From: Anaerolineae bacterium
GTDB taxonomy: Bacteria > Chloroflexota > Anaerolineae > Aggregatilineales > Phototrophicaceae
Reading direction: 5' to 3'
Length of the DNA stretch: 64,000 bases
Assembly: GCA_022823945.1 (NCBI GenBank)
Contig: JAJEBK010000054.1
Coordinates: 1-64,000, forward strand
Below are positions 1-64,000 of this stretch, piece by piece. A program made the position numbers and the translations under genes. Position 1 is the first letter of the stretch, and every line of letters begins with the position of its first letter. Under the pieces are notes generated by a model. The model saw only the letters and a program-made list of their open reading frames with translations, was not told where the DNA came from and did not search any database.

Positions 1-84
1 CCGAAGGTCGCAATCCCGTTCGACTTGCATGTATTAGGCACGCCGCCAACGTTCATCCTGAGCCAGGATCAAACTCTCCGTCTT
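1..84 (-). rRNA. rrs: 16S ribosomal RNA, 5' end (partial, runs off the window)
   Basis: Read on the minus strand, this stretch contains the universal 16S 5' signature GAGTTTGATCCTGGCTCAG, followed by the conserved 'GCGGCGTGCCTAATACATGC' block and 'AAGTCGAACG'. Aligning GAGTTTGATC to E. coli positions 9-18 puts the mature 5' end near 84. The rest of the gene lies left of position 1. A small perfect hairpin (TCAAAC / GTTTGA, 84-98) sits directly upstream and may belong to the processing region. Confidence 0.97.
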
Positions 85-207
85 CAAACAGGGTTTGATT
101 TCGCTCTTGTCTTAACCTGCTATTCTGCTGTTAATCCGCACCCCACACCCATCAACACAGGCGCAAGAAACAAAGACGATACCCTATCACCGCCCTCTAC
201 ACTCCAC

Positions 208-237
208 AGACTAACAAGCCAGCATAACAAGTGTCAA
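208..237 (-). promoter_or_regulatory. Probable rRNA operon promoter
   Basis: On the minus strand a perfect -35 box TTGACA (232-237) is followed after 18 nt by TAGTCT (208-213), about 125 nt upstream of the 16S 5' end. Position and the consensus -35 fit a strong sigma-70-type promoter for the rRNA operon. The -10 is only a moderate match. The 85-297 interval otherwise holds leader sequence and no gene. Confidence 0.55.
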
Positions 238-297
238 GGGGGATTTTTTCCGGATTCGCTGGCTACCAAGAAATCATCAGCCAAGGCGCAGCAGGCA

Positions 298-2310
298 TCA
301 CCGTGTACGCGCCAGGCGGAATAGCTCCATCTCCATCACCAGTTCGATCGCCAGGCTGTCAGCAGCCATGAGCTCTTGAACGATGCCATCATAATCCGCC
401 GTGTAGAGCAGGTAATTGATGTCATTCTTCTCCAGAATGGCGAGTCGCTCCTGCAGCGGCGCATCGTCTTTCCAAAAACGAAGGTGATCGTAGGAGCGTT
501 GCTGCGCTTCTTGCACAGGCATTTTCGCGTGCATGACCATACTCTGAACATGGTAAGACAAAAGCGGAATCACTTTTGAACTGGAAGAGAGAACCTGGTT
601 GCGCCGGTCTGGGCTGCTGAGGAAACGCACTCGCGCCTCATGTTGCGCATCCAGAAACTCGCCCAGCGCGATCCAGTCTTGCCGGCTTTCGATCACCGCG
701 GCGACATCCAGCGAAAAATCCATACCGCGCAGCACAATGAGAAAGTGCGCCGATGACAGCAGCGTGAGCGCAGCCGTCCCCACCAACGCCGCCTTGCGCA
801 GTTGCTCATGCGGAAAGGGAACACGGGCGCGCAGCCTGCCCCAGAGCGCGACCAGCACGAAGTACAGCATGTATCCATAGGGAAGTATCCACATCACGCG
901 CATCATGTGCGCCACCGAAACCAGCCGGCCATAGAGCCAAGCAGTGAATGGCAGCAAACCTACGCAAGCCGTCATCGCCAAAGCCACCAGCAGCCAACTG
1001 CGCTTGTCGCAGCGCCGAAACGCCGCCGACAGCACAACCAATGCCAGCAAGCCATAACTCAGCGTACCAACAGCCGACGGGTTGATGGCATACAGCGTTT
1101 CACCCGTGAGTGGATTGCGCCGGTTGATCGTCAGCACATCGCGATTGGTTCGAATGGGTTCAGAGCCAAAGTTCCAGGCGCTAGCTGCGCTGTCTATTTG
1201 CAGGCGAAAGACGATGCCAGGCGAAAAAACCAGCAGCGCCATCAGCAGAATCGCCAAGGCGCTGGACCGGCGCTGGGTGCTCGTCGTAAATAGGCGGGGC
1301 GCAAAGCCAATCACGATGGCAATCAGCACGAATCCTGCCATCATCACATGCGCAAACAGCAAAGCCAAAAAGCTGAGGAAGAACGCAGCATAGGCTTGGC
1401 GAGAAGGCATAACATAAGCGCGGTGAGCTGCAGAGAGCGCCAACGGAGCCACGACAAAGGCGGCCACCAGCTTGTCTTCCAGCACCCGCCAAACAAATTG
1501 CGCGCCCGGTTGACGAATGCCGCCCAGCAGTAGAGCATAGCAGCACAAATGCAGAAGCACGATCAGCCAGGCTGTCCGCGGCGACGCGCCCAAATCGCGC
1601 GCAAAGGTGTGAACAGCGCAGACGGCGACCAACATCAGCAGGCTGTTGATGATGAAGTCGACGCGCAGTATGTGCTGCCCACTAATCGCCGACACCAGCG
1701 CTTTTGCCAGCTCCCAATAAGCCAGGTAGTGGCGACTGGAGATGCGCTCGCCAGAATCATAAAACCATTCCTGCCAGTCGAGAGGCGCGCCATCCTGGAA
1801 AGCAAGGGTCAGCGAGTTGAGTATATGCTGATCGTTCCTGAGCGGTTGCAAATGCATGCCGCTGTAGGCGAAGAGCGAAAGCGTAATCAGGATGATCAGG
1901 ATAAGAAACAACGTCTCCAGCGCAGGTCTGCCGCCGATGATGCGCTGCCGGCGCACCTTGAAAACGAAGACCAGGATTGACGCCGCCGTCAAGCAAAGCC
2001 AGAACAGCAATAGGCCATCAAATGTCCAGTGCAGGCTGCGCGCCAGGATGCCGATGAGGCTGATCAGCGCCAGCGATGTCGCGAATCCATAGCTGACGAA
2101 GCGCGGCAGGCAGAGGGGCAGCCACCCTTGCGCCGCTGTGATAAGCAAGCCGCCGGGCAGAACAAACAGCGTGAATGCCAACGCGACAGACAACCAAAGC
2201 TGCAAATGACTATCAAAGCCCAGCAGGTCCAGACACAGCAGCAGCGCCAGCCCGGCCGCTGGTGACAAGCCATACTTCCACATGGGAGATTTCCCCGGCC
2301 GACTCTGCAT
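298..2310 (-). CDS. Polytopic membrane protein, GT-C glycosyltransferase-like
   Basis: A 670-residue protein with about a dozen hydrophobic segments over residues 15-540 and a soluble C-terminal part of about 130 residues. The layout (many helices, a long luminal-type loop after the first helices, a mixed alpha/beta tail) resembles GT-C membrane glycosyltransferases such as the ArnT/PMT superfamily, but no diagnostic DD/DE motif could be assigned. The ATG at 2310 is preferred over an in-frame TTG at 2322; an ATG at 2283 with GGGGA upstream is also possible. It lies between the rRNA promoter and a DUF1801 gene and resembles in architecture, not closely in sequence, the paralogous pair at 3881-7983. 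Envelope polysaccharide or protein glycosylation is only a guess. Confidence 0.7.
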   Translation of the reverse strand: MQSRPGKSPMWKYGLSPAAGLALLLCLDLLGFDSHLQLWLSVALAFTLFVLPGGLLITAAQGWLPLCLPRFVSYGFATSLALISLIGILARSLHWTFDGLLLFWLCLTAASILVFVFKVRRQRIIGGRPALETLFLILIILITLSLFAYSGMHLQPLRNDQHILNSLTLAFQDGAPLDWQEWFYDSGERISSRHYLAYWELAKALVSAISGQHILRVDFIINSLLMLVAVCAVHTFARDLGASPRTAWLIVLLHLCCYALLLGGIRQPGAQFVWRVLEDKLVAAFVVAPLALSAAHRAYVMPSRQAYAAFFLSFLALLFAHVMMAGFVLIAIVIGFAPRLFTTSTQRRSSALAILLMALLVFSPGIVFRLQIDSAASAWNFGSEPIRTNRDVLTINRRNPLTGETLYAINPSAVGTLSYGLLALVVLSAAFRRCDKRSWLLVALAMTACVGLLPFTAWLYGRLVSVAHMMRVMWILPYGYMLYFVLVALWGRLRARVPFPHEQLRKAALVGTAALTLLSSAHFLIVLRGMDFSLDVAAVIESRQDWIALGEFLDAQHEARVRFLSSPDRRNQVLSSSSKVIPLLSYHVQSMVMHAKMPVQEAQQRSYDHLRFWKDDAPLQERLAILEKNDINYLLYTADYDGIVQELMAADSLAIELVMEMELFRLARTR

Positions 2311-2357
2311 CTGCGCGTCCAATCCATCTAACCGAGTAGCATCTGCGCCAAAATACG

Positions 2358-2780
2358 CTAAATGTCCCGCGAGCCCTTGCTCTTGTTCACCGTGTGGGTC
2401 GCGTTGTAGGCAAGCGCCTCGCGCAGCAGAGCCTTCAGCGCCGCCACATCAATCTCTTGCCCTTCGAAGAGATCAATCGCGCGCGACTGCTTTGCATTCA
2501 AGCTGGCGTTGAACAGGTTCTTCGGGTCAGACAGGTGAGCGCCATGATGCAAAGTGAGCTTCACCTTGGCTTTGAAGATGTTGCCATGACCAAGGATGCC
2601 CCCGTGCGACCAGAAAGGCGACCCCATATACTTCCAGTCTTCGACCACTTGCGGGGCGACTTCGTGGATGATCTTGCGGATTTGCGCCATGGTCTCGCCG
2701 CGCCAGTCGTCATGCTCGGCGATGAAATTGTCGATGCGCTTGACAGCTTCCTCACGGTCCAGTGGTTTGGATTTGCTCAT
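2358..2780 (-). CDS. DUF1801 (YdhG-like) domain protein
   Basis: A 140-residue soluble protein of the DUF1801 type. The N-terminal helical part is followed by 'APQVVEDWKYMGSPFW' and 'GNIFKAKVKLTLHHGAHL', which match the usual pattern (the 'E.iKW..P.f...G....' core, then a strand carrying 'V.L.F..GA.L'). Members are small single-domain proteins, and some are annotated as iron-chaperone-like (Frataxin/YdhG), but the biochemical role is not established. The start ATG at 2780 lies about 45 nt from recR, so it could be co-transcribed with ybaB-recR. The family call is fairly firm; the function is unknown. Confidence 0.75.
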   Translation of the reverse strand: MSKSKPLDREEAVKRIDNFIAEHDDWRGETMAQIRKIIHEVAPQVVEDWKYMGSPFWSHGGILGHGNIFKAKVKLTLHHGAHLSDPKNLFNASLNAKQSRAIDLFEGQEIDVAALKALLREALAYNATHTVNKSKGSRDI

Positions 2781-2817
2781 CGGTCAAGCCGCTCTTTTCT
2801 CTCTGCGCCGCTTCTGG

Positions 2818-3429
2818 TCAAACCATATCGCTGCGCCCTTCCAGCGCGCGCATCAGCGTAACCGAGTCCACATATTCCAGGTCACCGCCGGTGGGCAAGC
2901 CACGCGCGAGCCTCGTCACTGTAACATCCGCGTCCGCGAGTTCGCGCTGCAAATACATGGCTGTGGCATCGCCCTCTAGGCCGGGATTGGTGGCGATGAT
3001 CACTTCGCGCGCGTCAGCCGCTTCCACGCGCAGCAGCAGCTCGCGAATCTTCAAATCATCAGGACCCACGCCATTCACGGGCGAGATCGCGCCATGCAGC
3101 ACATGATAGTGCCCACGATAGATGCCGGTGCGCTCTATCGCCATGAGATCCAGCGGCTCTTCGACAACGGCAATCATGGTGGCATCGCGCCCGCCAGCGC
3201 TGCAAATCGGGCAAGGATCATCCACAGTGATATTGAAGCAGTTGCTGCAAAATCTGGTTTGCGCTTTCAACCCTGCCAGCGCATCTGCCAATCCCAGCGA
3301 ATAGTCGTCGGGCGCGCGCAGCAAGAAATAGGTCAGCCGCGACGCCGTCTTGGGACCAACGCCGGGCAAACGCGAGAAAGCCTCGACCAAAGCTGTAACC
3401 GGCTGGGGAATGGCGCTTTGCATCGGCAT
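2818..3429 (-). CDS. recR: Recombination mediator protein RecR
   Basis: A 203-residue protein of normal RecR length. The N-terminal helix-hairpin-helix is visible ('FSRLPGVGPKTASRLTYFLL'), followed by a C4 zinc finger ('CSNC...DDPCPIC') and a TOPRIM domain ('VVEEPLDLMAIERTG', then 'GHYHVLHG.ISPVNGVGPDDL'). RecR works with RecO and RecF to load RecA on gapped DNA. The ATG at 3429 was chosen because the HhH starts just after it; longer readings in this frame only shadow the upstream gene. It begins one base after the stop codon of ybaB (TGA-C-ATG), so the two are translationally coupled. Confidence 0.97.
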   Translation of the reverse strand: MPMQSAIPQPVTALVEAFSRLPGVGPKTASRLTYFLLRAPDDYSLGLADALAGLKAQTRFCSNCFNITVDDPCPICSAGGRDATMIAVVEEPLDLMAIERTGIYRGHYHVLHGAISPVNGVGPDDLKIRELLLRVEAADAREVIIATNPGLEGDATAMYLQRELADADVTVTRLARGLPTGGDLEYVDSVTLMRALEGRSDMV

Positions 3430-3430
3430 G

Positions 3431-3805
3431 TCAGCCCAGCAAGTCGCCCAGGCCGGGGATATCGCCCAAGCCGCCGGTGATGGCTTCCATGCGCTCGGCG
3501 GCCATTGCCTGGCTTTGCTCAATCGCCTGATTGACTGCCGCCACCAGCAGGTCTTGCAAGTCGTTGAGCCATTCTTCGTCGTCCAGGTCGATGACATCGG
3601 GATTGATCGCCACCGATTGCACCCGTTGATGCCCGGTGATCACCAGCCGGATCGCACCGCCACCAACCGAAACCTCGGTCGTTTCGCTTTCCAGGCTGCT
3701 TTGGGCTTCTGCCATATCCTGCTGCATCTTCTGAAACATGGCCACGGGGTCTGCGCCGCCGGGCAAACCGCCCCTGCCTCGTCTGCTACCGCGTCTTTTG
3801 CTCAT
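3431..3805 (-). CDS. ybaB: Nucleoid-associated protein YbaB/EbfC family
   Basis: A 124-residue protein with a basic Gly/Arg-rich N-terminus and then the YbaB core: 'PVAMFQKMQQDMAEAQSSLE', the strand block 'TTEVSVGGGAIRLVITGHQRV', 'AINPDVIDLDDEEWLNDLQDL' and a C-terminal helix with a Gly-rich tail. The family binds DNA as a dimer. In most bacteria it sits between dnaX and recR; here it directly precedes recR but is separated from dnaX by two membrane-protein genes. The basic N-terminal extension (MSKRRGSRRGRG) is longer than in E. coli. Confidence 0.93.
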   Translation of the reverse strand: MSKRRGSRRGRGGLPGGADPVAMFQKMQQDMAEAQSSLESETTEVSVGGGAIRLVITGHQRVQSVAINPDVIDLDDEEWLNDLQDLLVAAVNQAIEQSQAMAAERMEAITGGLGDIPGLGDLLG

Positions 3806-3880
3806 GTGTCGCCTCTCTGTCTGATCTGTCTGCGCTATCCGTCCAATTTAGTTTATCATGCCGAGATGGACAAGTTTCAA

Positions 3881-5920
3881 CTAGCCCGCCCCCGGATTGA
3901 GCAACCAGACATGCGCTTCGTCTGTTGCGCCGGCGAATACAAGCTCTGCGCCGCGCCGCGCCATGACATCCCCGGCGACCTCGCTTTCGTCAACAACAGA
4001 GTAAAAAATGCGCCCGGGCAATTGGGCGCGCATTGCATCCAACACATCGTTGTAGAGTTGGTCGCTGGTTTCTTCAGCGAAGAGCTGCCGCACATGTGAG
4101 GCGCGGTCGGCATACGCCGGGATATTGTCTGTAAACCAGTATTGAGACTTCCGCACATAGATTTGCCGCTCGTGCAGCAGATGCTCGAATTTGCCGATGG
4201 TCAGCGGCAGCACAAGGACAATGTCAACCGGCGTATGTTCGCGGAGCCAGGCATAGGCGGGCATGCGTTCGCCGTCAAGGTAGCCATCCAGATAGGTGAT
4301 GTGGCTGCCGTCGTACACGAACTCCAGTTCGCGGGCGCGCGCATCATTATACCGAGTCACTTGCATGACCTTGCCAATCGCCAGAGCGACGAGACACAAC
4401 AGGAACAACTTCGCCGGTTGGATGCGTCCACGATCCCAGCGGCGCGCCAGCGACTGCAAAGCCAGCAAAGCCGACAGCGTCACCAGAATCGACGCATAAT
4501 AGACTATTTTGTGCTGATCGTCGTTGGGCAGCTGCAAAACCGCTGTGAGCAGAAGCCCCAGCCAGGCGCTGAACGGTATGAACAAGTTGACCCAGCTTCT
4601 GTGGCACAGCGCAAACAGCGTTTGCAGTGCCAACAAGGGCAGAAACACCAGCAGCGCCGCGCCCAACATGCGGATATTGGCCGCGGGGAAGAGCGAGAGC
4701 GAAAAGCCGACTTCGTTGGTCTCGCTGAACTTCGCGTAATAATGCAGCAGCGGCAGGATCAAGCAAGCGCCGCATCCCAGCCAAATCGCCACAAAATGCG
4801 GGTGCAGCCGCTGGATGGTCGCCTTGAGCAGGTGCAATGGCGGTGTGCCGCGCGCGCCTCTATCGAAGAGCAGGCCAAATCCGACCGCCGCCCCGCCACC
4901 CAGCAGCGCCAGCACGATGGTTAGCGCCGCTGTCTGCCGCACAGCCAGGCAAAGCGCGACGCAAGCGCCAAGCACGACCGTGTCCAGCCGATCCAGCTTG
5001 CCGCGCAGGAAGCGCAGACAAATCTGCAAGGCAGCGATGAAGCACATGATGCCAATGGCGGTGCTGGTGAAATTCATCACCTTGCCCATGACGCTGTGCA
5101 AACGGGGGTCGGCACCCGGCAGCAGCATGATCCGAACAGAATTGGAGTGATATGCGCCATCCAGCCATGCGCCCAGCAGAGTCAGCGCGCCAGTGATATT
5201 CACCGCGCAATACACCAGCACAATCAGCAAGCCGAGAAACAAACTGTGCCGCCTGGCGAGTCCCAGAGCAACCAGGACTCGAGCCAGCCAATAGAAGCTG
5301 CTGCAGATGGCGGTGATGGTAAGGAGCGAGGCGACCAGCGGTGGCGCCCAGCCAGTCGCTTTCACCAGCGCCGCCAACAGGGCATGGTATAGCCAATAAA
5401 AGTTGGCGGGATAACCGGGCACAAAGATATTTTCCACAGGCGTCGCCCGATGCAGCAGTTGGTGAACATAAGCGACATGCATGTCGCCGTGATTCAGGAC
5501 CTGCAGAGTCGGGCTGGCCAGCTCGGCTTGGAACATGGGCGCGAAGACCAGGAGCGGCAGCAAAGGCAGCAGAGCGCGCCAATGAAACCCCAAAGAGCTA
5601 CCAAAGCCTCCCCCTGACTCGTCGGGGGGACCGAGGGGGGTTGTGCCTCCCCCCGACTCGACGGGGGGACCGAGGGGGGTCATGCCGCGAAAACGCAGCA
5701 AGAGCACAGCCAGCGGCAGCAACAGCGAAAACCACAGCAGCGCCCGCCAGTGCGCGATCTCGACCGGTATCAGCAGGGTCAGGAGGTAACCCAAACAAAC
5801 GAAGAGCGCGGGCCAAATGACAAACAGGGGATTGAGCACTTGCGTGAACAACCCGCATAGCAGGCACCAGGCGCTGTCGACCCCGCGGTTTTTCCCCATG
5901 GGCATCGACGGCTGGCTCAT
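3881..5920 (-). CDS. Polytopic membrane protein, paralogue B, with in-frame repeat insert
   Basis: A 679-residue membrane protein: two or three helices, a Gly/Pro-rich insert (about residues 81-105, two copies of a 13-residue unit read from an interspersed DNA repeat), about ten more helices and a soluble C-terminal domain of about 130 residues. It is clearly homologous to the gene directly upstream (shared 'HWRALLPLLPLLVF', 'LLPGAD.RLH.VM.K', 'REHTP.D', 'AMRAQLPGR'). The tyrosine/asparagine-rich loop 'PGYPANFYWLYHALLAAL' after the insert recalls GT-C enzymes, but no specific family is certain. Its ATG overlaps the stop codon of the upstream paralogue (ATGA). Recent tandem duplication is inferred. 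Confidence 0.75.
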   Translation of the reverse strand: MSQPSMPMGKNRGVDSAWCLLCGLFTQVLNPLFVIWPALFVCLGYLLTLLIPVEIAHWRALLWFSLLLPLAVLLLRFRGMTPLGPPVESGGGTTPLGPPDESGGGFGSSLGFHWRALLPLLPLLVFAPMFQAELASPTLQVLNHGDMHVAYVHQLLHRATPVENIFVPGYPANFYWLYHALLAALVKATGWAPPLVASLLTITAICSSFYWLARVLVALGLARRHSLFLGLLIVLVYCAVNITGALTLLGAWLDGAYHSNSVRIMLLPGADPRLHSVMGKVMNFTSTAIGIMCFIAALQICLRFLRGKLDRLDTVVLGACVALCLAVRQTAALTIVLALLGGGAAVGFGLLFDRGARGTPPLHLLKATIQRLHPHFVAIWLGCGACLILPLLHYYAKFSETNEVGFSLSLFPAANIRMLGAALLVFLPLLALQTLFALCHRSWVNLFIPFSAWLGLLLTAVLQLPNDDQHKIVYYASILVTLSALLALQSLARRWDRGRIQPAKLFLLCLVALAIGKVMQVTRYNDARARELEFVYDGSHITYLDGYLDGERMPAYAWLREHTPVDIVLVLPLTIGKFEHLLHERQIYVRKSQYWFTDNIPAYADRASHVRQLFAEETSDQLYNDVLDAMRAQLPGRIFYSVVDESEVAGDVMARRGAELVFAGATDEAHVWLLNPGAG
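5606..5680. repeat. GC-rich repeat family R1, two copies inside a gene
   Basis: Two near-identical copies of a unit reading CCTCCCCCTGACTCGTCGG then GGGGACCGAGGGGGGTT lie at 5606-5642 and 5645-5680. They are read in frame by the membrane-protein gene on the minus strand as Pro-Pro-(Asp/Val)-Glu-Ser-Gly-Gly-Gly. The same unit occurs three times in the neighbouring paralogue, and fragments occur at 12781-12804, 46389-46457 and 47659-47748. Confidence 0.9.
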
Positions 5921-7983
5921 GCGCCGGCTGCGCGTGGATTGAGCAGGTAGACATGCGCGCCGCCATGAGCATCTTCAAGCACCAACTCTGCGCCAGCATC
6001 CGCCATAACCGCCGGGGCGACATCGCTGTCTGCCAGCACGGCGTACAATTCGCGCCCGGGCAGTTGCGCGCGCATCGCCCCCAACAAGTCGCTGTACGAT
6101 TGTTCCATCGGCGCATACCCATAGAGTTGCAGCAGGTGGTCGTTACGGTCGTACCAATCCTCAACATAGCGCGTGTAGTGGTTAAAACGGTCGCGCACAT
6201 AGATTTGGCGTTCGGACAAACTGTATTCGTAGATATCCAAATATGGCGGGGCGACGACTACGGCATCAAATGGCGTGTGCTCGCGAATCCAGGTATAGGC
6301 AGCCAAACGATCTGCAGAAGCATAGCCTTCAAGGAACAGGATATGCTCGCCGTCATAGCCGAATTCCCACTGCGCGGCGTGGATATCGTTGCCCACTTTG
6401 ACGATGGCGATCTTTGCGAATGCCAGCGCAACCAGGCAGATGGTCAGCAGGCGCGCCAAGTTGGAAAGACGACTGCCGGCTGACCGGGACAGATTCTTCA
6501 GCGCCAGCAGACCCGAAAGCGCGAACAGAATCGACAAGAAAAACACGAACTTGTATTGCCCATAATCGGGCAGCCGCAAGACTGCGGCCAGCGCCAGCCC
6601 GATCATCCCGCTGCACGACAAGAACCAGCTCATCCAGCGGCGTTCTCGCCAGGCGAACCAGGTCTGAACAAGAAACAGCGGCAAGAAGATTTGCAAAGCC
6701 GCCAGCAGCATCAAGGTATTGTAGTAGCTGGTCGGCTCGATCCAGATATTCGCCTCGTGGTTGCTCGCGAAATTGAACAGGTAATGCAGCAGCGGCAAGG
6801 TCAATCCGGCGCTGGCGACCAACCACAACGCGATGAAACGGGAATGCAGCCGGCGAATCGTCTCCACAACCACTGTCTGCGGGCGACGGGCATACGCGCG
6901 CTTGCCGAAGCAGAGGGCGAGCCCAGCCAGCACAACCCCGCCCAGCAGCGCCACCACGATGTACAGCGCGGCTTCTGGCCGTATCGCCAGGCACAGGGCG
7001 ACGCAGGCGCTCAGCAAAACCAGGCCCAGCCGGTCCAATCTGTCGCGCAGGAAACGCAGGATGATGTGCAGCGCCGTGATGAAGCACAAGATGGCAATAG
7101 GCATACTATTGAACTTCAGCATCTTGGACATCACATCGTGCAAGCGGCGGTCTGCGCCCGGCAGCAGCATCAAGCGATGCAGCAAATTCGCCTCAGAATC
7201 GCCCGCCAGCAGCCTGCCCAGCAGCGCCAGCGGACCCAGGATGTTGAGAGCGCAATAGACCAGCACAATCGAGAATCCCAGCCACAGCGTGCGCCGTTGC
7301 GCCAGGCCGAGCTCCACAAGAATATCCGCCAACAAGCAGAAACTGCTGATGATGGCGAACAGGTTCAGCAGTTCCGCAAGCAGTGGCGAAGGCAAACCTG
7401 TCAGTTCGACCAATGCTGCCAGCGGCGCATGGAACAGCCAATAATAGTTGGACGGATGACCCGCTACGAAGACATTTTCCGGCGGCGTCTCGTCAAATCG
7501 CAGCTGATTTACATAGCCTGCGTGAATATCAATGTGCCCCACGGTCTGCATAGTCGGGCTGACTATCTGGTCATGAAACAAGGGCAGGAAGACCAGCAGT
7601 GGCAGCAAGGGCAGCAGCGCGCGCCAATGAAACACTCTTGAGTAATCCATGCCTCCCCCTGACTCGTCGGGGGGATTGAGGGGGGTTGAGCCTCCCCCTG
7701 ACTCGTCGGGGGGATTGAGGGGGGTTGAGCCTCCCCCTGACTCGTCGGGGGGACCGAGGGGGGTTAAGCCGCGAAAGCGCAGCAGCAGCCCCGCCAGCGA
7801 CAACAGCAGCGTGATCGCCAGCAGCGCCGTCCAATGGGCGATGCGCACAGGCGTCAGCAGGGTCAGGATGTAACCCAGGCAAACGAAGAGCGCCAGCCAA
7901 ATGATCAGCAGCGGGTGGAGGACTTCGGCGAAGAGACCGACCAGCAAGCGCCAGGCGCTATCGATTCGGGGATGTTTCGTCAA
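5917..7983 (-). CDS. Polytopic membrane protein, paralogue A, with in-frame repeat insert
   Basis: A 688-residue membrane protein homologous to the gene immediately downstream. Its Gly/Pro-rich insert at about residues 75-110 holds three tandem 13-residue units (TPLNPPDESGGGS type) where the paralogue has two. About a dozen helices follow, then a C-terminal soluble region. The start is TTG at 7983, supported by the strong Shine-Dalgarno GGGAGGAG five bases upstream; the gene begins 26 bp inside the 3' end of dnaX. A GT-C-like membrane enzyme is possible, but no catalytic motif was identified. The insertion of this pair between dnaX and ybaB is unusual. Confidence 0.75.
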   Translation of the reverse strand: MTKHPRIDSAWRLLVGLFAEVLHPLLIIWLALFVCLGYILTLLTPVRIAHWTALLAITLLLSLAGLLLRFRGLTPLGPPDESGGGSTPLNPPDESGGGSTPLNPPDESGGGMDYSRVFHWRALLPLLPLLVFLPLFHDQIVSPTMQTVGHIDIHAGYVNQLRFDETPPENVFVAGHPSNYYWLFHAPLAALVELTGLPSPLLAELLNLFAIISSFCLLADILVELGLAQRRTLWLGFSIVLVYCALNILGPLALLGRLLAGDSEANLLHRLMLLPGADRRLHDVMSKMLKFNSMPIAILCFITALHIILRFLRDRLDRLGLVLLSACVALCLAIRPEAALYIVVALLGGVVLAGLALCFGKRAYARRPQTVVVETIRRLHSRFIALWLVASAGLTLPLLHYLFNFASNHEANIWIEPTSYYNTLMLLAALQIFLPLFLVQTWFAWRERRWMSWFLSCSGMIGLALAAVLRLPDYGQYKFVFFLSILFALSGLLALKNLSRSAGSRLSNLARLLTICLVALAFAKIAIVKVGNDIHAAQWEFGYDGEHILFLEGYASADRLAAYTWIREHTPFDAVVVAPPYLDIYEYSLSERQIYVRDRFNHYTRYVEDWYDRNDHLLQLYGYAPMEQSYSDLLGAMRAQLPGRELYAVLADSDVAPAVMADAGAELVLEDAHGGAHVYLLNPRAAGA
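7651..7765. repeat. GC-rich repeat family R1, three tandem 39-bp copies inside a gene
   Basis: Copies at 7651-7687, 7690-7726 and 7729-7765 repeat with a 39-bp period, so each adds exactly 13 codons to the minus-strand gene. The first two copies read '...GGGGGATTGAGGGGGGTT' and the third '...GGGGGACCGAGGGGGGTT', the same variant as in the downstream paralogue. Exact period and near identity point to slippage or unequal crossing-over after a single insertion. Confidence 0.92.
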
Positions 7984-9580
7984 TGACTCCTCCCAGCGCC
8001 CTGGCGGCAGCGATCAACGGGTCTTCATCGGCGGGCTTTGGCGATTCTTTTGCTGGGTCGGGCGGGCGAACATCGGCGAAGAGGCGCGCTTCGATACGCA
8101 GTTTGACGCCATGCAAGTCGAAGATGGCTTGCTCGATAACGCGCGCTTTGTCTGGCGTGGCAATGCGCTGCTGGAAGAATTCGGATGCTACGCCCAGCAC
8201 CAGCCGGTTGCCTTCAATGTGGCGCACATGGGCATGATGCAGCAGCGGGCCAACATTGCGGTCATAGCGGTTGGCTTGTGTCAAGATGTTCGTCCAATTC
8301 TGATGGAGCGCAGCGGCTGAAAAAGCCGGCGCCACACCGGGATCGCTGGCTTGGGCGCGTTCATAGGCTTGACCGCCATTGACTGCTGGCGCCTGAGATG
8401 CCGCGCGCGCCTGTTCAACGCGGGAAAGCGGTCGACTGCCGGGCGCTGCCTGGGCTGTCTGGGCTGGTTGCGCCGGCGCTGGCAAGGCAGGCTCGGGCGG
8501 CGGCTGCGCGCTCTCGATGAAAGCCAGTTCCAGTTCCAGCTGCGGCTGCCAGCCACCGGTGGTTTTGTTGATGGCGGCGTTAAAGGCGCGGATGGCGCGC
8601 AGCAATTGGGAGCGAGACAACTGCCCTGCCAGTTCGTCATACCCCCGGCGTTCTTCTTCTGATGCTTCGATCAAAGTGGCGCTGGCTGTCTGCGCCAGCA
8701 TCACATTGCGCAAAAAGCCGACGATCTGCTCCCCGAATTGGCGCGGGTCGCTGCCAGCATCGACAGCCGTATTGATCGCCTGGATGCCCAGCGCCAGGTC
8801 TTCCGCCACCAGCGCAGCCGCCAGCTCGCGCACATGCAGCGAGTCGGCAGTGCCCAGCAAGCGCTGCGTCAGCTCCAGCGTCACGCGCTCGTCGGGGTCG
8901 GTCACGATCTGGTCGAGCAGGCTGATGCTGTCGCGGACGCTGCCGGTGCCTTGGCGGGCGATCAATTCCAGCGCAGGGGGGTCGATATCCAGCGACTCAT
9001 TCTCGGCGATATGCGCCAGGCGGGCGCTGACTTCGCGCAAACTGACGCGCCGAAACTCAAATTGCAGACAGCGGCTTTTGATGGTGGCGGGCACTTTGTC
9101 GATCTCGGTGGTGGCGAGCACGAAGATGGCGTGGTCGGGCGGCTCTTCCAGGGTCTTGAGCAGGGCGTCGAACGCGTTGCCGCTGAAGCGATGCACTTCG
9201 TCAATGATGTAGACCTTGTAGCTGCCCACGCCGGGCGAGAAGGCGATTTTGTCGCGCAGGTCGCGCACATCGTCGACGCCGGTGTGTGAAGCCGCGTCAA
9301 TCTCAATCAAGTCCAGGAAGCGGTTTTCGTTGATGGCGAGGCAATTGTGACAGACATTGCAGGGTCGCCCGCCAGGGTCTGCGTGCGTGCAATTGACCGC
9401 TTTCGCCAGCAGACGCGCCATGGTCGTCTTGCCGGTGCCGCGCGGTCCGCTGAACAGGTAGGCATGGCGGATGCGACCGCGCGCCAAGGCGTTGCGCAAG
9501 GTGCGCGTGATGTGCTCTTGCCCGACCACATCGTCAAACGAGAGCGGTCGCCACTTTAGATAAAGCGCTTGTTCGGGCAA
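7958..9580 (-). CDS. dnaX: DNA polymerase III subunit gamma/tau
   Basis: A 540-residue clamp-loader ATPase. Visible in order: 'YLKWRP..FDDVVGQEHI', Walker A 'GPRGTGKTT', zinc ligands 'CTHADPGGRPCNVCHNC', 'DLIEIDAASHTGVDDVRDL', Walker B 'VYIIDEVH', the sensor region 'ATTEIDKVPATIKSRC' and 'GSVRDSISLLDQ', then a Pro/Ala/Gln-rich linker (about residues 365-420) and a tau-like C-terminal domain. The start is taken as TTG at 9580: it falls just before the conserved 'YLKWRP' and has AGGAAAGG upstream, whereas the next in-frame ATG (9640) adds 20 unconserved residues. It overlaps the next gene by 26 bp. Confidence 0.96.
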   Translation of the reverse strand: MPEQALYLKWRPLSFDDVVGQEHITRTLRNALARGRIRHAYLFSGPRGTGKTTMARLLAKAVNCTHADPGGRPCNVCHNCLAINENRFLDLIEIDAASHTGVDDVRDLRDKIAFSPGVGSYKVYIIDEVHRFSGNAFDALLKTLEEPPDHAIFVLATTEIDKVPATIKSRCLQFEFRRVSLREVSARLAHIAENESLDIDPPALELIARQGTGSVRDSISLLDQIVTDPDERVTLELTQRLLGTADSLHVRELAAALVAEDLALGIQAINTAVDAGSDPRQFGEQIVGFLRNVMLAQTASATLIEASEEERRGYDELAGQLSRSQLLRAIRAFNAAINKTTGGWQPQLELELAFIESAQPPPEPALPAPAQPAQTAQAAPGSRPLSRVEQARAASQAPAVNGGQAYERAQASDPGVAPAFSAAALHQNWTNILTQANRYDRNVGPLLHHAHVRHIEGNRLVLGVASEFFQQRIATPDKARVIEQAIFDLHGVKLRIEARLFADVRPPDPAKESPKPADEDPLIAAARALGGVIDETSPNR

Positions 9581-9724
9581 TTGTCTGCCTTTCCTGCATA
9601 TCGGCAAAGGCAGTCTAGCGATTTTGCGCGCGTCAATCAAGCTGTGGCAGCCCGCGCAGGCCGGCCGCGAGATGTGTTACCATTGGGACCAGCAGCACAA
9701 TAGAAATTGAAAGGCAATTGAACC

Positions 9725-11461
9725 ATGACAACAGATAACTTTACGCCCGTCGCCCGTCTGGATGACTTGCAGCGCACAGGCTGTCTCACCGTGCGTCCAA
9801 ATGGCAAGACGATCGTGCTTTTTGCTCACAATGAGCGCGTGTATGCCCTGGACAACCGCTGCCCGCACATGGGCTTCCCGCTGGACAAAGGCTCGGTCGA
9901 AGATGGCATCTTGAGTTGCCATTGGCATCATGCGCGTTTTGATTTGGCCAGCGGCGGCGCGTTTGATCTGTGGGCGGACGATATCGACAGCTTCCCGGTG
10001 CAGTTGCGAAATGGCGAGATCTGCGTTGACCTGCGGCCCCGCGGCAATACAATCGCGCATCAAGAGAACCGCCTGCGCGATGGCTTGCAGCATAACCTCA
10101 GCCTGGTGGTGGCGAAAGCCGTCATCAATCTGCTGGGGCACGCGGTCGAACCGTCGCTGCCTTTCCGCATTGGTCTGGGCTTCGGCACCTTGCATCGCGG
10201 CATGGATTGGGGGCGCGGCTTGACGACGCATGGCTGCACGATGAATCTCATCCCCTACCTGGACGCGGACGACCGCTCCCTGGCGCTCTTTCATGGCTTG
10301 GCGGATGTCGCCAGCGACACAGCCGGCATGTCGCCGCGCTTCAATCCGCGTCCGCTGCCCAATGACGAAACAGATATCGCCACCCTGAAAGGCTGGTTCC
10401 GCCAGTTTGTCGAAGTGCGCGATGCCCAGGCTGGCGAACGGGCTATCGTATCGGCTTTGCGCGCGGGCGCCGATGACAAGCAGATCGCCGATATCCTCTT
10501 CACAGCCGCCACCGACCACCGCTATCTGGATGCCGGGCATACACTGGACTTCATCAACAAGGCGCTGGAATCGGTCGATCTGGCTGGCTGGGAAGCGGCA
10601 GAACTGGCTTTCACCAGCGTCGTGCCCAACCTGACCGAGGCGCGGCGTATGGAAGAATCCAATGCCTGGCGCAAACCCATCGACCTCATCCCGCTGCTGG
10701 AAGCCGCCTTTGAGGAACTGCCCGGCGCGCTGCAAGAGGGGGCTGGCAAAGAAGCCGGCGCAGATGTCGAGGCGCTGCTGCCCGTGCTGCTGGGCGATGA
10801 CCCGCAAGCCATTATCGCGCTGCTGCTGGATTGTCTGCGCAATGGCCTGGCAGCGGTCCGCCTGGCTGGCATCGTCGCCTATGCCGCCGCTCGCCGCATC
10901 GCCCACTTCCATACCAGCAACGAATTCGGCGATTGGGATACGGCGCTGCACACTTTCACTTTCGCCAACGCCGTGCACTGCGGTTTGCGACGCGTGGAAT
11001 CGGCAGGATTGATGCGCGGCATTTTTGATGGAGCCATGAGCATCTATCTGGATCGCTTCCTGAACCTGCCTTCGGTGCGGCTGCCTGCGCCCGAGCCAGT
11101 CGCGGATGCCGATGCCTTGCTGGATGAGCTCGAGGCGCTGCTCAACTTGCAGCAGCAAGTCAACCCGGCTGGCGCACTGGTGGCGCAGTATCTTGCCAGC
11201 GGCGGCTGTGCAAACAAGCTGATGGCGCGCATGGGCAGGCTGCTGCTGCGCGAAGACCGCGACTTCCACACCATCCAGTGCATCGAGGCGGCATTCAATC
11301 AGTACAGCCTCATCAGCCGGGAATCGACCGAGCGGGCGAATCATGTGCTGGTGGCGGCGGCGCGTTACCTGGCTGCCCACGCCCCGACCATGCGCTCGCA
11401 GCTGCAGACCTACAGCATCGCGCGGCGGCTTTCTGCTGGCGAGAATCTCTTTGAAGGCTAG
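9725..11461 (+). CDS. Rieske [2Fe-2S] protein with large helical C-terminal domain
   Basis: A 578-residue protein. Residues 5-103 form a Rieske ferredoxin domain with both ligand boxes intact: C46-P-H48 and C65-H-W-H68, spaced as in Rieske-type ferredoxins. The remaining 470 residues are predicted mostly helical, with no membrane segment and no recognisable oxygenase mononuclear-iron motif; they contain many His residues ('GTLHRGMDWGRGLTTHGCTM', 'RRIAHFHTSNEFGDW'). The Rieske domain suggests electron transfer or redox sensing in the cytoplasm; the C-terminal function is unknown. GAAAGG precedes the ATG. It is divergent from dnaX and convergent with rsgA, overlapping it by 4 bp at the stops. 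Confidence 0.85.
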   Translation: MTTDNFTPVARLDDLQRTGCLTVRPNGKTIVLFAHNERVYALDNRCPHMGFPLDKGSVEDGILSCHWHHARFDLASGGAFDLWADDIDSFPVQLRNGEICVDLRPRGNTIAHQENRLRDGLQHNLSLVVAKAVINLLGHAVEPSLPFRIGLGFGTLHRGMDWGRGLTTHGCTMNLIPYLDADDRSLALFHGLADVASDTAGMSPRFNPRPLPNDETDIATLKGWFRQFVEVRDAQAGERAIVSALRAGADDKQIADILFTAATDHRYLDAGHTLDFINKALESVDLAGWEAAELAFTSVVPNLTEARRMEESNAWRKPIDLIPLLEAAFEELPGALQEGAGKEAGADVEALLPVLLGDDPQAIIALLLDCLRNGLAAVRLAGIVAYAAARRIAHFHTSNEFGDWDTALHTFTFANAVHCGLRRVESAGLMRGIFDGAMSIYLDRFLNLPSVRLPAPEPVADADALLDELEALLNLQQQVNPAGALVAQYLASGGCANKLMARMGRLLLREDRDFHTIQCIEAAFNQYSLISRESTERANHVLVAAARYLAAHAPTMRSQLQTYSIARRLSAGENLFEG

Positions 11462-12447
11462 CGGTTGTAGATGATGTAGGTATCGCGCAGTTCTTCGCGC
11501 AATTCCAGATAGTGCTTGTAACGGTGGCGGGCGATCTTGCCAGCTTTCACGGCTTGGCGGACGGCGCAGGCTGGCTCGTCGATGTGTGTGCAGTTGCTAA
11601 ACTTGCAGTCCAGCACGAAGCGCGCAATATCCACAAAGTAGGCGTCCAGCTCGTCCGGTTCAATATCCCAAGGCGCGATGGAACGAATGCCGGGCGTATC
11701 GGCCAGGTAACCGCCTTGCACCGGCACCAGAGCGCTGTCGCGGGTGGTGTGCACGCCCTCTTGCGATGCGCCCCCCACCGCTTTGACCTGACGCCCCAAG
11801 CCGGGCTGCAGGCAGTTGAGCAAGCTGGTCTTGCCCACGCCCGATGGTCCTGTGAACACCGAAATGCCATCGCTCAACAGCGAACGCAGTTCATCGATGC
11901 CATCGCCCTGCAGAGCGCTGGTGCGCAACACGCGATAACCCAGCCGCTCATAATCCGCCAGGATGGCCTCCAGAGCTGGCGGAGCGCCCAGGTCGATCTT
12001 GTTCAGAATGATCAACAACGCGCCTATCGCCGACTTTTCTCCAGCTACCAGCAGTCGGTCGAGCATTTTCAGATCGGGGGCGGGTTGTGCGGCGGCGAAG
12101 ACAAAGAGCGCGCGGTCGGCGTTGGCGATCAGCACATGCTCGCGTTCGGCTTGACCTGCGCCACGTTTGCCAGTCGTGCGCAATGCCCGCGACAGCGCCG
12201 ATTTGCGGGGTGCCAATTGTTCTATCGTGCCCATCAGCACATCCGTGCCTTCTTCGCGGCGCAGGCTGATCGTGGCGCGGTCGCCGATAGCCGCAATATC
12301 CGAGGTCTTCGCCTCTTCTTTGAGCCGTCCGCGTAGCTGGCACATGTAGGTCTGGTTGTCGTCAGCCGCGACCCAATAAAAGCCGCTCTGTTCTTTGATG
12401 ATGAGGCCGGTGCGAGCTTGAGTCAAGCTGGGCGCTCCCTTGCGCAT
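11458..12447 (-). CDS. rsgA: Ribosome small subunit-dependent GTPase A
   Basis: A 329-residue circularly permuted GTPase that helps late 30S maturation. Visible: N-terminal OB fold ('GLIIKEQSGFYWV'), G4 'LNKIDL' before G1 'GPSGVGKTSLLN', switch region 'GVHTTRDS', G3 'DTPGIRS', and the C-terminal zinc knuckle 'CKFSNCTHIDEPACAV'. The G4-G1-G3 order is diagnostic. The ATG at 12447 was chosen because upstream codons in the frame come from GC-rich interspersed repeats rather than conserved protein. The stop overlaps that of the Rieske gene on the other strand. Confidence 0.96.
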   Translation of the reverse strand: MRKGAPSLTQARTGLIIKEQSGFYWVAADDNQTYMCQLRGRLKEEAKTSDIAAIGDRATISLRREEGTDVLMGTIEQLAPRKSALSRALRTTGKRGAGQAEREHVLIANADRALFVFAAAQPAPDLKMLDRLLVAGEKSAIGALLIILNKIDLGAPPALEAILADYERLGYRVLRTSALQGDGIDELRSLLSDGISVFTGPSGVGKTSLLNCLQPGLGRQVKAVGGASQEGVHTTRDSALVPVQGGYLADTPGIRSIAPWDIEPDELDAYFVDIARFVLDCKFSNCTHIDEPACAVRQAVKAGKIARHRYKHYLELREELRDTYIIYNR

Positions 12448-12479
12448 GAACCTGGGATTTAAGCACAAAGCGCGCGCAT

Positions 12480-12559
12480 GGGCAAATGGTTGTGCGCGAC
12501 CCCTCCCCCAGCCCCTCCCCGTCAGGACGCGACCCCTCCCCCAGCCCTGTCGGCGAGAC
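12480..12559. repeat. GC-rich 'CCCCTCCCCCAGCC' duplicate repeat
   Basis: Two direct copies of a GCGACCCCTCCCCCAGCC-type unit lie here, upstream of rsgA, sharing the 'CCCCCAGCC' core with repeats at 30220-30245 and 63985-64000. This is the start of a 417-bp gene-free stretch (12448-12864) built almost wholly from interspersed repeats. Confidence 0.7.
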
Positions 12560-12782
12560 CAGGGCAATCGCATTAAAATAATTGTTTGCCACCGAGGCAC
12601 AGAGGCACAGAGTTTGGTATAAAAAGGTAGTACAATTCGGAATCATTGTTGTAATGAGGACGAGCTGTCAGCCACTCAAAGTGTAATTGAACGCTTTTCT
12701 CTGTGTCTCAGTGCCTCTGTGGCAAGTATTTGCTTTAGTTGGTCGCTTTCACTATGGGTTTCGTATTGATGCGATTGCCCTG
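12560..12782. repeat. Foldback (inverted-repeat) element between rsgA and the DsbA-like gene
   Basis: The 14-bp sequence CAGGGCAATCGCAT (12560-12573) is repeated in perfect inversion at 12769-12782. Inside it, 'TTGCCACCGAGGCACAGAGG' (from 12586) pairs imperfectly with 'CTCTGTGTCTCAGTGCCTCT' (12698-12717), leaving an AT-richer core of about 85 bp. The 'GCCACAGAGGCACAGAG' motif (family R4) recurs at 46170-46203 and 54675-54700. No coding capacity is seen. A fragment of family R1 follows at 12781-12804. Confidence 0.75.
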
Positions 12783-12864
12783 TCAGGGGGACCGAGGGGG
12801 GTTGCAAGCGCGCGTTTCTGCGTTACAATCCGCGCAGTGGCAGACAAACAACAAGGGGCGCGGC

Positions 12865-13653
12865 GTGAGCGAACAGCATGAAAGCAAAGATGCCGCTGGC
12901 GATTCCGGCCTCCGCGCGCGCATCAAGCTGAACAATCTTGTCATCTGCGCGCTCTGCTTTGCGCTGGGCGCTCTGCTTGGTCATGCCGTGGCGCGGGGCA
13001 GCATGGGGGAGACGCCCCCGCCGCTGGACGAAGCGCAGTTGCGCGCCATCATCGCCAGCGTGCTTGACGAGCATGCAAGCGCAGCACAGCCAGCCGACAA
13101 GGCGCCCGACCGATTCGCCCTAGTCGATGACGATCCCTACCTGGGCGTGGTGGATGCCCCGGTGGTCATCGTGGAATTCAGCGACTTTTTCTGCGTCTAC
13201 TGCAAACGCCACTTCGACCAGACATTTTTGCCGTTGCTGGAGAATTACGGCGAATACATCCGCTATGTCTATCGCGATTTCGCTCGCTTGACTCCCGAGT
13301 CTGCGCCGGCCGCCGTGGCCGCCCAATGCGCCTTCGTCCAAGGCAAGTTCTGGGAGTTTCACAGAGCCTTCTTCGACAATCAGCAATCGCTGGGGCGCGA
13401 CTTTTACATGCAGACGGCAACCGAAAATCAACTGGATGTGGATGCCTTCGCCACCTGCCTGGACGACAATATCGCTTTGGACGAGGTCGAGATTGACGGG
13501 CTTGACGGACAGCTGGCGGGTGTGCAAGGCACGCCTGGCTTCTTCGTCAATGGGCAGATCCTCAGTGGCGCGCAACCCTACCGCATATTCGAGCGCATGA
13601 TCCAGCGCGAACTGGACAAAGCCGGCATCGACTATGCGCCAGTGAGTGGCTAA
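12865..13653 (+). CDS. Membrane-anchored DsbA-like thioredoxin-fold oxidoreductase
   Basis: A 262-residue protein: short cytoplasmic tail, one signal-anchor helix (about residues 22-40, 'LVICALCFALGALLGHAVA'), a linker, then a DsbA/thioredoxin_4 domain. The active site is CVYC ('FSDFFCVYCKRHFDQ') and the cis-proline loop 'GVQGTPGFFVNG' is intact, as in DsbA/BdbD-type thiol oxidases acting outside the membrane. The GTG at 12865 has AAGGGGCG upstream; the longer frame from 12739 runs through repeat DNA and is rejected. The stop overlaps the next gene by 8 bp, so they are probably co-transcribed. Confidence 0.88.
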   Translation: MSEQHESKDAAGDSGLRARIKLNNLVICALCFALGALLGHAVARGSMGETPPPLDEAQLRAIIASVLDEHASAAQPADKAPDRFALVDDDPYLGVVDAPVVIVEFSDFFCVYCKRHFDQTFLPLLENYGEYIRYVYRDFARLTPESAPAAVAAQCAFVQGKFWEFHRAFFDNQQSLGRDFYMQTATENQLDVDAFATCLDDNIALDEVEIDGLDGQLAGVQGTPGFFVNGQILSGAQPYRIFERMIQRELDKAGIDYAPVSG

Positions 13654-14935
13654 ACAACGCAAACCGCAGCGGCGGCGACCCGCAAAACCAGCTGCGCGGC
13701 GCATCCGGCTGGAATTGCGCGATATGGGGCACGGCGGCAAGGCGCTGGGCTTCTATCGTGGCAAGCCGGTCTTCCTGCCCTATGCCATCCCTGGCGAAGT
13801 TATCACTGCCGAAATAACCGGCGGCAGCGGCGGCGCAACCTTCGCGCGCGGCTTGACCCTGCAGGCGGCTTCTGCAGACCGCATCGCGCCAAGTTGCCCG
13901 CATTTTGGTCCCGGCGCTTGCTGGGGCTGTCACTGGCAGCACATCGACTATGCGGCGCAACTGCTCTTGAAGCAGGATGTGCTGGCTGACCAGCTTGCGC
14001 GCCTGGGACGTCTGCCCGACAAGCTGATCGATTCGGCGCTGCAGCCGGTCTTGCCCGCAGACCAAATCTGGCGCTACCAGCACAGTTTGCGGCTTGTGCG
14101 CAGCGCGGCTGGCTGGGGATTGCCCCGCGAGGCTGGCGGCATCGAACCGATCGTCGATTGTCACCTGGCGCATCCCGACCTGATCACGCTCCTCGCGCAA
14201 CTGGAACTGGATTATGCGCGCGCGCGGCGAATAACCCTGCGGCGTGACAGCGATGGGCGACTCATGTTGATCCTGGAAGTCGATGCGGAAGTTGATCCCG
14301 AGCTGCGCACCGACCTGCCCTTGAGCGTGAATCTGCTGCTGCCCAGCCGCGAACCTGTCAACCTGATCGGCGATGCGCACAGCAGCTACACAATCCGCGA
14401 GAAAACCTTTCGCGCGACAGCCGGGTCAACCATCCGCGCCAATATCAGCGGCATTGAGCAACTGGTGGCGGTGGCATCCGCGGCGCTGCAACTGAACGAC
14501 CAGCAACATGTGCTGGATTTGTACGCCGGCATCGGCATTTTCAGCGCCTTTATGGCAGACAAGGCGGCCTTGGTCACCACAGTCGAGAGCTATCCGCCAG
14601 CCGCCAGTGATGCCGATTTCAACCTGCGCGCCCATGACAATATCGACTTGATCGAAGGCGGAGTCGCAGAGGCGTTGACCGAACTGGCAGAAGCGGGTGC
14701 TGCAGTAGATGTTGCGCTGGTTGATCCGCCGAGCGCCGGGCTGGGCGCGGAAGTCATCGCCACGCTGGCTCGGCTGCCCATCAAGCGGTTGGTCTATGTC
14801 AGCGGCAATCCTGCCTCGTTGGCTCGCGATACGAAGCGCCTGCTGGAGCGCGGATTCCAGCTGGAGCGCATCCAGGCAATCGACCTGTCGCCACAGACTT
14901 ATTTCATCGACTGCGTTGCGACATTTGCGCGTTAG
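13646..14935 (+). CDS. TrmA/RlmD-family RNA uridine methyltransferase homologue, catalytic Cys missing
   Basis: A 429-residue protein with the family layout: basic N-terminal tail, TRAM-like domain (residues 18-75), [4Fe-4S] ligand pattern 'CPHFGPGACWGC' plus a later Cys ('IVDCHLAH'), and a C-terminal SAM domain ('VLDLYAGIGIFS'). Active-site positions are altered: the motif normally DPPR is DPPS (S363), the nucleophile motif normally SCNP is SGNP (G387, codon 14804-14806), and the C-terminal catalytic Glu is Asp (D422). Without the cysteine, normal uracil-C5 chemistry is not expected. It may be RNA-binding only, inactive or mechanistically different. The GTG start overlaps the upstream gene by 8 bp. 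Confidence 0.85.
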   Translation: MAKQRKPQRRRPAKPAARRIRLELRDMGHGGKALGFYRGKPVFLPYAIPGEVITAEITGGSGGATFARGLTLQAASADRIAPSCPHFGPGACWGCHWQHIDYAAQLLLKQDVLADQLARLGRLPDKLIDSALQPVLPADQIWRYQHSLRLVRSAAGWGLPREAGGIEPIVDCHLAHPDLITLLAQLELDYARARRITLRRDSDGRLMLILEVDAEVDPELRTDLPLSVNLLLPSREPVNLIGDAHSSYTIREKTFRATAGSTIRANISGIEQLVAVASAALQLNDQQHVLDLYAGIGIFSAFMADKAALVTTVESYPPAASDADFNLRAHDNIDLIEGGVAEALTELAEAGAAVDVALVDPPSAGLGAEVIATLARLPIKRLVYVSGNPASLARDTKRLLERGFQLERIQAIDLSPQTYFIDCVATFAR

Positions 14936-16053
14936 TCCAGCAGCGCCGCCAGCGCCGACAACAAATGCGCGATGTCGTCGGCAGTGTTGTAAGCCGCCAC
15001 CGAAAGCCGCAAGCCGCAGCCCCCCATGAACATGCCCACCGGGATTTCGATGCGATATTCGTCATAGAGTTGCGCTTTCATCTGCGTGGCATCACAGGTC
15101 GGCAGCGGAATCGTCACCATCTGCGCGAATTGCTCTTGTGAATAACTCTCCAGGTCATAGCGCTGGCAGATGCGGTCTTGCGCCTGCGCCGCCAGGTCAT
15201 GACAGCCCGCCACCACCGCGCCCCAATCGTGCGCGCGCAAAAAGTCGATGGCAGCGGGCACGGTCAAGAATGCGGCGATATCGCGCGTGCCGCCCCATTC
15301 GTTGCGCTCGACAAAATCGCTGTCATCGCGCCAGCCATGCGAGATGACCAGCGGCTCGAGCCAGTCATGATGCTCGCGACGCACATGCAAGAAGCCCGCT
15401 CCTTTTGGCGCGCACAGCCACTTGTGAAAGTTGCCCGCATAGATATCCGCGCCGATTTTTGCCAGGTCGAGCGGCAGCTGGCCGGGCGCATGCGCTCCGT
15501 CGATGATGGTCAAGATGCCCTGTTGGCGGGCGCGCTGGCAAATCTGCGCGATCGGGAAGATCAAAGCCGATGGCGAAGTGATGTGGCTGATGACGATGGC
15601 TCTGGTGCGTGGCGTGACCTGCGCGAAGAGCCCGTCTATGAAGTCGCTGTCCGTTGTGTAGGGCAGCGCAGCCTCATGCGTTACGATTTTCGCGCCGGTC
15701 TTGGCAGCGCTGTATGCCAGCAGGCGGTTGATCGCGCCATATTCATGGCTGGTGGTGAGGATTTCGTCGCCAGCTCGCAGTGGCAGCGAGCGCACTGCGA
15801 TATTCATGCCCGATGTGGCGTTGGTTACGAAGACGATATCGCTGGCGGAGGCATTGAGGTAGGCAGCGATCTGCTCGCGGGCATCCGCCATCAAAGCCTC
15901 TCGCTCCCTCAGCAGGAAGGCGACAGGCTGCCGTTCCAGCTGCAGCTGCCAGGCTTGATATTGCGCAAACACGGGCTTTGGACAAGCGCCAAAAGAGCCG
16001 TGATTGAGAAAGGTGATGTCATCGCGGATTAAAAAGTCGGCACGGCTTAGCAT
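14932..16053 (-). CDS. Class V aminotransferase, isopenicillin-N-epimerase-like
   Basis: A 373-residue PLP enzyme of fold type I, class V. Visible: 'FLNHGSFGACPKPV' at the N-terminus, 'VFVTNATSGMNIAVRSL' (cofactor phosphate-binding loop), 'IDGAHAPGQLPLDL' (the Asp/His pair stacking on PLP) and the Schiff-base lysine in 'AGNFHKWLCAPKGAGFL'. These match the isopenicillin N epimerase / cysteine-lyase-like subgroup rather than NifS. The substrate is not deducible; hercynylcysteine-lyase-like or desulfurase-like activity is possible. Its stop overlaps that of the preceding plus-strand gene by 4 bp. Confidence 0.9.
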   Translation of the reverse strand: MLSRADFLIRDDITFLNHGSFGACPKPVFAQYQAWQLQLERQPVAFLLREREALMADAREQIAAYLNASASDIVFVTNATSGMNIAVRSLPLRAGDEILTTSHEYGAINRLLAYSAAKTGAKIVTHEAALPYTTDSDFIDGLFAQVTPRTRAIVISHITSPSALIFPIAQICQRARQQGILTIIDGAHAPGQLPLDLAKIGADIYAGNFHKWLCAPKGAGFLHVRREHHDWLEPLVISHGWRDDSDFVERNEWGGTRDIAAFLTVPAAIDFLRAHDWGAVVAGCHDLAAQAQDRICQRYDLESYSQEQFAQMVTIPLPTCDATQMKAQLYDEYRIEIPVGMFMGGCGLRLSVAAYNTADDIAHLLSALAALLD

Positions 16054-16166
16054 GGCTGGAGTCTCCGCAGATTATACAGGAACGCGCGCAATTGTAACGC
16101 CGCGCAGCCTGGCGAGCGATATTGGGGCGAACCTTGAACCGTAGGCGGGGTCACCATTGTAAATGC

Positions 16167-16187
16167 GGGCGAGTCACCGCCTCGCCC
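16167..16187. repeat. R2 palindromic hairpin next to prmC stop
   Basis: A GGGCGAG / CTCGCCC stem (16167-16173 and 16181-16187) with a 7-nt loop starts directly after the prmC stop codon. The 35-bp context (ATTGTAAAT.CGGGCGAGTC..., 16156-16190) is repeated almost exactly at 63042-63075. It could act as a 3' mRNA hairpin for prmC, but there is no U-tract. Confidence 0.7.
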
Positions 16188-17051
16188 CTACAATTCCCAG
16201 TTGCAAGGATTAGTGGGATTGTTGAGGATCAAGCGCACGATGCGATCCAGCCCCGCATAATCGCGCAGGATATCCGCCTCGACGCCGCAGCGTTCCCGCG
16301 TCAGCCGCTTGACTGCCTCGCCCTGCCCTGCGCCGATCTCCAGCAGCACATGCGCGCCAGGCGAACAAATCACCGCCGTCTGGGCCAGCAAAACTCGGAT
16401 GCCGTCCAAGCCATCCGCCCCTCCGTCCAGCGCCAGGCGAGGTTCATAGCTGCCTACCGCCAGCTGTGGCAATTCGTCGCTGGCGATGTAGGGCAAGTTG
16501 GCCATCAGCAGATCGACTTGTATGCCGCGTTCAATCAAGGGCTGCGCCAGATCGCCCTGCAGGAAGCGCAGCGATACCTTATTTTGCCGCGCGTTTTCCT
16601 GCGCCACTGCCAGCGCCGCCGCGCAGATGTCTGTGGCATAGACCGCGCACTGCGGATGCCTGCGCTTGTAGGCGATGGCCAGCGCGCCACTGCCCGTGCC
16701 GATATCAGCAACTACAATATTGGGAGCGTGAGCAGTCAGTCGCAGCGCTTCTTCCAGCAGCAGCTCGCTTTCCGGGCGCGGGATCAGCACAGCTGGATTC
16801 ACGCGCAGATCGATGTCATAGAAGCCGGTACTTCCCAGAATATAGGCGACAGGCTCGCCAGCGGCCCGGCGCGCCAGCCAATTCTGGTATTCGCGCCACT
16901 GTTTGGGCATCAGCTTATGTTCGGGGTGCGTGAAAAGGAAAGCGCGGTCGCTATCCAGCGCGCGCATCAAGAGAATCTGCGCATCAAGGTCGGGGCTGTC
17001 GCTGTTGGCAAGTCGCTGCCTTGCCAGCTGCAGCGCCTCGCGGATGGTCAT
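16188..17051 (-). CDS. prmC: Peptide chain release factor N5-glutamine methyltransferase
   Basis: A 287-residue protein with the PrmC/HemK architecture: an N-terminal helical substrate-binding domain ('MTIREALQLARQRLANSDSP'), SAM motif I 'VVADIGTGSGALAIAYKRR', and the diagnostic NPPY-type motif present as 'MANLPYIASDEL' (here ANLPY rather than NPPY; this variant occurs in some bacterial homologues). It methylates the glutamine of the GGQ motif in release factors. Its ATG overlaps the stop of prfA by 4 bp, the usual prfA-prmC coupling. Confidence 0.95.
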   Translation of the reverse strand: MTIREALQLARQRLANSDSPDLDAQILLMRALDSDRAFLFTHPEHKLMPKQWREYQNWLARRAAGEPVAYILGSTGFYDIDLRVNPAVLIPRPESELLLEEALRLTAHAPNIVVADIGTGSGALAIAYKRRHPQCAVYATDICAAALAVAQENARQNKVSLRFLQGDLAQPLIERGIQVDLLMANLPYIASDELPQLAVGSYEPRLALDGGADGLDGIRVLLAQTAVICSPGAHVLLEIGAGQGEAVKRLTRERCGVEADILRDYAGLDRIVRLILNNPTNPCNWEL

Positions 17052-18121
17052 TCGCCGCTGCCCGCCGCCAACTGCCGGGCTTGTTCTTGCGTGGCAAGCT
17101 GGTCAATGAAGGCGTCCAGCGCGCCGTCCATCACCGCCGGCAAGTTGTAACTGCTGAAACCGATGCGGTGGTCGGTGACGCGCCCCTGCGGATAATTGTA
17201 GGTGCGGATTTTCTCGCTGCGGTCGCCACTGCCGACTTGCCCACGGCGTTCGGCTTCGCGCTCGCTGCGTTGGCGTTCGACTTCGGCATCGTACAAGCGG
17301 GCGATGAGCACTTGCTTGGCGCGCAGCTTGTTTTGCAGCTGGCTGCGTTCGTCCTGCATCTCCACCACCACGCCGGTCGGTTTGTGGATCAAGCGCACCG
17401 CCGAGTCGGTGGTATTGACCGATTGTCCGCCTGCGCCGCGCGCACGAAAGACTTGCGTCTCTACATCGCTCATATCCAGTTGCACATCCACCTCGTCCAT
17501 CTCGGCCAGCACGGCGACGGTCGCGGTGCTGGTGTGGATGCGCCCCTGGCTTTCCGTGGTGGGGACGCGCTGGACGCGGTGCACGCCGCTCTCGTATTTG
17601 AGGCGGCTGAAAGCGCCATCGCCCTTGATCTGGAAAGTGATATTCTTGAAGACGCTGTTGCCCTGCTCATTGACATCCAACAACTCGACCCGCCAACGTT
17701 TGCCCTCGGCATAGCGCGTATACAGGCGCAGCAGGTCGCCCGCGAATATGCCCGCTTCATCGCCGCCGGCACCAGCGCGGATCTCTACGATGACATCCCG
17801 GCTGTCGCGCGGATCTTTGGGCAGCAGCAGCAGTCGCAGCCTCTCCAGCAATTCGGCGACGCTGGCTTCCAGCGTGTCGATTTCGTCTTGCGCCAGCTCG
17901 CGCATTTCGGCATCGTCAGCCAGGTCCAGCAATTCCCGCGCGCCTGCCAGTTCGTCGCTTTGGCGCTTGTAGAGGCGATAGGCATCGACAACCGCTTGCA
18001 AGCCGGCTCGCTCTTTTGCCAGCTCGGCCACGCGCTCATAGTTGCTGGCGATGGCTGGGTCGCCCATCAGCGCTTCCAGCTCCAGGTAACGGGCTTCGAC
18101 TTCGGCAAGTTTGTCGAGCAT
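17048..18121 (-). CDS. prfA: Peptide chain release factor 1
   Basis: A 357-residue class I release factor. Visible: N-terminal coiled-coil domain ('MLDKLAEVEARYLELEALM'), 'EIRAGAGGDEAGIFA', the stop-codon-recognition PxT tripeptide as P-T-T in 'RVPTTESQGRIHTS' (identifying RF1 rather than RF2, which has SPF), and the catalytic GGQ in 'RARGAGGQSVN'. The ATG at 18121 gives the usual length; an in-frame extension upstream is not conserved. It is coupled to prmC by a 4-bp overlap. Confidence 0.97.
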   Translation of the reverse strand: MLDKLAEVEARYLELEALMGDPAIASNYERVAELAKERAGLQAVVDAYRLYKRQSDELAGARELLDLADDAEMRELAQDEIDTLEASVAELLERLRLLLLPKDPRDSRDVIVEIRAGAGGDEAGIFAGDLLRLYTRYAEGKRWRVELLDVNEQGNSVFKNITFQIKGDGAFSRLKYESGVHRVQRVPTTESQGRIHTSTATVAVLAEMDEVDVQLDMSDVETQVFRARGAGGQSVNTTDSAVRLIHKPTGVVVEMQDERSQLQNKLRAKQVLIARLYDAEVERQRSEREAERRGQVGSGDRSEKIRTYNYPQGRVTDHRIGFSSYNLPAVMDGALDAFIDQLATQEQARQLAAGSGE

Positions 18122-18227
18122 GGCTCTTTGTTTTCGTCCAAGTGGCGCGGCGCAGCGGTCGGCGTTATTATAACCCTCAATATTGAGCCGCAAAGAGATG
18201 GTTGATGGATATGCCACCATTTGCTCC

Positions 18228-18330
18228 CACCCTAAATCCCTCCCCCATAAAGAGGGAGGGACTTCAAAACGTCGTAGCGCTCTCCTTCCCTCATTTTGGT
18301 GGCAAGGTTGTCAACTCCACCAAAATCGTC
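18228..18330. repeat. R3 interspersed repeat upstream of deoC
   Basis: The sequence 'CCCTAAATCCCTCCCCC...GAGGGAGGGACTTCAAAACG' followed by 'CTTCCCTCATTTTGGTGG' and 'GTTGTCAACTCCACCAAAAT' corresponds, in reverse orientation, to repeats at 30208-30395 and 59490-59605. It fills most of the 244-bp gap between divergent prfA and deoC. Confidence 0.8.
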
Positions 18331-18365
18331 ACTCCCCTTGCCGAACATCGCGCCAGGCCGGGTTC

Positions 18366-19328
18366 ATGATTGGGCAGGCCAAGGGACGCAATCCGGGCAT
18401 GCCGCTGGATATGGGCTGGGTGCGCGCCACGACAGTCAACCGCAGCGCCACACAACGCCGCGTTGGCAGCCTGGTCGCGCGCCGCAGCGTCAAAAAAGCC
18501 TGGCAGGCGGCCTGGCTGCTGCGTGCCATCACTCTGATCGATCTGACCACTTTGACTGGCGATGATACGCCGGGCAAGGTGCGGCGGCTGTGCGCCAAAG
18601 CGCGTCAGCCCCTGCGCGAGGATTTGATCGACACCCTGGAAGCGCAATCGCTGGGCATCATGGTGGGCGCGGTATGTGTTTATCATGCGCGGGTCAAAGA
18701 GGCGATCGGCGCGCTGCTGGGCAGTGGCATCCCGGTGGCGGCTGTTTCGACCGGATTTCCGGCCGGTCAGAGCGCTTATGCCCAGCGCATTGAAGAGATT
18801 CATCAGTCGGTCGAGGCAGGCGCGGACGAAATCGACATCGTTATCTCGCGCGAACACGCCCTGCGCGGCGACTGGCGACGCCTGTATGACGAAGTGCGCG
18901 AAATGCGGGCGGCCTGTGGCGATGCGCATATGAAAGCCATCCTGGCGACTGGCGAACTGGGTCCCCTGTGGACAGTCGCGCGCGCCAGCAAGGTTTGCAT
19001 GATGGCCGGGGCGGACTTTATCAAGACCAGCACGGGCAAAGAGCCGGTCAACGCCACATTGGAAGTCGGCTTGACGATGACACGCGAGATCCGCGCCTAT
19101 GAAGAGCTGACTGGTTGCCAGGTCGGGTTCAAGCCAGCCGGCGGCATCCGCAGCGCCAAAGACGCTGTGAACTGGATGATCTTGATGAAAGAAGAGCTGG
19201 GCGATGACTGGTTGGACAAGCGCCTGTTTCGCTTCGGCGCATCGGGCTTGCTGACGGATATTGAACGTCAGCTTTCGCACCATGCCAGCGGGCGCTATGC
19301 CGCGCGTCATCATATGCCGATGGCTTAG
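18366..19328 (+). CDS. deoC: Deoxyribose-phosphate aldolase (long DERA type)
   Basis: A 320-residue class I aldolase, longer than E. coli DeoC and of the eukaryotic-like type, with the N-terminal 'NPGMPLDMGWVRATTVNRSA' segment. The core shows 'LIDLTTLTGDDTPGKVRRLC', 'DEIDIVISREHAL', 'MKAILATGELG' (catalytic Lys on the AILATGEL strand) and 'DFIKTSTGKEPVNAT' (Schiff-base Lys in KTSTG). It cleaves 2-deoxyribose-5-phosphate to acetaldehyde and glyceraldehyde-3-phosphate. The ATG at 18366 is chosen because conservation begins just after it; no clear ribosome-binding site is seen. Confidence 0.95.
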   Translation: MIGQAKGRNPGMPLDMGWVRATTVNRSATQRRVGSLVARRSVKKAWQAAWLLRAITLIDLTTLTGDDTPGKVRRLCAKARQPLREDLIDTLEAQSLGIMVGAVCVYHARVKEAIGALLGSGIPVAAVSTGFPAGQSAYAQRIEEIHQSVEAGADEIDIVISREHALRGDWRRLYDEVREMRAACGDAHMKAILATGELGPLWTVARASKVCMMAGADFIKTSTGKEPVNATLEVGLTMTREIRAYEELTGCQVGFKPAGGIRSAKDAVNWMILMKEELGDDWLDKRLFRFGASGLLTDIERQLSHHASGRYAARHHMPMA

Positions 19329-19379
19329 CCATTCGACACCCGCAGACCAGCAATCCCCGCAAGACCCCGTCAGCCTGAT

Positions 19380-19408
19380 TTGGAGAATCTGGGCATTTGT
19401 AGTACAAT
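19380..19408 (+). promoter_or_regulatory. Sigma-70-type promoter for the Met/Asp-rich secreted protein gene
   Basis: TTGGAG (19380-19385), 17-nt spacer, TACAAT (19403-19408), followed by a leader of about 115 nt containing AAAGGAGG (about 19448-19455, too far from the start to serve it) and AAGGAAG just before the ATG at 19522. A similar 'GTAGTACAATT' block occurs at 12628-12640. Confidence 0.6.
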
Positions 19409-19521
19409 TTTTTCTGTCAGCTTGTGTCATTTGTCGGGTTCAGAATGAAAGGAGGCAGAGGGTTCGATTGAAGAGCAATGCTTGCAAACACAAGGAATAC
19501 GATGATATAAGGAAGTGAGAC

Positions 19522-20409
19522 ATGAAACGAATTTCACAAGTCACAACATTCGCTGTTTGTTGTCTGCTGCTGATCGCGCTGGCAGGCGTCGCAAGCGCCC
19601 AGTCCATGGATATGATGGATGATATGGACAAGATGGATAAGATGGGCGAGATGGACATGATGATGCCCGCTCCCGACACCTGCGCCATGCTGCCGGCCGG
19701 CGTCACCGTCATGACCGATACACCAGGCGTACATTGTCAAGCAGTTAGCGGCGGCGGCATCGGGCCTTTTTGGCTCGCCAATGCTGGCGCTATCGCCGCA
19801 GTGGATGTATGGGGCATGATGTATCTGGATGCCGAGGTCTGTTTCCATGACTCGGGTTCGATCACCTTCATGGATGCGTCAATGTCCCCGCGCATGCAGA
19901 TGGATGTCGACTATGCCATGGGCGACGACGGCCAGACTTGCGCCCACATCGACCGCGCGGGCACAGTTATTCTGATGCCCAGCATGATGATGATGGATGA
20001 CATGGACATGATGGACGACATGGATGACATGGATGACATGGACGACATGGACATGATGGACATGATGGACGACGACATGGATGACATGGATATGATGGAT
20101 GACATGGATGCCATGGACGATATGGACGATATGGATGCCATGGACGACATGGACAAGATGGAAGTGGATCCAGCAAGAATGATGATGGATTCGATGAGCT
20201 CCATGGTCCCGCTGGAAGGTTGTGAGATCACTACCCGCTACAACCTCAATTTACGCGCTGAGCCGGGCGGAGTGAAAATCGGTCTCGTCCACGGTGACGC
20301 TACCAAGACCGCCATCGCGCGCACGCCCAACTGGTTCAAGGTCGAACACGACGGCGTCGAAGGCTGGATCTCCGCGCACTATATTCACGGCGAAGGCGAC
20401 TGCGGCTAG
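19522..20409 (+). CDS. Secreted Met/Asp-rich repeat protein with C-terminal bacterial SH3 domain
   Basis: A 295-residue protein with a clear signal peptide (residues 1-26, ending GVASA/Q). A short Met/Asp block (29-48) is followed by a cysteine-containing middle region (C54, C72, C107, C140), then a long low-complexity block of Met-Asp-Asp triplets (about 155-213), and a bacterial SH3b domain (about 236-288: 'NLNLRAEPGG', 'RTPNWFKVEHDGVEGWISA') flanked by C234 and C294. The SH3b domain suggests cell-wall or surface binding outside the membrane. Alternating thioether and carboxylate side chains could bind metals such as Cu(I), Ag(I) or Ca(II); that is inference. It has its own promoter and AAGGAAG ribosome-binding site. 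Confidence 0.85.
   Translation: MKRISQVTTFAVCCLLLIALAGVASAQSMDMMDDMDKMDKMGEMDMMMPAPDTCAMLPAGVTVMTDTPGVHCQAVSGGGIGPFWLANAGAIAAVDVWGMMYLDAEVCFHDSGSITFMDASMSPRMQMDVDYAMGDDGQTCAHIDRAGTVILMPSMMMMDDMDMMDDMDDMDDMDDMDMMDMMDDDMDDMDMMDDMDAMDDMDDMDAMDDMDKMEVDPARMMMDSMSSMVPLEGCEITTRYNLNLRAEPGGVKIGLVHGDATKTAIARTPNWFKVEHDGVEGWISAHYIHGEGDCG
19985..20163 (+). repeat. Short tandem DNA repeat encoding Met-Asp-(Asp/Met) triplets
   Basis: About 180 bp of imperfect 9-bp periodicity (GATGACATG / GACGACATG / GATATGATG units) encoding the Met/Asp block. Synonymous GAT/GAC variation between units shows the protein pattern is kept while the DNA drifts, so selection on the amino-acid pattern is plausible. Confidence 0.85.
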
Positions 20410-20473
20410 TTGCCTGCCCTCGACCGGGGGACATCCAAAATTGTTTCCCGGTTTGCTTCTCCCCTCAGAGCAG

Positions 20474-20628
20474 CGCTAAGTAAGTCATGCAACAAAATGA
20501 AAGAACGACGTAGGGGCGACTCTTGAGTCGCCCACATGTACAATGCCGACATAGTGGGCGAGACAAGTCTCGCCCCTACAAACTTCGAATCAGAATAGCA
20601 CCGCCCTTTTTCACATGACTTACTTGCG
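20474..20628. repeat. Inverted-repeat-bounded element with cruciform core (R2)
   Basis: Termini CGCTAAGTAAGTCATG (20474-20489) and CATGACTTACTTGCG (20614-20628) are inverted copies differing by one base. The core holds two perfect 9-bp hairpins, GGGCGACTC-TT-GAGTCGCCC (20514-20533) and GGGCGAGAC-AA-GTCTCGCCC (20556-20575), nested between GTAGGGGCGA and TCGCCCCTAC. No ORF. The element abuts the truncated 5' end of the adjacent pseudogene. Confidence 0.8.
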
Positions 20629-20636
20629 TTTACTAG

Positions 20637-20972
20637 CGCGACAATGTGACCTGCGCCAGGTTCAGCCACCCCGGCACCGCCATGTTGATGCCGGAACAGA
20701 CCATGGGCATGATGGAAATGGACACTACGCCAGCGATGTCGATGGACAGCTACACCAGCCTGGTTTCGCTGGAGGGCTGCATGGTGTTTTCGCCCATTTA
20801 CAATGTCGTCTTCCGTGCCACGCCGGGCGGGGACGATATCGGGCGCGTCAAATATGGCACGGTCAAGGAAAGCATGGCGCGCACGCCCAACTGGTTCATG
20901 GTCGAGAATGACGGAGTCTACGGCTGGATCAGCGCACTGGGTCATAGCCGAGGGCAACTGCGGCTGATTTTT
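20637..20972 (+). pseudogene. Truncated, frameshifted copy of the Met/Asp-SH3 protein gene
   Basis: The reading frame after the stop at 20634 gives 'VTCARFSHPGTAMLMPE', matching 'QTCAHIDRAGTVILMPS' of the upstream protein, then a short Met-rich stretch, then an SH3b region ('LEGCMVFSPIYNVVFRATPGG', 'ARTPNWFMVENDGVYGWISA'). The signal peptide and first 130 residues are absent. At about 20935-20940 the frame shifts: the family C-terminus (E-G-N-C-G-stop) is found in the next frame, ending at 20972, so one or two bases were lost. It is best read as a decayed tandem duplicate whose 5' half was removed or displaced by the inverted-repeat element. Confidence 0.75.
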
Positions 20973-21101
20973 CGCTGATATCCCGGGGGCATCATTTGAT
21001 GTCCGCCAAGCCCGACCCTTCCCCCGATTCTTACTGCGCGATTGCCTGTCCCCGTCTATACTTGTTGACTATCGCTCACGCCGGCTGTCGCGCAATCGCA
21101 G

Positions 21102-22712
21102 ATGTTGACCCTGAAAGAAGCGCTCCTATCACCCATATTGAATCAAGCGAAAGTCGTGGCTGGCGCTGGGGGTTTGGAGCGCCCCATCCGCTGGGTGCAC
21201 ATCGTCAATGTGCCCAACATGGCAGACTGGCTGCATGGCGGCGAGTTGGTGCTGACGACCGTGCTGAACATGCCCGATGGTGCAGAGGCTCAGTGCGAAT
21301 TCCTGCGTCAGCTGGCGGCCAGGGGCATTGTGGCTGTCGTCATCACCACCGGCTCGCTGGTTGACGAGATCCCCGAACACCTGCGCGCGCTGGGTGAAGA
21401 GCTGGGCTTGCCGCTGATCGAGCTGCCCTACCAGACGCGCTTCGTAGACATCGCCAAGGTCATCAACGAGCGCATCGCCCAAGCCAACCTGGATACCATC
21501 AGCCGCGCGCTTTCAATCCAACAGCAGCTTTCGCGCCTGGTATTGGAGGGTGGCGGCTTTGTCGAGCTGGCGAATATGCTGGCGGGGCAGGTTGGGCATT
21601 CCATCAGCATCGAAAACGAGCGCTTCGAGGCTATCGCCAGCAAGAATATCGCCGCGGTAGATTCGGCGCGCCGCTACACGACCGAGCATGGGCGCACCAA
21701 TCCACAGCTGATTGACGCGCTGGAAGGCGAATACCTGCCACGCATCCGCGATACGCTGCGTCCTGTGCAACTGCCTGTCATGCCCGCGTTGGGCTTGGAG
21801 ATGGAACGGCTGCTGGCACCTATCGTCGTGCACAACGAGATTTATGGCTATATGTGGATCATCGCCGATGTGCAGGCGCTGACGCCGATCGACATGATGG
21901 CGATCGAGATCGGCGCGACGGTGGCGGCGCTGCTGATGCTGTATCAAGAGTCATTGGCGGCGGCAGAGGCCTCGCTGAAAGGCAGCTTCGTGGCGCAGCT
22001 GGTCGAGGCAAAGGGCGAGCCGCAAAGCATCTTGAGCGATCAAGCGCTGCGCTATGGCGTGGATCTGCGTTTGCCCTGGCGTATGCTGCTGGTCAGCCTG
22101 GGGGCGGCGTTGGCGCCGACTGTCACACGCGCCTATCGCGCCATCAACCGCGTTCTGGCACAGCGCGAGACCGAAGCGGTGGCGGCGCAATTTGCCGGGC
22201 AAGTGGTCATTCTGGCGCAGGATAATGCCAGCTGCCAATCGCTTGCGGCGGCGCTGCTGGAGCGGTTGGAAGAGGGCGCGCGCATCGCTGTGAGCGGCGT
22301 CTGCCAGGGAGCGCAAACGGTCGGCTATGCGCACCAGCAATGCGCCGATACACTGTTCATCGGCGGTCGCATCCAGCCGGCGCGGCGGCTTCACCTCTTC
22401 GACACGCTCGGCTATATCCACACCTTGTATCAGGCGGGCGCGGACAGTTTGTCGCACAACGCCCAAGTGCCGCTGCTGCGCCGATTGCAGGCAGAACAAC
22501 AAGCCGATCTTTTCAACACGCTGGAAGTCTATCTGGATGCCGGCGGCAACAGCGTCCAGACCGCGCAGGCGCTTTGCATCCACCGCAGCACCTTGAATTA
22601 TCGGCTGGCGAAAATTCGTGAAGTCTGCGCGGTGGACTTGTCTGCGCCGGGCACCCGCCTCGACCTACAAGTCGCGCTCAAGCTGATGCGATTATTTGAC
22701 AACCCGGATTGA
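21102..22712 (+). CDS. PucR-family transcriptional regulator
   Basis: A 536-residue regulator. The N-terminal PucR ligand domain (residues 1-125) shows 'RPIRWVHIVNVPNMADWLHGGELVLTT' and 'LGLPLIELPYQTRFVDIA'. A GAF-like central region (about 150-290, 'LERLLAPIVVHNEIYGYMWI') is followed by the C-terminal HTH_30 domain ('TLEVYLDAGGNSVQTAQAL', 'HRSTLNYRLAKIREV'). PucR-type proteins control purine, amino-acid or nitrogen catabolism genes. No obvious target operon adjoins it, so the regulon is unknown. Confidence 0.93.
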   Translation: MLTLKEALLSPILNQAKVVAGAGGLERPIRWVHIVNVPNMADWLHGGELVLTTVLNMPDGAEAQCEFLRQLAARGIVAVVITTGSLVDEIPEHLRALGEELGLPLIELPYQTRFVDIAKVINERIAQANLDTISRALSIQQQLSRLVLEGGGFVELANMLAGQVGHSISIENERFEAIASKNIAAVDSARRYTTEHGRTNPQLIDALEGEYLPRIRDTLRPVQLPVMPALGLEMERLLAPIVVHNEIYGYMWIIADVQALTPIDMMAIEIGATVAALLMLYQESLAAAEASLKGSFVAQLVEAKGEPQSILSDQALRYGVDLRLPWRMLLVSLGAALAPTVTRAYRAINRVLAQRETEAVAAQFAGQVVILAQDNASCQSLAAALLERLEEGARIAVSGVCQGAQTVGYAHQQCADTLFIGGRIQPARRLHLFDTLGYIHTLYQAGADSLSHNAQVPLLRRLQAEQQADLFNTLEVYLDAGGNSVQTAQALCIHRSTLNYRLAKIREVCAVDLSAPGTRLDLQVALKLMRLFDNPD

Positions 22713-22727
22713 CGAGGCAAGCTCGCT

Positions 22728-23123
22728 TCAGGCTGGGCGCGCTGTGTTTTTAGACGCAGAGCCCAGCGCCACAGCCACGGCGATAGCATGCGATTGTGTG
22801 TGGCTGAGGCTGATATCCCAAGCCGTCAGTTGCAATGAATCTGCCAATCGCCGAGCCGCTCCATGCAGGACCAGGCTGGGTCGCCGTCGCGGGGTGTCGG
22901 TGCGGATTTCGATCTCGCGCCAAGCCACATCGCCGATGCCACTGCCCAGCGCTTTTGCCACCGCTTCTTTGCCAGCGAAACGCGCAGCCAGGCGATGGGC
23001 TTTGTCTGCGCAGTCTTGCCGTTCGCCGGCGGTAAAGAAACGGCTAAGAAAACGTTCGCCGCCGCGTTCGATCCCGGCCGCGATGCGCGCGCATTCGACC
23101 ATATCCACGCCACAGCGAATCAT
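22728..23123 (-). CDS. acpS: Holo-[acyl-carrier-protein] synthase
   Basis: A 131-residue phosphopantetheinyl transferase. The metal-binding residues are in place: Asp in 'GVDMVECARI' and Glu in 'RFAGKEAVAKALG'; 'WDISLSHTQSHAIAVAVA' is the third conserved block. It transfers 4'-phosphopantetheine from CoA to acyl carrier protein. It is convergent with the PucR gene and the stops lie 15 bp apart. Confidence 0.95.
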   Translation of the reverse strand: MIRCGVDMVECARIAAGIERGGERFLSRFFTAGERQDCADKAHRLAARFAGKEAVAKALGSGIGDVAWREIEIRTDTPRRRPSLVLHGAARRLADSLQLTAWDISLSHTQSHAIAVAVALGSASKNTARPA

Positions 23124-23206
23124 CAGCAGATGCCCGCCTCGCTGCTAGCGCGATGACGACTCCACTGCGATAATAGCCGTTGGCTTGCAAATCGGGCTGA
23201 GGATTT

Positions 23207-23803
23207 ATGATGCTTCATTGCCGGTTCATGATGATTTTGTGTCTGTGCGCCTTGGCGCTGGTTGGTTGCGAACATACAGTCGAGTCTACCCCGACACCCA
23301 CGCCCATTCAACACCAGCAGGTGACCTACCTCGCCAACCGTCTGCACCCTGGCTTCGAATTGAAGTTGCCGGTGGGTTGGCACTACAGAGTGACCGAAAG
23401 TGGTCTCATGCTGACCAACGACCCAAGCGCGCTGGAAGCGACCAGCAACAGCAGCGCCATGCCCGCCGATACCCTGGTGGCTGATCTGTCGCTGCGGACA
23501 CCAGCCGAAGTCATCACGATCGGCGCGCGCAACGCCGCCAGCCTCCTGGATGCCTTCGTAGGCAGGTCGCCAGATGCCCCGAACGAATCGCAATACCGCG
23601 CTGTCGAGCTGCTGGAAATCAGTGGGCGAGATTCGGCGCAGCTCTCGGCGACAATCGGCGACAACGATACACTCTTGCTGGCGGTGGCGCTGGATGACCA
23701 CTACCTGCTGGCGGTGACTGTCGCGCCAAAGGATAAAATGCAGGCGCTGGCGGCAGACTTGAGCGAGATCTTCGCTTCTGCGCAACTGCTGCAAGCACAA
23801 TAG
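23207..23803 (+). CDS. Lipoprotein of unknown function (PsbP/Mog1-like fold possible)
   Basis: A 198-residue protein with an N-terminal hydrophobic stretch and lipobox 'LALVGC', so likely lipid-anchored outside the membrane. The mature part begins with a Thr/Pro-rich linker ('STPTPTP'), then 'HPGFELKLPVGWHYRVTESGLMLTNDP', a pattern seen in PsbP/Mog1-like lipoproteins in which a Pro-Trp strand opens the domain. The smaller lipoprotein at 28962 shows a similar 'YPPAWRV' opening. The start could also be the ATG at 23228. No specific role can be assigned. Confidence 0.75.
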   Translation: MMLHCRFMMILCLCALALVGCEHTVESTPTPTPIQHQQVTYLANRLHPGFELKLPVGWHYRVTESGLMLTNDPSALEATSNSSAMPADTLVADLSLRTPAEVITIGARNAASLLDAFVGRSPDAPNESQYRAVELLEISGRDSAQLSATIGDNDTLLLAVALDDHYLLAVTVAPKDKMQALAADLSEIFASAQLLQAQ

Positions 23804-23828
23804 AGCCGCCTGACAAACAAGGGAGATC

Positions 23829-24503
23829 ATGGCGAGTCTTCGTTTTCGCTTGCGCCAGCGCTATTGGGCATTGGCAGCGCCGAGACAAATCCGCAGCTAC
23901 TTGCGATCGGACGTGGAGCCATTTCTGCAGATTGGCACGGGACCCAATCCCCTGCCCGGCTGGTTGAATACCACACTGACGCCCTTCCAGCCCGGCACCA
24001 TCTTCTTGGATGCCAGCCGGCCCTTTCCTATCCCCGATGCCAGTTTTGCGCTCATCTTCGGCGAGCATGTCATTGAGCACCTGGAATTTCACGAAGCCGC
24101 GCTGATGTTGGATGAATGCTTTCGCGTGCTGCGGCCCGGCGGTCGGTTGCGATTGGCCACGCCCGACCTGGCGCAGATCATCGCGCTGTATACGCACCCG
24201 CAGGCTGCGCCACAGAATGCCTACATCCGCTGGATCATGGATACTTTTCGCTCACAGATTGGCGAATACAATCCAGCCCATGCCATCAACCAGTCTTTTC
24301 ATGGCTGGCGGCACAAGTTTATCTATGACGCCCCGACCTTGCTTCAAGCGCTGGAAGATGCGGGCTTCGGCGGAATCCAGCGCCTCGAGCCGGGCAAAAG
24401 CGGCGATGAACGGCTGCGTGGCATCGAGCAGCACGGTGACCTGGTGGGCAACGATGCCGCCATGCGCTACGAAACGATGGTCTACGAGGCGCGCAAACCC
24501 TGA
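23829..24503 (+). CDS. Class I SAM-dependent methyltransferase
   Basis: A 224-residue protein. SAM-binding motif I is 'LQIGTGPNPLPGWLNT', followed by 'FLDASRPFPIPDASFALIFGEHVIEHL' (motifs II and III) and 'VLRPGGRLRLATPDL' (post-III). This is the 'predicted SAM-dependent methyltransferase' type often found in glycan-modification loci; the substrate is unknown. GGGAG precedes the ATG. Confidence 0.88.
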   Translation: MASLRFRLRQRYWALAAPRQIRSYLRSDVEPFLQIGTGPNPLPGWLNTTLTPFQPGTIFLDASRPFPIPDASFALIFGEHVIEHLEFHEAALMLDECFRVLRPGGRLRLATPDLAQIIALYTHPQAAPQNAYIRWIMDTFRSQIGEYNPAHAINQSFHGWRHKFIYDAPTLLQALEDAGFGGIQRLEPGKSGDERLRGIEQHGDLVGNDAAMRYETMVYEARKP

Positions 24504-24529
24504 GCCAGCCCAGCTGTTTCAGAATTAAC

Positions 24530-24550
24530 AATGCCATTTGTGGGCATTTT
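24530..24550 (+). terminator. Possible weak intrinsic terminator
   Basis: A perfect 6-bp stem AATGCC / GGCATT (24530-24535, 24543-24548) with a 7-nt loop and a short U-tract follows the methyltransferase gene by 27 bp. Stem GC and U-tract are weak, so function is uncertain. Confidence 0.3.
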
Positions 24551-24603
24551 CAGCTATGATTTACGCCTTGATGCGATAGCAGTGAGCCGAGTGGTACGCG
24601 CCT

Positions 24604-24915
24604 ATGCCTGTTTATACCTATCGCCGTGAGGACGGCACGACATTTGATATTCGCCAGCGTTTTGGTGACAGTCCGCTGCAAACTTGCCCAAACACCGGGC
24701 AGGCGGTCCAGCGGGTGATCCAGCCGGCTGGCATCATCTTCAAGGGCAGCGGCTTTTATGTCAACGACAACAACAAAGCCAAAAATCCCGCCAAACCGGC
24801 CGCCAATGGCAATGGCAAATCTGCGGACAAGGGCGAACAAACCGCCGCAAAAGCCGAAAACAAATCTGACAGCAAACCGCCCAGCAAAGACAAGGCGCCC
24901 GCAGCGGCAAAATAA
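24604..24915 (+). CDS. FmdB-like small regulatory-protein homologue lacking zinc ligands
   Basis: A 103-residue protein. The first 57 residues match the FmdB (CxxC_CxxC_SSSS) family in layout ('MPVYTYRREDGTTFDIRQRF', 'PAGIIFKGSGFYVND'), but the first Cys pair is absent and the second is reduced to a single Cys ('TCPNTGQAV'), so no zinc ribbon can form. The last 45 residues are a Lys/Ala/Asn-rich disordered tail. Function is unknown. It ends 20 bp before the phosphatase-nitroreductase fusion gene. Confidence 0.75.
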   Translation: MPVYTYRREDGTTFDIRQRFGDSPLQTCPNTGQAVQRVIQPAGIIFKGSGFYVNDNNKAKNPAKPAANGNGKSADKGEQTAAKAENKSDSKPPSKDKAPAAAK

Positions 24916-24934
24916 GGGCGGAAGCGACGATGGG

Positions 24935-26047
24935 ATGAACCCTATGCGACTTTATTTTGTGCGACATGGCATCGCCGAAGACCTGGCAAGCAGCGACTTC
25001 GCGCGAGCGTTGACTCCGCGTGGCAAACGGCGCGTCAAGACATCAGCCACAGTCATGCAAGCGCTCGGCATCCAGCCACAGCGCATCTACAGCAGCCCGC
25101 GTCTGCGCGCGCGGCAAACCGCCGACATCATTGCGCAGGCGCTGGGCATGGATGTGGATCTGGCTGAGTCGGTCAATTTTGGCTTTGACCTGGCCGATGC
25201 GCGCCGCCTGAGCGACGATTGCGACGCCGACGCCGAGATCATGTTTGTCGGGCACAATCCGGATATGAGCGAGATCGTCAGTGAATTGACGGGCGTGACG
25301 GTATCCATGAAGAAAGGCGGGCTGGCGCGGGTGGACGCGGATGCTGCGGAAGCGGATGCTGGCGAGCTGGTCTGGCTGATCGCGCCCAAGGTATTTGATG
25401 CCCTGGCAGAGAGCGAGCAGACGGGCCTAATTCCTGCGCCGGCGCAGAAATTGCCCGATACGATTGCTGGCATGCACGAGTTGATCCACCACCGCTGGAG
25501 TCCGGTCGGCTTTGACCGCGAGCGCCCCATCAAACGAAAAACCCTGCTGGGCATATTGGAAGCGGCGCGTTGGGCGGCATCGTCCAGCAACTTGCAGCCT
25601 TGGCGTTTTATCGTGGCGCGTCGCGAAGACGAGGTCGAATTCGCCAGGCTGCTATCGGTGCTGCGAGAAGGCAATATAGCCTGGGCACAACATGCCGCTG
25701 TGTTGATGGTCGCCTGCTCGCGCAAGTTCCGCAAGGAGAATGTGCCCAACCGACACGCCGGGCACGATTTGGGCCTGGCTGTGGGACAGATGGTCTTGCA
25801 AGCCTTATCACAAGGCATTTATGTCCACCAGATGGGTGGCTTCTTCCCTGACAAAGCGCGCCAACTTTATGCTATTCCCGACGACTTTGAACCCTACACC
25901 TGCATCGCCTTTGGTTATCGCGGCAGCGAGCTTGGGCATCTGGCCGACGCGCAACTTGGACGCGATGCCGCTGCGCGAGAACGCCAGCCCCTGGACGAGA
26001 TGGTCTTCGCCGGTGGCTGGGCGCAGGTGGCAGACTTCCTCGACTAG
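24935..26047 (+). CDS. SixA-type histidine phosphatase fused to a nitroreductase domain
   Basis: A 370-residue two-domain protein. Residues 1-150 form a SixA/RHG phosphatase: 'LYFVRHGIAEDL' (catalytic RHG), 'SPRLRARQTADII', and second catalytic His in 'MFVGHNPDMSE'. Residues 165-370 form a nitroreductase-type FMN flavoprotein: 'HHRWSPVGFDRERPIKRKTL', 'AARWAASSSNLQPWRFIV', 'LGLAVGQMVLQA', 'FGYRG'. There is no stop or frameshift between them. SixA removes phosphate from histidine phosphotransfer domains; the nitroreductase partner would use NAD(P)H and FMN. ATG 24935 is used; 24944 is also possible. Confidence 0.88.
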   Translation: MNPMRLYFVRHGIAEDLASSDFARALTPRGKRRVKTSATVMQALGIQPQRIYSSPRLRARQTADIIAQALGMDVDLAESVNFGFDLADARRLSDDCDADAEIMFVGHNPDMSEIVSELTGVTVSMKKGGLARVDADAAEADAGELVWLIAPKVFDALAESEQTGLIPAPAQKLPDTIAGMHELIHHRWSPVGFDRERPIKRKTLLGILEAARWAASSSNLQPWRFIVARREDEVEFARLLSVLREGNIAWAQHAAVLMVACSRKFRKENVPNRHAGHDLGLAVGQMVLQALSQGIYVHQMGGFFPDKARQLYAIPDDFEPYTCIAFGYRGSELGHLADAQLGRDAAARERQPLDEMVFAGGWAQVADFLD

Positions 26048-26064
26048 CGGGCAAAGACGACAAA

Positions 26065-27102
26065 ATGGCACGTTATTTGGTCACGGGCGGAGCGGGTTTT
26101 CTGGGCATCAATCTGTGCCGTCACCTGCTGACGCGCGGGCACGAAGTCGTTTCGCTGGATTTCGCCGACTTTGATTATCCCGAACGCGACCAAATCCGCG
26201 AGGTATTTGGCGACATTCGCGACCGTGAGGCTGTCGACCAAGCCATGCAAGACGTAGACATTGTCGTGCATTGCGCGGCCGCCCTGCCCTTGTACACGCT
26301 GGATGCGATCATGAGCACCGATGTAGATGGCACGCGCGCGGTCATCGAATCGGCGCGGCAACACGGCGTCGAGCGTTTTATTCACATTTCATCCACAGCG
26401 GTATATGGCATCCCCGATCATCATCCTCTGCGTGAAGACGACCCGCGCATCGGCGTTGGCGCCTATGGCGAGGCGAAAATCCTGGCGGAAGATATCTGCT
26501 TCACCGAGCGCGAGCAGGGCTTGGTCGTGCCGGTCATCCGCCCCAAATCATTCGTCGGACCCGAGCGGCTGGGCGTGTTCGCGCTGCTTTATGACTGGGC
26601 GAAAGACGGTCGCGGCTTCCCCCTGCTGGGCGACGGGCGCAACCGCTATCAACTGCTGGATGTCGACGACCTGTGCGAAGCCATCAGCCTGTGCGCCGAA
26701 TTGCCAGCCGAGCGTGTCAACGATACATTCAACATCGGCGCGAAAGACTTCGCCACGATGGGCGAAGATTATCAGGCTGTGCTGGATTATGCCGGCTTTG
26801 GCAAGCGCATCATACCCTTGCCCGCCGCCCCCGCGATTTGGCTGCTGCGCGCGCTGGAAATGTTGAACTTGTCGCCGCTGTACAAGTGGGTCTATGAAAC
26901 AGCTGCCAAAGACTCCTTTGTCTCGATTGAGCGAGCAGAGGCGCAGTTGGGCTTTGCGCCACGATACAGCAACCAGGACGCGCTGCTGCGCAACTTCCAG
27001 TGGTATCTGGACAATCTGGCGGCTTTTGAAAACAGCGCGGGCATTTCGCATCGAGTGCCTTGGCAGCAAGGGATTTTGAAGCTCGCCAAGCTGTTTTTTT
27101 AG
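26065..27102 (+). CDS. NAD-dependent epimerase/dehydratase (extended SDR)
   Basis: A 345-residue extended short-chain dehydrogenase. Visible: 'LVTGGAGFLGINLCRHLL' (nucleotide-binding GxxGxxG), 'VDIVVHCAAALPLY', the catalytic Ser/Tyr/Lys in 'ISSTAVYGIP' and 'GAYGEAKILAED', and 'RPKSFVGPERLGVFALLYDWAK' in the substrate part. It probably acts on a nucleotide sugar or sterol/terpenoid-type substrate; the substrate is not deducible. It starts 17 bp after the preceding fusion gene. Confidence 0.88.
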   Translation: MARYLVTGGAGFLGINLCRHLLTRGHEVVSLDFADFDYPERDQIREVFGDIRDREAVDQAMQDVDIVVHCAAALPLYTLDAIMSTDVDGTRAVIESARQHGVERFIHISSTAVYGIPDHHPLREDDPRIGVGAYGEAKILAEDICFTEREQGLVVPVIRPKSFVGPERLGVFALLYDWAKDGRGFPLLGDGRNRYQLLDVDDLCEAISLCAELPAERVNDTFNIGAKDFATMGEDYQAVLDYAGFGKRIIPLPAAPAIWLLRALEMLNLSPLYKWVYETAAKDSFVSIERAEAQLGFAPRYSNQDALLRNFQWYLDNLAAFENSAGISHRVPWQQGILKLAKLFF

Positions 27103-27159
27103 CTGGCTGGCGCGGATGGACGCGAGATCATTGCGCCCTCAGTGAATTCGAAAAGCGAC

Positions 27160-28710
27160 ATGGACGATATCAAGCGCGGCGGCATCGCTGTCATCGATTA
27201 TGGCTCGCAGACGACGCAGCTGATTGCGCGGCGCATCCGCGAGTTGGGCGTCTACACGCATGTCTTCGCTCATGATGCAAGGCCAGAAGAGGTTGACCGG
27301 CATCAGCCAGCTGGATATATCTTGTCCGGCGGACCCAACAGCGTCTATGAACCCGGCGCGCCGACCCTGTCGCCCTTCATGCTGGAAAGCGGCAAGCCCA
27401 TCCTGGGCATCTGCTATGGCATGCAGCTGCTGACAGCGGCTTTGGGCGGGACGGTGGCGGCTTCTGCAAGCCGGGAATATGGACCCGCGCAAATCCAACA
27501 GCAGGGCGAGAGTCGTCTCTTCGCTGATCTGGCCATGCCACAGCAAATCTGGATGTCGCATGGCGATCGCATAGAAGAGTTGCCAGCCGGTTTCCAGACG
27601 CTGGCACATACCGCCAATTCTCCCTACGCCGCGATCGGCGATGTTGCCCGCCACCGCTATGGCTTGCAATTTCATCCCGAAGTGGGGCACACGCCACAAG
27701 GCAGACAGATGTTGGGCAATTTCGTCTTTGAAATCTGTGGCTGCCAAGCCAAATGGAGTGCGGCCGCCTTTATTGACGACGCTGTCGCGCGCATACAGGC
27801 GCAAGTCGGCTATGAGCGCGTGCTGCTGGCATTGAGCGGCGGAGTCGACTCGGCTGTTGCTGGTGCCTTGATCCAGCGGGCGATCGGCGAGCGGCTGATA
27901 TGCGTATTTGTCGATCATGGCATGTTGCGGCAAGACGAAGCGGCGCAGGTCCTGCGCGTCTTCCGTGAAGAACGCAGCATGCGGCTGATCGCGGTGAATG
28001 CAGCGGAAGAATTTCTGGATGCCCTGGCTGGCATCACCGAGCCGGAAACCAAGCGCAAAATCATCGGCGCGCAATTCATCGAGACATTCTCGCGGGAAGC
28101 GCGGAAGCTGCGCGATTTGCGATTTCTGGGGCAAGGCACGATCTATCCCGATGTCATCGAAAGCGCGGCGGCGGGAAAATCTGCCCGGACGATCAAATCG
28201 CATCACAATGTCGGCGGCTTGCCAGACGACCTCAGCTTTGAACTGGTGGAGCCCCTGCGCGATTGTTTCAAGGACGAAGTGCGCAAGATCGGCGAGGCGC
28301 TGGGCTTGCCCGCTTCCATCGTGTGGCGGCAGCCATTCCCGGGTCCCGGGTTGGCGATCCGCTGCCTGGGAGAGCTCAGCTGGCCGCGCCTGGAGAAGCT
28401 GCGTCGCGCCGATGCCATTTTCACCGGCGAGCTGGCGGAAGCTGGCTTGCTGCGCGCAGAGACGGCACAATGCTTTGCGGTGCTGTTGCCGGTCAAAAGC
28501 GTCGGGGTGATGGGCGACAACCGCAGTTACGAAGAGACCCTGGCGCTGCGGGCAGTTACGACAGACGACTTCATGACCGCCGATTGGGCGCGCCTGCCCC
28601 ACGATTTGCTGGCAAAAGTCAGCGCGCGCATCGTCAACGAAGTTGCGGGCATCAATCGCGTCGTTTACGATATCACCAGCAAGCCACCCGGCACGATAGA
28701 ATGGGAATAG
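27160..28710 (+). CDS. guaA: GMP synthase (glutamine-hydrolysing)
   Basis: A 516-residue protein. The glutamine amidotransferase domain shows '[20 protein letters not shown]', catalytic Cys in 'GICYGMQLL' and the His-Glu pair in '[11 protein letters not shown]'. The ATP pyrophosphatase domain has the P-loop '[15 protein letters not shown]', and the C-terminal dimerisation domain ends '[13 protein letters not shown]', the canonical GuaA terminus. The ATG at 27160 is used; a GTG at 27142 would add six residues. It converts XMP to GMP. Confidence 0.97.
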
Positions 28711-28728
28711 CCAAGCTAGGAGGACGCT

Positions 28729-28962
28729 ATGCCTGCCGCTTATATCTTGATTGACTTGAATATGTCGGTGGACTTCGCCGATTCGCTGCGGGACTTGCGC
28801 GGCATTGACGGCGTAAATCGCGCCGATCTGGTGGTGGGTCCAGACGACTGCATCGCCTATGTAGAAGCCACCGACAGCACGCAGATGATGAATACCATTC
28901 GCGCCATCCGCAACGTGGCAGGTGTCAGCAAGACCGACACGCGCTCCATCGCCGAGGTGTAG
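28729..28962 (+). CDS. Standalone Lrp/AsnC-type ligand-binding (RAM) domain protein
   Basis: A 77-residue protein consisting only of an AsnC/Lrp ligand-binding (RAM, ACT-like) domain: 'AAYILIDLNMSVDFADSLRDL', 'VNRADLVVGPDDCIAYVEATD', 'NTIRAIRNVAGVSKTDTRSI'. No HTH is present. Such proteins may sense amino acids or oligomerise with full-length Lrp proteins. AGGAGG lies just upstream of the ATG. The stop codon shares one base with the GTG start of the next gene. Confidence 0.85.
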   Translation: MPAAYILIDLNMSVDFADSLRDLRGIDGVNRADLVVGPDDCIAYVEATDSTQMMNTIRAIRNVAGVSKTDTRSIAEV

Positions 28963-29354
28963 TGCGGCTAACGCAATTTGTCTGCGCGCTGTTGATGCTG
29001 GCGGGTTGTGGCGCGCTGCTGCCGGCCCGCCCGCCTTCCCAGCTGGCGAATACACCTGGCGCGCCCATCATCATCAGCGATCGCAATATCGATGCCGGCG
29101 TCTTTCGCGTCGACTATCCGCCGGCCTGGCGCGTCGTAAAGCTCAACGAGGCGGGTGGCGGCTTGCATCTGTCTTTTGTCGCGCCCGATGGCGGCAGCGT
29201 TACCTTGGCGCAGGTGGCTGGCGATACAGAAGGTGAACAAATCTTGCGGCTGGAAAATGGCTGGGGCGTGAAGGTCACCATTGAGTTGACCGACACACCC
29301 TCGCCTCACTTTTCACGGCAGGCACAGTCGCTGGTCGATTCAATCCGCTCTTAG
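28962..29354 (+). CDS. Small lipoprotein of unknown function
   Basis: A 130-residue protein with an N-terminal signal and lipobox 'LMLAGC'. The mature domain opens with 'VFRVDYPPAWRVVKLNEAGG' and has alternating strands ending in 'SPHFSRQAQSLVDSIRS', recalling the lipoprotein at 23207. The GTG start overlaps the previous stop by one base (TAGTG), so the two are coupled. The stop overlaps the stop of the convergent gene by 3 bp. Confidence 0.75.
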   Translation: MRLTQFVCALLMLAGCGALLPARPPSQLANTPGAPIIISDRNIDAGVFRVDYPPAWRVVKLNEAGGGLHLSFVAPDGGSVTLAQVAGDTEGEQILRLENGWGVKVTIELTDTPSPHFSRQAQSLVDSIRS

Positions 29355-29575
29355 CCTCTGTCCGCCGTTTCGGCAGCGTCCTTTCGCAACTCGTTGAGCA
29401 GGCGCGCGATATCCACCAGCAAGTCGTCGAGGCGGCTGTCGGTGCGCTGGCTGACTTCGTCCAGGCGCTCGATGAGCTGGGCGGTTTCGCCGGGCGGGAA
29501 GCTGCGAAAAGCCAGCCAATACACCAGCGTAACCAGCGCCAACGTCAAGATTTGAAAAACTTGCTCAAATTCCAT
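29351..29575 (-). CDS. Small holin-like membrane protein
   Basis: A 74-residue protein with one membrane helix near the N-terminus (about residues 7-24, 'FQILTLALVTLVYWLAF') followed by a charged, probably coiled-coil, cytoplasmic part. The ATG at 29575 has an excellent AAGGAGG Shine-Dalgarno; upstream in-frame codons overlap the next gene and are rejected. It directly follows a phage-tail-like gene (31-bp gap), so a phage membrane protein (holin or holin-associated) is plausible but unproven. Confidence 0.65.
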   Translation of the reverse strand: MEFEQVFQILTLALVTLVYWLAFRSFPPGETAQLIERLDEVSQRTDSRLDDLLVDIARLLNELRKDAAETADRG

Positions 29576-29606
29576 GTGTGCCTCCTTGGGGTTTATATGC
29601 GCGTGG

Positions 29607-30116
29607 CTAGATTTCTTTTGCCCAGAATTGCGGATGCAAGCTGGTAATTTCCATGCTAGCGGTATTGCTCCGGTGGGTTTTCCAGCGCATCTTGAAAGTG
29701 TGCGCGCCAGCATCCAGGTTGGTGACCAGCACAACCAGGCACAGCGGCAAGGATTTATTGCGCAAGCCATCTGCGCCACCTATGGCCTGCGTGACGCCAT
29801 CGTCAGCGAAATAGAGGACGCCATCGACCGCAAGATTGTAGAAGATAGGTCGGGAGGTCGTCGTCGTCCTGACTGTGCCGGTGAAACCGACCAGCACATC
29901 GCCGCCATGCGTCAGCAACGAGATCGACAATTTGTCGCTGTCAATATCGACGAAGGTTTCCGAATTTGTGGAGAGGATGACATTGCCGCTTACGATCTTG
30001 CTGGCGCTGTTATCCAGGCGGTCTTTCAGGTAGTCCTGGTTGTCGCGGACATAAGTATTGAGGTCGGACGAAGTCAGCGGTTCGCTCGACCAGGTCTTTG
30101 GGCTAGTCCAAGCCAC
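29607..30116 (-). CDS. Phage tail/virion-like protein
   Basis: A 169-residue protein starting at GTG 30116. The N-terminal pattern 'AWTSPKTWSSEPLTSSDLN' followed by 'YVRDNQDYLKDRL' is a common opening of phage tail-fibre or virion-appendage proteins; the rest is beta-rich ('GNVILSTNSETFVDIDSDKL', 'GFTGTVRTTTTSRPIFYNLAVDG'). No other structural phage genes are near it. With the holin-like gene it forms a two-gene cassette with its own promoter and operator-like palindrome, possibly a domesticated prophage fragment. Confidence 0.7.
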   Translation of the reverse strand: MAWTSPKTWSSEPLTSSDLNTYVRDNQDYLKDRLDNSASKIVSGNVILSTNSETFVDIDSDKLSISLLTHGGDVLVGFTGTVRTTTTSRPIFYNLAVDGVLYFADDGVTQAIGGADGLRNKSLPLCLVVLVTNLDAGAHTFKMRWKTHRSNTASMEITSLHPQFWAKEI

Positions 30117-30147
30117 GGCGCATCCTTTCTGGCGGAAGGGCAATGGC

Positions 30148-30176
30148 TATACACTAGAACATATATTCTATTGTAA
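30148..30176 (-). promoter_or_regulatory. Promoter with LexA-like palindrome in the spacer
   Basis: On the minus strand TTACAA (30171-30176), a 17-nt spacer and TGTATA (30148-30153) lie 32 nt upstream of the GTG of the phage-tail-like gene. The spacer contains the near-perfect palindrome TAGAACATATATTCTA (30155-30170), one mismatch from the GAAC-N4-GTTC core of Gram-positive-type LexA boxes. Operator placement between -35 and -10 fits repression, but the -10 is a poor match. Confidence 0.4.
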
Positions 30177-30207
30177 GGCGACTGGATGGTCGCTGGGGAG
30201 AGGCGAT

Positions 30208-30395
30208 TTTGAGGAGCTGACAACCCCGCTCCCCCCATCCCCCAGCCCCTTGCCCCCAAAATGAGGGAAGGGGAGCTAAAGAAATCGAGATTCGTGCACA
30301 ATGCCCCTTATCTTGCCCTCAAAATTAGGGAAGGGGAGCGCACTGCGATGTGAAGTCCCTCCCTCATTTTGTGGGGAGGGATTTAGCGTGGAGGG
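30208..30395. repeat. R3 interspersed repeats, two adjacent copies
   Basis: First copy: 'GATTTTGAGGAGCTGACAAC', the 'CCCCCATCCCCCAGCCCCTT' block, then 'CCCCCAAAATGAGGGAAGGG' (30208-30279). Second copy: 'CCCTCAAAATTAGGGAAGGG', 'GCGCACTGCG', 'GAAGTCCCTCCCTCATTTTG' and 'GGGGAGGGATTTAG' (about 30314-30393). The same blocks in the same order occur at 59490-59605. With the R2 hairpin at 30435-30453 this accounts for most of the 347-bp gene-free stretch 30117-30463. Confidence 0.85.
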
Positions 30396-30434
30396 AACCT
30401 GCTCGGATTCTGTCTATGTTCAAGGCGATGCAGG

Positions 30435-30453
30435 GGCGAGGCGGTGACTCGCC
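30435..30453. repeat. R2 palindromic hairpin downstream of recF
   Basis: GGCGAG (30435-30440) and CTCGCC (30448-30453) form the family stem just after the recF stop codon, inside 'CAGGGGCGAGGCGGTGACTC'. The same motif lies after prmC and after the sugar isomerase gene, so it tends to mark gene 3' ends. Confidence 0.65.
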
Positions 30454-30463
30454 GGAAATGAGC

Positions 30464-31672
30464 TTATTCGCCGCGTTTGTTGATCTGTCCACTGACTACC
30501 TGATAGACTGCCGCGCGCGCCAGAAAGTCCCCATCAAAGCTATCCAAATCAGCGCTGGTCATCAGGATCTGGGCGTTGCCATCCAGTCGGTCCAGCAAAA
30601 AGCGCCGCCGCCGCGCATCCAGCTCGGCAGCTACCTCATCGAGCAGGAAAAGCGGATAATCGTCAAGCTGGTCGCGCATCCAGCTCAGCTCGGCAAATCG
30701 CAGCGCCATGACAGCGGTGCGCGCCTGACCGCGGCTGCCAAAATCGCCACAATCGCGCTCATTGATCAGCAGACGCAGTTCGTCTCGATGCGGTCCTGCC
30801 ACCGTCATGCCTCGCGCGATTGCCTCTTGCCGCCGTTCCAGCAGCTGCGCGCAGAATTGTGGCTGGATCTGCGCGGCAGTCAGCTGACGGTCGAGGTCCA
30901 AGCCCGGCAGATTGAATGTGCGCTGGCGTCCATCGCCATCAGCAGCCGGCAGCAGGCTGGGCAAATAGCGCAAGCTGAGCATCTCGCGTCCGCCGCTCAG
31001 CGCGTGATGGTTGTTCCGCGCCAGGATCTCCAGCTCGCGCAAGAATTGTTGTCGACCAGCGATGATGACCGCGCCATGGCAAGCCAGTTTCTCGTCCCAA
31101 TAGGCCAGTTCATCCGCGCTAGCCCGTCTGTCGGCGATGCGTTTTAGCAGGGCGTTGCGCTGGGGCAACACTTTCTCATATTCGTGCAGCGCCAGCCGAT
31201 ATTCGCGGTTGACTTGTCGCAAGGCGGTGTCCATGAAACGGCGGCGGTCGCTGGGCGCGCCTTCAATCAGCGACAAATCTTGTGGCAAAAAGAGCACCAC
31301 ATTCAGCAGGCCGACCACATCCATCACGCGCTTTTCGACATTGTTGAGCTTGACCGACTTTTTGAAGCGCGGCGAACCGCTTGTCATGTCCAGCATCAAT
31401 GTAATATCGAGCTTCTGATAGGCAGAGCCACCCAGCTGCGCAGACAAGCGGGCAAAAGGGATTGGCTCGCCTTCTGTGCGCCAGTGGATGAGTTGGCGGT
31501 CGCTGGTGGTGTAAGGCGAAGTCGATGTCGCCAGGTAGGTGATGGCTTCCAGGATGCTGGTTTTGCCCTGGGCATTTTCGCCATAGAGCAGGACAGGTCC
31601 ATGGGCGGGCAAGCTCAACTCGAGGCGGGCATAATTGCGGAAGTTGGTCAGCGAAAGATGCTCAATGCGCAT
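30464..31672 (-). CDS. recF: DNA replication and repair protein RecF
   Basis: A 402-residue SMC-like ATPase. Visible: 'LSLTNFRNYARLEL', Walker A 'YGENAQGKTSILEAI', 'LFLPQDLSLIEGAPSDRRRFMD', signature region 'DFGSRGQARTAVMALRFAEL', Walker B 'PLFLLDEVAAELDARRR' and 'ILMTSADLDSFDG'. RecF directs RecOR to gap boundaries for RecA loading. The length is normal. It stands alone, not next to dnaN/gyrB, and is preceded by a PD40 protein gene on the same strand. Confidence 0.96.
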   Translation of the reverse strand: MRIEHLSLTNFRNYARLELSLPAHGPVLLYGENAQGKTSILEAITYLATSTSPYTTSDRQLIHWRTEGEPIPFARLSAQLGGSAYQKLDITLMLDMTSGSPRFKKSVKLNNVEKRVMDVVGLLNVVLFLPQDLSLIEGAPSDRRRFMDTALRQVNREYRLALHEYEKVLPQRNALLKRIADRRASADELAYWDEKLACHGAVIIAGRQQFLRELEILARNNHHALSGGREMLSLRYLPSLLPAADGDGRQRTFNLPGLDLDRQLTAAQIQPQFCAQLLERRQEAIARGMTVAGPHRDELRLLINERDCGDFGSRGQARTAVMALRFAELSWMRDQLDDYPLFLLDEVAAELDARRRRFLLDRLDGNAQILMTSADLDSFDGDFLARAAVYQVVSGQINKRGE

Positions 31673-31758
31673 AGGGCTATTGTAATGTACCGACTGCCCC
31701 GCCCCAAACCCCAGGCGTTGTCATGTGGTCACATTCTCGGCAGGGGCGAACAGGCCGC

Positions 31759-32898
31759 TCAACCGCCCGCCCAGACCGGCAAATAGGCATCAGCCATGAT
31801 CTTGCGGCTTTGCCCGCTTGCCAGATCGTGCACCCAGACCTCGGGCAGCGCGCCGCGAACGCTCTCGCCAGCCGCATCCAGCAGAGGAAATCGCTGCAAT
31901 ACCAAGGCATCGCCAGCCCTGTGCCAGCGCATGTAGGAGCTGTTGTAGCGCTCATCGTAAACCAGCGGCACCAGCGCGTCGGGCTCGTCGCCCAGGCTGC
32001 GCAGGTAGATCTGGTGACCGGGCGTCCAGCGAGCATCGGTGTAACGCCGCGCCAGGGCGACCTGCTCGCCATCGGGATGCCACTGCGCAGCCGCGTCATC
32101 GCCAGACCCTTGCGGATCAGTGAAATTGGCGAATTCTTTCTGGCGCAAGTCGGCAATGCGCAGATGCGTGAAAAATTGATTGCCACGGCGAATCAGTTCC
32201 GGATAGATGATGCGCCCCCCCTGCGGAGACAACGCGCCCATCGTGCCTTGCGTTGTCGGCAGAAAGCGCAGTTGCACGCCATCATCGCCGCTGGGCACGA
32301 ATTCATAGATCAGAATGCCGGGCTGGGTCGAATCGGCGCTGTAAAATGCGATTGTATTGCTGTCTGCCGACCAGACCGCGCTGTGCCCCACCACCTGCGT
32401 ATCGGCAATCAGCGGCGCGGTGTCATAGTCGGGACTGGTCATATCCACCAGCCAGATGCGCGACAAGCCGAAGCGGCCGCCCAACGACTCAGCGCGTTGA
32501 TAAGCCAGCAGCGCGCCATCGGGGCTGAATACCGGCGAAGTGCAATTTGCCGCCAGCGCCACACAATCGACCAGATCGCGCGGATTGCCGCCGCGGATAT
32601 CCAGCAGGCGCAAGGTTGCCGCACCGCTGTCGTTGCGTTCCGCATAAGCCAGCCAGCGCCCATCGGGGCTGATAGCGAAATCGTAGATGCCGTATGCGCT
32701 GTCGGTCAGTTGCTGGTGGGCAAGCGGCTCATTGATATCGGCGATCCAGACATTTTGTTGCGCCGCAGAAGCTGGATACAGGTAGGCGACGCGCCGCGGC
32801 TGACGGGATGGATCCGTGATGAATGCGGCGATGGCCACACCGACCAGGCAAAGCGCGCTGATGATGAAAACGACGGTATCGAGACGGTCGGGCTTCAT
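31759..32898 (-). CDS. Membrane-anchored PD40/TolB-like beta-propeller protein
   Basis: A 379-residue protein with one N-terminal membrane helix (about residues 9-27) and a beta-propeller built from PD40 (WD40-like) repeats; characteristic units are 'DFAISPDGRWLAYAER', 'SPVFSPDGALLAYQRA', 'SAVWSADSNTIAFYSA' and 'AAQWHPDGEQVALARR'. The propeller is probably extracytoplasmic. Such proteins act in binding or scaffolding; no catalytic motif is present. The function is unknown. Confidence 0.85.
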   Translation of the reverse strand: MKPDRLDTVVFIISALCLVGVAIAAFITDPSRQPRRVAYLYPASAAQQNVWIADINEPLAHQQLTDSAYGIYDFAISPDGRWLAYAERNDSGAATLRLLDIRGGNPRDLVDCVALAANCTSPVFSPDGALLAYQRAESLGGRFGLSRIWLVDMTSPDYDTAPLIADTQVVGHSAVWSADSNTIAFYSADSTQPGILIYEFVPSGDDGVQLRFLPTTQGTMGALSPQGGRIIYPELIRRGNQFFTHLRIADLRQKEFANFTDPQGSGDDAAAQWHPDGEQVALARRYTDARWTPGHQIYLRSLGDEPDALVPLVYDERYNSSYMRWHRAGDALVLQRFPLLDAAGESVRGALPEVWVHDLASGQSRKIMADAYLPVWAGG

Positions 32899-32957
32899 GC
32901 GTCTCCCAAAGTTGCTATTCCCATCCGTTCGACAGAATCCGCGCGCCAGTCAACATC

Positions 32958-33674
32958 CTAAGGATACAGATAGGGTTGATCGGGTTCATCGACCTGTTCC
33001 AGCGTCTCGACGACGATGACTGGCAGCAGTTCGCCGGCGAAGTTGGCGGCATTCAGCCTGCCTTGCACGCGCACCCAGCTGCCGACCGTCACCGCGTCAA
33101 TGGCATCGGCGCGGGCTGGCATGCCGATCGGGAAGGCATCGGCCACGCAGCAGCTCATGGTAAAACGCGAGACCATGAATTCATCAGCGGCATGAACAGG
33201 CTCGCGGTAGACAAAACCGATCACATCCACGGGCTGGTCATTGAATTCGGCAGGCGCGGCGCGGCTATACTCGCGCAGCCAGTCCAGGATATTGCGGTCC
33301 AGTGGGCTGCGGGCGAATGTCGCGGCATTACCAACGCCGACCGGGCGCAGGCTGATCCCGCCATTGATGGCTTCTATGCCCAAAGAACGCGAGGGTATCA
33401 ACAAAGCCAGCGCGAGCGGAAATGCGGCGATCAGCACGATATCCCAGCCGATGCGGTAATGCTGATGCGCATGAAATGACGGCTTGATGCGCCCCCACAA
33501 GCTCACCAGCGCCAGCAGAAAGAATATGCCCGCGCCGACATAAGCCAGCCAGCCAAACCGTTGATTGATGTAATTGCTCAGGTTGCCGCTGATGATGAGT
33601 TGCGTCAGGTACACGCCCATGCCCAGCAAAATTAGCAGCTTTGCCCAGTTGATACGGCTGTCGCGAGCGCTCAT
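32958..33674 (-). CDS. TIGR03943 (DUF1980) family membrane protein
   Basis: A 238-residue protein with three or four helices in the first 110 residues and a C-terminal soluble beta domain containing 'RFTMSCCVADAFPIGMPARA' and 'WVRVQGRL', both typical of TIGR03943 (YcgQ-type) proteins. It is the usual partner of UPF0718 permeases, as here and in Bacillus ycgR-ycgQ. ATG 33674 is preferred (GAGGGGG upstream); a TTG at 33689 would overlap the upstream stop. The conserved CC in the soluble domain could bind a metal; the function is unknown. Confidence 0.88.
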   Translation of the reverse strand: MSARDSRINWAKLLILLGMGVYLTQLIISGNLSNYINQRFGWLAYVGAGIFFLLALVSLWGRIKPSFHAHQHYRIGWDIVLIAAFPLALALLIPSRSLGIEAINGGISLRPVGVGNAATFARSPLDRNILDWLREYSRAAPAEFNDQPVDVIGFVYREPVHAADEFMVSRFTMSCCVADAFPIGMPARADAIDAVTVGSWVRVQGRLNAANFAGELLPVIVVETLEQVDEPDQPYLYP

Positions 33675-33685
33675 CGTCCGCCCCC

Positions 33686-34630
33686 TCAATATCCCAGCGC
33701 CAGGTTGATGAGCACGCCCGCCAGCAAGTTCATCACGAAGGGCAGCAAGACCAAATACAGCACGATGCGCCGGCGGAAGACGCCCGTGAACATCAAGGTG
33801 CTCTTTATATCGACCATGGGACCAAAGCTCAGAAAGCTGATGATTGCGCCAGTGGTAAATGTGTTGACGAAAGCCAGCGCCAGGAAGCTGTCGACTGTTG
33901 AACAGACGCTCAATATGTAGGCCAGCAACTGCATGAAAAGCACGGAAAGCACATTGCCAGTGCCCAGCGCCAGCAAGCTCTCTTGTGGCACCAGGGTCTG
34001 CATCAGCGCAGCCAGCGCAGAGCCCAGGATCAAGAAGCGGCCCATTTCAAAGAATTCATCGCTGGCGACCCCCACCGCGTGCAGCAATTTTTCGCGCAGG
34101 GAAGCCAGGTCGTGGTCATGATCATGGTCGTGGTCATGACCACGGTCGTCGTGACCGTGTTTAGCGTGACCGCCAGCCATTGCGATCGGCTTCAACACCG
34201 AGCCGGGTTTGGCGGAAATGCCGATGACCAGCGCGACCGTGACCGCGACCACGATGGTAATGACGAAGCGCCCGATAAAGACGGGACCAAAGCCAAAAGC
34301 GATATACGTGCTGGCAAAAACGATGGGATTCATAAAAGGCGCTGCTAACAAAAATGCCACGCCCATGGACACGGGCATGCCTTTGCTGAAGAGACGGCGC
34401 GTCACGGGCACGACTCCGCACTCACAGACCGGGAAGGCCAAACCCAGGAATGCCCCGCCCAGCGCTGCCCCCAGTCGATTACGCGGCATCAGGCGCACGA
34501 TATCGTCGGACTTGACGAAGCTCTCGATCAACCCAGAGGTCAGCGAACCCAGCAGCAGAAAGGGCACCGCCTCGATAAAAATGCCCAAGAAGCGCGTGGC
34601 AAATACTTCGATGTTGACGATGAAATCCAT
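33686..34630 (-). CDS. UPF0718 (YraQ-type) permease with His-rich loop
   Basis: A 314-residue polytopic permease (about eight helices). The diagnostic family block is '[15 protein letters not shown]' (C69-x-C71-G), followed by '[20 protein letters not shown]'. Between the two halves, residues 155-174 form a loop rich in His and Asp ([20 protein letters not shown]), typical of metal-handling transporters. Together with the downstream TIGR03943 gene it makes the standard two-gene unit. Metal transport or trafficking is inferred; the substrate is unknown. Confidence 0.88.
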
Positions 34631-34714
34631 AAGCGGTTGAACTCGATTGCTGCCAGTTTGTTTTTTCAGTCTACAGCATAAGCAAGGCTTGCGCCGAGCA
34701 TTCGCGCGCCTGGA

Positions 34715-34888
34715 TCAAGGTTCGTTGTTGTCCAGCCCACTCAGTGTAAAGGCGAATACCAAAGCGAGCATCGCGCCTGTGGGCATGCCCAGCGCCACAT
34801 TGCCGATGATGATGCCGAAGATGACGCCGACCGCCAAGCCGCAAGCGACGCCAGCCACAAATAGCAGCTGCGTCGAAGGCGGTTTCAT
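34715..34888 (-). CDS. 57-residue membrane peptide at the end of the cyclase operon
   Basis: A small gene read from ATG 34888 to TGA at 34715-34717. It begins M-K-P-P-S-T-Q and has a long glycine-rich hydrophobic stretch, 'LLFVAGVACGLAVGVIFGII', continuing to about residue 50, enough for one long or two short membrane helices with small-residue packing motifs. Its ATG overlaps the stop of the upstream cyclase gene (ATGA), like the overlap between the two cyclase genes, so translational coupling is likely. It could be a membrane partner of the cyclases; there is no homology-based evidence. Confidence 0.65.
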   Translation of the reverse strand: MKPPSTQLLFVAGVACGLAVGVIFGIIIGNVALGMPTGAMLALVFAFTLSGLDNNEP

Positions 34889-36639
34889 GCGCCAGCCTCG
34901 ATATCGTCAAACAAGACTCGGTACAGCGTATTGTATTGTTCGAAGCCGCCTTTCATTTTTGTCGCCTGGAAAGGCTGGGCGCGGATATGCTCGCCCACCA
35001 GCGCATAAGTCGCCGGACTGATGACAATCTCGCCAGGTTCGGCATTTTCTTGCAAGAACTTGCAGGCGTTCGCCGCTTCGCCCAAAGCTCCGTATTCGCT
35101 GCGGTCTGTGCCGCCAACCATGCCCAGCACAGCTTGCCCGGTGTGGATGCCGATGCTGAAGTGCAGCCGGTGGTCGGGCTGGATTACGATGTGCAAAGCC
35201 TGCGCTGCCGCCATGATGTCTTGCGCCGCTCGCAGCGCTCGGATGGCGTGGTCTTCCTGTGGATTCAGCTGCGTATTCCACAAGGCTTTGATGGCATCGC
35301 CCAGGTATTGGTCGACTATGCCGTCCTGGGCATCGATAGCATCGCTTGCCGCGCCCAAATAGCGGTTGATCGTGCGCATGAGGTCTTCGGGCTGCAGTGT
35401 CTCGCCAAAAGCCGTAAAGCCGCGCACATCGGCGAACATGGCGGTCACTGTGCGCTCGACCGGGCTGGTATCCAAAGCGCCAATCGAATCGATATTCGCC
35501 AGCAGCGCCTCGGGGATAAAAGTGCCCAGCAGGCGGCGCTGCTCTTCTTGCTCTTTGCGTTCGGTCAAGTCGTCGATGACCAGCGCCACGCCATAGATCA
35601 CCTGGTCATCGCCACGCAAGGGGCTCGCCACCACTTGCCAATAGCGTTCGCGCCCCTTGTGCAAAAAGCGCTCTGCCCAGATGCGCTGGGTGTGGTCGCG
35701 GCGGACGCGCTCAATCTCGGCATAGAATTCGCTTGACACCGGCGGCAGCAAGTTGGACAAGGGCATGCCAACCGCCGATTCTGTGCTCTTGCCCGTCAGC
35801 GCTTCTGCCGCCAGATTGCAAATGATGACGCAATCGTGACTGTCGATGGTGATGACGCTTGAGCCGATAGACGCGAATATATTGGACAGGCGCACCTGCA
35901 TCTCTTCGATCAACGCCATTTGCGCGCGGATTTCTTCAAACAGGTGGGCATTTTCGATCGCCACTGCCGCTTGCTGGCCGAAGCTGGTCAACAGGTTCAG
36001 TTCGTTTTCTTTGAACAAGCCAGCCATGACGCGGTTGTCGCAATAGGCTACGCCGATAAGTTGGTCGCGCGCTTTTAATGGCACCGCCAAAATGCTGCGC
36101 AGGTTGAAGCCGACGATGCTTTCGCTGGCGCTGATATTGTCGTCTGCCCCGGCGTCCATGGTCATCACCGCCTCGCCAGTTTCCACGACCTGGTTGATGA
36201 CCGACCAACTGACGATGCGGCCGCCAGCCGCTGTTTCTTCTGCGCTCAAGCCCCGCGCGACCTTGAACTCGAGCTCGCCCGTGTCGTGATTCTTCAGCAC
36301 GATATAGCCGCGCTCGGCTTGCGTCAGGCTGATGACAGTGTCCACCACCTGGTTGAGCACCTGGTCGGTTTTTTGCGCGGAATTGATAAGGGCGGTGGTT
36401 TCTGCCAGACGGCGGAGTTGCGCCAACTGCATTTGTGTGTCGACCATATCGACCGAGAGTCGATCGATGCCGCTGCGCAAGTTCCACAGACGGTCGATCG
36501 CGTCGCTGGGCAGGCGGATGTTGCGGCGGCGCAAAAGCTGCTGCTGCTGCTCCAGAAGCGTCTTGACTTCGTCGGCGCGCTCTTTCAAGCCGCGCAACTG
36601 CGACTGAAGCGCGCCAAATGCGCTCGTCCCGCCGGTCAT
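34885..36639 (-). CDS. GAF-PAS class III nucleotidyl cyclase, C1-like (metal-site) subunit
   Basis: A 584-residue cytoplasmic protein: N-terminal coiled coil (about 10-85), GAF domain (about 85-235), PAS domain (about 245-365) and class III cyclase domain (about 375-555). Both metal-binding aspartates are present, D404 in 'MFADVRGFT' and D448 in 'QYLGDAIKALW'. The adenine-contacting Lys position is Q444, the Asp/Thr purine position is G517 ('EYGALG'), and the transition-state Arg position is F528 ('NACKF'), so a homodimer should lack substrate-binding residues. N524 is kept. It is translationally coupled to a complementary cyclase upstream (ATGA overlap), suggesting a heterodimer making cAMP or cGMP. 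Confidence 0.9.
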   Translation of the reverse strand: MTGGTSAFGALQSQLRGLKERADEVKTLLEQQQQLLRRRNIRLPSDAIDRLWNLRSGIDRLSVDMVDTQMQLAQLRRLAETTALINSAQKTDQVLNQVVDTVISLTQAERGYIVLKNHDTGELEFKVARGLSAEETAAGGRIVSWSVINQVVETGEAVMTMDAGADDNISASESIVGFNLRSILAVPLKARDQLIGVAYCDNRVMAGLFKENELNLLTSFGQQAAVAIENAHLFEEIRAQMALIEEMQVRLSNIFASIGSSVITIDSHDCVIICNLAAEALTGKSTESAVGMPLSNLLPPVSSEFYAEIERVRRDHTQRIWAERFLHKGRERYWQVVASPLRGDDQVIYGVALVIDDLTERKEQEEQRRLLGTFIPEALLANIDSIGALDTSPVERTVTAMFADVRGFTAFGETLQPEDLMRTINRYLGAASDAIDAQDGIVDQYLGDAIKALWNTQLNPQEDHAIRALRAAQDIMAAAQALHIVIQPDHRLHFSIGIHTGQAVLGMVGGTDRSEYGALGEAANACKFLQENAEPGEIVISPATYALVGEHIRAQPFQATKMKGGFEQYNTLYRVLFDDIEAGA

Positions 36640-38399
36640 GCGCTTCGCTGCACCTCATAGGCATTCATCCCAGCCGAAAGCCCCTTGCCATAGATTGGCT
36701 CGCGGGGGATGAATTCGAATGGCGGCTGGCTCTTGTGAAAAAGGATGAGATCCAAGGTTGCTTGCCCGATAGTGATGCTGCCGCGGCGGGCATTTTCTTG
36801 TACCCGTTTGGCGGTGTTGATGCTGTGCCCCAGCGCCGTGAACTCGCGCCGGCGGAAGCTGCCGACATTGCCCAGGGTGGCCACGCCGCTGAAGATGCCG
36901 ATGATATAAAAATGCGGGTCTGGCTCAATGCCCAGTTCGCTGTAGAGCTGCAAAAAGCGATCGCGCATCAGCAAGCCGCATTCTACAGCCTGTTGGGCGT
37001 GCTGCTCGTCTGGGTTCAGCTGCGTATTAAAGAGCGCCATAACTTCGTTGCCCATGTATTTGTCGATGATGCCGCCAGTATCGTGAATGCAGCTGGTGGC
37101 GATGGCTTGATACTGATTGAGGATGCGCAGGGTTTCGCTGGGCGCGACATCGGGCAGGGTCGCCCAGGGGCGCACATCGGCGAAAAGGCAGCTTACCTCG
37201 CGCCGCATACCACCCATCTCAATATTGGCGATTTCACTTATTTGGTCCACCATGCCTTCGGGCAAGATGCGCTTCATGGCATTGATGGTGGTTTCATGCT
37301 CGTGCAAGTGGGTAACATCGTCCATCACCAAGGTCACGCCCTGTGTCATTTGGCTGCGGTCTTTCAATGGCGAAAAGGACAGCGAAAGCGCCACCGGTCC
37401 CCTGCCCGGCAGCTCGGCGACGAGATCGAGCGTGTGGTCGGCATCGCCTTCTTTAACCAATTGCAGCTCTTCGCCCAGCTGCAAGGCGGCTTTTTGCAAG
37501 ACGCGCTCTAGTTGGCTTCCCAGCACGGTATCGGGCGCCAGATTGAGGATATCGGCGGCAGCGCGATTGAAAGTATGCACCAGGTCGTTGGAATCGATGG
37601 CGATGATGGCGCTGCCCACCGACGAAAAGATATTGTCCATCAACTCTTTGACGCGCGTAATCTCTGCCAGGATCTGCCCAGCCCGGCTGTACATGCGGGC
37701 ATTATTGATCGCCACCGCCGCCACATTGGCAAACGCCACCAGCAGGGTCAGCTCGCGTTCGGTGAAGATGCCCGCCACCAGCCGATTGTCGACATACACC
37801 GCACCGATGGATTGGTCTTTGAAGCGCAGCGGCACACACAGCACCGACCGCAGCGTGAAATTGAAGATGCTCTGGCTGTCAGACCAGCGCTCGTCCTGGT
37901 AGGCGTTGTCAGCCAAGAGAGGCTCGCCACTGCTGATTACCTGGTTGACCACCGACATGCTGATCTGGGGTGGCGAACCATCGGGCGAAGTCACGCCCAG
38001 CACACCGCTTTCGCTGCTGACGCGGAAGTCATATTGGTCGCTGTCATCCCGGGTCAAAATGATATAACCGCGCTCGGCCTGAGTCAGCAAAATGACCAAT
38101 TCCATCGTCTCTGCCAGGACAGTATCGGCATCCAGCGAGTTGGTCATGCGCACAGCCATATCGCTCAATGCGCGCAGCTGCCGCAGTTCGGTCTGTTCCG
38201 CCAGCACATCGGATTCCAGCCGTTTGAAATCTGCCTGCAATTGGCTGAAGCTGGTGAGAACAGATGACGGCATAGCGAGGCGGTGATGGCGCAACTGGTC
38301 GCGCTGCACAGACAAGGCGGTTTCAATCTGCTTGATCAGGTCTTCAAGCTGCCGCAAATCGCCAAGCAGGCTGGCAGCACCGTTTGCTGAGTCGCTCAT
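36636..38399 (-). CDS. GAF-PAS class III nucleotidyl cyclase, C2-like (substrate-site) subunit
   Basis: A 587-residue paralogue of the next gene with the same order: coiled coil (about 10-85), GAF (about 88-235), PAS (about 255-365) and cyclase domain (about 380-560). It keeps the purine-binding K447 ('IIDKYMG'), T521 ('REFTALG'), and the transition-state pair N528 and R532 ('SINTAKR'). The second metal Asp is N451 ('KYMGNEVMALF') and the first-metal motif is altered after D408 ('FADVRPWATL' instead of GFT). This is the reverse of the defects in the downstream protein. Specificity for ATP or GTP cannot be fixed, though K/T favours ATP. Confidence 0.9.
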   Translation of the reverse strand: MSDSANGAASLLGDLRQLEDLIKQIETALSVQRDQLRHHRLAMPSSVLTSFSQLQADFKRLESDVLAEQTELRQLRALSDMAVRMTNSLDADTVLAETMELVILLTQAERGYIILTRDDSDQYDFRVSSESGVLGVTSPDGSPPQISMSVVNQVISSGEPLLADNAYQDERWSDSQSIFNFTLRSVLCVPLRFKDQSIGAVYVDNRLVAGIFTERELTLLVAFANVAAVAINNARMYSRAGQILAEITRVKELMDNIFSSVGSAIIAIDSNDLVHTFNRAAADILNLAPDTVLGSQLERVLQKAALQLGEELQLVKEGDADHTLDLVAELPGRGPVALSLSFSPLKDRSQMTQGVTLVMDDVTHLHEHETTINAMKRILPEGMVDQISEIANIEMGGMRREVSCLFADVRPWATLPDVAPSETLRILNQYQAIATSCIHDTGGIIDKYMGNEVMALFNTQLNPDEQHAQQAVECGLLMRDRFLQLYSELGIEPDPHFYIIGIFSGVATLGNVGSFRRREFTALGHSINTAKRVQENARRGSITIGQATLDLILFHKSQPPFEFIPREPIYGKGLSAGMNAYEVQRSA

Positions 38400-38505
38400 A
38401 TAGCTTTTTCAAATCGCATGGCGCGACGGTCATCCATCTCGGTTATCGGCACATGCCAGCGATTATACTGCAAGTGCGGGGGGATAACACGGCAAAATGT
38501 GGCGC

Positions 38506-39837
38506 TCACCCGCTCATGGCGAGGGCGGCGGCGCGGCGTCCGATCTCTACTGCATAATTGGTGCCGCGGTCCCAGGGATAAACTTGCGACATGCTCGCCC
38601 AATAGACGCCCGGCAGTGGGGTATTCACAGCAGGCAAGCGCTGGCTGTGATGCAAGCGGGGAACGGGCTGGGCGTATGGCGCGCGCCACACCCACCACTT
38701 GCGCAGCCAACTGCGCTCAAAGGCGGGGTTGATCTTGCCCAGCGCCGGCAGAAATCGCTCGACCAGTTCTTCTTCATCCAGTCGAAAGTATTCGTGGCCG
38801 GGGTGCACATAGTCGCCACAATAAATAATGTGGTCGCCACCATAATGTTTGCGCGGCAGGTAGTTGGTATGCTCGACCAGCGCCAGAAACGGAAAGGCTG
38901 ACCTGGACTTTTCGGGCGTGTCGGCTGGCAAATTCAACCAATAGGTATCATCTGGCAGCAAAGGATGCTTCAGCGCGAAAACGACGCACAGCCCGCCGAT
39001 GCTCTTCAAGGCAGCGACCTCTTTGCCATAAGCGGTATCCGCCAATCCCTCCGCCAGTTGCAGCAGCAGCTTGGGCGAAGTCGTGCAGATCAGCCGGTCG
39101 AATTGCCGTGATTCTCCAGCGGCTTTCAGCCAGGGTTTGCCATTGCGACTGCCGATGCCCTGCGCCGGCGCATTCAGACAGATACGCACGCCGCGTTCCC
39201 GCAGCTGCCTCGCCAGTTCGTCCATGAATGCCTGGAATCCACCCTGATAGGTGCCCAATTTCAACGTGCGCTTGACGATGCGCGCCCACATGAATGACAT
39301 GGGCACTTGATCGTACTCGTGCGCGAATTTGCCGATCAGCAGCGGCTTGAAGAAGGTTTCGTAGGCTTGCCGACCCATCCAGCGGCGCATCCAGCTGTCG
39401 GCGGTGACGTGTTCAAAAGGCTGCCAGCGCGGGCTCAGCTTGATCGCGAGGCCAGCCAGCGCCATGCGGATTGTGGCGAGCAAGGGCAGTGGCAAAAGCA
39501 AGGCCGATGGCGAGATTTCGCTGCGCACGATCTTGCCATCCAGCCAGAAACTGGTCTTGGGGCGCGGAAATATGATCTTGTCGCGTACGCCCATCTCGTC
39601 TGCCAGGCGCAGGATGTCGTGATCGTTGGCAAACCAGTGATGATAGAATTTCTCCAAGGTCCAATCCCAGTTGTCATCTTTGAAGCCCGCTGCCAAGCCG
39701 CCGACGCGATCCGTTGCTTCAAAAATGGATACGCTGTGCCCGGCACGAGCGAAATCCCACGCCGCCGCCAAACCAGTCGCGCCCGCGCCGATGATGGCGA
39801 TGTTGAGTGGTGACTGCTCAGCCCGCCGCATACACAT
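38506..39837 (-). CDS. FAD-dependent amine-oxidase/protoporphyrinogen-oxidase-like protein
   Basis: A 443-residue flavoprotein. The N-terminal dinucleotide fold reads '[21 protein letters not shown]' with '[15 protein letters not shown]' (the GG doublet after the Rossmann motif), and the C-terminal FAD motif is '[22 protein letters not shown]'. This family includes UDP-galactopyranose-mutase-like and phytoene-desaturase-like enzymes; the substrate is not deducible. Its ATG lies 20 bp inside the 3' end of tsaD. Confidence 0.85.
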
Positions 39838-40882
39838 CCTCCGAAAGCATCCACCTTGCGCGCGCCTCGATATCCAGCCGACTGCGCAAACCAGCCAGAT
39901 AGCGAAAGTGCGCGGCCGCTCCGATCATGGCGGCATTGTCGCTGCAAAGAAATAGTGGCGGCGTATGAATGGGCAGCTCCAGCCGGTCGCGCAGCTTGTC
40001 GCGCAACAGCTTGTTGGCGCTGACCCCGCCAGACACGAACAAGGCGCTGGCAGCATGATCGCGCGCCCCGCAATACGCTGCATTGACCAGGGTATCGGTG
40101 GCGGCAGCCTGGAAAGCGGCCGCGACATCAGGGATATGCACATCATCCCGCAATTGGGCATGGTTTTCGGCGCGACGCTGGCGATGACTACGATCTTTGG
40201 GCTGCAGAGTAACCGCGCGCATCACGGCTGTCTTCAAACCACTGAAGCTGACATCATAGGCGCTGTCGGTCTTTGCTCGCGGAAATGCGTAGGCGCTGGC
40301 ATTACCACATTGCGCGGCTTTCTCAATGGCTGGTCCGCCAGGGAAAGGCAAGCCCAGAGTGCGCCCAACCTTGTCAAACGCTTCGCCAGCTGCGTCATCA
40401 ATCGTGCCACCGAGCCGCTGGTAGCGACCGTGCCCACGCATCAAGAGCAGTTCGCTGTGTCCACCCGATACGATCATCGCGATGATGGGAAAAGCGGGTT
40501 CGCAGAAACCATCCGCCAACCATTGCGAATAGACATGCCCTTCCAGGTGGTTGATGCCCAGCAATGGCAAACCGGTCGCCAGCGCCAGCCCCTTGGCAAA
40601 ACCAACCCCCACCAGCAGCGAGCCGACCAAGCCAGGTCCTTGCGTAACAGCAATAGCATCCAATTGAGAATATTCCAGGTCGGCTTCGTCCATCGCCTGC
40701 CCCACCACCGCACTGATGCTCTCGGTGTGGGCGCGCGAGGCGACCTCGGGGAAGACGCCACCATATTGCGCGTGCAGGTCAATCTGCGAGGCGACGATAT
40801 TGGCGTGAATCGTGCGGCCATCGCTGATGATGGCGGCAGCGGTTTCGTCGCAAGATGTCTCGATGGCGAGGATGGTGGTCAT
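39818..40882 (-). CDS. tsaD: tRNA N6-threonylcarbamoyladenosine transferase TsaD
   Basis: A 354-residue ASKHA-fold protein. Visible: '[16 protein letters not shown]', metal-binding histidines in '[14 protein letters not shown]', '[17 protein letters not shown]', '[19 protein letters not shown]' and '[16 protein letters not shown]', with '[11 protein letters not shown]' near the end. It completes t6A37 synthesis with TsaB and TsaE. The start ATG at 40882 is set by the conserved N-terminus; longer in-frame readings run into the divergent island. Confidence 0.97.
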
Positions 40883-40919
40883 GCGGGCATTGTAGCACTG
40901 GAATTGACGGGCGCGGATG

Positions 40920-40925
40920 TATAAT
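40920..40925 (+). promoter_or_regulatory. Possible -10 element for the ATPase-TOPRIM island
   Basis: A perfect TATAAT lies 38 nt upstream of the ATG at 40964, in the intergenic region divergent from tsaD. No convincing -35 is found at 16-18 nt; the nearest TTGACG is only 10 nt upstream. Confidence 0.4.
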
Positions 40926-40963
40926 GCAGACGAGACAGATGCTTGGTGTAAGAGAGGCGCGCA

Positions 40964-42085
40964 ATGTACAAGTCGTTTCGGGTCAAGAACTTTCGCTGCT
41001 TCAAGGACTTGCAGATCAACGATCTGGGTCGGGTGAATCTGATCGCTGGCAAGAACAACACCGGGAAGACGGCGTTGATGGAGGCGATGTATATTCATTC
41101 CGGGAATCGCGATGTCAAGACTCTTCTGCGAATCGACCACCACGAGTCCTATCGAATGTATCGAGAATTTATGCCAACTGAATCCGATGACGATTCCAGG
41201 AGCCTTATGAGTTGGAACACACTCTTTCGTGATTTTGAAACCAGCCAATCAATTGAACTGACTGCGCGCATGCTGATTGGAGAATCGCGTTTTGAGGGTG
41301 ATGTATTCGATACCTCAGTCACTGTCTCTTCAAAGTCCATTGAAAGTTCGGATATCGACGATATTCTCTCTCAATTGAGAATAGAGGACTTGGAAAGGTA
41401 TCGGTATGTAGATGTATTGGAGATTAAGTCTGATACAGATAGACGCTCGACATACTTGGCGATCTTGAATGGTAGAGTTCGAGCTTCCAGAATACGAAAT
41501 AAGAACCCTGGACAGTCCGACTTTCTGTATGCGCAGGAAAAAATCGACTCTCGTTTGAACGCCCATCGATATAGCAACATGCGCCAATCAAACGACTTAG
41601 CGACACTGGTTGCTGCCCTTAGCGACATTGAAAGTAGGCTAGAGGGGTTAGAGCTTCTTTTTGATGGAAGGCGTCCGCTTATCTACGCCAATATCGGATT
41701 GAGTCAACTCGTGCCATTGTCTCACTTGGGCGATGGAATGAATCGAGTTGCCAGTCTTATCCTTGCAATGAGTGAGGTTCCTAAGGGGGTAATCTTCATC
41801 GACGAAATCGAGAATGGGATTCATTACACTGTCCAAAAGGATGTATGGCGTGCCATCGGTGAGGTTGCGCGCAAACACGACATCCAGGTCTTTGCCACGA
41901 CGCACAGCCTGGAAATGATTCGTGCTGCATATGAAGCATTCGCGGAAGCTGGGAAGCTAGAAGCATTCCGCTATCACCGCTTAGACCGTGGCGAGGAAAC
42001 GGGTGATATCGAAGCGGTTACCTACAATGAACCGGCCTTGGATGCCATTGCATCATTCGACTTTGACTTCGAGGTACGCGGATGA
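40964..42085 (+). CDS. AAA-family ATPase (OLD/RecF-like) of a two-gene defence-like module
   Basis: A 373-residue ABC/SMC-type ATPase: 'FRVKNFRCFKDLQINDL', Walker A 'GKNNTGKTALMEA' (29-36), signature-like 'LSHLGDGMNRVASLILA', Walker B 'GVIFIDEIENGIH' and H-loop 'VFATTHSLEMIRA'. The insertion between Walker A and signature (about 60-230) is not conserved with RecF. Unlike its neighbours the gene is AT-richer in its middle and uses more AT-ending codons, suggesting transfer. The stop overlaps the start of a TOPRIM gene (ATGA). ATPase-TOPRIM pairs of this kind occur in anti-phage systems (OLD, Gabija, PARIS). Confidence 0.85.
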   Translation: MYKSFRVKNFRCFKDLQINDLGRVNLIAGKNNTGKTALMEAMYIHSGNRDVKTLLRIDHHESYRMYREFMPTESDDDSRSLMSWNTLFRDFETSQSIELTARMLIGESRFEGDVFDTSVTVSSKSIESSDIDDILSQLRIEDLERYRYVDVLEIKSDTDRRSTYLAILNGRVRASRIRNKNPGQSDFLYAQEKIDSRLNAHRYSNMRQSNDLATLVAALSDIESRLEGLELLFDGRRPLIYANIGLSQLVPLSHLGDGMNRVASLILAMSEVPKGVIFIDEIENGIHYTVQKDVWRAIGEVARKHDIQVFATTHSLEMIRAAYEAFAEAGKLEAFRYHRLDRGEETGDIEAVTYNEPALDAIASFDFDFEVRG

Positions 42086-42762
42086 ACATCAGGATCCCCA
42101 ACGGAAAATCTCGTCTGATGGTAGTCGAAGGCAAGGAGGATCAGGAGTTCTTTATTCAATTGGCCACACATCTTAAAGTGATAGGCGGCTGGCCGCTCCA
42201 GATTGAACAGTTGGATGGCAAAGGTAATTTCAAGGAGTTTCTGCTAGCCTTAACCAGACATCCAAGATTCGGTCAGCTCGCCACTATAGGCATCGTTCGC
42301 GACGCCGACTTTGGTACTAACGCATTTCAGAGCGTGCGCGACACAATTCTAAGTGCGAATGAAGTTAGTCCGCGTAAACTGTCAGTGCCAGAACGAGTAC
42401 TGGAATTAGCGCAAGGGACACCAAAAACTGGCGTGCTCATCCTGCCGTCAGGCGGACGTGAAGGCATGATAGAAAACCTGATAATGGACGTCTTCGACGA
42501 AGACCCAGTTGCCAAATGCGTTGACGAATACGTCAAATGTCTAAGAAAAGAAGGACAGTCAGTGTTGAAAGCGAGACTCCCGAAGGCGCGGCTTCGCACG
42601 TTCATAACCGGCAAAAACATTGGTGAAGACGCAGAAGGCGACGATTCAGACAGGCAGTATCTCTCGGATGTCTTTCACATGAGCTGGTGGAAGCCAGAAT
42701 TCTGGAACCACCCCGCCTTCAACCCCGCCAAAGATTTCCTGCGCCAACTCCTCGCCGACTAG
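42082..42762 (+). CDS. DUF3226-type TOPRIM protein, partner of the ATPase
   Basis: A 226-residue protein with TOPRIM-like acidic motifs: E16 in 'LMVVEGKEDQEFF' and the DxD pair D74/D76 in 'IGIVRDADFGTNAF'. 'VLILPSGGREGMIENLIMDVF' resembles the Gly/Glu-rich segment of DUF3226 (OLD-family TOPRIM relatives). A metal-dependent nuclease acting with the ATPase is inferred. It starts inside the stop codon of the ATPase gene. The first two-thirds of the gene share the lower GC of the island. Confidence 0.8.
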   Translation: MNIRIPNGKSRLMVVEGKEDQEFFIQLATHLKVIGGWPLQIEQLDGKGNFKEFLLALTRHPRFGQLATIGIVRDADFGTNAFQSVRDTILSANEVSPRKLSVPERVLELAQGTPKTGVLILPSGGREGMIENLIMDVFDEDPVAKCVDEYVKCLRKEGQSVLKARLPKARLRTFITGKNIGEDAEGDDSDRQYLSDVFHMSWWKPEFWNHPAFNPAKDFLRQLLAD

Positions 42763-42827
42763 ACCCGCCCAATCAGAATCTGTGGTAACCTGATAGCGAC
42801 CAGAGTCTTTGCAATGGGAGCGCGACA

Positions 42828-44195
42828 ATGACCACACGCAACGACCACTTCGCCTGGACATTGACAGGAATCGCCGGCGTCATTATCTTCGCCGCTTTCA
42901 CCGCTTGGGGTGGCATCCCGGCAGAGACGAATCTCGGCTTATTCTGGCTGCAAGCGAGCCTTTTTTTATTGGTTATCTGCGCCTTTGTCCTGGCTTTTTG
43001 GCATCTGCTCATTCGTCCCCTTGCGCCGAGCCTGCGCCAGCCGCAAACCAGCCAATTGACTTTCCGAGCGCGGGAAGTGTTGTCGCTGCTACTGGCCAGC
43101 GGCGGCATCGCGACCTTCATCGGTGGCGTCTGGGACGAATTGTGGCACCGCCGCTATGGCATTCCTTTTGGCGAGGACTTCTTCTGGCGGCCCCATCTGC
43201 TGATGTATTTTGGATTCGCCACCGCGACCGTCTGCGGCTTTTGGGCGCTGCTGTATCTGAATCGCCATCTGCGCGGCAACTTTCAACAGCGATTCCGCTC
43301 CAACACAGTCGTCGGACTGCTGATATTGAACGCCGCGTTTCTGCTCTACGCCTTGCCCGCCGACCCTCTCTGGCACTGGATTTTCGGCGAAGACCTCACC
43401 GCCTGGAGCATCCCGCATCTGATCTTGCTGACGAGCTTCGTCTTTACGCAATTGCTCGCGCTGGATCTGCAGATATCGACCAGGTTGCGACAGCAGTGGC
43501 GTGACCTATTCGGGCTGCGGCTCGGCGACTGTGTATCGTTGGTCATCCTCGCCGCCATCCAAATGCTGTGCCTGCAACTGATGCTCACCGAATGGGACGC
43601 GTCACTTGCAGGCATTCCGCCAGAATCGCTCGGGCTCTATCGTCCAGAGTGGCTGCTGGCGGCGAATCTGGTGGCTTGCGTCACCTTCACCGGCGTGCTG
43701 GCCACACGCCTGCTGCGCTGTGCCGGCGCGGCGACTGTGGCCGGGCTGCTCGCGCTGGTTTTTCGCTTCGGCTTGATACAGCTGTTTGATGCGGATGTGT
43801 TGCAGTTCGTCGCCTGGCTGGCTGCGCTGTTGCCCTTGTTCGCCATCGATATCTGGGCATACACCTGCAGCGCCATCCGCAAGCGCGAGCCGGACTGGCG
43901 CGGCACCGCTGCCGCCGTGATTGCCGCTATGGCGATTAATGCGCTCGTCATTCGCAGCCTGTACGATATTGGAGATGCGGATAATTTCGCCTATGCCGCC
44001 GCCATCATCATCACCGGCCTGGGCATGAGCTGGTTTGCCAATCGTGTGGCCGATGCTTTGCTGCGCCAGCACAAGGCGATCGCCGCGTTCACAAGCGAGC
44101 GCAAGCGCATCAAGCCGGCGGTATCCTTTGGCATCCTGGGCGTCTTCCTCGTCTTCATCGCCTTCTCCATCGTGACAGCGACTCCGCCGGTGTGA
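42828..44195 (+). CDS. Polytopic membrane protein of unknown function
   Basis: A 455-residue protein with about eleven or twelve hydrophobic helices and short loops. Charged loops contain 'GGVWDELWHRRYGIPFGEDFFWRPHLLMYFG' type His/Asp/Glu residues, some of which could bind metal or haem, but no known family is evident. GGGAG precedes the ATG. It follows the ATPase-TOPRIM island by 65 bp but has the normal high GC of the chromosome. Confidence 0.7.
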   Translation: MTTRNDHFAWTLTGIAGVIIFAAFTAWGGIPAETNLGLFWLQASLFLLVICAFVLAFWHLLIRPLAPSLRQPQTSQLTFRAREVLSLLLASGGIATFIGGVWDELWHRRYGIPFGEDFFWRPHLLMYFGFATATVCGFWALLYLNRHLRGNFQQRFRSNTVVGLLILNAAFLLYALPADPLWHWIFGEDLTAWSIPHLILLTSFVFTQLLALDLQISTRLRQQWRDLFGLRLGDCVSLVILAAIQMLCLQLMLTEWDASLAGIPPESLGLYRPEWLLAANLVACVTFTGVLATRLLRCAGAATVAGLLALVFRFGLIQLFDADVLQFVAWLAALLPLFAIDIWAYTCSAIRKREPDWRGTAAAVIAAMAINALVIRSLYDIGDADNFAYAAAIIITGLGMSWFANRVADALLRQHKAIAAFTSERKRIKPAVSFGILGVFLVFIAFSIVTATPPV

Positions 44196-44309
44196 ATTTG
44201 ATTTGGTCCCAAGGGTGGGCCAAAAGAGCGCAGTCGCGTGTCGCAGCGAGCATTTTGCGTTATGCTAGTTGTGATGGTTATGAGGCTGATGAATTCGCTC
44301 ATGGTTACA

Positions 44310-45773
44310 ATGACTGCGCCGACCAAGGCATCCACCAACAGCAAACCCAAGACCAAGACGAGCCCCAAGCCGCGCCGCTACGACTATGACATCGTCATCA
44401 TCGGTTCGGGACCGGCCGGACATCGCGCGGCCATCCAGTCGGCAAAGCTGGGCAAACGCGTGGCCGTCATCGAAAAGAAAACGTTGATCGGCGGTGTCTC
44501 GGTGAACACGGGTACGATCCCTTCCAAGACCCTCCGCGAAGCCGTCTTGCACTTGTCCGGCTTTCGGCAACGTTCGATTTATGGCGCTTCGTACACGGTC
44601 AAACAGCACATCACCATGAACGATCTGCTGATGCGCGCCGACCATGTCATCCGCCACGAGATCGAGATCAACAAGGTGCAGTTGCAGCGCAATGGCGTCG
44701 AGCTGATCCCCGGCATCGCCACCATCGTCAACGAGCACACGGTGCACCTGCACTTCCTGGGCAAAAAAGGCGAAGACGAGCTGACCACGCGCAACATCAT
44801 GATCGCCGTGGGCACCACAGTCTCCAAACCCAAAAACATCCCCTTTGATGGGCACACCATCTTCACCAGCGATGGCTTGCTGCGGCTGGATCACCTGCCA
44901 AAGACCCTGACAGTCGTAGGCGGCGGCGTTATCGGCTGTGAATACGCCTGCATGTTCGCCACATTGGGCACGCGCGTCACCCTGGTCGAATTGCAAGAAC
45001 GTCTGCTGACATTCGTAGACCACGAGATTGTCGATGCGCTCGTCTATCATATGCGCCAGCAGCGCGTCACCCTGCGCCTGGGCGAAAGCGTGCGCAGCAT
45101 TGAACATTGCGACACGCGCTTTGGTAGCGGCGTGAAGATCTGCCTGAAAAGCGGCAAAGAGATCGTCACCGAAATGGCGCTGTATGCCATCGGCCGCTAT
45201 GGCGCGACAACCAAACTGGGCTTGGAGAATATCGGCATCGTGCCCGACCAGCGCGGTCGCATCCGTGTCAACGAGCATTACCAGACCGAGATCCCCAATA
45301 TCTACGCGGTCGGCGATGTCATCGGCTTCCCCAGCCTGGCTTCCACCTCCATGGAACAAGGACGCATGGCGGCCAACCACGCCTTTGATGTCGACCATTC
45401 GAGTTTCCCGCAGCTTTTCCCCTACGGCATCTATGCCATCCCGGAGATATCCACCGTGGGCGCAAACGAAGAAGAGCTGACGCAGGCGGGCATCCCTTAC
45501 GAGGTGGGCAAAGCCTATTACAAGGAAATCGCGCGCGGGCAGATCCTCGGCGATACCATCGGCATGCTCAAGCTGGTCTTTCATCGCGAGAATCACAAGC
45601 TGCTGGGCGTGCACATCATCGGCGAGGGCGCCAGCGAGCTCATCCACATCGGGCAGACGGTCATGGCTTTTGGAGGGACGGTCGATTATTTCATCAACAC
45701 CGTCTTCAATTATCCGACGCTGGCGGAATGCTACAAGACAGCTGCCTTTGATGGCGTGAATCGGATAATGTGA
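44310..45773 (+). CDS. sthA: Soluble pyridine nucleotide transhydrogenase (SthA-type flavoprotein)
   Basis: A 487-residue member of the disulfide-reductase flavoprotein family: 'DIVIIGSGPAGHRAAIQSAKLG' (FAD fold), 'KTLIGGVSVNTGTIPSKTLREA' where the redox-active cysteines of relatives are replaced (GVSVNTGT), NAD(P) motif 'LTVVGGGVIGCEYACMFATLG' and 'IYAVGDVIGFPSLASTSMEQGR'. Absence of CxxxxC identifies an SthA-type transhydrogenase interconverting NADPH and NADH. ATG 44310 is preferred; ATGs at 44301, 44289 and upstream would add unconserved Met-rich residues. Confidence 0.9.
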   Translation: MTAPTKASTNSKPKTKTSPKPRRYDYDIVIIGSGPAGHRAAIQSAKLGKRVAVIEKKTLIGGVSVNTGTIPSKTLREAVLHLSGFRQRSIYGASYTVKQHITMNDLLMRADHVIRHEIEINKVQLQRNGVELIPGIATIVNEHTVHLHFLGKKGEDELTTRNIMIAVGTTVSKPKNIPFDGHTIFTSDGLLRLDHLPKTLTVVGGGVIGCEYACMFATLGTRVTLVELQERLLTFVDHEIVDALVYHMRQQRVTLRLGESVRSIEHCDTRFGSGVKICLKSGKEIVTEMALYAIGRYGATTKLGLENIGIVPDQRGRIRVNEHYQTEIPNIYAVGDVIGFPSLASTSMEQGRMAANHAFDVDHSSFPQLFPYGIYAIPEISTVGANEEELTQAGIPYEVGKAYYKEIARGQILGDTIGMLKLVFHRENHKLLGVHIIGEGASELIHIGQTVMAFGGTVDYFINTVFNYPTLAECYKTAAFDGVNRIM

Positions 45774-45872
45774 GGCTTGCCCGCAATTCGTGTTCTAAAT
45801 CGCTACAACTAATCAGTTTTGTCAGAGACTCGCGCTGCCAAGTCCGCGAACAATCGCTTATAGATCGGTTGC

Positions 45873-45901
45873 TTGCCATTGTGTCGACTTTGCAGTATAT
45901 T
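45873..45901 (+). promoter_or_regulatory. Sigma-70-type promoter of a 70-codon gene
   Basis: TTGCCA (45873-45878), a 17-nt spacer and TATATT (45896-45901) lie 46 nt upstream of the ATG at 45948, which also has an AAAGGAG ribosome-binding site. It is one of the best promoter matches in the window. Confidence 0.6.
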
Positions 45902-45947
45902 GCTTGTGTAGCTAAGCTTCGCCACGCGCTGCAAAGGAGTAACCCGC

Positions 45948-46160
45948 ATGTCCGAGCCAACCGCGAACTCCGCCCCGACATTGACGCAGCAAGCAGCCTT
46001 ATCCGACACTGGCGAACTCACTGAATCCCAAATCGAGTTCATGGAAGACTTGCGCGCGGGCCTGCTTGACATGAAGCACGGCAGAGTCCAGCCCGCCCGT
46101 GAAGCCCTGAGTGAAATCGAGCGGGAGATCGCAGCCGAAGAATCCGAACCGCCGGACTGA
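45948..46160 (+). CDS. Small hydrophilic protein, unknown function
   Basis: A 70-residue acidic protein, probably helical from about residue 25 to 62 ('LTESQIEFMEDLRAGLLDMK', then 'GRVQPAREALSEIEREI'). The helix with '..G...GR...A...' spacing recalls small antitoxin-like proteins, but no toxin gene adjoins it. It has a good promoter and an AAAGGAG Shine-Dalgarno, so expression is likely. It ends 6 bp from the convergent portal-like gene. Confidence 0.6.
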   Translation: MSEPTANSAPTLTQQAALSDTGELTESQIEFMEDLRAGLLDMKHGRVQPAREALSEIEREIAAEESEPPD

Positions 46161-46165
46161 TAACT

Positions 46166-47584
46166 TCAATCCTCCGTGCCCCCGTGCCTCTGTGGCGATA
46201 CCCCCGCAAACACAGCCCGCACGCCTTCTTTATCCCCAGCCCCAGCCAAGCCCGCCGCCACCTCAAAAGCCAGCTCGTCAGGCAGCGCCCGCACCTCGAA
46301 TCCCCGCGTCTCGTCCCGTCCCAGCCGATTCAAGGCGAAGCGCTCCCACTGCGCCAACTCATTTTCAATCGCCGACTTCGCAGCAGAAGCCTCCCCCTGA
46401 CGCGTCGGGGGGAGATTTAGAGGGGGGTTATCTCGACGGGGGGACAGAGGGGGGTTCTCGCCCCAGCCCACCGGCGGCAGCTGAAAATAGCGCTCGCGCA
46501 GTTCGTTCACGCTCATGATCGGATACGCCGCCTGGATTTCCGCCAGCCGCGTCTGCATATCGGTCGGGCGGATATCGTCAAATGCCGCGACCAGTCCTTG
46601 CCCATAGAAAGGCAGCAGATCGGCGCTGATTTTCTCCGCCAGGCGCACCAGCTTGGGATAGAGCGTGCGCTCGATGAACTGCCGCTCGGCGACCACGGCG
46701 TTGGCTTCGGTGGCGTTTTCGCTGACCAGCCCGACCGGGATGCCGAAGATGTTCAGGATTTCATCGCGCTGCGCCCGCCGCCCCTGCAAGAAGTCCAGGT
46801 CGCTGTGGCTGAGCCCGATATGCTGCCATTCGACCGCTCCGCCGCGCAGGAAAGCCGTCCGCCGCGATGTGCCGCCATAATTGCTGCGCCATTCGCGCTT
46901 CATGCGCTCGAAGTCGCTGTCGCTGATGAAGTCGCGGATGTTGACGATGCCGGCTGGCACGCCGCTGTCTTTGCCGAATGTGTGGCGATTCCAGTCTGAC
47001 ATGTGGCGGTCGGAAAGCACGGCGTTGCGCGCTGCCGAGATGGGCGACAAGCCATAAAAGTCGTTGCCGGGGTGCCAGCGCTGGAAGTGCAGCACTTCCA
47101 CTGCCGAAAGCGGGATGGTCTGCCCGTCCAGCTGATACAAATAACCAGCCACCACGCGCGCGGCATCGGGCACCACAGAAACGCGGTCGGGGCGCAGCAT
47201 CCAGATCTCGCGCGGCAGGCCCCGTTCATCGCCCACCAGCAGCCAATAAGCATTGCCATGCAGCTCCAGCGCGCCCAGGGTCTGCTCGATCAGCTCAAAG
47301 CGGCTGGTCAGCGGGTTCGGGCAAGCCAGCAGCTGCTCCAGCGGATGATTGTCAATGCCGATGCGCCGCTCGCCCTGCAAGCGATAAACCTTGAGCGGGA
47401 CGAGCGCGCCGGCTTCGGCAATGCGGTTGATGGCGATGTACACCCAGGGCGACTGCTCATAGACGCGCGCGGAATGGGCATCGAGCGGGGCGCTCTGCGG
47501 GATGCGCTGCTGCGCGGATACCAGGTCGAACTGCGGGGCGCGCCTGCGCAGACGGTCGCGAACATTGCCAAGCCAGTTGAACAT
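46166..47584 (-). CDS. Solitary HK97-family phage portal protein
   Basis: A 472-residue portal protein: 'VYEQSPWVYIAINRIAEAGA', 'PLEQLLACPNPLTSRFELIEQ', 'LHGNAYWLLVGDERGLPREIW', 'LHFQRWHPGNDFYGLSPISAA' and 'FGIPVGLVSENATEANAVVAER' are typical. GAGGAG precedes ATG 47584. No terminase, protease or capsid gene is nearby. Near residues 385-410 the reading frame crosses an R1 repeat ('ENPPLSPRRDNPPLNLPPT'), and the last residues ('SPQRHGGTED') are read from an R4 repeat, so the 3' end has been reshaped by repeats. It is perhaps a prophage remnant. Confidence 0.85.
   Translation of the reverse strand: MFNWLGNVRDRLRRRAPQFDLVSAQQRIPQSAPLDAHSARVYEQSPWVYIAINRIAEAGALVPLKVYRLQGERRIGIDNHPLEQLLACPNPLTSRFELIEQTLGALELHGNAYWLLVGDERGLPREIWMLRPDRVSVVPDAARVVAGYLYQLDGQTIPLSAVEVLHFQRWHPGNDFYGLSPISAARNAVLSDRHMSDWNRHTFGKDSGVPAGIVNIRDFISDSDFERMKREWRSNYGGTSRRTAFLRGGAVEWQHIGLSHSDLDFLQGRRAQRDEILNIFGIPVGLVSENATEANAVVAERQFIERTLYPKLVRLAEKISADLLPFYGQGLVAAFDDIRPTDMQTRLAEIQAAYPIMSVNELRERYFQLPPVGWGENPPLSPRRDNPPLNLPPTRQGEASAAKSAIENELAQWERFALNRLGRDETRGFEVRALPDELAFEVAAGLAGAGDKEGVRAVFAGVSPQRHGGTED
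46389..46457. repeat. R1 repeat inside the portal gene
   Basis: 'CCTCCCCCTGACGCGTCGGG' and 'GGGGAGATTTAGAGGGGGGT' followed by a second partial copy '...TCGACGGGGGGACAGAGG' match the repeat seen in the membrane-protein paralogues, but are read in another frame (Pro-Pro-Leu... instead of Pro-Pro-Asp-Glu-Ser). Confidence 0.85.
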
Positions 47585-47658
47585 CGGCTGCTCCTCTTCG
47601 TGGGTTTTGCAGCAGGCTAGCAAGGTCGAGGGCGCATGCGGCGACTATTTGTGCGCGT

Positions 47659-47748
47659 ACCCCCCGCAATCCCCTCGACAGGTCAGGGGGAAGCACATAC
47701 CTTGACTCCCCTCCCTGACTCGTCGGGGAGGGGCCGGGGGAGGGGTAG
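47659..47748. repeat. R1 repeat, intergenic copies
   Basis: A degenerate 'CCCCCCGCAATCCCCTCGAC' copy and a 'CTCCCTGACTCGTCGGGGAG' copy lie between the portal and FHA genes, showing that the family found in coding regions also occurs as ordinary intergenic DNA. Confidence 0.8.
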
Positions 47749-47754
47749 ATGGTC

Positions 47755-48546
47755 TTAACAACCCAGCCCCAGCGCAGCCACGATATCGCTGAGCACAGGC
47801 AGGTCGCACCACAGATTCAGCATATCGACCAGCACCAGGGCGATGCCGGCAAAGCATACAAACACCAGTACGAAGAACACGAAGCAACCCAGGATCAACC
47901 AGGGCGAAGTGCCGCTGCGTTCTTCACGCGCGGCGTAGGGATCATAATCATAGGCGGGATACTGCTGGGGCGGCGGCGGGGTGGCATAGCCGGGCTGCTG
48001 CCCTGGATAGGCGGCGGGGTGCTGGGGCGGCGCGGCGGGGTGCTCGGCAGAAGGGTCCGGTTGCTGAGGCGGCGCGGCAGGTGTTTCGGGATAAGCGGCA
48101 TATTCGGGCTGGGCATACGATTCGACCGGCGGCACGATGGCATCGCTGGGCTGCTGCAAACCATACCCTATCTGTGGACCAGGTGTGGGGGCATCAGCTG
48201 GTTCGATAGGCAGCAAATCGCCCAGTCTGGCTTCGTTGCGCACTTGTTCCAGCGCCAGCACAACCGTATCGCCCAGGCCGATCATGTCGCCGACTTGCAA
48301 GGGGGTAACGCCAGCGATGCGCTTGCCATTGACGAAAGTGCCATTGGTAGAGCCGAGGTCTTCCAGAGTCAGTCCATCGCCAGAGCGCAGCAGGCGCATG
48401 TGGCTGCGGCTGATTTCGCGGTCGTTGATGACGATGTCGTTGTTGATGCCGCGCCCTAGCGTGGTGGTGTCCGCGCCGATTTCGAAGCTTTCATTCGGTT
48501 GTGGTCCGCGCCGCACAACCAGGCGGAAACTGTCATTCTGCTGCAT
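47755..48546 (-). CDS. FHA-domain protein with Pro-rich linker and C-terminal membrane anchor
   Basis: A 263-residue protein. The FHA domain (about 10-105) has the phosphothreonine-binding residues in 'TLGRGINNDIVINDREISRSHMRL' and 'LEDLGSTNGTFVNG'. It is followed by a Pro/Gln/Tyr-rich linker (about 120-215) and one C-terminal helix ('ILGCFVFFVLVFVCFAGIAL'), so the FHA domain faces the cytoplasm from a tail anchor. It probably docks a phosphoprotein of a Ser/Thr kinase pathway at the membrane; no kinase is in the window. GAGGAAAC precedes the ATG. Confidence 0.88.
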   Translation of the reverse strand: MQQNDSFRLVVRRGPQPNESFEIGADTTTLGRGINNDIVINDREISRSHMRLLRSGDGLTLEDLGSTNGTFVNGKRIAGVTPLQVGDMIGLGDTVVLALEQVRNEARLGDLLPIEPADAPTPGPQIGYGLQQPSDAIVPPVESYAQPEYAAYPETPAAPPQQPDPSAEHPAAPPQHPAAYPGQQPGYATPPPPQQYPAYDYDPYAAREERSGTSPWLILGCFVFFVLVFVCFAGIALVLVDMLNLWCDLPVLSDIVAALGLGC

Positions 48547-48626
48547 TGTTTCCTCCCCCTGCACCTGCCGGCTTCTGCGCGGGAATGATCGTTGTGTTCT
48601 AGTATAGCGCGTCCTGTTTACAAATG

Positions 48627-49493
48627 CTACAAGCGCGATTGCGGCTGTGGCAGCCATAGCTCCAGCAGCGCCAACCCATTCACCCAGCGACCGCGCAAGC
48701 GAACCTCCCAATGCAGATGCGGCGCGCTGCTGCGCCCGGTGTTGCCGCTGAGGCCGATGATCTGCCCGGCCCCCACCGTCTGCCCCGCTTGCACTTGCAG
48801 CGCCGAAAAATGCGCGCAGCCGGTATAGAGACCCAGTCCGTGGTCGATCAGCACATAGTTGCCGCGGATCTTCAGTTGTCCGGCGAATGCCACCCGCCCG
48901 GCCGCCATCGCTCGCACCGGTGTGCCTGTCGCCGCCTGTTGGTCCCAACCGCTGTGCCGCGTCTGTATGCCGGCATTCAGCGCTCGGAAGCTGCCAAATG
49001 GAGAAGTTAGCGCGCTGGACAAGGGCAATTCAAAGCCAGCCGCATCCCAGAGCGGCAACTTGCCGGAATAGGTGGACACATCCGTGATAGCGGCCAACTC
49101 TGCCGATTCTATCGACGCATCGACCAAGCCAGCCGCCGCGCTCGGCAATGTGAAATTTTCGCGAATGAAATTACCCAGCACAATGCGCACGCGCCGCGCA
49201 AAGGTCGCCGCACCAGAAGCCAATTGCGCATGCACCACCAGCGGATACGCGCGAGGCAGCGCATCCATGTCGGCAGCCAGCAGCGCATACCAGCCGCCCT
49301 CGGCGTGAAAAAATGGGACGAGCTCGCCGCGCCAGTTTGCCCGCGCAGAATCAATCTCGCTGCCGAGCAGGCAGAGCAGGCCAACTTCGCCCTGTCGCAA
49401 GGTAGAAAAATGCCAATCCAGCCTGAAGCCCGCCGCAAATTGGCTGGATGCCGGGATGGGCCGCGGCGCTGGCTGGGGCTGGGGGCGTGACAT
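48627..49493 (-). CDS. M23-family peptidoglycan endopeptidase
   Basis: A 288-residue protein. The C-terminal 110 residues form an M23 (LytM/gluzincin-like) domain with zinc ligands in 'TRHSGWDQQAATGTPVRAM' (HxGxD) and 'SSAPHLHWEVRL' (HxH), plus 'LYTGCAHFSALQVQAG'. The N-terminal 140 residues are an Ig-like/beta domain. No signal peptide is seen from ATG 49493 or TTG 49523, which is unusual for a wall hydrolase; a missed start or non-classical export is possible. Confidence 0.85.
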   Translation of the reverse strand: MSRPQPQPAPRPIPASSQFAAGFRLDWHFSTLRQGEVGLLCLLGSEIDSARANWRGELVPFFHAEGGWYALLAADMDALPRAYPLVVHAQLASGAATFARRVRIVLGNFIRENFTLPSAAAGLVDASIESAELAAITDVSTYSGKLPLWDAAGFELPLSSALTSPFGSFRALNAGIQTRHSGWDQQAATGTPVRAMAAGRVAFAGQLKIRGNYVLIDHGLGLYTGCAHFSALQVQAGQTVGAGQIIGLSGNTGRSSAPHLHWEVRLRGRWVNGLALLELWLPQPQSRL

Positions 49494-49555
49494 CGTTGGC
49501 GTGGCGCTCCAGGCACTGTGCAACTATCAATTAAAGCACAGGCGAGATGCGTATC

Positions 49556-49630
49556 GTAGGGGCGAGGCGCTGACTCGCCCGCTGCAAACCGAATGGTAAC
49601 GAGGCGAGCGACCTGCCATGTCACCCCTAC
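49556..49630. repeat. R2 palindromic repeat between divergent peptidase genes
   Basis: 'GTAGGGGCGAG..CTCGCCC' (stem 49560-49566 / 49574-49580) with an outer 'GTAGGGG' (49556-49562) and 'CCCCTAC' (49624-49630). Same family as at 16167, 20510, 30435 and 63052. Confidence 0.75.
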
Positions 49631-49724
49631 ATCAATTCTTCTGGGGGACAGCGGTGCGCTCGTATCCAGCCAGCCTCGCGCGAATATGCTACACTAGCCC
49701 CCTGCCCGCACACAGCAAAGGACA

Positions 49725-50882
49725 ATGTCTCCCATGACCAGCGCCGACAACCGCCGCATTCTGGATTACCTTCGCCAGCATCAGCCACAAATGGTGACTG
49801 ATTTGCAGCGCTTCATCGAGTTGGAATCGCCGACCTCGCACAAACCCGCGGTCGATGCCTTTGGCGCGGCGCTGGCGGACGAATTGCGGGGATTGGGCGG
49901 CGAGCTCGAGACCATCTCAAAAGCCGAAGTCGGCGATGTGCTGCGGGCGCGCTGGAATCCCGGCGCTGGTGGTGTGGTCATCCTCAGCCACATGGACACG
50001 GTTTGGGATGTCGGCACGGTGGCGGGCAGGCCCACGCGCATTGATGGCGACCGCATCTATGGAGTCGGCTCCATGGACATGAAGGGCGGCATCGTCATTG
50101 CGCTATGGGCATTGCGGGCGCTGCGCGAACTGACGCTTTTCCCCACCCAGCCCATCACCTACCTGCTCAACTCGGACGAAGAAACGGGCAGCCGTCATTC
50201 CAGCGCGGAGATCGAAACCGAGGCGCTGGCGCACGATGTCGTCTTTGTCACCGAGCCACCGCAAGATGGCAAATACAAGACGCAGCGCAAAGGCACTGGT
50301 CACTACACCATTACGGCAAAGGGCCGAGCAGCGCATTCTGGCGCGGACCATGCCCGCGGCATCAACGCCATTGCCGAACTGGCGCATCAGGTGCTGGCGG
50401 TGCAAGCCATGACCGATTACAGCATCGGCACAACCGCCAATGTCGGCGTCATCAGCGGCGGCACGCGCCCCAATGTCGTGCCAGCCCAGGCGCAAATCGA
50501 GATCAATACGCGCGCCACCACCCGCGTCAACCAGCGGTCCATCCACGAAAAGATCATGAGCCTCCAGCCGCGCCATCCAGAAGCCGAGCTGATCATCGAA
50601 CACGGTGGCGGTGTGCCGCCGATGGAACGCACACCCCAGATCGCCGCGCTTTTCAAACAGGCGCAGACGCTCGCGGCGGAAATGGGCATCGCCCTGGACG
50701 AAGGCAGCACCGGTGGCGGCAGTGATGGCAACAAGACAGCTGCGCTGGGCGTGCCGACCCTGGATGGCATGGGCATTGTCGGCGATGGCGGGCACGCTAT
50801 CAATGAATATGGCGAAATCTCGTCCCTGTCCGAACGCGCCGCCATCATGGCCGCCATGCTGCGAGAGCGGCTGCAAGTCTAA
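49725..50882 (+). CDS. M20-family metallopeptidase (carboxypeptidase G2-like)
   Basis: A 385-residue zinc peptidase. Metal-binding and catalytic segments: 'VILSHMDTVWDVGT', 'IYGVGSMDMKGGIV', 'YLLNSDEETGSRHS', 'TGHYTITAKGRAAHSGADHARG' (dimerisation-domain His) and 'GVPTLDGMGIVGDGGHAINEYGE'. This matches the glutamate carboxypeptidase (CPG2) branch, which removes C-terminal glutamate from folates or peptides. AAAGGA precedes it; an ATG nine bases further in is an alternative start. The next gene follows at 17 bp. Confidence 0.93.
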   Translation: MSPMTSADNRRILDYLRQHQPQMVTDLQRFIELESPTSHKPAVDAFGAALADELRGLGGELETISKAEVGDVLRARWNPGAGGVVILSHMDTVWDVGTVAGRPTRIDGDRIYGVGSMDMKGGIVIALWALRALRELTLFPTQPITYLLNSDEETGSRHSSAEIETEALAHDVVFVTEPPQDGKYKTQRKGTGHYTITAKGRAAHSGADHARGINAIAELAHQVLAVQAMTDYSIGTTANVGVISGGTRPNVVPAQAQIEINTRATTRVNQRSIHEKIMSLQPRHPEAELIIEHGGGVPPMERTPQIAALFKQAQTLAAEMGIALDEGSTGGGSDGNKTAALGVPTLDGMGIVGDGGHAINEYGEISSLSERAAIMAAMLRERLQV

Positions 50883-50899
50883 CTGAGCGGGAGAGACCG

Positions 50900-51589
50900 A
50901 TGAGCGGGATCGCGCTGGTCACGGGCGCCAATCGAGGCATCGGGAAAGAAGTCTGCCGGCAATTGGCGCGGAAGGGTTACCGCGTGCTGCTGACAGCGCG
51001 TGATTTTCAGAAAGCGGAAGCTGCCGCCAAGTACCTGAGGCAGTCCAATATCCATCCGCTGCAACTGGATGTCACCGACGCGGCGAGCATCGCGCAAGCT
51101 CGCGACGATGTTGAGCGAACATACGGCGCGCTGGATGTGCTGATCAACAACGCCGGCGCCCATTATGACTATTGGCAGACGGCGCTGGATGCCGATTTCG
51201 CCACGATTCAAGCCGCCGCCGATGTCAACCTCTACGGTGCCTGGCGGGTTGCGCAGGCTTTCGCGCCGTTGTTGAAGCAGAGCCAGCATCCGCGCATTGT
51301 GAATGTGAGCAGTGGCGCGGCCGCCCTCAACAGCCTGCGCGCAGGTCCGCCAGCCTATGTCGCCAGCAAGGCAGGGTTGAATGCGCTGACACGGATGCTG
51401 GCGGCCGAACTGCGCGAGGACGGCATGCTGGTCAACGCGGTTTGTCCGGGCTGGGTGGCCACCGACCCCAACAACCCGGGCGGCCGACCGATTCCCGAAG
51501 GCGCGGCCGGCATTGTCTGGGCGGCGGCTTTGCCCGATGAGGGACCAACTGGCGGCTTCTTCCGCGATGAAGCGCCGCTGGAATGGTGA
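50900..51589 (+). CDS. Classical short-chain dehydrogenase/reductase
   Basis: A 229-residue SDR: 'ALVTGANRGIGKEVCRQLA' (TGxxxGIG), 'LDVLINNAGAHYDY' (NNAG), catalytic Ser in 'VNVSSGAAAL', Tyr-Lys in 'PAYVASKAGLNAL', and 'NAVCPGWVATDPN'. The close relation to carbonyl-reductase-type SDRs suggests NADPH use, with an unknown carbonyl substrate. GGGAGAG precedes the ATG; it is co-directional with the M20 peptidase. Confidence 0.93.
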   Translation: MSGIALVTGANRGIGKEVCRQLARKGYRVLLTARDFQKAEAAAKYLRQSNIHPLQLDVTDAASIAQARDDVERTYGALDVLINNAGAHYDYWQTALDADFATIQAAADVNLYGAWRVAQAFAPLLKQSQHPRIVNVSSGAAALNSLRAGPPAYVASKAGLNALTRMLAAELREDGMLVNAVCPGWVATDPNNPGGRPIPEGAAGIVWAAALPDEGPTGGFFRDEAPLEW

Positions 51590-51617
51590 GCGAAAGAAAG
51601 AATCCGCTGGAGAAGCC

Positions 51618-52055
51618 GTGTCCGTTGAGATCAGCCTAGAGCTTCATCAGATTGAAGAGCGCGCCCTCGATCATATTTTCTATCGTGGCGTATCGCTTTA
51701 TGAGAGCGATGCGATTTTCCTGCCCGTGCGTCGCGGCAATCAATTGAGCGCTATGTGTGTCGGCAAGTCTGCCGCGGCCTATCGTGTGACGGCCTCTTTT
51801 GATGAGACTGGTAGTTTAACGACGCATTGTACTTGTCCCTATGATTGGGGCGGCGACTGCAAGCACATCATCGCCTTGCTGATCACTTATTTATTACAGC
51901 CAGAAGTGTTCAGGACGGGCGCAGCCCTGCGCGAAGAGCTTATGTCCCTGGACAAGCAAGACCTGGTCGATATCGTTGAACAAATGATCGCTCGATATAC
52001 GGGGCTCGAAGATATTGTCGAGAGCATGATAAACGATGCGCCGAATGAAAGTTGA
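51618..52055 (+). CDS. Small SWIM zinc-finger protein
   Basis: A 145-residue protein read from GTG 51618. The central SWIM motif is complete: C-x-C then C-x-H in 'HCTCPYDWGGDCKHIIALL' (CxCx6-7CxH). The rest ('ALDHIFYRGVSLYESDAIF', 'DLVDIVEQMIARYTGLEDIV') matches the N-terminal part of longer SWIM/SNF2-associated proteins, but there is no helicase gene downstream. DNA or protein binding is inferred. An in-frame ATG at 51567, within the SDR gene, is an alternative start. Confidence 0.8.
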   Translation: MSVEISLELHQIEERALDHIFYRGVSLYESDAIFLPVRRGNQLSAMCVGKSAAAYRVTASFDETGSLTTHCTCPYDWGGDCKHIIALLITYLLQPEVFRTGAALREELMSLDKQDLVDIVEQMIARYTGLEDIVESMINDAPNES

Positions 52056-52100
52056 AACATTGATGGTGTATGCGCGCTGAGCTGAGAGGTCATAAATCTT

Positions 52101-53222
52101 ATGAAATTCGCCCCCTTTGAAATCGAAAATTTCTTCCGCCAGTACGAATTCAGTTCGCCCTATCAGCTCAGCGCGTCGGATTGTGAACCGCTGACATTGC
52201 CCGAGCTGCTGGAATACGCGAGCCCCGCGCGCCGCCAGCAATTCGAGACGTTGTGGCTGGGTTATACCGAGGCGCAGGGGCATCCCGAGCTGCTGGCTAC
52301 CATCGCGGGCATGCACGAGGGCATCGAGCCGCGGCAGGCGCTGGAAGCCGTGCCAGAAGAAGGCATCTTCCTGGCGATGAACGCGCTGCTGAAAGCCAGC
52401 GACCATGTCGTCTGCATGTATCCCGCGTTTCAGTCGCTCTACGAAATCGCCCGCGCGAAGGGTTGTGAGCTTTCGTATTGGCAGCCGCAGCGCACAGACG
52501 ATGGCTGGTCATTTGATGTCGATGAGCTGGCAGCGCTCATCCGCCCCGATACGCGCATGCTGATCATCAACTTCCCGCACAATCCCACCGGCTACCTGCC
52601 CAGCCATGCCGATTTCGCGCGCATCATTGAAATCGCCAGCGCGCGGGGCCTGCTGCTGTTTTCAGACGAGATCTACCGATTTGCCGAGCACGACCCGGCG
52701 GCGCGCCTGCCTTCAGCTTGCGAAGTCTATGAAAGAGCGATCGTGCTGGGCGGACTTTCGAAGTGCTTTGGCACACCCGGCTTGCGCACTGGCTGGCTGA
52801 TTTCGCGGGACGAGCGGCTGCTGCACGAATGTCAGGAACTCAAGAGCTACACGACCATCTGCGCGAGCGCTCCCGGCGAAATCCTGGCAATCATCGCGCT
52901 GGAGAATTGGCAGGCTCTGGCAGCGCGCGCCATTGACATCGTCCAGCAGAATATCGCCGGCGCACAACGTTTCTTTGGGCGCTATCCAGACTTGTTTTGG
53001 GTCAGCTATCCGCGCTGTGGCACGATCTCGCTGGCAGAGCTAAAAGCCGATATGCCGGTCAGCGAATTCGCCGAAGCGGTCGTGAACGAACAAGGCGTGA
53101 TGGTGCTGCCGGGCAATGTCATGCAATTCGCCGGCAATTATTTCCGCCTGGGCTTTGGTCGGCGCGGACTACTCCAGGCTTTTGAGCCATTCGAGCAATT
53201 CATTCACGACCACTTGCTCTAG
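52101..53222 (+). CDS. Class I/II PLP-dependent aminotransferase
   Basis: A 373-residue fold-type I enzyme: 'EEGIFLAMNALLKASDHVV' (cofactor loop), 'LIINFPHNPTGYLPS' (PLP ring Asn), 'LLLFSDEIYRF' (Asp-x-x-Tyr) and the Schiff-base Lys in 'LGGLSKCFGTPGLRTGWLI'. The shortened N-terminus with 'LSASDCEPLTLPELL' is typical of capreomycidine-synthase/MalY-like aminotransferases; the substrate is unknown. GAGAGG lies upstream. The 3' end overlaps the convergent glycosidase-like gene by 23 bp. Confidence 0.92.
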   Translation: MKFAPFEIENFFRQYEFSSPYQLSASDCEPLTLPELLEYASPARRQQFETLWLGYTEAQGHPELLATIAGMHEGIEPRQALEAVPEEGIFLAMNALLKASDHVVCMYPAFQSLYEIARAKGCELSYWQPQRTDDGWSFDVDELAALIRPDTRMLIINFPHNPTGYLPSHADFARIIEIASARGLLLFSDEIYRFAEHDPAARLPSACEVYERAIVLGGLSKCFGTPGLRTGWLISRDERLLHECQELKSYTTICASAPGEILAIIALENWQALAARAIDIVQQNIAGAQRFFGRYPDLFWVSYPRCGTISLAELKADMPVSEFAEAVVNEQGVMVLPGNVMQFAGNYFRLGFGRRGLLQAFEPFEQFIHDHLL

Positions 53223-54630
53223 CGCAACCCTTGATGGCATAGACTTTGGCTTTCCGCAATTCCAGCAGCAGGCGGAAGGGCTGGCCACCAAGCGATTCGG
53301 CCGTCTTGTCACGCCAGCGCAAAGTCAGGCTCGCCCCGTCTCCGGGTATGGGGAGACAATCATCCAGGCTCAAGCCCGGCACAGCCTCGCCCACGCTGTT
53401 GACAACCGCCGCGCGCAAGCTGCCGCCCGCCGATACCTGGGCATTAAGCCGCAGTTCCCGCCCCGCCATTTGCAACGGCACAGTTCGAATCAGCGCCGTC
53501 TGGCTGCCTTGGCGCGGGACATAGCCAGCAAAGCGGTCGAGGGGTAGCGTCGCCAGGTTGAGCGAGCCTTCGCGCCAGTCATTATGGCGGCCGTTGCTAC
53601 CACCGTAGTAGATGTAGATTTGACCGCCGCGCACAAAGGGCGCCGCCGCATAGATGCAGCCACAATCGTATTCGCCAGTCGGGTAAGCGCCAGGCCCGCG
53701 CGGGATCAGCGGCTCACCCGGACAGATCCGCCGCCAGTCAAGTGTGTCGCGGCTAACCGCCAATTCGGTATCGACGCAATCCCAGTCCTCCGCGTTTTCA
53801 TCGCCCTTGTGAAAGACAGCCGGCAAGCCGATGTAGAGATCATGGTAACGCGCGATGGGCATGGAATAAATCTGATCGTGAGCGTCAGCTCCGCGCAGAA
53901 TCTCGACCGGCTGCGTCCACTGCAAAAAGTCGCGGCTTTCGCTGCGCAATACAGTGCGGACTCCACGAAAATCGCCCGCCGACCAGCCGCGCGTGATGCA
54001 AACATAGCGCCCCAGATCCGGCGACCATACAGCGTTGTTGTGCGTGTCGCCGACGGCGTCATGCTGCGACCAGGGCTGCGGCTGCGACCACTGCAAACCA
54101 TCGGCGGAGAAACAACTGGCCATGCGCCCCAGCCGCAGATTGCGATGAATGAACTTGTAGCGCCGGGCTGGGTCGGCATCGGTCTCGTCCTTGAGAACGC
54201 CGCCAGCATGGAGCCCGTGTGTGGCGCGGCGCATGACGAGGTTGTTTTGGCGCGAGCCTGCAAAGTTGATGATGCCCAGACGCGGCTTCTCCCAATGAAT
54301 GCCGTCGCTCGAGGTCGCATAGAGCAAGCCCTCTTCGCGCTCGCCGCCGAAGTAGGCGCGCTTGAGCCGGTCGGCAAGAGCAACATTGCCCGAAGCCTCG
54401 TCCACGATGAAAGACTTGTACCAGCATTTGAAGAGCTGCTCGTCTGCATCGTAGATGACGCTGGGATAAACATTATCCAGGCGCGCTTCCCAGACTTTTG
54501 GCGGCGTGGCGCAGCCTTCTTCGCGGAAGAGCGGATTCGCCGCGCATTTCTCCACCTCGCCCAATGCCAGACGCGCCTTGTCGCACCACTCAATAGCGCG
54601 CGGATCAATCAGCAGCAGGGTTTGCGTCAT
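53200..54630 (-). CDS. Glycosidase-like five-bladed propeller protein (GH32/GH43/GH130-like)
   Basis: A 476-residue protein whose repeated strands ('LYATSSDGIHWEKPRLG', 'MASCFSADGLQWSQPQ', 'VWSPDLGRYVCITRG', 'TELAVSRDTLDWRRICPG', 'IYIYYGGSNGRHNDWREGSL') have the form of glycoside-hydrolase five-bladed propellers. The acidic catalytic residues could not be assigned. A C-terminal beta-sandwich of about 100 residues follows. No signal peptide, so probably cytoplasmic. It is the last gene of the leftward sugar cluster, in line with a role in processing an imported oligosaccharide or glycoside. Confidence 0.7.
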   Translation of the reverse strand: MTQTLLLIDPRAIEWCDKARLALGEVEKCAANPLFREEGCATPPKVWEARLDNVYPSVIYDADEQLFKCWYKSFIVDEASGNVALADRLKRAYFGGEREEGLLYATSSDGIHWEKPRLGIINFAGSRQNNLVMRRATHGLHAGGVLKDETDADPARRYKFIHRNLRLGRMASCFSADGLQWSQPQPWSQHDAVGDTHNNAVWSPDLGRYVCITRGWSAGDFRGVRTVLRSESRDFLQWTQPVEILRGADAHDQIYSMPIARYHDLYIGLPAVFHKGDENAEDWDCVDTELAVSRDTLDWRRICPGEPLIPRGPGAYPTGEYDCGCIYAAAPFVRGGQIYIYYGGSNGRHNDWREGSLNLATLPLDRFAGYVPRQGSQTALIRTVPLQMAGRELRLNAQVSAGGSLRAAVVNSVGEAVPGLSLDDCLPIPGDGASLTLRWRDKTAESLGGQPFRLLLELRKAKVYAIKGCARASGRE

Positions 54631-54650
54631 CAACCGCGTCCTCAGTAGAT

Positions 54651-54772
54651 GCAAGTAAGTGGTTTAACAACAATTTGCCACAGAGACACAGAGATAAACC
54701 TTTGCTTTTCTCTCGGTGTACTCTCTCTAACTCGGTGTACTCGGTGGTTAATTTATTGTATTACTTACTTGC
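54651..54772. repeat. Inverted-repeat-bounded element between glycosidase-like and ABC permease genes
   Basis: GCAAGTAAGT (54651-54660) and its inverse ACTTACTTGC (54763-54772) bound a 122-bp AT-rich core with an R4 motif ('TTGCCACAGAGACACAGAG') and direct repeats of CTCGGTGTACT. The termini match those of the element at 20474-20628 although the cores differ. Confidence 0.75.
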
Positions 54773-54786
54773 GTTACCTTCTGTGC

Positions 54787-55791
54787 CTAGGCCCGCCGCC
54801 GTTTCAGCGCCTCGCCCAACAGAATCGACGCCAGCAGCATCGCGCCCACCACCACATCCTGCCAATAGGTCGATATGCCCGACATGGCGAAGGCGTTGTA
54901 AATCATGGCGATGAAGAGCACGCCCAGCATCGAGCCGAGAATCGACCCCGCCCCGCCATTCAAATCTGCGCCACCGATGACCACCGCCGTGATGACACGC
55001 AGCTCCAGATTCTGCCCGTAGCTGTTGTTTGCCGCGTTGAACTGCGAAGCCACGATTATGCCCGCCACCGCCGCCAACGTCCCGCTCAACATGTACACGA
55101 AGACCAGGTAGCGCTCGACATTGATGCCCGACATGCGCGCCGAGCGCCGATTGCCGCCGATAAAGTAGGACAGCCGCCAAAAGCGATGATGCCGCAGCAG
55201 GTAGCCTGTCAGCAACGCCAGCCCCAGCCAGATGAACACCGAATAACGCAGCGTGAAGCCGCCCATGTCGATGCCGGCCTGCCCGAATATCGCAAAACCT
55301 TCCGGGAATCCCGAAACCGGCGAGCCGCCCGTGATGATGATGTTGACGCCACGCAAAATGAGCAATATCGCCAGCGTCGCAATGAAGGGGTGGACACGGA
55401 ACTTGTTGCTGATGAATGCGTTGACCGCGCCGACGACCGCCCCCGCCGCCAGAGTCAGCAGGATCGCAACAGGAATCGGCAGGCCCGCCAGCATCAGCAA
55501 GCCAACCACAATCGCGCTGAAGGGGTAGATGCCCGCCACCGACAGGTCAATGCCTGCGGTGATGATGACGATGGTCATGCCCAGCGCGATGATGGCTTCG
55601 GGCAGGAAGTTGACGAACATCACATTGATATTTGGCAGCGACAGAAACACCGGGAAGTTCAGCTGCACGATGATGGCGAAAACGACAATAGCCAGCGCCA
55701 GCCCGCCGACTTGCAAGGTCTCCAGAGAAAAACGCCGCAGCAAACCCGCGTCCGCCGCCTGTTTCGCCCGCAATGCCTGCGCATCCTGCAT
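54787..55791 (-). CDS. Sugar ABC transporter permease (RbsC-like), second copy
   Basis: A 334-residue permease of the RbsC/BPD_transp_2 type, about nine or ten helices. Visible: 'MTIVIITAGIDLSVAGIYPF' (the DLSVG-type motif), 'NAFISNKFRVHPFIATLA', 'GGNRRSARMSGINVERYL' and 'ITAVVIGGADLNGGAGSILGSMLG'. It lies downstream of the ATPase gene with a 34-bp gap, so the transporter has permeases on both sides of its ATPase, as in AI-2 and other two-permease importers. Confidence 0.93.
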   Translation of the reverse strand: MQDAQALRAKQAADAGLLRRFSLETLQVGGLALAIVVFAIIVQLNFPVFLSLPNINVMFVNFLPEAIIALGMTIVIITAGIDLSVAGIYPFSAIVVGLLMLAGLPIPVAILLTLAAGAVVGAVNAFISNKFRVHPFIATLAILLILRGVNIIITGGSPVSGFPEGFAIFGQAGIDMGGFTLRYSVFIWLGLALLTGYLLRHHRFWRLSYFIGGNRRSARMSGINVERYLVFVYMLSGTLAAVAGIIVASQFNAANNSYGQNLELRVITAVVIGGADLNGGAGSILGSMLGVLFIAMIYNAFAMSGISTYWQDVVVGAMLLASILLGEALKRRRA

Positions 55792-55825
55792 GAACAGTCT
55801 CCGCGATTTCCGCTAATCCATCAAT

Positions 55826-57310
55826 TTATTGCACTGCATGGCGCATGACCTCCGCCTGCGAAATGTTGTCGCCAGCCAATATCGCCGAGATGCGCCCCTC
55901 GCGGAAGACGATCACGCGGTCGCTCAAGCCCAGCACCTCTGGCAATTCCGACGAAATCACAATCACTCCCACGCCGTGATTCGCCAGGTCGCGCAAGGCT
56001 TGATGAATCTTGACCTTCGCGCCCACATCCACGCCGCGCGTCGGCTCGTCGGCGAGCAGCGCCTTCGGGTTCGCGCTCAGGCACTTGGCCAGCAAAGATT
56101 TCTGCTGGTTGCCGCCGCTCAGGCTATTCACAGACAGCAGGTCATCCCGCGGGCGGATGTCATTGCGCTGCATGGCTCGCCCCGACTCCGCCGCGATTTC
56201 CTTGTGCCGCAATATGCCCAGCGCGCCGACAAAACGTCCCAGCGCAGCCGACACAATGTTCTCGCGCATGGTCATCGACAGGAACAAACCCATCACCTTG
56301 CGGTCTTCGGTCAGATAGACGATGCCTTTTTCGATGGCTTCCCGCGGCGACTTGATGTCCAGCCGTTCGCCAGCCAAGGCAATAGAACCGCTGCTATAGC
56401 TGTCCGCGCCGAAGATCGCCCGCGCCACTTCTGTCCTGCCCGCGCCCACCAGCCCGGCGATGCCCAGAATCTCGCCCTTGCGCAAACTGAAGCTGATGTC
56501 GTGAAATAGCGGCGGATGGCTTAGCTCGCGCACTTCCAGGATAACTTCGTCGCCGACGACGCCTTTTGGCGGGTACAGGTCGTCAAAACTGCGTCCGACC
56601 ATCATGCGGATTATTTCATCGGGGCTGCTGTCCGCCGGCTTTGTCACGCCAACCATCTCTCCATCGCGCAAGACAGAAATGCGGTCGGCAATGCGGAACA
56701 CCTCGCCCAGCTTGTGCGAGATGAAGACAATCGCCACGCCTTGCGCTTTCAGGTCGGCGATGATGCCAAAGAGCCGGTCGACCTCGCTTTCGGACAGCGC
56801 CGATGTCGGCTCGTCCATGATGATGACTTCGGCGTCAAATGAAATGGCTTTGGCGATTTCTATGATTTGTTGGATGCCGACGCTGTAATTGCCGACCAGC
56901 TCCGTTGGCGAAATTTCGACGCCAATCTGCTCGAACAAGGCTTGCGCATCCGCATTGAGCCGCTGCCAGTCGATCATGCCCAGGGCTTTCGTGGGCTCGC
57001 GTCGCACAAAGATATTCTGCGCCACGGTCATATTTGGCGTTAGACTCAGTTCCTGAAAAACCACGCTGATGCCCAACTGCCGCGCCTGCCAGACATCAGC
57101 CGGGTCGATCGCCTGGCCCTTGAGCAGAAGCTCGCCGGCGTCGCGCGTGTGAATGCCGCCGATGATGTTCATCAGCGTCGACTTGCCCGCGCCATTTTCG
57201 CCCACCAGCGCATGCACCTCGCCAGCCTGTACGGCGAAAGACACATCATGCAGGACGCGATGGCTGCCGAAGCTCTTGTTGATTGACTTGGCTTCCAGCG
57301 CAGGAGGCAT
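55826..57310 (-). CDS. Sugar ABC transporter ATP-binding protein (RbsA/MglA-like)
   Basis: A 494-residue tandem ABC ATPase. First domain: Walker A 'GENGAGKSTLMNI', signature 'VGIQQIIEIAKAI' (degenerate, as in RbsA), Walker B 'VIIMDEPTSAL'. Second domain: Walker A-like 'GLVGAGRTEVARAIFG', signature 'LSGGNQQKSLLAK', Walker B 'LLADEPTRGVDVGAK'. The degenerate second P-loop (VGAGRTE) is normal for this family. ATG 57310 starts just before 'LEAKSINKSFGSHRVL'; eight bases separate it from the first permease. Confidence 0.95.
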   Translation of the reverse strand: MPPALEAKSINKSFGSHRVLHDVSFAVQAGEVHALVGENGAGKSTLMNIIGGIHTRDAGELLLKGQAIDPADVWQARQLGISVVFQELSLTPNMTVAQNIFVRREPTKALGMIDWQRLNADAQALFEQIGVEISPTELVGNYSVGIQQIIEIAKAISFDAEVIIMDEPTSALSESEVDRLFGIIADLKAQGVAIVFISHKLGEVFRIADRISVLRDGEMVGVTKPADSSPDEIIRMMVGRSFDDLYPPKGVVGDEVILEVRELSHPPLFHDISFSLRKGEILGIAGLVGAGRTEVARAIFGADSYSSGSIALAGERLDIKSPREAIEKGIVYLTEDRKVMGLFLSMTMRENIVSAALGRFVGALGILRHKEIAAESGRAMQRNDIRPRDDLLSVNSLSGGNQQKSLLAKCLSANPKALLADEPTRGVDVGAKVKIHQALRDLANHGVGVIVISSELPEVLGLSDRVIVFREGRISAILAGDNISQAEVMRHAVQ

Positions 57311-57317
57311 GGCGAAT

Positions 57318-58289
57318 TTAGTTCTCGTCGCGGTCGCGCCGGCGGTAGGCGTCAATCATAATCGCCACAACCAGGATGCCGCCCATGATGACATTCTGCG
57401 CGTTGGGCGAACCCTTGAGCAGCACAAAGCCATTGTTGATCAGCGCCAGCAGAAAGACCGCCAGTGTCGTGCCGATGACGCTGCCTGTGCCGCCACGCAA
57501 ACTCGCCCCGCCGATGACCGCCGCCGCGATCGCCTTCAACTCCGCGCCCAGCCCAAACTGAAAGAAGCCCATCGACAAGCGCGAGGTCATGAAGATCGCC
57601 GCCGAGCCCGCCATCAAACTGCAAAAGATATAGCCGCCCATGGTGATCATGGCCACGCGAATGCCCGTCAAGCGCGCCGCTTCGGGATTGGTGCCAATAT
57701 AAAATGCCTCGCGCAGGGGGCGCCAGTTGCGCAGCAGCAGTGCGAGAATCACGACCGCCACCAGCGCGATATACACCATGTAAGGCACATTGAATAGCCT
57801 GCCCTGTCCAATCGCTTTGTAGGCATCGGGCAAGCCGGACACAAAATAGCCGCTTGTCAGCACGGTGGCGATGCCGCGCGCAACCGACATCATGCCCAGC
57901 GTCACGATGAATGGCGCGATCTTCAAATAAGCCACAAAGAATCCGTTAATCGCGCCGCACAGCGCCGACACGCCCAAGCCCAGGCCAATCGCCAGTGGGA
58001 TAGCCGCGCCGTCTTGCAGCAGCATGGTCGTCACCACCGCCGTCAAGCCCAGCACCGAGCCGACCGACAAATCAATGCCCCACAGCAGCAGCACGACCGT
58101 CATGCCCAGCGCCATCAGCAGGTCATAGGTCATGCCCGTGACGACGAAGGTGAGGTTGCGGCTGGACAGAAACGCCGGCGTCAACAAACTGAGCGCGATA
58201 GAGATGACGAGTATGAGCAAGGCCAGGATGACCGAGCGGTCGTTCAACAGCGACTTTGACTTGTCTGGCAAGCCGGGGAATTTGATCAT
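57318..58289 (-). CDS. Sugar ABC transporter permease (RbsC-like), first copy
   Basis: A 323-residue permease of the same family as the gene at 54787, but clearly distinct in sequence. Visible: 'LGMTVVLLLWGIDLSVGSVL', 'GFFVAYLKIAPFIVTLGMMS', 'GTNPEAARLTGIRVAMITM' and 'IAAAVIGGASLRGGTGSVIG'. ATG 58289 is used; a TTG at 58304 would add five residues. It is preceded by the binding-protein gene. Confidence 0.93.
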   Translation of the reverse strand: MIKFPGLPDKSKSLLNDRSVILALLILVISIALSLLTPAFLSSRNLTFVVTGMTYDLLMALGMTVVLLLWGIDLSVGSVLGLTAVVTTMLLQDGAAIPLAIGLGLGVSALCGAINGFFVAYLKIAPFIVTLGMMSVARGIATVLTSGYFVSGLPDAYKAIGQGRLFNVPYMVYIALVAVVILALLLRNWRPLREAFYIGTNPEAARLTGIRVAMITMGGYIFCSLMAGSAAIFMTSRLSMGFFQFGLGAELKAIAAAVIGGASLRGGTGSVIGTTLAVFLLALINNGFVLLKGSPNAQNVIMGGILVVAIMIDAYRRRDRDEN

Positions 58290-58367
58290 TTCGTGTGGAA
58301 TCAAAGCGCAATCCCCACTCGCCAGCGCAGAAAACCGCCAGCGAGCGAGAACGCGCCAGGATTTCAG

Positions 58368-59345
58368 CTACTCAAAGGTCGGCGGATTCTTGAATGGGTC
58401 GATGTCGTCGGGACCCAGAATCTGCACGCCGGTATCGACAAGCGAGGCATAAGGACCAAAGCCCGTGCCAGCCGTCACGCCGGTTTCGTGCCGCGCGCCA
58501 TAAGCCAGCAGCATGCCCATGTAGCCCATCAGGTAGGGATTTTGCCCCACCGTCGCGCGGATCTCGCCGCTTTCGATCAGCTCAAGCACAGGCAGGCCAA
58601 AGTCGAAGGCCATGATGTCGATCTCGCCGACGATGCCCAGGTTGCGCACAGCTGCCGCCGCGCCAGGTCCGGGATTGCCATGCGACGCGAAGATAACATT
58701 GATGGTCGGGTTGGCTTGCAGCATCGCCGTGATGGCCGTTTCCGCGCCGTCCACGCGCCCCTCGTCGTTGACGATCTGCACGACTTCTGCGCCGGGCGCA
58801 GCCGCTGCCAGGCAGTCTTCAAAGCCGGCTACGCGCTTGCCCAAATGGTCGGGACCGGGGAATGTGGAAATGCCCACGCGCGCCGCGTCGCCATGCCATT
58901 CCGCCACAGCTTGACCAGCGCTACAACCGGCGTTGTAGTTGTTCGTGCCGGCAAATGCTAGGCGGTCGCTGCCCGGGGCATCCGAGTCGAAAAGGACGAC
59001 CGGGATACCGGCCGCGATGGCGCCGTCAATGGAGGCGTTCATGGTCTCGGCGTCGCCAGCTGTCGCCAGGATGCCATCCACGCCGCGCGCCGTCAGCTGT
59101 TCAATTTCGCGCGCTTCCAGCGATGCGTCCCACTCTGCGGGACCCAGCAACTGCACCTCAATGTGGTCGCCGATGCGGGCGGCCGCGTCCACCATGCCGG
59201 CATACGCCCAGTTGAAGAATTCCGAACCCTTCAGGAATACGACCATGCCGTAGGTCTCGACGTCCTGCGCCAAGGAAGGCACAGACCCGGCGACCATTGC
59301 GGCCAGCAAGACTATAACAATGAGATACCGCGATACAGACTTCAT
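58368..59345 (-). CDS. Sugar-type ABC transporter substrate-binding protein
   Basis: A 325-residue secreted protein with signal peptide (residues 1-26, ending 'VPSLA') and a Peripla_BP_4 fold: 'YGMVVFLKGSEFFNWAYAGM', 'ARGVDGILATAGDAETMN', 'GIPVVLFDSDAPGSDRLAF', 'NVIFASHGNPGPGAAAAVRN'. This is the RbsB-like class, binding a pentose, hexose, polyol or related ligand. GGAGAAAG precedes the ATG. It directly precedes the permease-ATPase-permease genes. Confidence 0.93.
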   Translation of the reverse strand: MKSVSRYLIVIVLLAAMVAGSVPSLAQDVETYGMVVFLKGSEFFNWAYAGMVDAAARIGDHIEVQLLGPAEWDASLEAREIEQLTARGVDGILATAGDAETMNASIDGAIAAGIPVVLFDSDAPGSDRLAFAGTNNYNAGCSAGQAVAEWHGDAARVGISTFPGPDHLGKRVAGFEDCLAAAAPGAEVVQIVNDEGRVDGAETAITAMLQANPTINVIFASHGNPGPGAAAAVRNLGIVGEIDIMAFDFGLPVLELIESGEIRATVGQNPYLMGYMGMLLAYGARHETGVTAGTGFGPYASLVDTGVQILGPDDIDPFKNPPTFE

Positions 59346-59489
59346 GTGACTTTCTCCGTTTCAGATCTGGTTGGACAGGATGATGCAGGGTAGCGCTGGA
59401 ATAATCGATGCAGAGGCTCCTTTCCGCAGAGGTGACCAGAGTCGACCGCAATGATACCCAGCTTCAGGCAACACGGCAAATCGCGCGGG

Positions 59490-59605
59490 AGTGGTGATTT
59501 TGTGGAGTTAGCACCCCTGCCCCCATCCCCTTGCCTCCAAAAGGGAGCGCTACTGCGTTTTGAAGTCCCTGCCTCTTTCTGGGGGGAGGGATTTAGGGGG
59601 CACGG
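59490..59605. repeat. R3 interspersed repeat in the 270-bp gap before the binding-protein gene
   Basis: 'GTGGTGATTTTGTGGAGTTA', 'CCCCCATCCCCTTGCC', 'AAAAGGGAGCGCTACTGCG', 'TTTTGAAGTCCCTGCCTC' and 'GGGGGGAGGGATTTAGGG' appear in the same order as at 30208-30395. The repeat lies between the ADP-ribosylglycohydrolase gene and the binding-protein gene and could separate two transcripts. Confidence 0.85.
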
Positions 59606-59615
59606 CGGCTCGACC

Positions 59616-60920
59616 CTAGTCTGACAAGACACGCCCCGCCTGGACGACGAAGCGGTCGACCATATCATCCAGCGCGAAGATTTCTTGCCCAATCAAGAAA
59701 GTATGCACCTTGTTGTTGAAGTTCTCGTGCCAATGCCCGGGTATGGCGTCTTTGCCATAAACCGCGCCCCAGATGCTGCCAGCTGTCGCGGCTGTACAGT
59801 CATTGTCCAAGCCCATCGCCACCGTCTCGCCGATGACCTTGCTGTAATCTTCGCCGCCGATGGTTAATCCCCAGATCGTCAGCACGGCATTGTTGATGGC
59901 ATGAACCTTGTGCATGCCGGGATAACGGGCATCGACAGCGGCGCGGGCATCACGATAGTTTTTGATATTTGGCGCTTCGTCCAGCGACCACCGGACTTCT
60001 TGCGCCAGGTAGCAGTCGGCGGGGATCTCTTCCAGGCCAATGCGCAGCGCCTCGACTGGATCATCAACTGCAAAGGCGGCTGCGATGGCTGCCGAAAAAT
60101 ACATCGCGCCATAGATGCCATTGCGCCGGTGACTGACATAGGCATCGCGATGGGCAAATTCCGCCGCTTTCTCTGGATAGCCAGGGGCGGCATATCCCCA
60201 GGGGTCAGAGCGGATGTCCGCGCCGATATACTGCACGCAGGGATTATCGACATCAGCCGCTTGCAGAGCTGGCACGCCCTTGCGCAAGTTGTCCAGCGCA
60301 ATGCCTTCGGCTGTGAAGGCGAACGGCAAGTACTTGACCCAAGCCGCGCCCAGATCGTCGGTGGTGAACTCCAGACCATATTCTTCCAGGATGAGCAGCC
60401 CCAACTGCGTGTAATTGATGTCGTCGTCGGTGGGGACGCCATCCATTTTGGCGGGCGTAAAGTCTTCGCGCAGGCTGGTTTGGTATTTGTGTTCGTGCGG
60501 CTGCTCTGCCTGGCTCCAATAATCCACCAGCGGATAGCTGTCGCCCAGGTAGGCTGCCCACCGTTCCATACGCGCGACATCCCAGCCTTCTACGATCGAC
60601 CCCAATGTACAGCCAGCGCAGCGCCCCAACAGCGCGCCTTCCAGCCGACCGCGGAAGTCATCAGCCAGAGATGGCCACATGCGCCGCGCGCCAGCCGGAC
60701 GCAAAGCCTGGATCGCGCCCAGGTCATCGGGTTCGGCTCGCGTCAGCTTCTCGTCATCGGGCAAGGCGATCAGTTCGTCCAGTTTTTGCTGCAGCGCCGC
60801 CTGGATTTCCGCCATTTTGTCGGCGACGCCCTCCGCCCCATATTCGGTTTTGAGCATGGCATAGCGGGTGAATGTTTGATCCCAGCCCGACAAAGCCTCA
60901 GGATAGTCGAAGAGTTGCAT
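59616..60920 (-). CDS. ADP-ribosylglycohydrolase (DraG/ARH) family protein
   Basis: A 434-residue protein with an N-terminal helical extension of about 105 residues and an ARH domain: 'FRGRLEGALLGRCAGCTLGS', metal-binding 'GVPTDDDINYTQLGLL' and 'GLDNDCTAATAGSIWGAVYG'. Family members release ADP-ribose from proteins or nucleic acids with two Mg ions, and some act on small glycosides. ATG 60920 has AAGGAG upstream. Its place in a sugar-uptake operon suggests hydrolysis of an N- or O-glycosidic bond in an imported compound, but this is inference. Confidence 0.88.
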   Translation of the reverse strand: MQLFDYPEALSGWDQTFTRYAMLKTEYGAEGVADKMAEIQAALQQKLDELIALPDDEKLTRAEPDDLGAIQALRPAGARRMWPSLADDFRGRLEGALLGRCAGCTLGSIVEGWDVARMERWAAYLGDSYPLVDYWSQAEQPHEHKYQTSLREDFTPAKMDGVPTDDDINYTQLGLLILEEYGLEFTTDDLGAAWVKYLPFAFTAEGIALDNLRKGVPALQAADVDNPCVQYIGADIRSDPWGYAAPGYPEKAAEFAHRDAYVSHRRNGIYGAMYFSAAIAAAFAVDDPVEALRIGLEEIPADCYLAQEVRWSLDEAPNIKNYRDARAAVDARYPGMHKVHAINNAVLTIWGLTIGGEDYSKVIGETVAMGLDNDCTAATAGSIWGAVYGKDAIPGHWHENFNNKVHTFLIGQEIFALDDMVDRFVVQAGRVLSD

Positions 60921-60955
60921 GATGTTCTCCTTCAATTCTCGTAATAAATGATTGA

Positions 60956-61933
60956 TTAACCAATTCCAAACAGCTTCTGCGCATTCTCGCCGAGGATCTT
61001 GCGCATTTCTGCCTCGTTGCATCCGATTGCCCGCGCGTAATCCAACATGACATCTATGCTGACCCAGGGATGATCGCTGCCAAAGAGCAGGTGGTCTGCC
61101 CCAGCGAAGTCCAGCGCATATTGCAGCGCCAGCGCATCGGGCGAAACGGTATCCAGGTAGACGCGCCGATACGTTTCGCGAGGCGACTGCGTGATATGTT
61201 CGCGGCCGCGGCGCTTGACTTCGGTCTGCTCGACAACGCGCCCCATCACATAGGGCAGCACGCCGCCAGCATGCGGATGCACGACCAGCAAATCGGGATG
61301 CCGTTCCAGCGCGCCGCCCAATATCAGCCGCAGCATGGCGATGGAAGTATCGACCATGAAGCCAAACATGGGGATCATGCTGTGCGCCTGGATAGCCTGT
61401 CCCCAAGTCGGCACACTGGGGTGCAACACCAGCGGCACACCCAACGCAGCGCATTCGGCATATAGCGGCTCGAAGCGCGGGTCGTCCAGCGGCGCGCCAT
61501 TGATGTGCGAAGGGGTGAATACGCCTCGCAGACCCAGATCGTGGACAGCGCGGCGCAACTCGTCAAGCGCAGCCGGCACATCATTCAGCGGCAGCGAGGC
61601 GATGCCAGCGAACCGATGCGCATGACAGGCGCAAAGCTCGGCTATCGCATCGTTGCAGATGCGCGCGCCAGGCACAGCCAGTTCTTCATCCAGCAGGTCG
61701 GGGTTGGGGATGTTGACGCTGAGCAAGCTGATATCCACGCCGCAGCGGTCCATATCGGCCAACTTGCGCGTCGGGCTGTAATCGTCCAGCGACAAGCGAA
61801 AGCGCTGCGTGCCATAGTCGATCAGATAGACGCCAGCGCCGCCCGTCGTGCGCACGCCCCCGCGATTTTTCAGCAGCAGTTCAGCATAGTCGCGCGGAAA
61901 AATGTGACTTTGGCAATCGATGACGAGGTTCAT
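60956..61933 (-). CDS. Amidohydrolase-family (ACMSD-like) enzyme
   Basis: A 325-residue TIM-barrel metal enzyme of the Amidohydro_2 type. The N-terminal ligand motif HxH is reduced to QSH ('IDCQSHIFPRDYAEL'), while 'PLVLHPSVPTWG' (His), 'LLVVHPHAGGVLPYVMGRV' and 'LLFGSDHPWVSIDVMLDYA' (Asp) are kept. The family includes aminocarboxymuconate-semialdehyde decarboxylase and lactone hydrolases. The loss of the first His is notable. Its ATG overlaps the stop of the upstream oxidoreductase (ATGA). Confidence 0.85.
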   Translation of the reverse strand: MNLVIDCQSHIFPRDYAELLLKNRGGVRTTGGAGVYLIDYGTQRFRLSLDDYSPTRKLADMDRCGVDISLLSVNIPNPDLLDEELAVPGARICNDAIAELCACHAHRFAGIASLPLNDVPAALDELRRAVHDLGLRGVFTPSHINGAPLDDPRFEPLYAECAALGVPLVLHPSVPTWGQAIQAHSMIPMFGFMVDTSIAMLRLILGGALERHPDLLVVHPHAGGVLPYVMGRVVEQTEVKRRGREHITQSPRETYRRVYLDTVSPDALALQYALDFAGADHLLFGSDHPWVSIDVMLDYARAIGCNEAEMRKILGENAQKLFGIG

Positions 61934-62979
61934 GAGGCGCTTTCCTGGCCAAGCGGATCGGCGATATCGACAAATGCGCCGCTGGAAAGCGACTCGATGG
62001 CTGCCTGGATGACTGCCAGCACGCGCAGGTTGTTGCGTCCGCTGAAGTGTGGCTCTTCCCCGCCCTTCAGATAGTCATGCCAGTGGTCAAAAAACAGCGA
62101 CCAGGGCACGGTCGGCGCCCGCCCGCGGTCGAGGTCAACTTCTGAAAATGATTCGCCGCGTCGGGCAAATTCATAGGTCATTTGATCTTTTGACATGTGC
62201 AAGCCGCGGCAGCGCAATACCCCGCGCGACCCCTCCAGCCGCATCTCATAACAATCCGACTGCGATGAATAGCCGGCGTGGTAGAGCATGCGCGCCCCGT
62301 CCTGGAAGCGCAGCACTGCGTTGATCATGCAGGCGCTGTCATATACCGACCAACTGGGCATGAAGCCATCGCAGACGATGGAATCGGGCACGAGCATCGG
62401 CAAGACGCCGAACAGGCAGTCCAGGTGGTGGCAGGTCATTTCCCACAGCACCGGCTGGTCGAATCCCGCCAGGTTTTTGGCTTGGTGGCGCGGCTTGGCA
62501 TTGAAGAAAAATATCTGCTCGATGCTGCCCAGCTCGCCGGACGCGACGAATTCGGCGACAACCTGATAATGGCGGAAGTAACGCATCTGCTGCCCGACGC
62601 ACAACCGCAGATCATTCTCCGCCGCCAGATCGACCAGCGCGCAGGAGTCGGCATAGTTGTTGGTCAGTGGCTTTGCGACCAGTGGCGAAAGCCTTCCAGA
62701 CAGCGCCGCCTTTGTCTGGCTGTGATGCAACTCGGATGGCGTATTGATGAGCGCGACCTCGGCTTTTGTCTGCTGGATCGCCGCATCCAGATCGCTGAAG
62801 AGCGCAGACTCCGGCAAGCCATACTCATCCGCCATGCGCTGCAAAGCCGCCGGACTGGTATCGACCACCGCCGCGATTTCGTGCCAGGGTTTCTGCGTCA
62901 GCGACCGCAGCATAGAGCGGGTTACACCGCCCGCGCCCACGATGATCGAGCGAATGGTCTCTGCTGCTGCGTCTCTCAT
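61930..62979 (-). CDS. Gfo/Idh/MocA-family NAD(P)-dependent oxidoreductase
   Basis: A 349-residue protein: N-terminal Rossmann domain 'SIIVGAGGVTRSMLRSLTQ', 'ALINTPSELHHSQTKAAL', 'PLVAKPLTNNYADSCALVD' (catalytic KP motif) and a C-terminal alpha/beta domain. It oxidises or epimerises a sugar, inositol or their acids. ATG 62979 has GGGGAGGGGA upstream; an in-frame extension to 63018 lies in repeat-derived sequence. It is coupled to the amidohydrolase gene by ATGA. Confidence 0.92.
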   Translation of the reverse strand: MRDAAAETIRSIIVGAGGVTRSMLRSLTQKPWHEIAAVVDTSPAALQRMADEYGLPESALFSDLDAAIQQTKAEVALINTPSELHHSQTKAALSGRLSPLVAKPLTNNYADSCALVDLAAENDLRLCVGQQMRYFRHYQVVAEFVASGELGSIEQIFFFNAKPRHQAKNLAGFDQPVLWEMTCHHLDCLFGVLPMLVPDSIVCDGFMPSWSVYDSACMINAVLRFQDGARMLYHAGYSSQSDCYEMRLEGSRGVLRCRGLHMSKDQMTYEFARRGESFSEVDLDRGRAPTVPWSLFFDHWHDYLKGGEEPHFSGRNNLRVLAVIQAAIESLSSGAFVDIADPLGQESAS

Positions 62980-63041
62980 TGCGCTTCCCCTCCCCCCGAT
63001 TCGCCGTAGGGATGACATACCGTGTCGTCGTATCTGACCAA

Positions 63042-63077
63042 ATTGTAAATCGGGCGAGTCACCGCCTCGCCCCTACG
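63042..63077. repeat. R2 palindromic repeat downstream of the isomerase gene
   Basis: 'ATTGTAAATCGGGCGAGTCA' continuing 'CCGCCTCGCCCCTAC' is nearly identical to 16156-16190; the hairpin stem is 63052-63058 / 63066-63072. It lies between the isomerase stop and the oxidoreductase start within the leftward cluster. Confidence 0.8.
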
Positions 63078-63083
63078 ACCGTC

Positions 63084-63872
63084 TTATGCGTTCAACAGGT
63101 TCAGCAGTTGTCCATGATTGTTGCGCACGGCATTTTTGCGGTCATTCCACTGGTGCGGCTCCAATGTGTAGTAGCCGGCATAGCCATCCGCCTGCAGCGC
63201 CCGCACTTGCGCCGCCATATCGACAATGCCAGCGTCGATCGCCACCACGCTCTGTTCGTGCGACCAGTTTTTGAAATGCACAGCAACCAGCGCATCCCGC
63301 ACCTGCCGATAGCCATCGGGAAAGGCCAATTCGCCCGACTGGGCGGCGTTGCATGGATCCCACACGATGCCCACGCCCAGTTCGCGCGCGATCGTGGCCA
63401 GGTTTGCGCCCGTATCGCTGTAGATGCTCGAGGCATTTTCCAAAAGCACCTCGATGCCTTCGCGAGCGCAGAGTTCGACAGCGCGTCCCAGGTGCTCATA
63501 GATCTCGGCAGGGATGGCTTCTTCACGATCCCTGCGGCGGAAAGTGAACAAGGTCATGCGCCGCAGCCCCAGGCGCTCCATCAAGCGGAATGCCAAGGGC
63601 AGGTCATGGTCGAAGGTGCGGGCGATGACATTGGCATCCAGCGGACCCTTGAAAAAGCCGGGGCTGACGCCGATCAACTCCAGCTCGTGGCGAGAGACCG
63701 TCTCGGCGACTTCTTCAATGGCGCGCTCGGTAACATGCGGAAAGCGACCGCCTTCCAGCTTGCGCAGTTCATAAGCGCGGATGCCCAGCGGCGCGCAGAA
63801 AGCGACCGCCTCGGCAAATGAGACGGCGGCTTCGTCGCTGATTATGCCGATTCGCTCTCTCCAGTCTGTCAT
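63084..63872 (-). CDS. Sugar phosphate isomerase/epimerase (xylose-isomerase-like TIM barrel)
   Basis: A 262-residue AP-endonuclease-2-type barrel: 'IGIISDEAAVSFAEAVAFC', 'IEVLLENASSIYSDTGANLA' (metal-binding Glu), 'GIVWDPCNAAQSGELAFPDG' (Asp), 'AVHFKNW' (His) and 'YYTLEPHQWN' (Glu). Such proteins isomerise or dehydrate sugars and inositol derivatives and are frequent partners of Gfo/Idh/MocA enzymes. The ATG at 63872 has AGGAGG upstream; longer in-frame readings enter R3 repeat DNA. Confidence 0.9.
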   Translation of the reverse strand: MTDWRERIGIISDEAAVSFAEAVAFCAPLGIRAYELRKLEGGRFPHVTERAIEEVAETVSRHELELIGVSPGFFKGPLDANVIARTFDHDLPLAFRLMERLGLRRMTLFTFRRRDREEAIPAEIYEHLGRAVELCAREGIEVLLENASSIYSDTGANLATIARELGVGIVWDPCNAAQSGELAFPDGYRQVRDALVAVHFKNWSHEQSVVAIDAGIVDMAAQVRALQADGYAGYYTLEPHQWNDRKNAVRNNHGQLLNLLNA

Positions 63873-63950
63873 GTCACGCCTCCTGAAAACGCCAGCAGCC
63901 AGCGCAGATTGTAGCGCGCTTTGGCCGAAGCCCCCATCATCTGGCTTCTT

Positions 63951-64000
63951 GGGTGGTGATTTTGTGGGGTTTACAAGCCTGCCTCCCATCCCCCAGCCTC
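63951..64000. repeat. R3 interspersed repeat, truncated by the window edge
   Basis: 'GGTGGTGATTTTGTGGGGTT' then 'CCTCCCATCCCCCAGCCTC' matches the beginning of the repeats at 30208 and 59490. It lies upstream of the isomerase gene and marks the left end of another copy. Confidence 0.8.

Follow-up and report, generated by a model that had tools for sequence, protein, structure and literature searches.

Reciprocal active-site losses in tandem GAF-PAS class III cyclases of Chloroflexota point to an obligate heterodimer

Introduction

Bacterial class III adenylyl cyclases have been described as obligate homodimers of monomers, in contrast to the pseudo-heterodimers of animals (PMC4821796). The natural heterodimers or pseudo-heterodimers on record are tmAC, sGC, and the chytrid NeoR/RGC proteins, and the chytrid RGC1 and RGC2 retain all of their catalytic residues (PMC8815786). 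In the bacterial cyclase Rv1625c, the D300A and R376A variants are each inactive singly, and activity is restored when they are co-expressed (PMC4821796). No report of a natural bacterial heterodimeric class III cyclase was found in the open-licence literature, which bounds, and does not prove, the novelty of the case described here.

In the C1-C2 dimer of the animal tmACs, there is one site per dimer and a degenerate second site, with the metal Asps supplied by one half and the Lys, Asn, Arg, and phosphate Lys by the other. The sGC alpha/beta and NeoR/RGC systems are each encoded by two genes, and their homologous subunits, equipped with sensor domains, form an obligate heterodimer, which in sGC carries a single active site. 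The nearest solved sequence relatives of the proteins considered here, CyaC from Spirulina and Cya2 from Synechocystis, are homodimers with two identical complete sites. The single-copy GAF-PAS-cyclases of other Anaerolineae share the architecture of these proteins, and in them every chain carries a complete Asp-Lys-Asp-Thr/Ser-Asn-Arg set and no partner gene is present. Here we describe a tandem gene pair, A and B, whose products very probably combine into a single class III nucleotidyl cyclase, an obligate heterodimer with one active site and in all likelihood an adenylyl cyclase.

Results

The window, by which we mean the whole stretch of DNA that was analyzed, comprises 64,000 nt of contig JAJEBK010000054.1 from the Anaerolineae bacterium assembly GCA_022823945.1 (order Aggregatilineales, family Phototrophicaceae). 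The gene at 36636 is the first of the pair and is called B, and the gene at 34885 is the second and is called A. Their features are as follows.

36636..38399, minus strand: gene B, 587 aa, with coiled-coil, GAF, PAS, and class III cyclase domain of the C2-like (substrate/transition-state) type
37707..38132, minus strand: GAF domain of B, residues 90-231 (PF01590, E=6e-17)
37302..37643, minus strand: PAS domain of B, residues 253-366 (Pfam)
36645..37208, minus strand: cyclase domain of B, residues 398-585, with D408, K447, N451, T521, N528, R532, and K572
37047..37049, minus strand: codon for N451 of B, at the position of the second metal Asp (alignment to CyaC/Cya2)
36636..36639, minus strand: ATGA overlap of 4 bp, holding the stop of B and the start of A
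34885..36639, minus strand: gene A, 584 aa, with coiled-coil, GAF, PAS, and class III cyclase domain of the C1-like (metal) type
35956..36366, minus strand: GAF domain of A, residues 92-228 (PF01590, E=2.5e-16)
35551..35889, minus strand: PAS domain of A, residues 251-363 (Pfam)
34915..35457, minus strand: cyclase domain of A, residues 395-575, with D404, Q444, D448, G517, N524, and F528
35056..35058, minus strand: codon for F528 of A, at the position of the transition-state Arg (alignment to CyaC/Cya2)

The ATGA overlap probably couples translation of the two genes. In both proteins a long N-terminal helix region precedes the GAF domain, and the GAF, PAS, and Guanylate_cyc domains each score above the Pfam cut-off. 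The PF00211 scores are 60.1 bits for A and 38.6 bits for B, against a cut-off of 21.9, and these two are the only PF00211 domains in the whole 3.5-Mb source genome. In AlphaFold monomer models (pLDDT 81 and 80), the cyclase domains superpose on CyaC, Cya2, and CyaB at a target TM of about 0.77-0.86. Both chains thus have the class III cyclase fold in these models, and B has not lost it.

Active-site residues were placed by translation and alignment to CyaC and Cya2, and are given in the order metal 1, Lys, metal 2, Asp/Thr, Asn, Arg. Protein A reads D404 Q444 D448 G517 N524 F528, and protein B reads D408 K447 N451 T521 N528 R532. Both metal Asps are present in A, and its transition-state Arg is lost (F528); B has the substrate Lys, the Thr, the Asn, and the Arg, and has lost the second metal Asp (N451). 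A first-pass annotation, made from the DNA sequence, had listed the deviating residues of both proteins; the translations and alignments bear out every position that it named, and add the N524 kept by A and the D408 kept by B, which it had omitted. A homodimer needs all catalytic residues in each chain, and neither chain has them, A being without the Arg and B without metal Asp 2, although N451 might still permit weak metal binding. Only the A-B combination brings a complete catalytic set to a dimer interface. The adenylyl-type substrate residues, Lys plus Asp/Thr, are present in B as K447 and T521, and since this is the Lys/Thr pair that B shares with CyaC, we infer that ATP is the substrate.

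Relatives were collected in three steps: 61 genomes from the genus, family, and order; 79 named contigs (GTDB species); and 67 further loci, mostly from the order of the window. Almost all of the named records belong to Chloroflexota, and most are Anaerolineae MAGs. Across the first 81 tandem loci, gene order is constant, with B ahead of A and both on one strand; the composite site formed by the metal residues of A and the remaining residues of B is complete in 81/81, and the reverse site is complete in 0/81. The rule was set down after these 81 loci and before the last sampling, where all 64 of 64 full pairs obeyed it, in a test that is not fully independent because that sampling partly overlaps the earlier sets. 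Removal of duplicates reduced 146 loci to 120 distinct tandem pairs, all within the order of the window. All 120 have a complete composite site, even though catalytic-domain identity falls to 40% among the A proteins and 34% among the B proteins. In A, metal Asp 1 and metal Asp 2 are each found in 120/120 and the Arg in 0/120, its position being filled by Leu, Phe, Tyr, Lys, Ile, Trp, Gln, Ser, or Thr. In B, the Lys, Asn, and Arg are each found in 120/120, the Asp/Thr position holds Thr in 115 and Ser in 5, and metal Asp 2 is present in none, having been replaced by Asn, Thr, Ser, Gly, Ala, Glu, Gln, or His. With metal Asp 2 absent from all B proteins and the Arg from all A proteins, no pair can have a complete reverse site.

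The first-pass annotation had proposed to survey whether the two substitution sets co-occur in tandem genes of related genomes, and held that its reading, an obligate heterodimer with one functional site, would fail if the sets varied independently or if either gene occurred alone. The split does co-occur in all of the distinct pairs, with no independent variation. Apparent lone copies all ended at a contig boundary, and the true singletons are complete-site enzymes and not solitary degenerate A or B genes; complete sites are found in 50 of 50 distinct single-copy relatives, which come from a single family of the order and from elsewhere in the class. These outcomes support the reading of the first-pass annotation. 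Its list of substitutions needs to be divided by age. Across the order, the core of the split consists of the loss of metal Asp 2 from B and of the Arg from A. The change of the A Lys to Gln (27/120, the Lys being kept in 93) and the change of the A Thr to Gly (10/120, the Thr being kept in 47) came later, and so did the decay that metal Asp 1 shows in B. In Rv1625c, D300 is the second metal Asp and R376 the transition-state Arg, so that the laboratory variants are an artificial counterpart, made in a natural homodimer, of the reciprocal loss in A and B, and they are the strongest experimental precedent for the proposed heterodimer.

Metal Asp 1 of B is kept in 70 of the 120 pairs and has decayed in 50, to Glu, Asn, Tyr, Phe, Thr, Ser, or His. 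This bears on a reading in which B (or A) is an impaired but real homodimer that its partner merely modulates, with the Asn, Ser, or Thr at metal position 2 binding metal weakly. Asn and Ser are able to ligate metals, and the retention of metal Asp 1 in over half of the pairs would fit; however, both metal positions of B are filled by many different residues, as expected where no metal constrains them, and the Rv1625c D300A chimera is inactive alone (PMC4821796). We consider an impaired homodimer very improbable, and favor a heterodimer in which B leaves metal binding to A.

The remaining residues of A bear on a refinement of the heterodimer that does not run contrary to it, in which the A-B dimer cyclizes at one site and the second, degenerate site serves as a regulatory pocket, like the forskolin pocket of tmAC. 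The precedent of tmAC (PMC8815786) and the retention of the A Lys and Thr in many of the pairs would suit such a pocket. The Lys, Thr, and Asn of A nevertheless drift variously, and in most of the genus of the window the first two have become Gln and Ala/Gly, so a regulatory pocket is a tentative proposal that we think somewhat unlikely.

The 61 columns conserved in the singletons, from residue 300 of B onward, were also compared between A and B. Those kept by A and lost by B include the Gly after metal Asp 1 (98% of A, 4% of B) and the second metal Asp with its neighbor; among those kept by B and lost by A are N528, R532, M454, and K572, the C-terminal Lys/Arg. Over the 120 pairs, the Gly is found in 117/120 A and 4/120 B proteins, which agrees with the altered motif after D408 that had been noticed in the window's B, and the C-terminal phosphate Lys/Arg is found in 120/120 B and 68/120 A proteins. 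Positions beyond those that define the split are thus shared out between A and B as they are between C1 and C2 of the animal cyclases.

A rooted tree was built with the active-site columns removed and with phylum-level outgroups. The A proteins are monophyletic (100/97), as are the B proteins (100/98), and A and B are joined at 100/99. Complete-site singletons form a grade outside A+B; the sister position belongs to family f2, a single-copy family of the same order, with weak support (86/62). A quick tree of 92 rows gave the same picture. This topology shows a single duplication within the order, and the reciprocal loss likewise occurred once. Of the order's genomes, 141 are 80% complete or better; exactly two matches were found in 120 of them, none in 8, and a single match in each of the 7 from family f2. 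Four other genomes with one match are explained by contig ends, and two with three matches by genes split across contigs (G637) or by broken frames (G047). Adjacent full-length double copies were found in the order of the window only, in a 250-genome sample of the class and a 300-genome sample of the phylum. The two genes are thus inherited together.

Several records call for separate comment. In one genome (L078, G047:C23:257000-267500) the pair is broken into several frames, through assembly errors or because the pair is decaying. A contig titled Pleurocapsa minor, a cyanobacterium (L112, JAHHHY010000002.1), bears this Chloroflexota pair; it and a contig of genome G115, from the family of the window, are both 769663 long, and the record is probably a misnamed or mixed assembly. 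A 1144-aa frame (L076) that was considered as a natural B-A fusion is merely an open reading frame extending upstream of A. The phylum-level singletons L178, L181, L182, L183, L185, L186, and L187 keep the metal Asps, Thr, Asn, and Arg and have Met or Ala in place of the Lys (DMDTNR/DADTNR), which suggests a further change in substrate recognition.

In four comparisons, dN/dS of the cyclase domain was 0.15-0.21 for A and 0.10-0.15 for B, and both domains are under purifying selection. Pseudogene decay is ruled out by the open frames, the dN/dS of about 0.10-0.21, and the order-wide conservation. Of the 34 genomes of the genus, 33 (the source and 32 of the 33 others) have no class III cyclase other than the pair above the Pfam cut-off; the exception is G033, with seven, and G031 has one extra match below the cut-off. 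A role of A and B as regulators of another class III cyclase is thereby excluded for those 33, as far as incomplete assemblies show. Pseudo-cyclase domains are known in other proteins, and each chain here is without an essential residue, so A and B might be catalytically dead pseudo-cyclases that serve, singly or together with another cyclase, as scaffolds responding to a signal or as sensors of nucleotides. A composite site that is complete in 120 of 120 pairs is not what drift would leave in dead enzymes, and purifying selection and the lack of another cyclase to regulate also argue against this reading, which we hold to be very improbable, slightly more so than the impaired homodimer.

A PF00027 search found no CRP-type receptor in the source genome. 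The genome's only PF00027 domain (L173; G000:C46, cNMP domain 3538-3789) forms part of a SulP sulfate-permease/STAS transporter by fusion. It is odd for a cyclase pair to have a transporter as its sole recognizable receptor. Downstream of the pair, at 32958-34630 of the window, lie genes for an ArsP_1 permease and a DUF1980 protein. This neighborhood, with an FAD oxidoreductase upstream and ArsP/DUF1980 downstream, is conserved in the genus only. Neighbors kept just within narrow groups say little about function, and the operon context was dropped as a functional clue.

Discussion

The complementary split in 120 distinct pairs makes it very probable that A and B function only in combination. 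In the mechanism that we propose, A and B would form a head-to-tail dimer in which A gives the two metal-binding Asps and the neighboring Gly loop, and B gives the substrate Lys, the Thr, the Asn, the transition-state Arg, and the C-terminal phosphate Lys/Arg. Each A-B dimer would then have one working site and one dead site, and homodimers, lacking an essential residue at both sites, should be inactive. The ancestor would have been a complete homodimeric GAF-PAS-cyclase that underwent one tandem duplication within the order and then reciprocal loss, as a result of which two different GAF-PAS arms would now gate one site. Dimerization of A with B, cyclase activity, and this gating are predictions from residue patterns.

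Reciprocal loss leaves the pair with one complete and one degenerate site, as in tmAC and sGC. The pair is therefore class III by fold and residues and tmAC/sGC-like by arrangement, not by descent: its architecture is GAF-PAS, and its duplication is nested within the Anaerolineae singletons, in a tree that did not include tmAC/sGC sequences. Unlike the halves of animal tmAC, A and B are separate bacterial proteins with GAF-PAS arms, have no membrane domains, and stem from their own duplication in Chloroflexota. With sGC and NeoR/RGC the proposed A/B enzyme would share two genes and two sensor-bearing subunits, but those systems are eukaryotic, use H-NOX or rhodopsin sensors, and are GTP-specific.

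We think it likely that a bacterial lineage independently reached the sGC/tmAC solution, an obligate heterodimer from two genes with one site, in which the second pocket would be free for regulation and two sensors would have to agree for cAMP to be made. Complete single-gene relatives, the duplication, and the graded later decay survive together in one bacterial class. With these living intermediates, the passage from a homodimer to an obligate heterodimer that is inferred for tmAC and sGC can be tested directly.
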